The position numbers and the translations under genes are program-made. Shown in pieces: positions 1 to 11,299 of a stretch of DNA of 11,299 nt. The notes beneath the pieces were generated by a model. The model saw only the letters and a program-made list of their open reading frames with translations, ran no database searches and was not told where the DNA came from. Within the stretch, counting starts at the first letter, position 1; each line of letters starts with the position of its first letter. Source of the stretch: Candidatus Binatia bacterium (GTDB lineage Bacteria; Desulfobacterota_B; Binatia; UBA9968; JAJDTQ01); contig JAJDTQ010000081.1 of NCBI GenBank assembly GCA_022827045.1, positions 1 through 11,299 on the forward strand. The letters are read 5' to 3'.

Positions 1-128
1 CCTATGAGAAGCGGCGCATCGATCGCACCTTCGCCAACCTGAACCGGAAGGCCCGGACTCTCGGCTACCGGCTTGTCCAGGCCGCCGTCAACGAAGAAGT
101 ACCCAACGGCGCACCGGCAGCGGCTTAG
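1..128 (+). CDS. C-terminal tail of an unidentified protein, possibly a transposase (partial)
   Basis: An open frame enters from the left edge (first full codon at position 3) and ends at TAG 126-128, giving 41 residues. It starts YEKRRIDRTFANLNRKAR, continues TLGYRLVQ, and ends in an Ala/Pro-rich tail. The basic, helical look (R..RTF..LNRKA..LGY.LV) recalls the last residues of some insertion-sequence transposases, but this is resemblance only and no catalytic residue is visible. Its stop codon overlaps the stop codon of the convergent permease (125-127), and that permease lacks its expected C-terminus. This suggests a recombination or insertion junction here. It could equally be the end of an unrelated host gene. 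The coding frame is moderately sure; the identity is weak. Confidence 0.4.
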   Translation, partial: YEKRRIDRTFANLNRKARTLGYRLVQAAVNEEVPNGAPAAA

Positions 129-1702
129 TTACTCAAGAGATTGAAGATCAGGGTGGCGACGACCTCTGAGTTTCCGGTGTTCATCACCAGCGGCAGGGTC
201 AGGTCGCGCGCGGAGAGCATGCCGACCATCAACGCGGAGTAGAAGATCGCCGGCGCCATCAGGGGAAGAAAGATGCGACGGAACGTCTCGAGCATCGAGA
301 CCCCGGACACGTAGGCGGCCTCGTCCAACTCGAAGTGGATCTGCAGTGAGGCCGCGTTCATGGTCCGGGTGCAGTAGGCCAGCATCCGGGTCCCCATGGC
401 GATGGCCACCAGCCAGATGGTCCCGAACAGCGGGATCCAGTGATACATCTCGATGCCGATGAACTGGAACGCGACGCCGGTCACGATGGTGGGCACCGCC
501 GGCGCCAGGAACACGATGTTGTCCGCCCAGCGTGCCGTGCGGTTGCGGCTGCGTGTCACCACCCACGTGACGCTGGTGGCCAGCGACGCGGCCACGACGA
601 TGGCGCCCGCCATCAGGATCAGCGTGTGGCGAAGCGGCTCGCCGATCCACGCCAACGCGTCGCGGAAGCTGTCGAGGTTCACCGTATCCAGCGCCGCGAT
701 GGACGGCGGCTGGAAATAGGGCACCAGCGCCACCCAGACGATGGTGACGACCGGAATCCCGATGCTGACCGCCACCCAGACGCCGACCCAGAAATAGGCG
801 GCCCAGCGCCAGCGCCCCAGCGGCTGCGGCGCCGACGCCCGTACCTTGCCGCCCACCACCGCGTACTTCCGCGCCTGCTTGAGGAACCGGGCGTAGAACA
901 GGATGGCGACCCCGCAGATGACGAACAGCACCACCCCCGCCGCGCCCGCGAAGCCCAGGTTGGGCGGGCCGTCGGTCTCCGCGATGGCGTCGTAGATCCA
1001 CAGGACCAGCACGTCGCCGGGCATGCCGATGATGGCGACGAAGTCGAACATCTCGACGCCAAGCACGAAGTAGAAGATGCAAACCGCCACCATGCTGGGG
1101 CCCAGAAGCGGCAGCACGATGCGAAGCACCGTGTAGGTCTTGGATACCCCGCTGACCCAGGCGGCCTCCTCCAGGGATGCATCGAGGTTCCTGAAGGCCG
1201 GCAGCATCATGAAGACCCCGCCCGGGACCAGCACGATGCCCTGCAGGAAGCAGATCCAGGAGACCTGGTAGACGTCGAACAGCGCGCCGCCGGAAAACTT
1301 GGTCATCCCGAAAAGCGTGTTGACGAGCCCGGAGGTGGGATTGAACAGCCACACGTAGGACATGGCGGTGATGAAACCGGGGATCGCGAGCTTTGCCGTC
1401 AGCAGCGTGAACAGGCCGGTGCGGTACGGAAAGTCCGTGCGCGAAAGGAGCCAGGTGAAGGGAAAGGCGAAGATGAACATCCAGAAGACGGTGCCGACAC
1501 CGAGAAGGGCGGTCCTGCCGGTGACCCCGACAATGTGCTTCTGGGTGAGCAGCTCGACGTAGTTCGCGAACGTGTACTGTCCATCGACATCCTGGTCCGC
1601 GAAGCTGGTCAGGATATTGCCGCCGACCGTGACGCAGACCAGCGCCAGGCCGGAAATGGCCAGCAGGTAGACCCAGCCGATACCCAGCAGTCTAGCTCGC
1701 AC
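125..1702 (-). CDS. ABC transporter fused double-domain permease (FbpB/ThiP type), C-terminally truncated
   Basis: Inner-membrane channel subunit of an ATP-driven importer, 525 residues. Two permease units are fused, as in ferric-iron (FbpB) and thiamine (ThiP) transporters. Each has the EAA loop that docks onto the ATPase: EEAAWVSGVS at about 178-187 and DEAAYVSGVS at about 460-469. Hydrophobic helices run throughout, starting at about residues 7-27. I chose GTG at 1702 because GGGGAGGA lies just upstream and the 11-base overlap with the ATPase gene is normal coupling. An ATG at 1774 would add 24 polar residues and an 83-base overlap. The first half has about 100 residues after its EAA loop, including a final helix (about 251-274). 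The second half has only about 65 and stops at IFNLLSN, so the last helix is missing where the convergent frame ends. Substrate specificity cannot be read from the sequence. Confidence 0.88.
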   Translation of the reverse strand: MRARLLGIGWVYLLAISGLALVCVTVGGNILTSFADQDVDGQYTFANYVELLTQKHIVGVTGRTALLGVGTVFWMFIFAFPFTWLLSRTDFPYRTGLFTLLTAKLAIPGFITAMSYVWLFNPTSGLVNTLFGMTKFSGGALFDVYQVSWICFLQGIVLVPGGVFMMLPAFRNLDASLEEAAWVSGVSKTYTVLRIVLPLLGPSMVAVCIFYFVLGVEMFDFVAIIGMPGDVLVLWIYDAIAETDGPPNLGFAGAAGVVLFVICGVAILFYARFLKQARKYAVVGGKVRASAPQPLGRWRWAAYFWVGVWVAVSIGIPVVTIVWVALVPYFQPPSIAALDTVNLDSFRDALAWIGEPLRHTLILMAGAIVVAASLATSVTWVVTRSRNRTARWADNIVFLAPAVPTIVTGVAFQFIGIEMYHWIPLFGTIWLVAIAMGTRMLAYCTRTMNAASLQIHFELDEAAYVSGVSMLETFRRIFLPLMAPAIFYSALMVGMLSARDLTLPLVMNTGNSEVVATLIFNLLSN

Positions 1703-2861
1703 GAGCCGCTTCCTCCCCTGCGAGTCCGCCCTCGAGGCCTTCCAGGTCCAGACCGTCCGACGGCGCAACCACAACGGTTTCCGCCGGCGGGAAACGGAGA
1801 CGGATCGAATCCCCGCGGTTGATGGCCTCCCGGTGATGCCGCCTCACCCTGACCGGCTGGCCGCAGGACTCGACGGTATGCACGTAACCCTCGCCCACGT
1901 AGCTCGACGAGGCCACCGTGCCGGTGACAAGGTTGCCCGCGTCCCCCGAAACGTCCCCGCCGATCTCGATGTCTTCCGGGCGGATCCCAAGCATGCAGCT
2001 CGCGCCGGCGGCGAAACCGTCGCGGCTGGTCAATCGCGCGTCGAGCGGGCCAAAGGCCGTCTCCACGCGGGCCGTGTCCCCGTTGCCGCCCCGATAGACG
2101 GCCGGGAAAATGTTCATGTCGCCAATGAACCGCGCCACGAACTCGCTTTCAGGACGGTGGTACACGGCTTGCGGGTCGCCGATCTGGACGATCCGGCCCT
2201 CCGACATCACGGCGATGCGGTCGCCGGTCTCAAGGGCCTCCGCCTGGTTGTGGGTGACGTGGATTGTGGTCAGGTTGAGGCGGTGCATCAGGTCGCGCAT
2301 CTGGGCGCGGAGCCGGACCTGGAGCTTGAAGTCCAGGTTGCTCAGAGGCTCGTCCATCAGCAGGATGCGGGGCTGCAAGGCCAGCGCACGCGCCAGCGCC
2401 ACCCGCTGCTGCTGGCCGCCGCTGAGCGTGATGACCGGGCGTGCCGCAAGCGCGTCGAGCCCGAGCATCTCCAGCACTTCGCCGACGCGGTCCTGCACCG
2501 CGTCCCGCGCCATCTTGAGCCGGCCGCGGCGGAGCGGGAAGGCGATGTTCTCGAACACGTCCATGTGGGGCCAGATGGCGTAGGACTGGAACACCATGGC
2601 GATGGGACGCTGATCGGGGGGAACGAACACGCCTTTGCCGGCGTCGAATATGGGGTGGCCGTCGATGAGGATCTCGCCGGCAACGGGGCGTTCCAGCCCG
2701 GCGATGGACCGCAGCATGGTGGTCTTGCCGCAGCCCGACGGACCCAGCAGGACGAAGAACTCGCCCGCGGCAACGTCCAGGTCGATGCCGCGCAGGGCAT
2801 GCACGACGCTGTCTCGCAGTACGAACTTGGCCTCGAGACGCCTGGTCTGCAGCATCGCCAT
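1692..2861 (-). CDS. ABC transporter ATP-binding protein (FbpC/PotA/UgpC-like, with TOBE domain)
   Basis: Cytoplasmic ATPase that powers the adjacent permease; 389 residues, full length for an importer ATPase with a regulatory C-terminus. All nucleotide-binding motifs are visible: Walker A GPSGCGKT (40-47), Q-loop Gln92 in VFQSYAIWPH, signature LSGGQQQR (146-153), Walker B ILLMDEP (166-172), D-loop SNLD (174-177) and H-loop His204. Residues after about 255 (RPEDIEIG, then GEGYVHTVE) fit the TOBE domain of the iron, polyamine and sugar importer group. The start is ATG at 2861, with a second ATG two codons later; no strong ribosome-binding site is seen, so coupling to the hydrolase gene 24 bases upstream is likely. 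The 3' end overlaps the permease start. Family assignment is firm; the transported substrate is not known. Confidence 0.93.
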   Translation of the reverse strand: MAMLQTRRLEAKFVLRDSVVHALRGIDLDVAAGEFFVLLGPSGCGKTTMLRSIAGLERPVAGEILIDGHPIFDAGKGVFVPPDQRPIAMVFQSYAIWPHMDVFENIAFPLRRGRLKMARDAVQDRVGEVLEMLGLDALAARPVITLSGGQQQRVALARALALQPRILLMDEPLSNLDFKLQVRLRAQMRDLMHRLNLTTIHVTHNQAEALETGDRIAVMSEGRIVQIGDPQAVYHRPESEFVARFIGDMNIFPAVYRGGNGDTARVETAFGPLDARLTSRDGFAAGASCMLGIRPEDIEIGGDVSGDAGNLVTGTVASSSYVGEGYVHTVESCGQPVRVRRHHREAINRGDSIRLRFPPAETVVVAPSDGLDLEGLEGGLAGEEAARAS

Positions 2862-2885
2862 GGGTTCGGCTTTCGCGTCGGAGGC

Positions 2886-3898
2886 CTAGTTCGGGGGCTC
2901 CAGGACTCCTTCGTCCTGCAGTCTCTTGATGGTGGCCTCGGCGGTCTCGCGCGCGTCGCCGCCGGTGTCGCTGGGCATGAAGGTCTGCTTCTCGAACTCC
3001 CGGCCGAACAACTCCGACTTGACCTGTGCCGGGAAGTTCATGAAGACCTCGGTGCGGCGGCGACGCTGCCGGTCGAGATCGATGGTCGAGACCAGCACGG
3101 ATTCGCCCGCACCGTCGATCCTCGCGTCAACGTGGCCGAGATAGTTGACCACCGTGGAGCCGCCGCGCGTGGCCTGGGCGGCGCTGTACCGTCCGCTCAA
3201 CGCACCGGCGTTGGCGGAGGCCACGTAGACGAGGTTTTCGTAGGCGCGCGACCGGCGCACCTGGTCCCGCGTCTCGGCCATGGGGCCGTTGGTCTCGGTG
3301 GTCGGGTGCAACAGGATCTCCGCGCCGTGAAAGGTCAGGGCGCGGGACAACTCGAAGAAGTTCACGTCGTGCTCAACGATCATGGCGAGCCGCCCGTACG
3401 GCGTTTCGAGCACCGGAAACAGGGAGTCCTCTCCGTACCGCCGGACATACTCCGTGTAGACGTCGGCCGGACAGACGCTGGGGATCAACCCTTCCACGTT
3501 GTGCTCGTGGCACTTGCGGTAGCGCAGCTCCACCGTGCCCGACGGGCCGATGATGAAGCCCGAGGTGAACCAGACCTCCGGCCAGTCCGGATCGCGCTCG
3601 AAGGCGGCTCCCGCAACGTAGACCTGGTGCTCCCGGGTGAACTCGCCGATGAGGTCGGTTTCCGGTCCCGGTATCTCGATACAAACCGTCTTCCAGTCGT
3701 CCGCGGTGCGCTTGTGGTTGAAGCCCTGACACCAGGCTTCGGGAAACACCACCAGACGCGCCTCGTCCCGGACCACCGTCGCCTCCGCGATCTCGAGACC
3801 GCGCCGGAGGTTGCGGCCGACGACGTCGTCCCTGCGCGCCGGGTCGTCGATGATCTCGATGGACGACTGGATACAGGCGATCTGGAATTTTTCGGCAT
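2886..3898 (-). CDS. Carbon-nitrogen hydrolase (nitrilase superfamily) paralogue, catalytic Cys replaced by Glu, with apparent 5' frameshift
   Basis: Nitrilase-superfamily protein, about 337 residues if one base is restored. The fold is clear from FQIACIQ through VVFPEAWCQGF, LRYRKCHEHN, the GRLAMIVEHDVNFFE elbow and RRSRAYENLVYVASAN. Of the Glu-Lys-Cys triad, Glu54 and Lys129 are present, but the nucleophile position (Cys in the usual xCYD motif) is Glu176 in VEHD. This suggests a non-hydrolytic or regulatory role. The domain frame has no ATG, GTG or TTG start near its beginning. An ATG at 3898, two bases after the upstream stop, opens the wrong frame: inserting one A in the five-A run (plus-strand T run 3888-3892) gives the natural start MPKKFQIACIQ. 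Possible causes are a sequencing error, a real disabling mutation, or unusual recoding. Its closest visible relative is the gene just upstream. Confidence 0.8.
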
Positions 3899-3900
3899 GG

Positions 3901-5055
3901 TCAAGCCAGAGCGCGGTTCTGCCCTTCCGTGGGAGCCGCCGGCTCGTGTCCCTCCGGCGCCGCGTAGACCCCGTCCCGGAGATAACGCGCGATGACGTCC
4001 TCCGTGCTCTGCCGCGCCTCGGACTTGTGCGCGATGGGCTGCTCGAGCCAGCGGTTGATCCCGGTGGCCTGGTGCCGGGTGTATTCGCGCGCATAGATTT
4101 CGGTGCGTGACTGGACCAGGATGTTGTCGCGTATCTCCGCACGCCGCTCCCTGAGCGCCCTGAGGTCGATGGGGCCGATGGCCAGCGCCTCCCCGGGGTT
4201 GGGCGCTGCGCCGGCCACCTTGCCGTTGAAATCGACGATCTCCGATCCGCCGTGGGAACGGTGCAGGGGCGAGATTTCACCGTCGCGCCGCTCCTGGAAA
4301 TTAAGCCCCGGCGAGTCCGCGAACACGCCCCCCGACACCTGCGCGGCATAGCCGCCGTGATTGGAGGAGATGACGTACATGCAGTTCTCGTAGGCGCGAG
4401 TACGGCGGCTCATCTCCCACGGCTCCCGGTGCGGGCCATAGGGCTCGCCGGTGCAGTGCAGCAGGATTTCAGCCCCGTGCTGCGCGAAGATGCGCGGCAT
4501 CTCCGGGAAGTTGATATCGTAGCAGTTGATGAGCGCAAGCCGTCCGATCTCGGTGTCCACCACCGGAAAGAGCGCGTCTTCGCCGCCCTCGTTCTTCACG
4601 TACAGGTCGTAACAGCCGGTGGGCGTCGAATAGGTCGTATGCCCCTGGACGTCGGCGCCGTTGACCTTGCGGTAGCGCAGCAACAGGTCGCCCGACGGCC
4701 CGAACAGGTAGGCGGAGTTGAACCAGCGATTCGGGTAGGCCGGATCGTATTCCATGGTCCCGCCGGCGACGTAGGCACGGTTGATGCGCGCGAAGTTGGC
4801 CAGGGGTTCCAGCTCCGGGCCGGGAATCCGAAGAGCGATACGGGTCCACTCTTCCACCGACCGGACATGCTCGACGCCGGTCAGCGAGAACTCCGGCAGG
4901 ACATAGAGCTTTGCCTGGCCCCAGCGGCAGCTCACGTACTCCATCAGCGACAGGTAGCGGTTGACGTTCTCGCGGATGATGGCGTCGCGCCATTCCGGTT
5001 CCCGGACGTGACGGATAATGGTCTGAACGGCGACAGCCGTGTACTTGTCGATCAT
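3901..5055 (-). CDS. Carbon-nitrogen hydrolase (nitrilase superfamily; amidase- or nitrilase-like), triad intact
   Basis: Predicted cytoplasmic thiol hydrolase of 384 residues that would cleave a non-peptide C-N bond in an amide, carbamoyl compound or nitrile; the exact substrate is unknown. The catalytic Glu-Lys-Cys triad is complete: Glu55 in VLPEFSLTG, Lys130 in LRYRKVNG and Cys178 in LINCYDINFPE, followed by HGAEILLHC and the RTRAYENCMYVISSN strand. Length is close to aliphatic amidase or formamidase (about 340) plus a C-terminal extension rich in Glu, Pro and Ala. The start ATG at 5055 overlaps the monooxygenase stop as ATGA and has GAGGGAG just upstream; a longer upstream open frame is only read-through of the neighbour's DNA. 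It shares length, motif order and local phrases with the downstream hydrolase, consistent with tandem duplication. Superfamily is firm, function open. Confidence 0.92.
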   Translation of the reverse strand: MIDKYTAVAVQTIIRHVREPEWRDAIIRENVNRYLSLMEYVSCRWGQAKLYVLPEFSLTGVEHVRSVEEWTRIALRIPGPELEPLANFARINRAYVAGGTMEYDPAYPNRWFNSAYLFGPSGDLLLRYRKVNGADVQGHTTYSTPTGCYDLYVKNEGGEDALFPVVDTEIGRLALINCYDINFPEMPRIFAQHGAEILLHCTGEPYGPHREPWEMSRRTRAYENCMYVISSNHGGYAAQVSGGVFADSPGLNFQERRDGEISPLHRSHGGSEIVDFNGKVAGAAPNPGEALAIGPIDLRALRERRAEIRDNILVQSRTEIYAREYTRHQATGINRWLEQPIAHKSEARQSTEDVIARYLRDGVYAAPEGHEPAAPTEGQNRALA

Positions 5056-6224
5056 GCGTGAACTCCCTCTGCCTCCGCGGCCGGCGCCCCTTCTTCCAGG
5101 CCGAGACGGCGCGCCACGGGAAATACCTCGTCGCGGAGAAGGCTCATGGTCTGACGGACGCTCTCGTCGGGCACGTTGCCGATCTTGACGCTGAGATTGG
5201 TCACGCCGTGACCGAACTCCTCGTAGAGGCGCGTGATCTGCTCGATGGCCATGTCCGGCGTCCCGCACATGACCAGGCCGCGCTCCATCCGTTCCTCCAG
5301 CGAGAGCTGGTTGTGCGTCCGTAGCTTGGTCGTCTGGCGCTCGGCGTCCTGGTCGTCCTTGAAGTAACGGGTCTTCTGCACCACCAGCCGCTGGGCCGTG
5401 CGGATGCCGCCGCCCAGAACGTTGAAGAAATAGTCGTAGCCCCGGCGCAGGGTTTGGATCGCCTCGTCGCGGGTCGGGGCGACACAGCAGTTCATGGCGA
5501 GGATGATGTTGTGCGGCCGCGGTTCCCAGCCGAGCTTTCGCGCGTGTTCCCGGTAGACGTCGATGGAGTGGTGCGCGGTCTCGTAGTCCTGGACGCGCAG
5601 GACGCCCATGGTCGCCCCGTGCTCGGCGGCCATGCGCGCGGAGCCGTCGCTACTCGCCGACATCACGATCTCGGGGTGTGGCTTCTGGGCCGGCTTGGGC
5701 CAGATCGATACCGCGCGGAACTGGTAGTATTCGCCCTCCCAGCCGAACGGCTCCGGTTCGGTCCAGGCCTTCTTGATCAGCTCGATGGCCTCGTTCATGC
5801 GCCCGTACGACTCGCTGGGCGCAACGTTGTAGGCAACGTATTCGTGGGGGATTCCGCGCATGAAACCGGCGACCAGCCGCCCGCCGGAGATCATGTCAAG
5901 CATGGCGTATTCCTCGGCCACGCGGATCGGGTTGACGATCGGGACGATGTTCCCGGATTGCAGGATCATCGCCTTGGTGGTGCGCTCCGCGACGCAGGCG
6001 CCTATCAGGTTGGGATTCGGCATCAGCCCGTAGGGGCTCATGTGGTGCTCGTTGTTGCCGATCCAGTCGAAGCCGCAGTCTTCGGCGAACACCTTGGTGT
6101 CGATCCCGGCCCGGAAGATCCGCACGCCCTCCTCCGGGCTGAACTGCTTGTTGGCCACCGGCCAATCCTGCCCCACCTTCTCGACCCCGGTGTAGGGCAT
6201 GTGGTGCGTGTACGAGAATTTCAT
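5052..6224 (-). CDS. LLM-class flavin-dependent monooxygenase (bacterial luciferase-like)
   Basis: Predicted flavin-dependent oxidoreductase of the luciferase-like fold, using reduced flavin and oxygen (or F420 in some relatives) on a small organic substrate; 390 residues from ATG 6224. Family signs include the N-terminal strand MKFSYTHHMPY, DWIGNNEHHMSPYG (about 53-66), VNPIRVAEEYAMLDMISGGRLVAGFMRG in two consecutive stretches (98-124), the central VMSASSDGSARMAAEHG, and a C-terminal helix with MCGTPDMAIEQI. ATG 6224 was chosen because GAAGGAAG stands just upstream and the conserved fold begins there. A TTG at 6332 would add 36 polar residues without a clear ribosome-binding site. It is the first gene of the operon, and its stop overlaps the hydrolase start by 4 bases, so oxidation of the imported compound probably precedes or accompanies C-N cleavage (inference). 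Confidence 0.9.
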   Translation of the reverse strand: MKFSYTHHMPYTGVEKVGQDWPVANKQFSPEEGVRIFRAGIDTKVFAEDCGFDWIGNNEHHMSPYGLMPNPNLIGACVAERTTKAMILQSGNIVPIVNPIRVAEEYAMLDMISGGRLVAGFMRGIPHEYVAYNVAPSESYGRMNEAIELIKKAWTEPEPFGWEGEYYQFRAVSIWPKPAQKPHPEIVMSASSDGSARMAAEHGATMGVLRVQDYETAHHSIDVYREHARKLGWEPRPHNIILAMNCCVAPTRDEAIQTLRRGYDYFFNVLGGGIRTAQRLVVQKTRYFKDDQDAERQTTKLRTHNQLSLEERMERGLVMCGTPDMAIEQITRLYEEFGHGVTNLSVKIGNVPDESVRQTMSLLRDEVFPVARRLGLEEGAPAAEAEGVHA

Positions 6225-6415
6225 CAACACTTCCTTCAGGGGCCGCGGCCCGTTCCAATGAGAGAGGGAGAATTCTGGACAGTACGCATGGTGCGGATTT
6301 GTATCGTCCGCCAATGTCTCCTGGTTTGTCAACTACTAACCGAACGCGCGCGAAGCCCGGGGGTCGCTGCGCCAAGGCATTCACCAGCGGTCCCAAGCCA
6401 CTGCTTGCGGAAACG

Positions 6416-6453
6416 ATTCCGAATTGGACGGAGGTCCATTCCGAATTGGACGG
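6416..6453. repeat. Two exact 16-base direct repeats, 22-base period
   Basis: ATTCCGAATTGGACGG occurs at 6416-6431 and 6438-6453 with six bases (AGGTCC) between. The repeats are exact and outside any coding region. They could be transposase-binding sites of an insertion-sequence end, or operator-like iterons. Confidence 0.85.
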
Positions 6454-6463
6454 ACACTGACCC
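6416..6463 (-). mobile_element. Possible insertion-sequence end (IS21-like multiple terminal repeats)
   Basis: Two exact copies of ATTCCGAATTGGACGG (6416-6431 and 6438-6453) recur with a 22-base period and are followed by GGACACTGACCC (6452-6463). Read on the minus strand this is GGGTCAGTGTCC, then two copies of a GTCCAATTCGGAAT unit. Several short tandem copies next to a terminal TGTC-like end resemble the multiple terminal repeats of IS21-family elements; this is from memory of the family, not a match. No istA or istB gene is present, so at most it is a solo or relic end. It begins only 13 bases past the serS stop. Confidence 0.4.
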
Positions 6464-6476
6464 AAGGGCCTGTACC

Positions 6477-7882
<1,406 letters not shown>

Positions 7883-8254
7883 CTACGGTTCCGAAAAATC
7901 GAACGCGCGGCGGACGTGGCTGACCGCCGGCGGATTCGACCCCAGCGAAATGCCGACCACATCGAACTGCACGTCCCGATCATGTAAGCGGTGTCTGCTG
8001 AGGTAATGGAGCGCCACGCGCTTCAGCCGGCGCTGCTTGGCGGCATTGACCGCTTCCACCGGCGCGCCGGACGTGTCCACCCTGCGGGTCTTCACCTCCA
8101 CGAACACCACCGCGCGTTTGTCGAGAGCGATCAGGTCGATCTCGCCCAGGGGGCACCGGTAGTTGCGCTCGACGACGGCATAGCCCTGACGTTTGAGGAA
8201 ACGTGCAGCGAGATCCTCTCCGGCCTTGCCCAGGGACTTCCGCTCAGCGCCCAT
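7883..8254 (-). CDS. yraN: YraN/UPF0102 family predicted endonuclease-like protein
   Basis: Small protein of 123 residues, matching the usual length of about 120 for this widespread but poorly characterised family. It has the order of conserved blocks expected of the Holliday-junction-resolvase-like PD-(D/E)XK fold: GKAGEDLAARFLKRQGY (9-25), the GEIDLIA strand with Asp40, VVFVEVKTRR with Glu53 and Lys55, then VNAAKQRRL and the RRAFDFSEP tail. ATG 8254 is chosen because the family begins right there; the rnhB stop overlaps it by 11 bases. The upstream GGG touches the start codon, so initiation probably depends on coupling; in-frame GTG and TTG codons lie slightly upstream as alternatives. Position next to rnhB is the common arrangement in bacteria. 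Family call is firm; biochemical role unproven. Confidence 0.94.
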   Translation of the reverse strand: MGAERKSLGKAGEDLAARFLKRQGYAVVERNYRCPLGEIDLIALDKRAVVFVEVKTRRVDTSGAPVEAVNAAKQRRLKRVALHYLSRHRLHDRDVQFDVVGISLGSNPPAVSHVRRAFDFSEP

Positions 8255-9035
8255 CCCTTTTTCTGGCACCAAAGAGCGGCACCGGCAAGCCTGCCGCGAC
8301 GGTCTCGGCAGACCCCGACGCACCCTGCTCCCGGGATTCTCTGACGGGCTTGAAGCTGCGGCGGTGGATGGGACAGGGCCCATGCCGGGTCAGGGCCTCG
8401 GAGTGGCGGCGGCTGCGATAGCCCTTGTGGCTGGCGAACCCGTACTCGGGATAGAGATCGTCCAGTTCCGTCATCATCCGGTCCCGGGCCACCTTGGCGA
8501 CGATGGAAGCCGCCGCGATGGAGAAGCAGAGCCGGTCGCCGCCCTTGACGGTGCGCTGCGCGGGAGCCGCCGCCCACGGCCCGCCGTCCTCCATCAGGCT
8601 CGCGGCGGGAATGCCATACGGTCCGTCGATCATGAGGAAGTCCGGCGTGACCGCCAAGCCCCTCACGGCGCGGGCCATGGCCAGGAGACTGGCCCGCAGG
8701 ATGTTGAAGCGGTCGATCTCCCGTGAATCGGCCACGCCCACCGCCCACGAAGCGGACTGTTCCTTGACCCACTCGGCCAAGCGCTCGCGCTTCCTGGCGC
8801 TCAAGAGCTTCGTGTCCTTGATGTCGGGATTGAAGGCGCCGGGATCGAAGATCACCGCCGCGGCCACCACCGGCCCCGCCAGGGGGCCGCGCCCAGCCTC
8901 GTCCACGCCGGCGACCCATCGAAACCCCCGCGAAAGCGCATCCGTTTCGCAGGACGTGCCGTCGGGTCCGCGGCGCTCAGGGGCGAGCAGGCGGCCGTTT
9001 CGGGACGGTTCGGGCGGGGTTCGTTTGCCGGGCAT
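8244..9035 (-). CDS. rnhB: Ribonuclease HII
   Basis: Cytoplasmic nuclease that cuts the RNA strand of RNA-DNA hybrids and removes single ribonucleotides misincorporated in DNA. From ATG 9035 it has 263 residues, longer than the usual 200-220. The core starts at GVDEAGRGPLAGPVVAAAV (43-61, catalytic Asp45 and Glu46), then FLMIDG (Asp137), KGGD (Asp167), AAASIVAKVARDRMM (174-188), and GFASHKGY...HRRSFKPV near 199-231. Compared with E. coli RNase HII there are about 12 extra residues between Asp137 and Asp167, a 40-residue basic N-terminal lead, and a 30-residue low-complexity C-terminal tail. The start could be later, since the lead is not conserved. It overlaps yraN by 11 bases and diverges from gatC. 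Confidence 0.96.
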   Translation of the reverse strand: MPGKRTPPEPSRNGRLLAPERRGPDGTSCETDALSRGFRWVAGVDEAGRGPLAGPVVAAAVIFDPGAFNPDIKDTKLLSARKRERLAEWVKEQSASWAVGVADSREIDRFNILRASLLAMARAVRGLAVTPDFLMIDGPYGIPAASLMEDGGPWAAAPAQRTVKGGDRLCFSIAAASIVAKVARDRMMTELDDLYPEYGFASHKGYRSRRHSEALTRHGPCPIHRRSFKPVRESREQGASGSAETVAAGLPVPLFGARKRDGR

Positions 9036-9043
9036 TCGAGGCG

Positions 9044-9050
9044 TATGATA
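9044..9050. promoter_or_regulatory. Candidate bidirectional -10 box for rnhB and gatC
   Basis: TATGATA lies in the 25-base gap between the divergent start codons (rnhB ATG at 9035, gatC GTG at 9061). Read rightward it is TATGAT; read leftward it is TATCAT. Both resemble the sigma-70 -10 hexamer, and both would start transcripts only a few bases before the start codon. No convincing -35 box is seen in either direction. Symmetric -10 elements that fire both ways are known in bacteria; its use here is inference. Confidence 0.35.
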
Positions 9051-9060
9051 GAAAATCGGC

Positions 9061-9348
9061 GTGAAAATCACCAGCGAAGAGGTCCGGCACGTGGCCACCC
9101 TCGCCCGTCTGGACCTCACTCCGGACGAGCAGGAACAGCTCGCCGGCCAGCTCGACCGCATCCTCGAATACATGGACAAGCTCAACGAGCTCGACACCGA
9201 CGGCGTCGAGCCCATGTCCCACGCGGTGGACGTGGTCAACGTCCTGCGCCCGGACCGGGCCGTCAACGAGCCGCGGACCGAGGCGCTGCTCAGCAACGCT
9301 CCTGCCCGGGACGACGACTTCCTCAGCGTCCCGAAGATCATTGAATGA
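9061..9348 (+). CDS. gatC: Asp-tRNA(Asn)/Glu-tRNA(Gln) amidotransferase subunit C
   Basis: Small structural subunit of the GatCAB amidotransferase, which turns misacylated Glu-tRNA(Gln) or Asp-tRNA(Asn) into the correct amide form; GatC wraps around GatA and stabilises it against GatB. 95 residues, the normal length. Family pattern is complete: ITSEEVRHVATLARLDLTPDE at the start, ILEYMDKLNELDTDGVEPMSH in the middle, then LRPDRAVNEP, LLSNAPA and the closing FLSVPKIIE. The start is GTG at 9061, right where the family begins. No good ribosome-binding site is placed before it, and a -10-like box is only 11 bases upstream, so a near-leaderless message is possible. gatA follows after a 79-base spacer. 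Confidence 0.97.
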   Translation: MKITSEEVRHVATLARLDLTPDEQEQLAGQLDRILEYMDKLNELDTDGVEPMSHAVDVVNVLRPDRAVNEPRTEALLSNAPARDDDFLSVPKIIE

Positions 9349-9373
9349 CACCACGAACGGTAGCGGCCCTACT

Positions 9374-9424
9374 TCCCGTTCGTCCTGAGCGGAGCGAAGT
9401 GCAAGCGGAGCGAAGTCGAGGGAC
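9374..9424. repeat. Dispersed-type intergenic repeat with internal duplication, in the gatC-gatA spacer
   Basis: The spacer carries CCGTTCGTCCTGAGCGGAGC followed by GAAGTGCA and a second AGCGGAGCGAAGTCGAGGGA. The unit AGCGGAGCGAAGT occurs twice exactly (9388-9400 and 9404-9416, period 16). The TTCGTCCTGAGC...GAAGTCGA(A)GGGA pattern is familiar as a dispersed intergenic repeat in many GC-rich genomes (recalled, not searched). Its right end, GAGGGA, sits 4 bases before the gatA ATG and serves as the ribosome-binding site. Confidence 0.65.
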
Positions 9425-9427
9425 GCC

Positions 9428-10891
9428 ATGACCATCGACCCGAGTTGCCTCAGCATTCACGAGCTCCACGACCGCCTGCGGTCCCGTGACCTGAGCGCCG
9501 TCGAGCTGGCGGAAGCGCTGTTCGACCGCATCGAGGCCACCGACGAAGCCATCGCCGCCTACCTCGCCGTGTGCCGCGAGCTGGGCATGGAGGACGCGCG
9601 CCGGGCGGACGCCAAGCTCGCCGGCGGTGACGCGGACTCGAAGCTCCTGGGCATCCCCGTGGCGCTCAAGGACGTGCTCCTCACCGAGGGCGTGCACACC
9701 ACCTGCGCGTCGAAAATCCTGGACGGCTTCACGCCGCCCTATGACGGCACCGCCGTGCGGCGCCTCCGCGAGGCCGGAGCGGTGGTGCTGGGCAAGACAA
9801 ACATGGACGAGTTCGCCATGGGCTCCTCCACCGAGAACTCCGGCTACTCCATCACCCGCAATCCGTGGAACCTCGACCACGTTCCGGGCGGTTCCTCGGG
9901 CGGTTCCGCGGCCGCGGTGGCCGCCGGCCAGTGCGTCGCCGCGCTGGGCACCGACACCGGCGGTTCCATCCGACAGCCGGCGTCGTTTTGCGGCATCGTG
10001 GGCCTAAAGCCCACCTACGGACGGGTCAGCCGGTACGGCGTGGTGGCGTATGCCTCGTCGCTGGACCAGGTGGGTCCTATGACCCGGGACGTCACGGACT
10101 GTGCGCTGCTGCTCCAGGCCATTGCCGGCCGCGACCCCGCGGATTCCACCTCGGTGGATGTGCCGGTGCCGGACTACGTCGCGGCGCTTACGGGAGATGT
10201 GAAGGGATTGAAGATCGGCGTGCCGAAGGAGTACTTCGCCGCCGGCCTTCATCCCGACGTGGAACGGGCGGTGCGACAGGGCATCGGCGAGCTGGAGAAG
10301 GCTGGCGCCGTGGTGACCGAGGTGTCACTGCCGCGCAACGACTACGCCGTGGCCGCCTACTACGTCATCGCCGCGGCGGAGGCCAGCTCGAACCTGGCCC
10401 GCTACGACGGCATGCGCTACGGCCCGAGGGTCCAGGCCGAGGACCTGACGTCCACCTACATGAAGAGCCGCGCCCAGGGATTCGGGCACGAGGTCAAACG
10501 GCGGATCATGCTGGGCACCTACGTGCTCTCCGCCGGCTACTACGACGCCTACTACCTCAAGGCGCAAAAGGTGAGGACCCTGCTCAAGCAGGACATGGAA
10601 TCGGTCCTGAAAGAATGCGACGCCATCGTCGCCCCCACCTGCCCCACCACCGCCTTCAAGGTCGACGAGATGACTCACGACCCGCTGCAAATGTACCTCT
10701 CGGACATCCTCACCATCTCGGTGAACCTGGCCGGCCTGCCGGCCCTGTCAGTGCCCTGCGGGTTCGACGACGCCGGGCTCCCCATCGGCATGCAGATCAT
10801 CGGCAGGCACTTCGACGAGACCACGGTGTTGCGGCTGGGGTACGCCTACGAGCAAGCAACCGAGTGGCATACGCGGAGGCCAGAGATTTAG
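9428..10891 (+). CDS. gatA: Asp-tRNA(Asn)/Glu-tRNA(Gln) amidotransferase subunit A
   Basis: Glutaminase subunit of GatCAB; it hydrolyses glutamine and feeds ammonia through a tunnel to GatB, which amidates the misacylated tRNA. 487 residues, the normal length. The amidase-signature catalytic triad is intact: Lys81 in GIPVALKDV, cis-Ser156 in PGGSSGGS and nucleophile Ser180 in [12 protein letters not shown], followed by [13 protein letters not shown]. The C-terminal part keeps PTCPTTAF and the [13 protein letters not shown] and [10 protein letters not shown] blocks. Start is ATG 9428 with GAGGGA ahead of it. It forms a two-gene unit with gatC; gatB does not follow, since the next gene is on the opposite strand. 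Its presence suggests the organism makes Gln-tRNA and/or Asn-tRNA indirectly. Confidence 0.98.
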
Positions 10892-10937
10892 CCCCGCCCC
10901 CGAAAGCCCTGCACTCCCTGCCTCAGCCCGCCCCTGG

Positions 10938-10958
10938 ACCCCGGGTCAAGCCCGGGGT
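10938..10958. repeat. Palindrome with 8-bp GC stem in the convergent gatA/thiolase gap
   Basis: ACCCCGGG (10938-10945), loop TCAAG, CCCGGGGT (10951-10958), a perfect inverted repeat followed by GACGG. The TGGACCCCGGGTCAAG...GGTGACGG shape is a well-known dispersed palindrome type in GC-rich bacteria. It sits 47 bases after the gatA stop, between converging genes, and could act as a transcription or mRNA-end barrier for both, although no T-run follows on either strand. Confidence 0.7.
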
Positions 10959-11004
10959 GACGGAAAGCGGGATTCCCCGCGTTGCCGGTCCGAGCGTCCT
11001 CGGT

Positions 11005-11299
11005 TCAAGCGGTACCCAGGATCAAACTCGCATGCATGGCCAGACTGCCGCCGTGGCCGCTGATGATGCCGACCTTGGCGTCGGGCACCTGGCGCTCGGG
11101 CTCGACCTCGTTGCCTCGGAGCTGGCGGGCGCCTTCGGTGAGGTGGAGCATTCCTTCCAGGTGGGCCTGGGACAGGAGGCCGCCGTGGGTGTTGAGGGGG
11201 ATCTCGCCGTTGATGCCGATGCGGCCGTCCTTGACGAAGTCCTTGCCCTCACCCTTCTCGCAGAAGCCGTAGTCCTCCAGGGTGATCATGGCGGTGATG
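11005..11299 (-). CDS. Thiolase / lipid-transfer-like protein, C-terminal end (partial)
   Basis: The frame runs off the right edge, so only the last 97 residues are seen; the internal ATG at 11289 is not the start. It reads ITAMITLEDYGFCEKGEG, then DGRIGINGEIPLNTHGGLLS, LEGMLHLTEGARQLRG, and ends GIISGHGGSLAMHASLILG. This matches the C-terminal half of the acetyl-CoA acetyltransferase/SCP-x thiolase-like family, with the NTHGGLLS loop carrying the conserved His. Where classical thiolases have a Cys in the final CxG motif, this one has Ser (SGHGG), as in the non-specific lipid-transfer and retro-aldolase-like branch. Those proteins act on acyl-CoA in fatty-acid or sterol side-chain metabolism. 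It converges with gatA. Family is fairly sure; reaction is not. Confidence 0.85.
   Translation of the reverse strand, partial: ITAMITLEDYGFCEKGEGKDFVKDGRIGINGEIPLNTHGGLLSQAHLEGMLHLTEGARQLRGNEVEPERQVPDAKVGIISGHGGSLAMHASLILGTA

Follow-up and report, generated by a model that had tools for sequence, protein, structure and literature searches.

A cysteine-less nitrilase paralogue encoded with an intact nitrilase, a luciferase-like monooxygenase and an ABC importer in Candidatus Binatia

Gene content of the locus

The window analyzed here, i.e. the whole stretch of 11,299 nucleotides of contig JAJDTQ010000081.1 of a Candidatus Binatia bacterium, contains five consecutive genes on the minus strand, and both the open reading frame list and Pfam searches support the families originally assigned to them. 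The first one, LLM (5052..6224, 390 amino acids), encodes a luciferase-like FMN monooxygenase (PF00296, Bac_luciferase, 1e-49), with at least 119 homologues besides itself among the matches listed, at 58-97% identity. It is followed by two genes of the nitrilase superfamily, nitA (3901..5055; PF00795, 2.8e-36) and nitB (2886..3898; PF00795, 1.3e-27), whose products exceed the gathering score of PF00795 (CN_hydrolase, 23.2) with 125.6 and 97.3 bits, respectively, and by the ATPase (1692..2861, 389 amino acids; PF00005, ABC_tran, 3.6e-35; PF08402, 1.9e-11), which carries a TOBE domain, and the permease (125..1702, 525 amino acids; PF00528, BPD_transp_1, 1.1e-14, in two stretches) of an ABC importer. 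The permease is of the fused, double-unit type and lacks its C-terminus. None of the operon proteins reached an NCBIfam cut-off in the rows listed (186 families matched the ATPase, of which 25 were listed). To the right of the operon lie serS, yraN, rnhB, gatC, gatA and the end of a thiolase-like gene, names which correspond to our reading of the open reading frames; this order recurs beside the operon in loci L001 and L003, and partly in L002 and L004.

The junctions between genes had been given as -4, +2, +24 and -11 bases. Those between LLM and NitA (-4), NitB and the ATPase (+24), and the ATPase and the permease (-11, with a GTG start at 1702) are as claimed, while the +2 spacing between NitA and NitB is valid for the ATG at 3898, which does not share the reading frame of the remaining NitB sequence; the NitB frame is open from about position 3890 downwards. 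Since the same ATG, two bases past the NitA stop, is in frame in 6/6 relatives, the first NitB codons of the window contain either a small insertion or deletion or an error in the sequence. The left end of the operon is also damaged: the similarity of the permease to its relatives ends at position 137 and the protein finishes three residues further on, where the permease of L004 has 71 additional residues. The window permease is thus incomplete, truncated where foreign sequence begins. These first 136 bases (1..136), foreign to the operon and containing the tail of a plus-strand open reading frame, may represent the terminal part of an insertion sequence of the IS110 type, the sole match being a weak one to a plasmid-borne IS110 transposase (E 0.4, 60% identity over 40 amino acids). 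The 124 bases at the left end were not found in genomes G001-G005, in a search that had no positive control, so that the empty answer says little.

Upstream of LLM, at about 190-230 bases, a 17-base sequence occurs twice in identical form, as direct repeats at an interval of 22 bases (6416-6432 and 6438-6454, minus strand). With at most one mismatch, the motif was found at 18 places in five relatives, eight of them upstream of LLM, and at none in the shuffled control. The six places free of mismatches are all upstream of LLM (two each in G001, G002 and G116), and in G004 the motif is absent from that position. On this basis the repeats look like a putative operator. A sigma-70 promoter was sought by eye in the same region, where a TTGACA is present without a fitting -10 element.

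Conservation of the gene block in related genomes

A NitB profile built from 39 rows was used to scan genome contigs, which yielded 24 loci. Five of these are close, at 90-95% identity, with Candidatus Binatia in the title of three and Deltaproteobacteria in that of the other two. In the class to which G003 belongs, close NitB matches were present in 6/148 genomes, i.e. those five and G116, so the type of NitB found here is narrow in genomes. Searches of Alphaproteobacteria-side genomes gave 0/317 and 0/385 with the NitB profile (E 1e-90) and 0/385 with NitA (E 1e-75), and no relative was found in the viral collection searched. Some of the listed homologues (P0165, P0174, P0243, P0262) are labelled Alphaproteobacteria despite these null genome searches.

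In the six metagenome-assembled genomes of this class, NitB always starts two bases after the NitA stop. The order LLM-NitA-NitB-ATPase is the same in L001, L002, L003, L004 and L058 (the G116 contig); the contig of L001 stops within the ATPase gene, that of G116 stops after it, and L005 begins at the end of NitA. The -4 overlap between LLM and NitA is present in L001 and is not conserved in L002, L003 and L004, where roughly 90 to 270 bases separate the two genes. In L003, L004 and L005 the next gene after the ATPase is that of the permease, which lies at the edge of a different contig in G001 and G002; the operons of G001, G002 and G116 are split over contigs. Past the permease, a binding-protein gene appears in G002, G003, G004 and G005 and an alpha/beta-hydrolase gene in G001, G003, G004 and G005, so that one or both are found in 5/5 genomes in which that end is present. 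A VOC-family gene on the opposite strand is kept in L003, L004 and L005.

Because the genes recur in the same order in related genomes, the block is beyond chance. The notion of a joint unit depended on these genes staying together outside the window, and NitA-NitB and the ATPase do so in 6/6 genomes. The binding-protein gene that was expected beyond the left end of the window is located, in the relatives, exactly where the window breaks off. With the ATPase and the truncated permease of the window, it makes up an ABC importer that belongs to the block.

Comparison of the importer, LLM and the nitrilases with known systems

The binding protein of the relatives scores 26.3 bits with SBP_bac_11 (threshold 25), and its best match in PDB, at E 3.9e-8, is 6wce, which binds pyridoxal phosphate. 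The importer had been described as of the FbpB/FbpC type, which stands in a loose sense: it resembles the group of 2-aminoethylphosphonate, Fe3+ and polyamine transporters, but all the scores are far below cut-offs. The best NCBIfam resemblance of the permease and the binding protein, and the second best of the ATPase, is to the PhnSTUV2 importers of 2-aminoethylphosphonate, with scores of 92.6 (cut-off 593), 28 (cut-off 392.75) and 306 (cut-off 457.7), respectively. With scores below cut-offs, assignment to a named NCBIfam importer was ruled out.

The Rut pathway for pyrimidine utilization combines the LLM oxygenase RutA, the cysteine hydrolase RutB, the alpha/beta hydrolase RutD and a transporter. 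The parts list of the operon is similar, with an LLM oxygenase, a cysteine hydrolase, an alpha/beta hydrolase and a transporter, but the hydrolase of the operon is a nitrilase. No family named RutA was among the 23 NCBIfam families matched by LLM at E 0.001 or better, and the alpha/beta hydrolase of the relatives reached 29.8 bits against a RutD cut-off of 238.5, which rules out membership in the Rut pathway.

Formamidase AmiF and aliphatic amidase AmiE (PF00795) have the same fold as both nitrilase proteins of the operon, and NitA also has the same Glu-Lys-Cys triad. They are the best PDB matches of NitB and of a model of a fusion protein (see below). The operon nitrilases differ from them in score, with 74.8 bits for NitA and 73.3 for NitB against the formamidase NCBIfam (NF009803) cut-off of 406. 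Enzymes of the nitrilase superfamily are usually described as assemblies of a single kind of catalytic subunit, and the known AmiF and AmiE enzymes are such homomers.

NitB lacks the catalytic cysteine

Alignments identify in NitA an intact triad formed by Glu55, Lys130 and Cys178, the latter encoded by a TGC codon at 4522..4524. The triad is present in 56/62 NitA homologues, the other six being short rows in which a site is missing or misaligned. In NitB, the Glu and Lys are present and the site of the catalytic Cys is occupied by Glu173 (GAG codon, 3372..3374). This substitution was observed in 68/68 NitB homologues with at least 59% identity, among the 120 matches listed, and it is constant across the range of 59-88% identity; in the rows covering the respective sites, the first Glu is present in 66/66 and the Lys in 67/67. 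In the next relatives (P0067-P0070, 48-49% identity), Lys is replaced by Gln and Cys by Gly. NitB is therefore a nitrilase by fold, not by catalytic triad. The original prediction of two nitrilase-superfamily proteins is correct as to the fold; that both act as hydrolases was not borne out, and a role as NitA partner suits NitB better. A pair of redundant hydrolases was discarded, NitB having no Cys. The absence of this residue is not proof of a catalytically dead NitB, which still has the Glu and the Lys. The structure model obtained for NitB is of moderate quality (pLDDT 74.3, pTM 0.78). Cys-less proteins of the NitB kind are named 'predicted amidohydrolase' in source annotations.

The phylogenetic position of the Cys-less (hereafter dead) proteins was analyzed in a tree to which seven further CN hydrolases of G003, two of them long, were added as outgroups. 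Here a branch with 96/96 support separates 16 dead rows, comprising the NitB type, the Glu-Gln-Gly type and the dead halves of fusion proteins, from all others, and these dead rows lie within the intact ones; the root of the tree was a weak midpoint (78/95). A tree of 79 rows without outgroups also groups the dead rows of these types. In a first outgroup tree, in which four of the six added rows were wrong-frame open reading frames, dead rows did not form one group (two changes), and a single clade was not rejected (p-AU 0.44). Outside the tested clade there are six single-domain Cys-less rows, five with Glu-Lys-Ala and one with Gln-Lys-Gly, and because of these rows, four of which fall on the intact side in the 79-row tree, the Cys has been lost more than once among the Cys-less relatives.

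The median pairwise dN/dS, calculated with the Binatia copies and the window, was 0.102 over 21 pairs for NitB; with 15 pairs each, NitA gave 0.039 and LLM 0.053. NitB thus evolves faster than NitA, yet under purifying selection; the reading of NitB as a pseudogene was rejected on these values and the in-frame relatives.

Intact and Cys-less nitrilases are fused or adjacent in other bacteria

Proteins of at least 480 residues with two nitrilase domains, among the best 120 matches listed for each of the two nitrilases, consisted of one intact and one Cys-less domain in 31/31 cases, with the dead domain first in 28 and the live domain first in three (in P0120 the Lys of the split first domain was read by eye). 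The fusions P0287 and P0290 have the gene order of the window. The dead domains of fusions are mostly without all three triad residues, unlike NitB. Regarding unfused pairs, NitA and NitB rows shared the size of the longest contig in nine cases, compared by hand, which is not proof of a single contig. The same was true of NitB and LLM rows in nine cases, although the two smallest contigs (1,816 and 1,423 bases) cannot fit both genes with NitA between them and were taken as chance. In G142, a genome of the same class without the Glu-Lys-Glu type, the gene directly after that of an intact nitrilase is of the Glu-Gln-Gly type, and a binding-protein-like gene comes next. A catalytic and a Cys-less paralogue are, therefore, genetically linked or fused, as in an enzyme/prozyme system. 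The wider family keeps similar company, with an oxidizing enzyme adjoining a C-N hydrolase: in alphaproteobacterial fusion loci, genes for a molybdenum hydroxylase and an amidase are found alongside in 5/9.

A heteromeric nitrilase as a working model

Taken together, we consider it probable that the importer and the flavin oxygenase feed a heteromeric nitrilase or amidase composed of a catalytic subunit and a pseudo-subunit. The ABC importer, with the binding protein that in relatives is encoded past the break of the window, would bring in an organic nitrogen compound, LLM would oxidize it and the nitrilase/amidase would then hydrolyze a C-N bond; the alpha/beta hydrolase encoded downstream in relatives may complete the breakdown. 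NitA would be the catalytic subunit, sole holder of the cysteine, while NitB, with its nitrilase fold, would replace the second catalytic subunit at the dimer interface of the superfamily. There it may activate, stabilize or tune NitA, complete the NitA pocket, or bind a ligand in its own Glu-Lys-Glu pocket. Computation establishes the conservation of the genes, the loss of the Cys, the constancy of Glu at its site, the fusions of a live with a dead unit and the purifying selection, and we infer the physical complex between NitA and NitB, the activation, the order of the steps and the class of substrate.

The conserved residues of NitB could also be read as those of an enzyme with changed chemistry, in which a Glu at the site of the old nucleophile acts as general base, acid or carboxylate nucleophile in a different step of the same pathway. 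The constancy of Glu, Lys and Glu in the homologues, when the dead domains of fusions have mostly lost all three residues, and the dN/dS of NitB are in line with this idea, as is the presence of the three sites among the approximately 79 invariant columns of the 39 rows, although invariance extends to about one NitB column in four, which makes this last argument weak. Moreover, the searches made brought up no known nitrilase-fold enzyme with a Glu there. Chemistry by NitB is also not required for the pairing as such, given that the equivalent partner in sister lineages carries Glu-Gln-Gly or lacks every triad residue. We regard this explanation as unlikely. Slightly less likely still is a bolder version, that NitB founds a nitrilase-fold lineage using Glu-Lys-Glu for a step of its own within one complex with NitA, for instance by taking up the LLM product, either to bind it or to turn it over, and handing it to the NitA cysteine; the live-dead fusions would then be forms of this two-site machine in which one site has been lost.

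The fixed spacing between NitA and NitB, the invariable pairing of a live with a dead domain in fusions of both orders, and the constant order of the block in relatives argue against the genes being neighbours merely for regulatory convenience, with NitA and NitB acting separately and the importer serving another compound. We give this about as little credit as the bolder version just mentioned, in spite of the variable spacing between LLM and NitA, the breadth of the importer group and the fact that no regulator or known pathway was recognized. That NitB is a decaying duplicate devoid of function, as its out-of-frame start and the truncated permease of the window copy would show, is highly improbable when the start is in frame in all six relatives, the gene is under purifying selection and the Glu is fixed over such a range of identities.

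The favoured model, an intact nitrilase assisted by a Cys-less partner, has precedents in other enzymes. In trypanosomes, deoxyhypusine synthase and AdoMet decarboxylase are each reported to be activated by a dead paralogue, or prozyme (PMC3663545, PMC5201418); their folds are unrelated to that of NitA and NitB, and their activation was measured, whereas that of NitA by NitB is a prediction. In sorghum, two unlike nitrilase subunits, NIT4A and NIT4B, are reported to form one enzyme, which differs from the operon pair in being eukaryotic and of a different nitrilase branch, the accessible part of that source mentioning no Cys-less subunit (PMC5154151). Live/dead paralogue pairs and heteromeric nitrilases are already known, and no description of a Cys-less bacterial nitrilase partner was found in the literature searched, which consisted mostly of non-subscription papers.

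If correct, this model would represent a bacterial enzyme/prozyme system whose intact and Cys-less units stay associated in genomes, either split or fused in either order, and which could be tested by simple amidase assays. It also serves as a warning to annotators, given the 'predicted amidohydrolase' name that the Cys-less proteins carry. Binatota have been reported in sponges (PMC8262859), and the operon described here offers a specific candidate for how uncultured members of this group use organic nitrogen.

With the profile built from homologues of NitB, the Cys-less nitrilase-fold paralogue, between 17 and 25 nitrilase-family matches per genome were obtained in G149, G150 and G151, many of them tandem or fused; this is a large expansion of the family. 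In five loci (L006, L007, L009, L011 and L012) the fusion of a Cys-less and an intact nitrilase domain has an amidase and the large subunit of a molybdenum hydroxylase as neighbours, and the fusion was found without either of them within the locus DNA examined in L008, L010, L013 and L015. An additional Glu-Lys-Cys nitrilase of the same subfamily is present elsewhere in Binatia genomes, at C1:2527854-2528801 (L082) in the close relative G003 and also in other relatives.

At the operon itself, the start codon of NitB is out of frame (window 3880-3900) only in the window copy, one of the seven compared. The left edge of the window (1-136) is foreign DNA that truncates the permease gene; it carries the tail of a plus-strand ORF and gave a single weak match, to an IS110 transposase. 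Between serS and the LLM monooxygenase gene, the related locus L003 has an ATPase-like gene (6047-7339, minus strand; family read by eye) that is absent from the window. Upstream of the LLM gene, two identical 17-base direct repeats lie 22 bases apart (window 6416-6454), and when five relatives were scanned with a degenerate form of the repeat motif, its 6 exact matches all fell at the equivalent site upstream of LLM.
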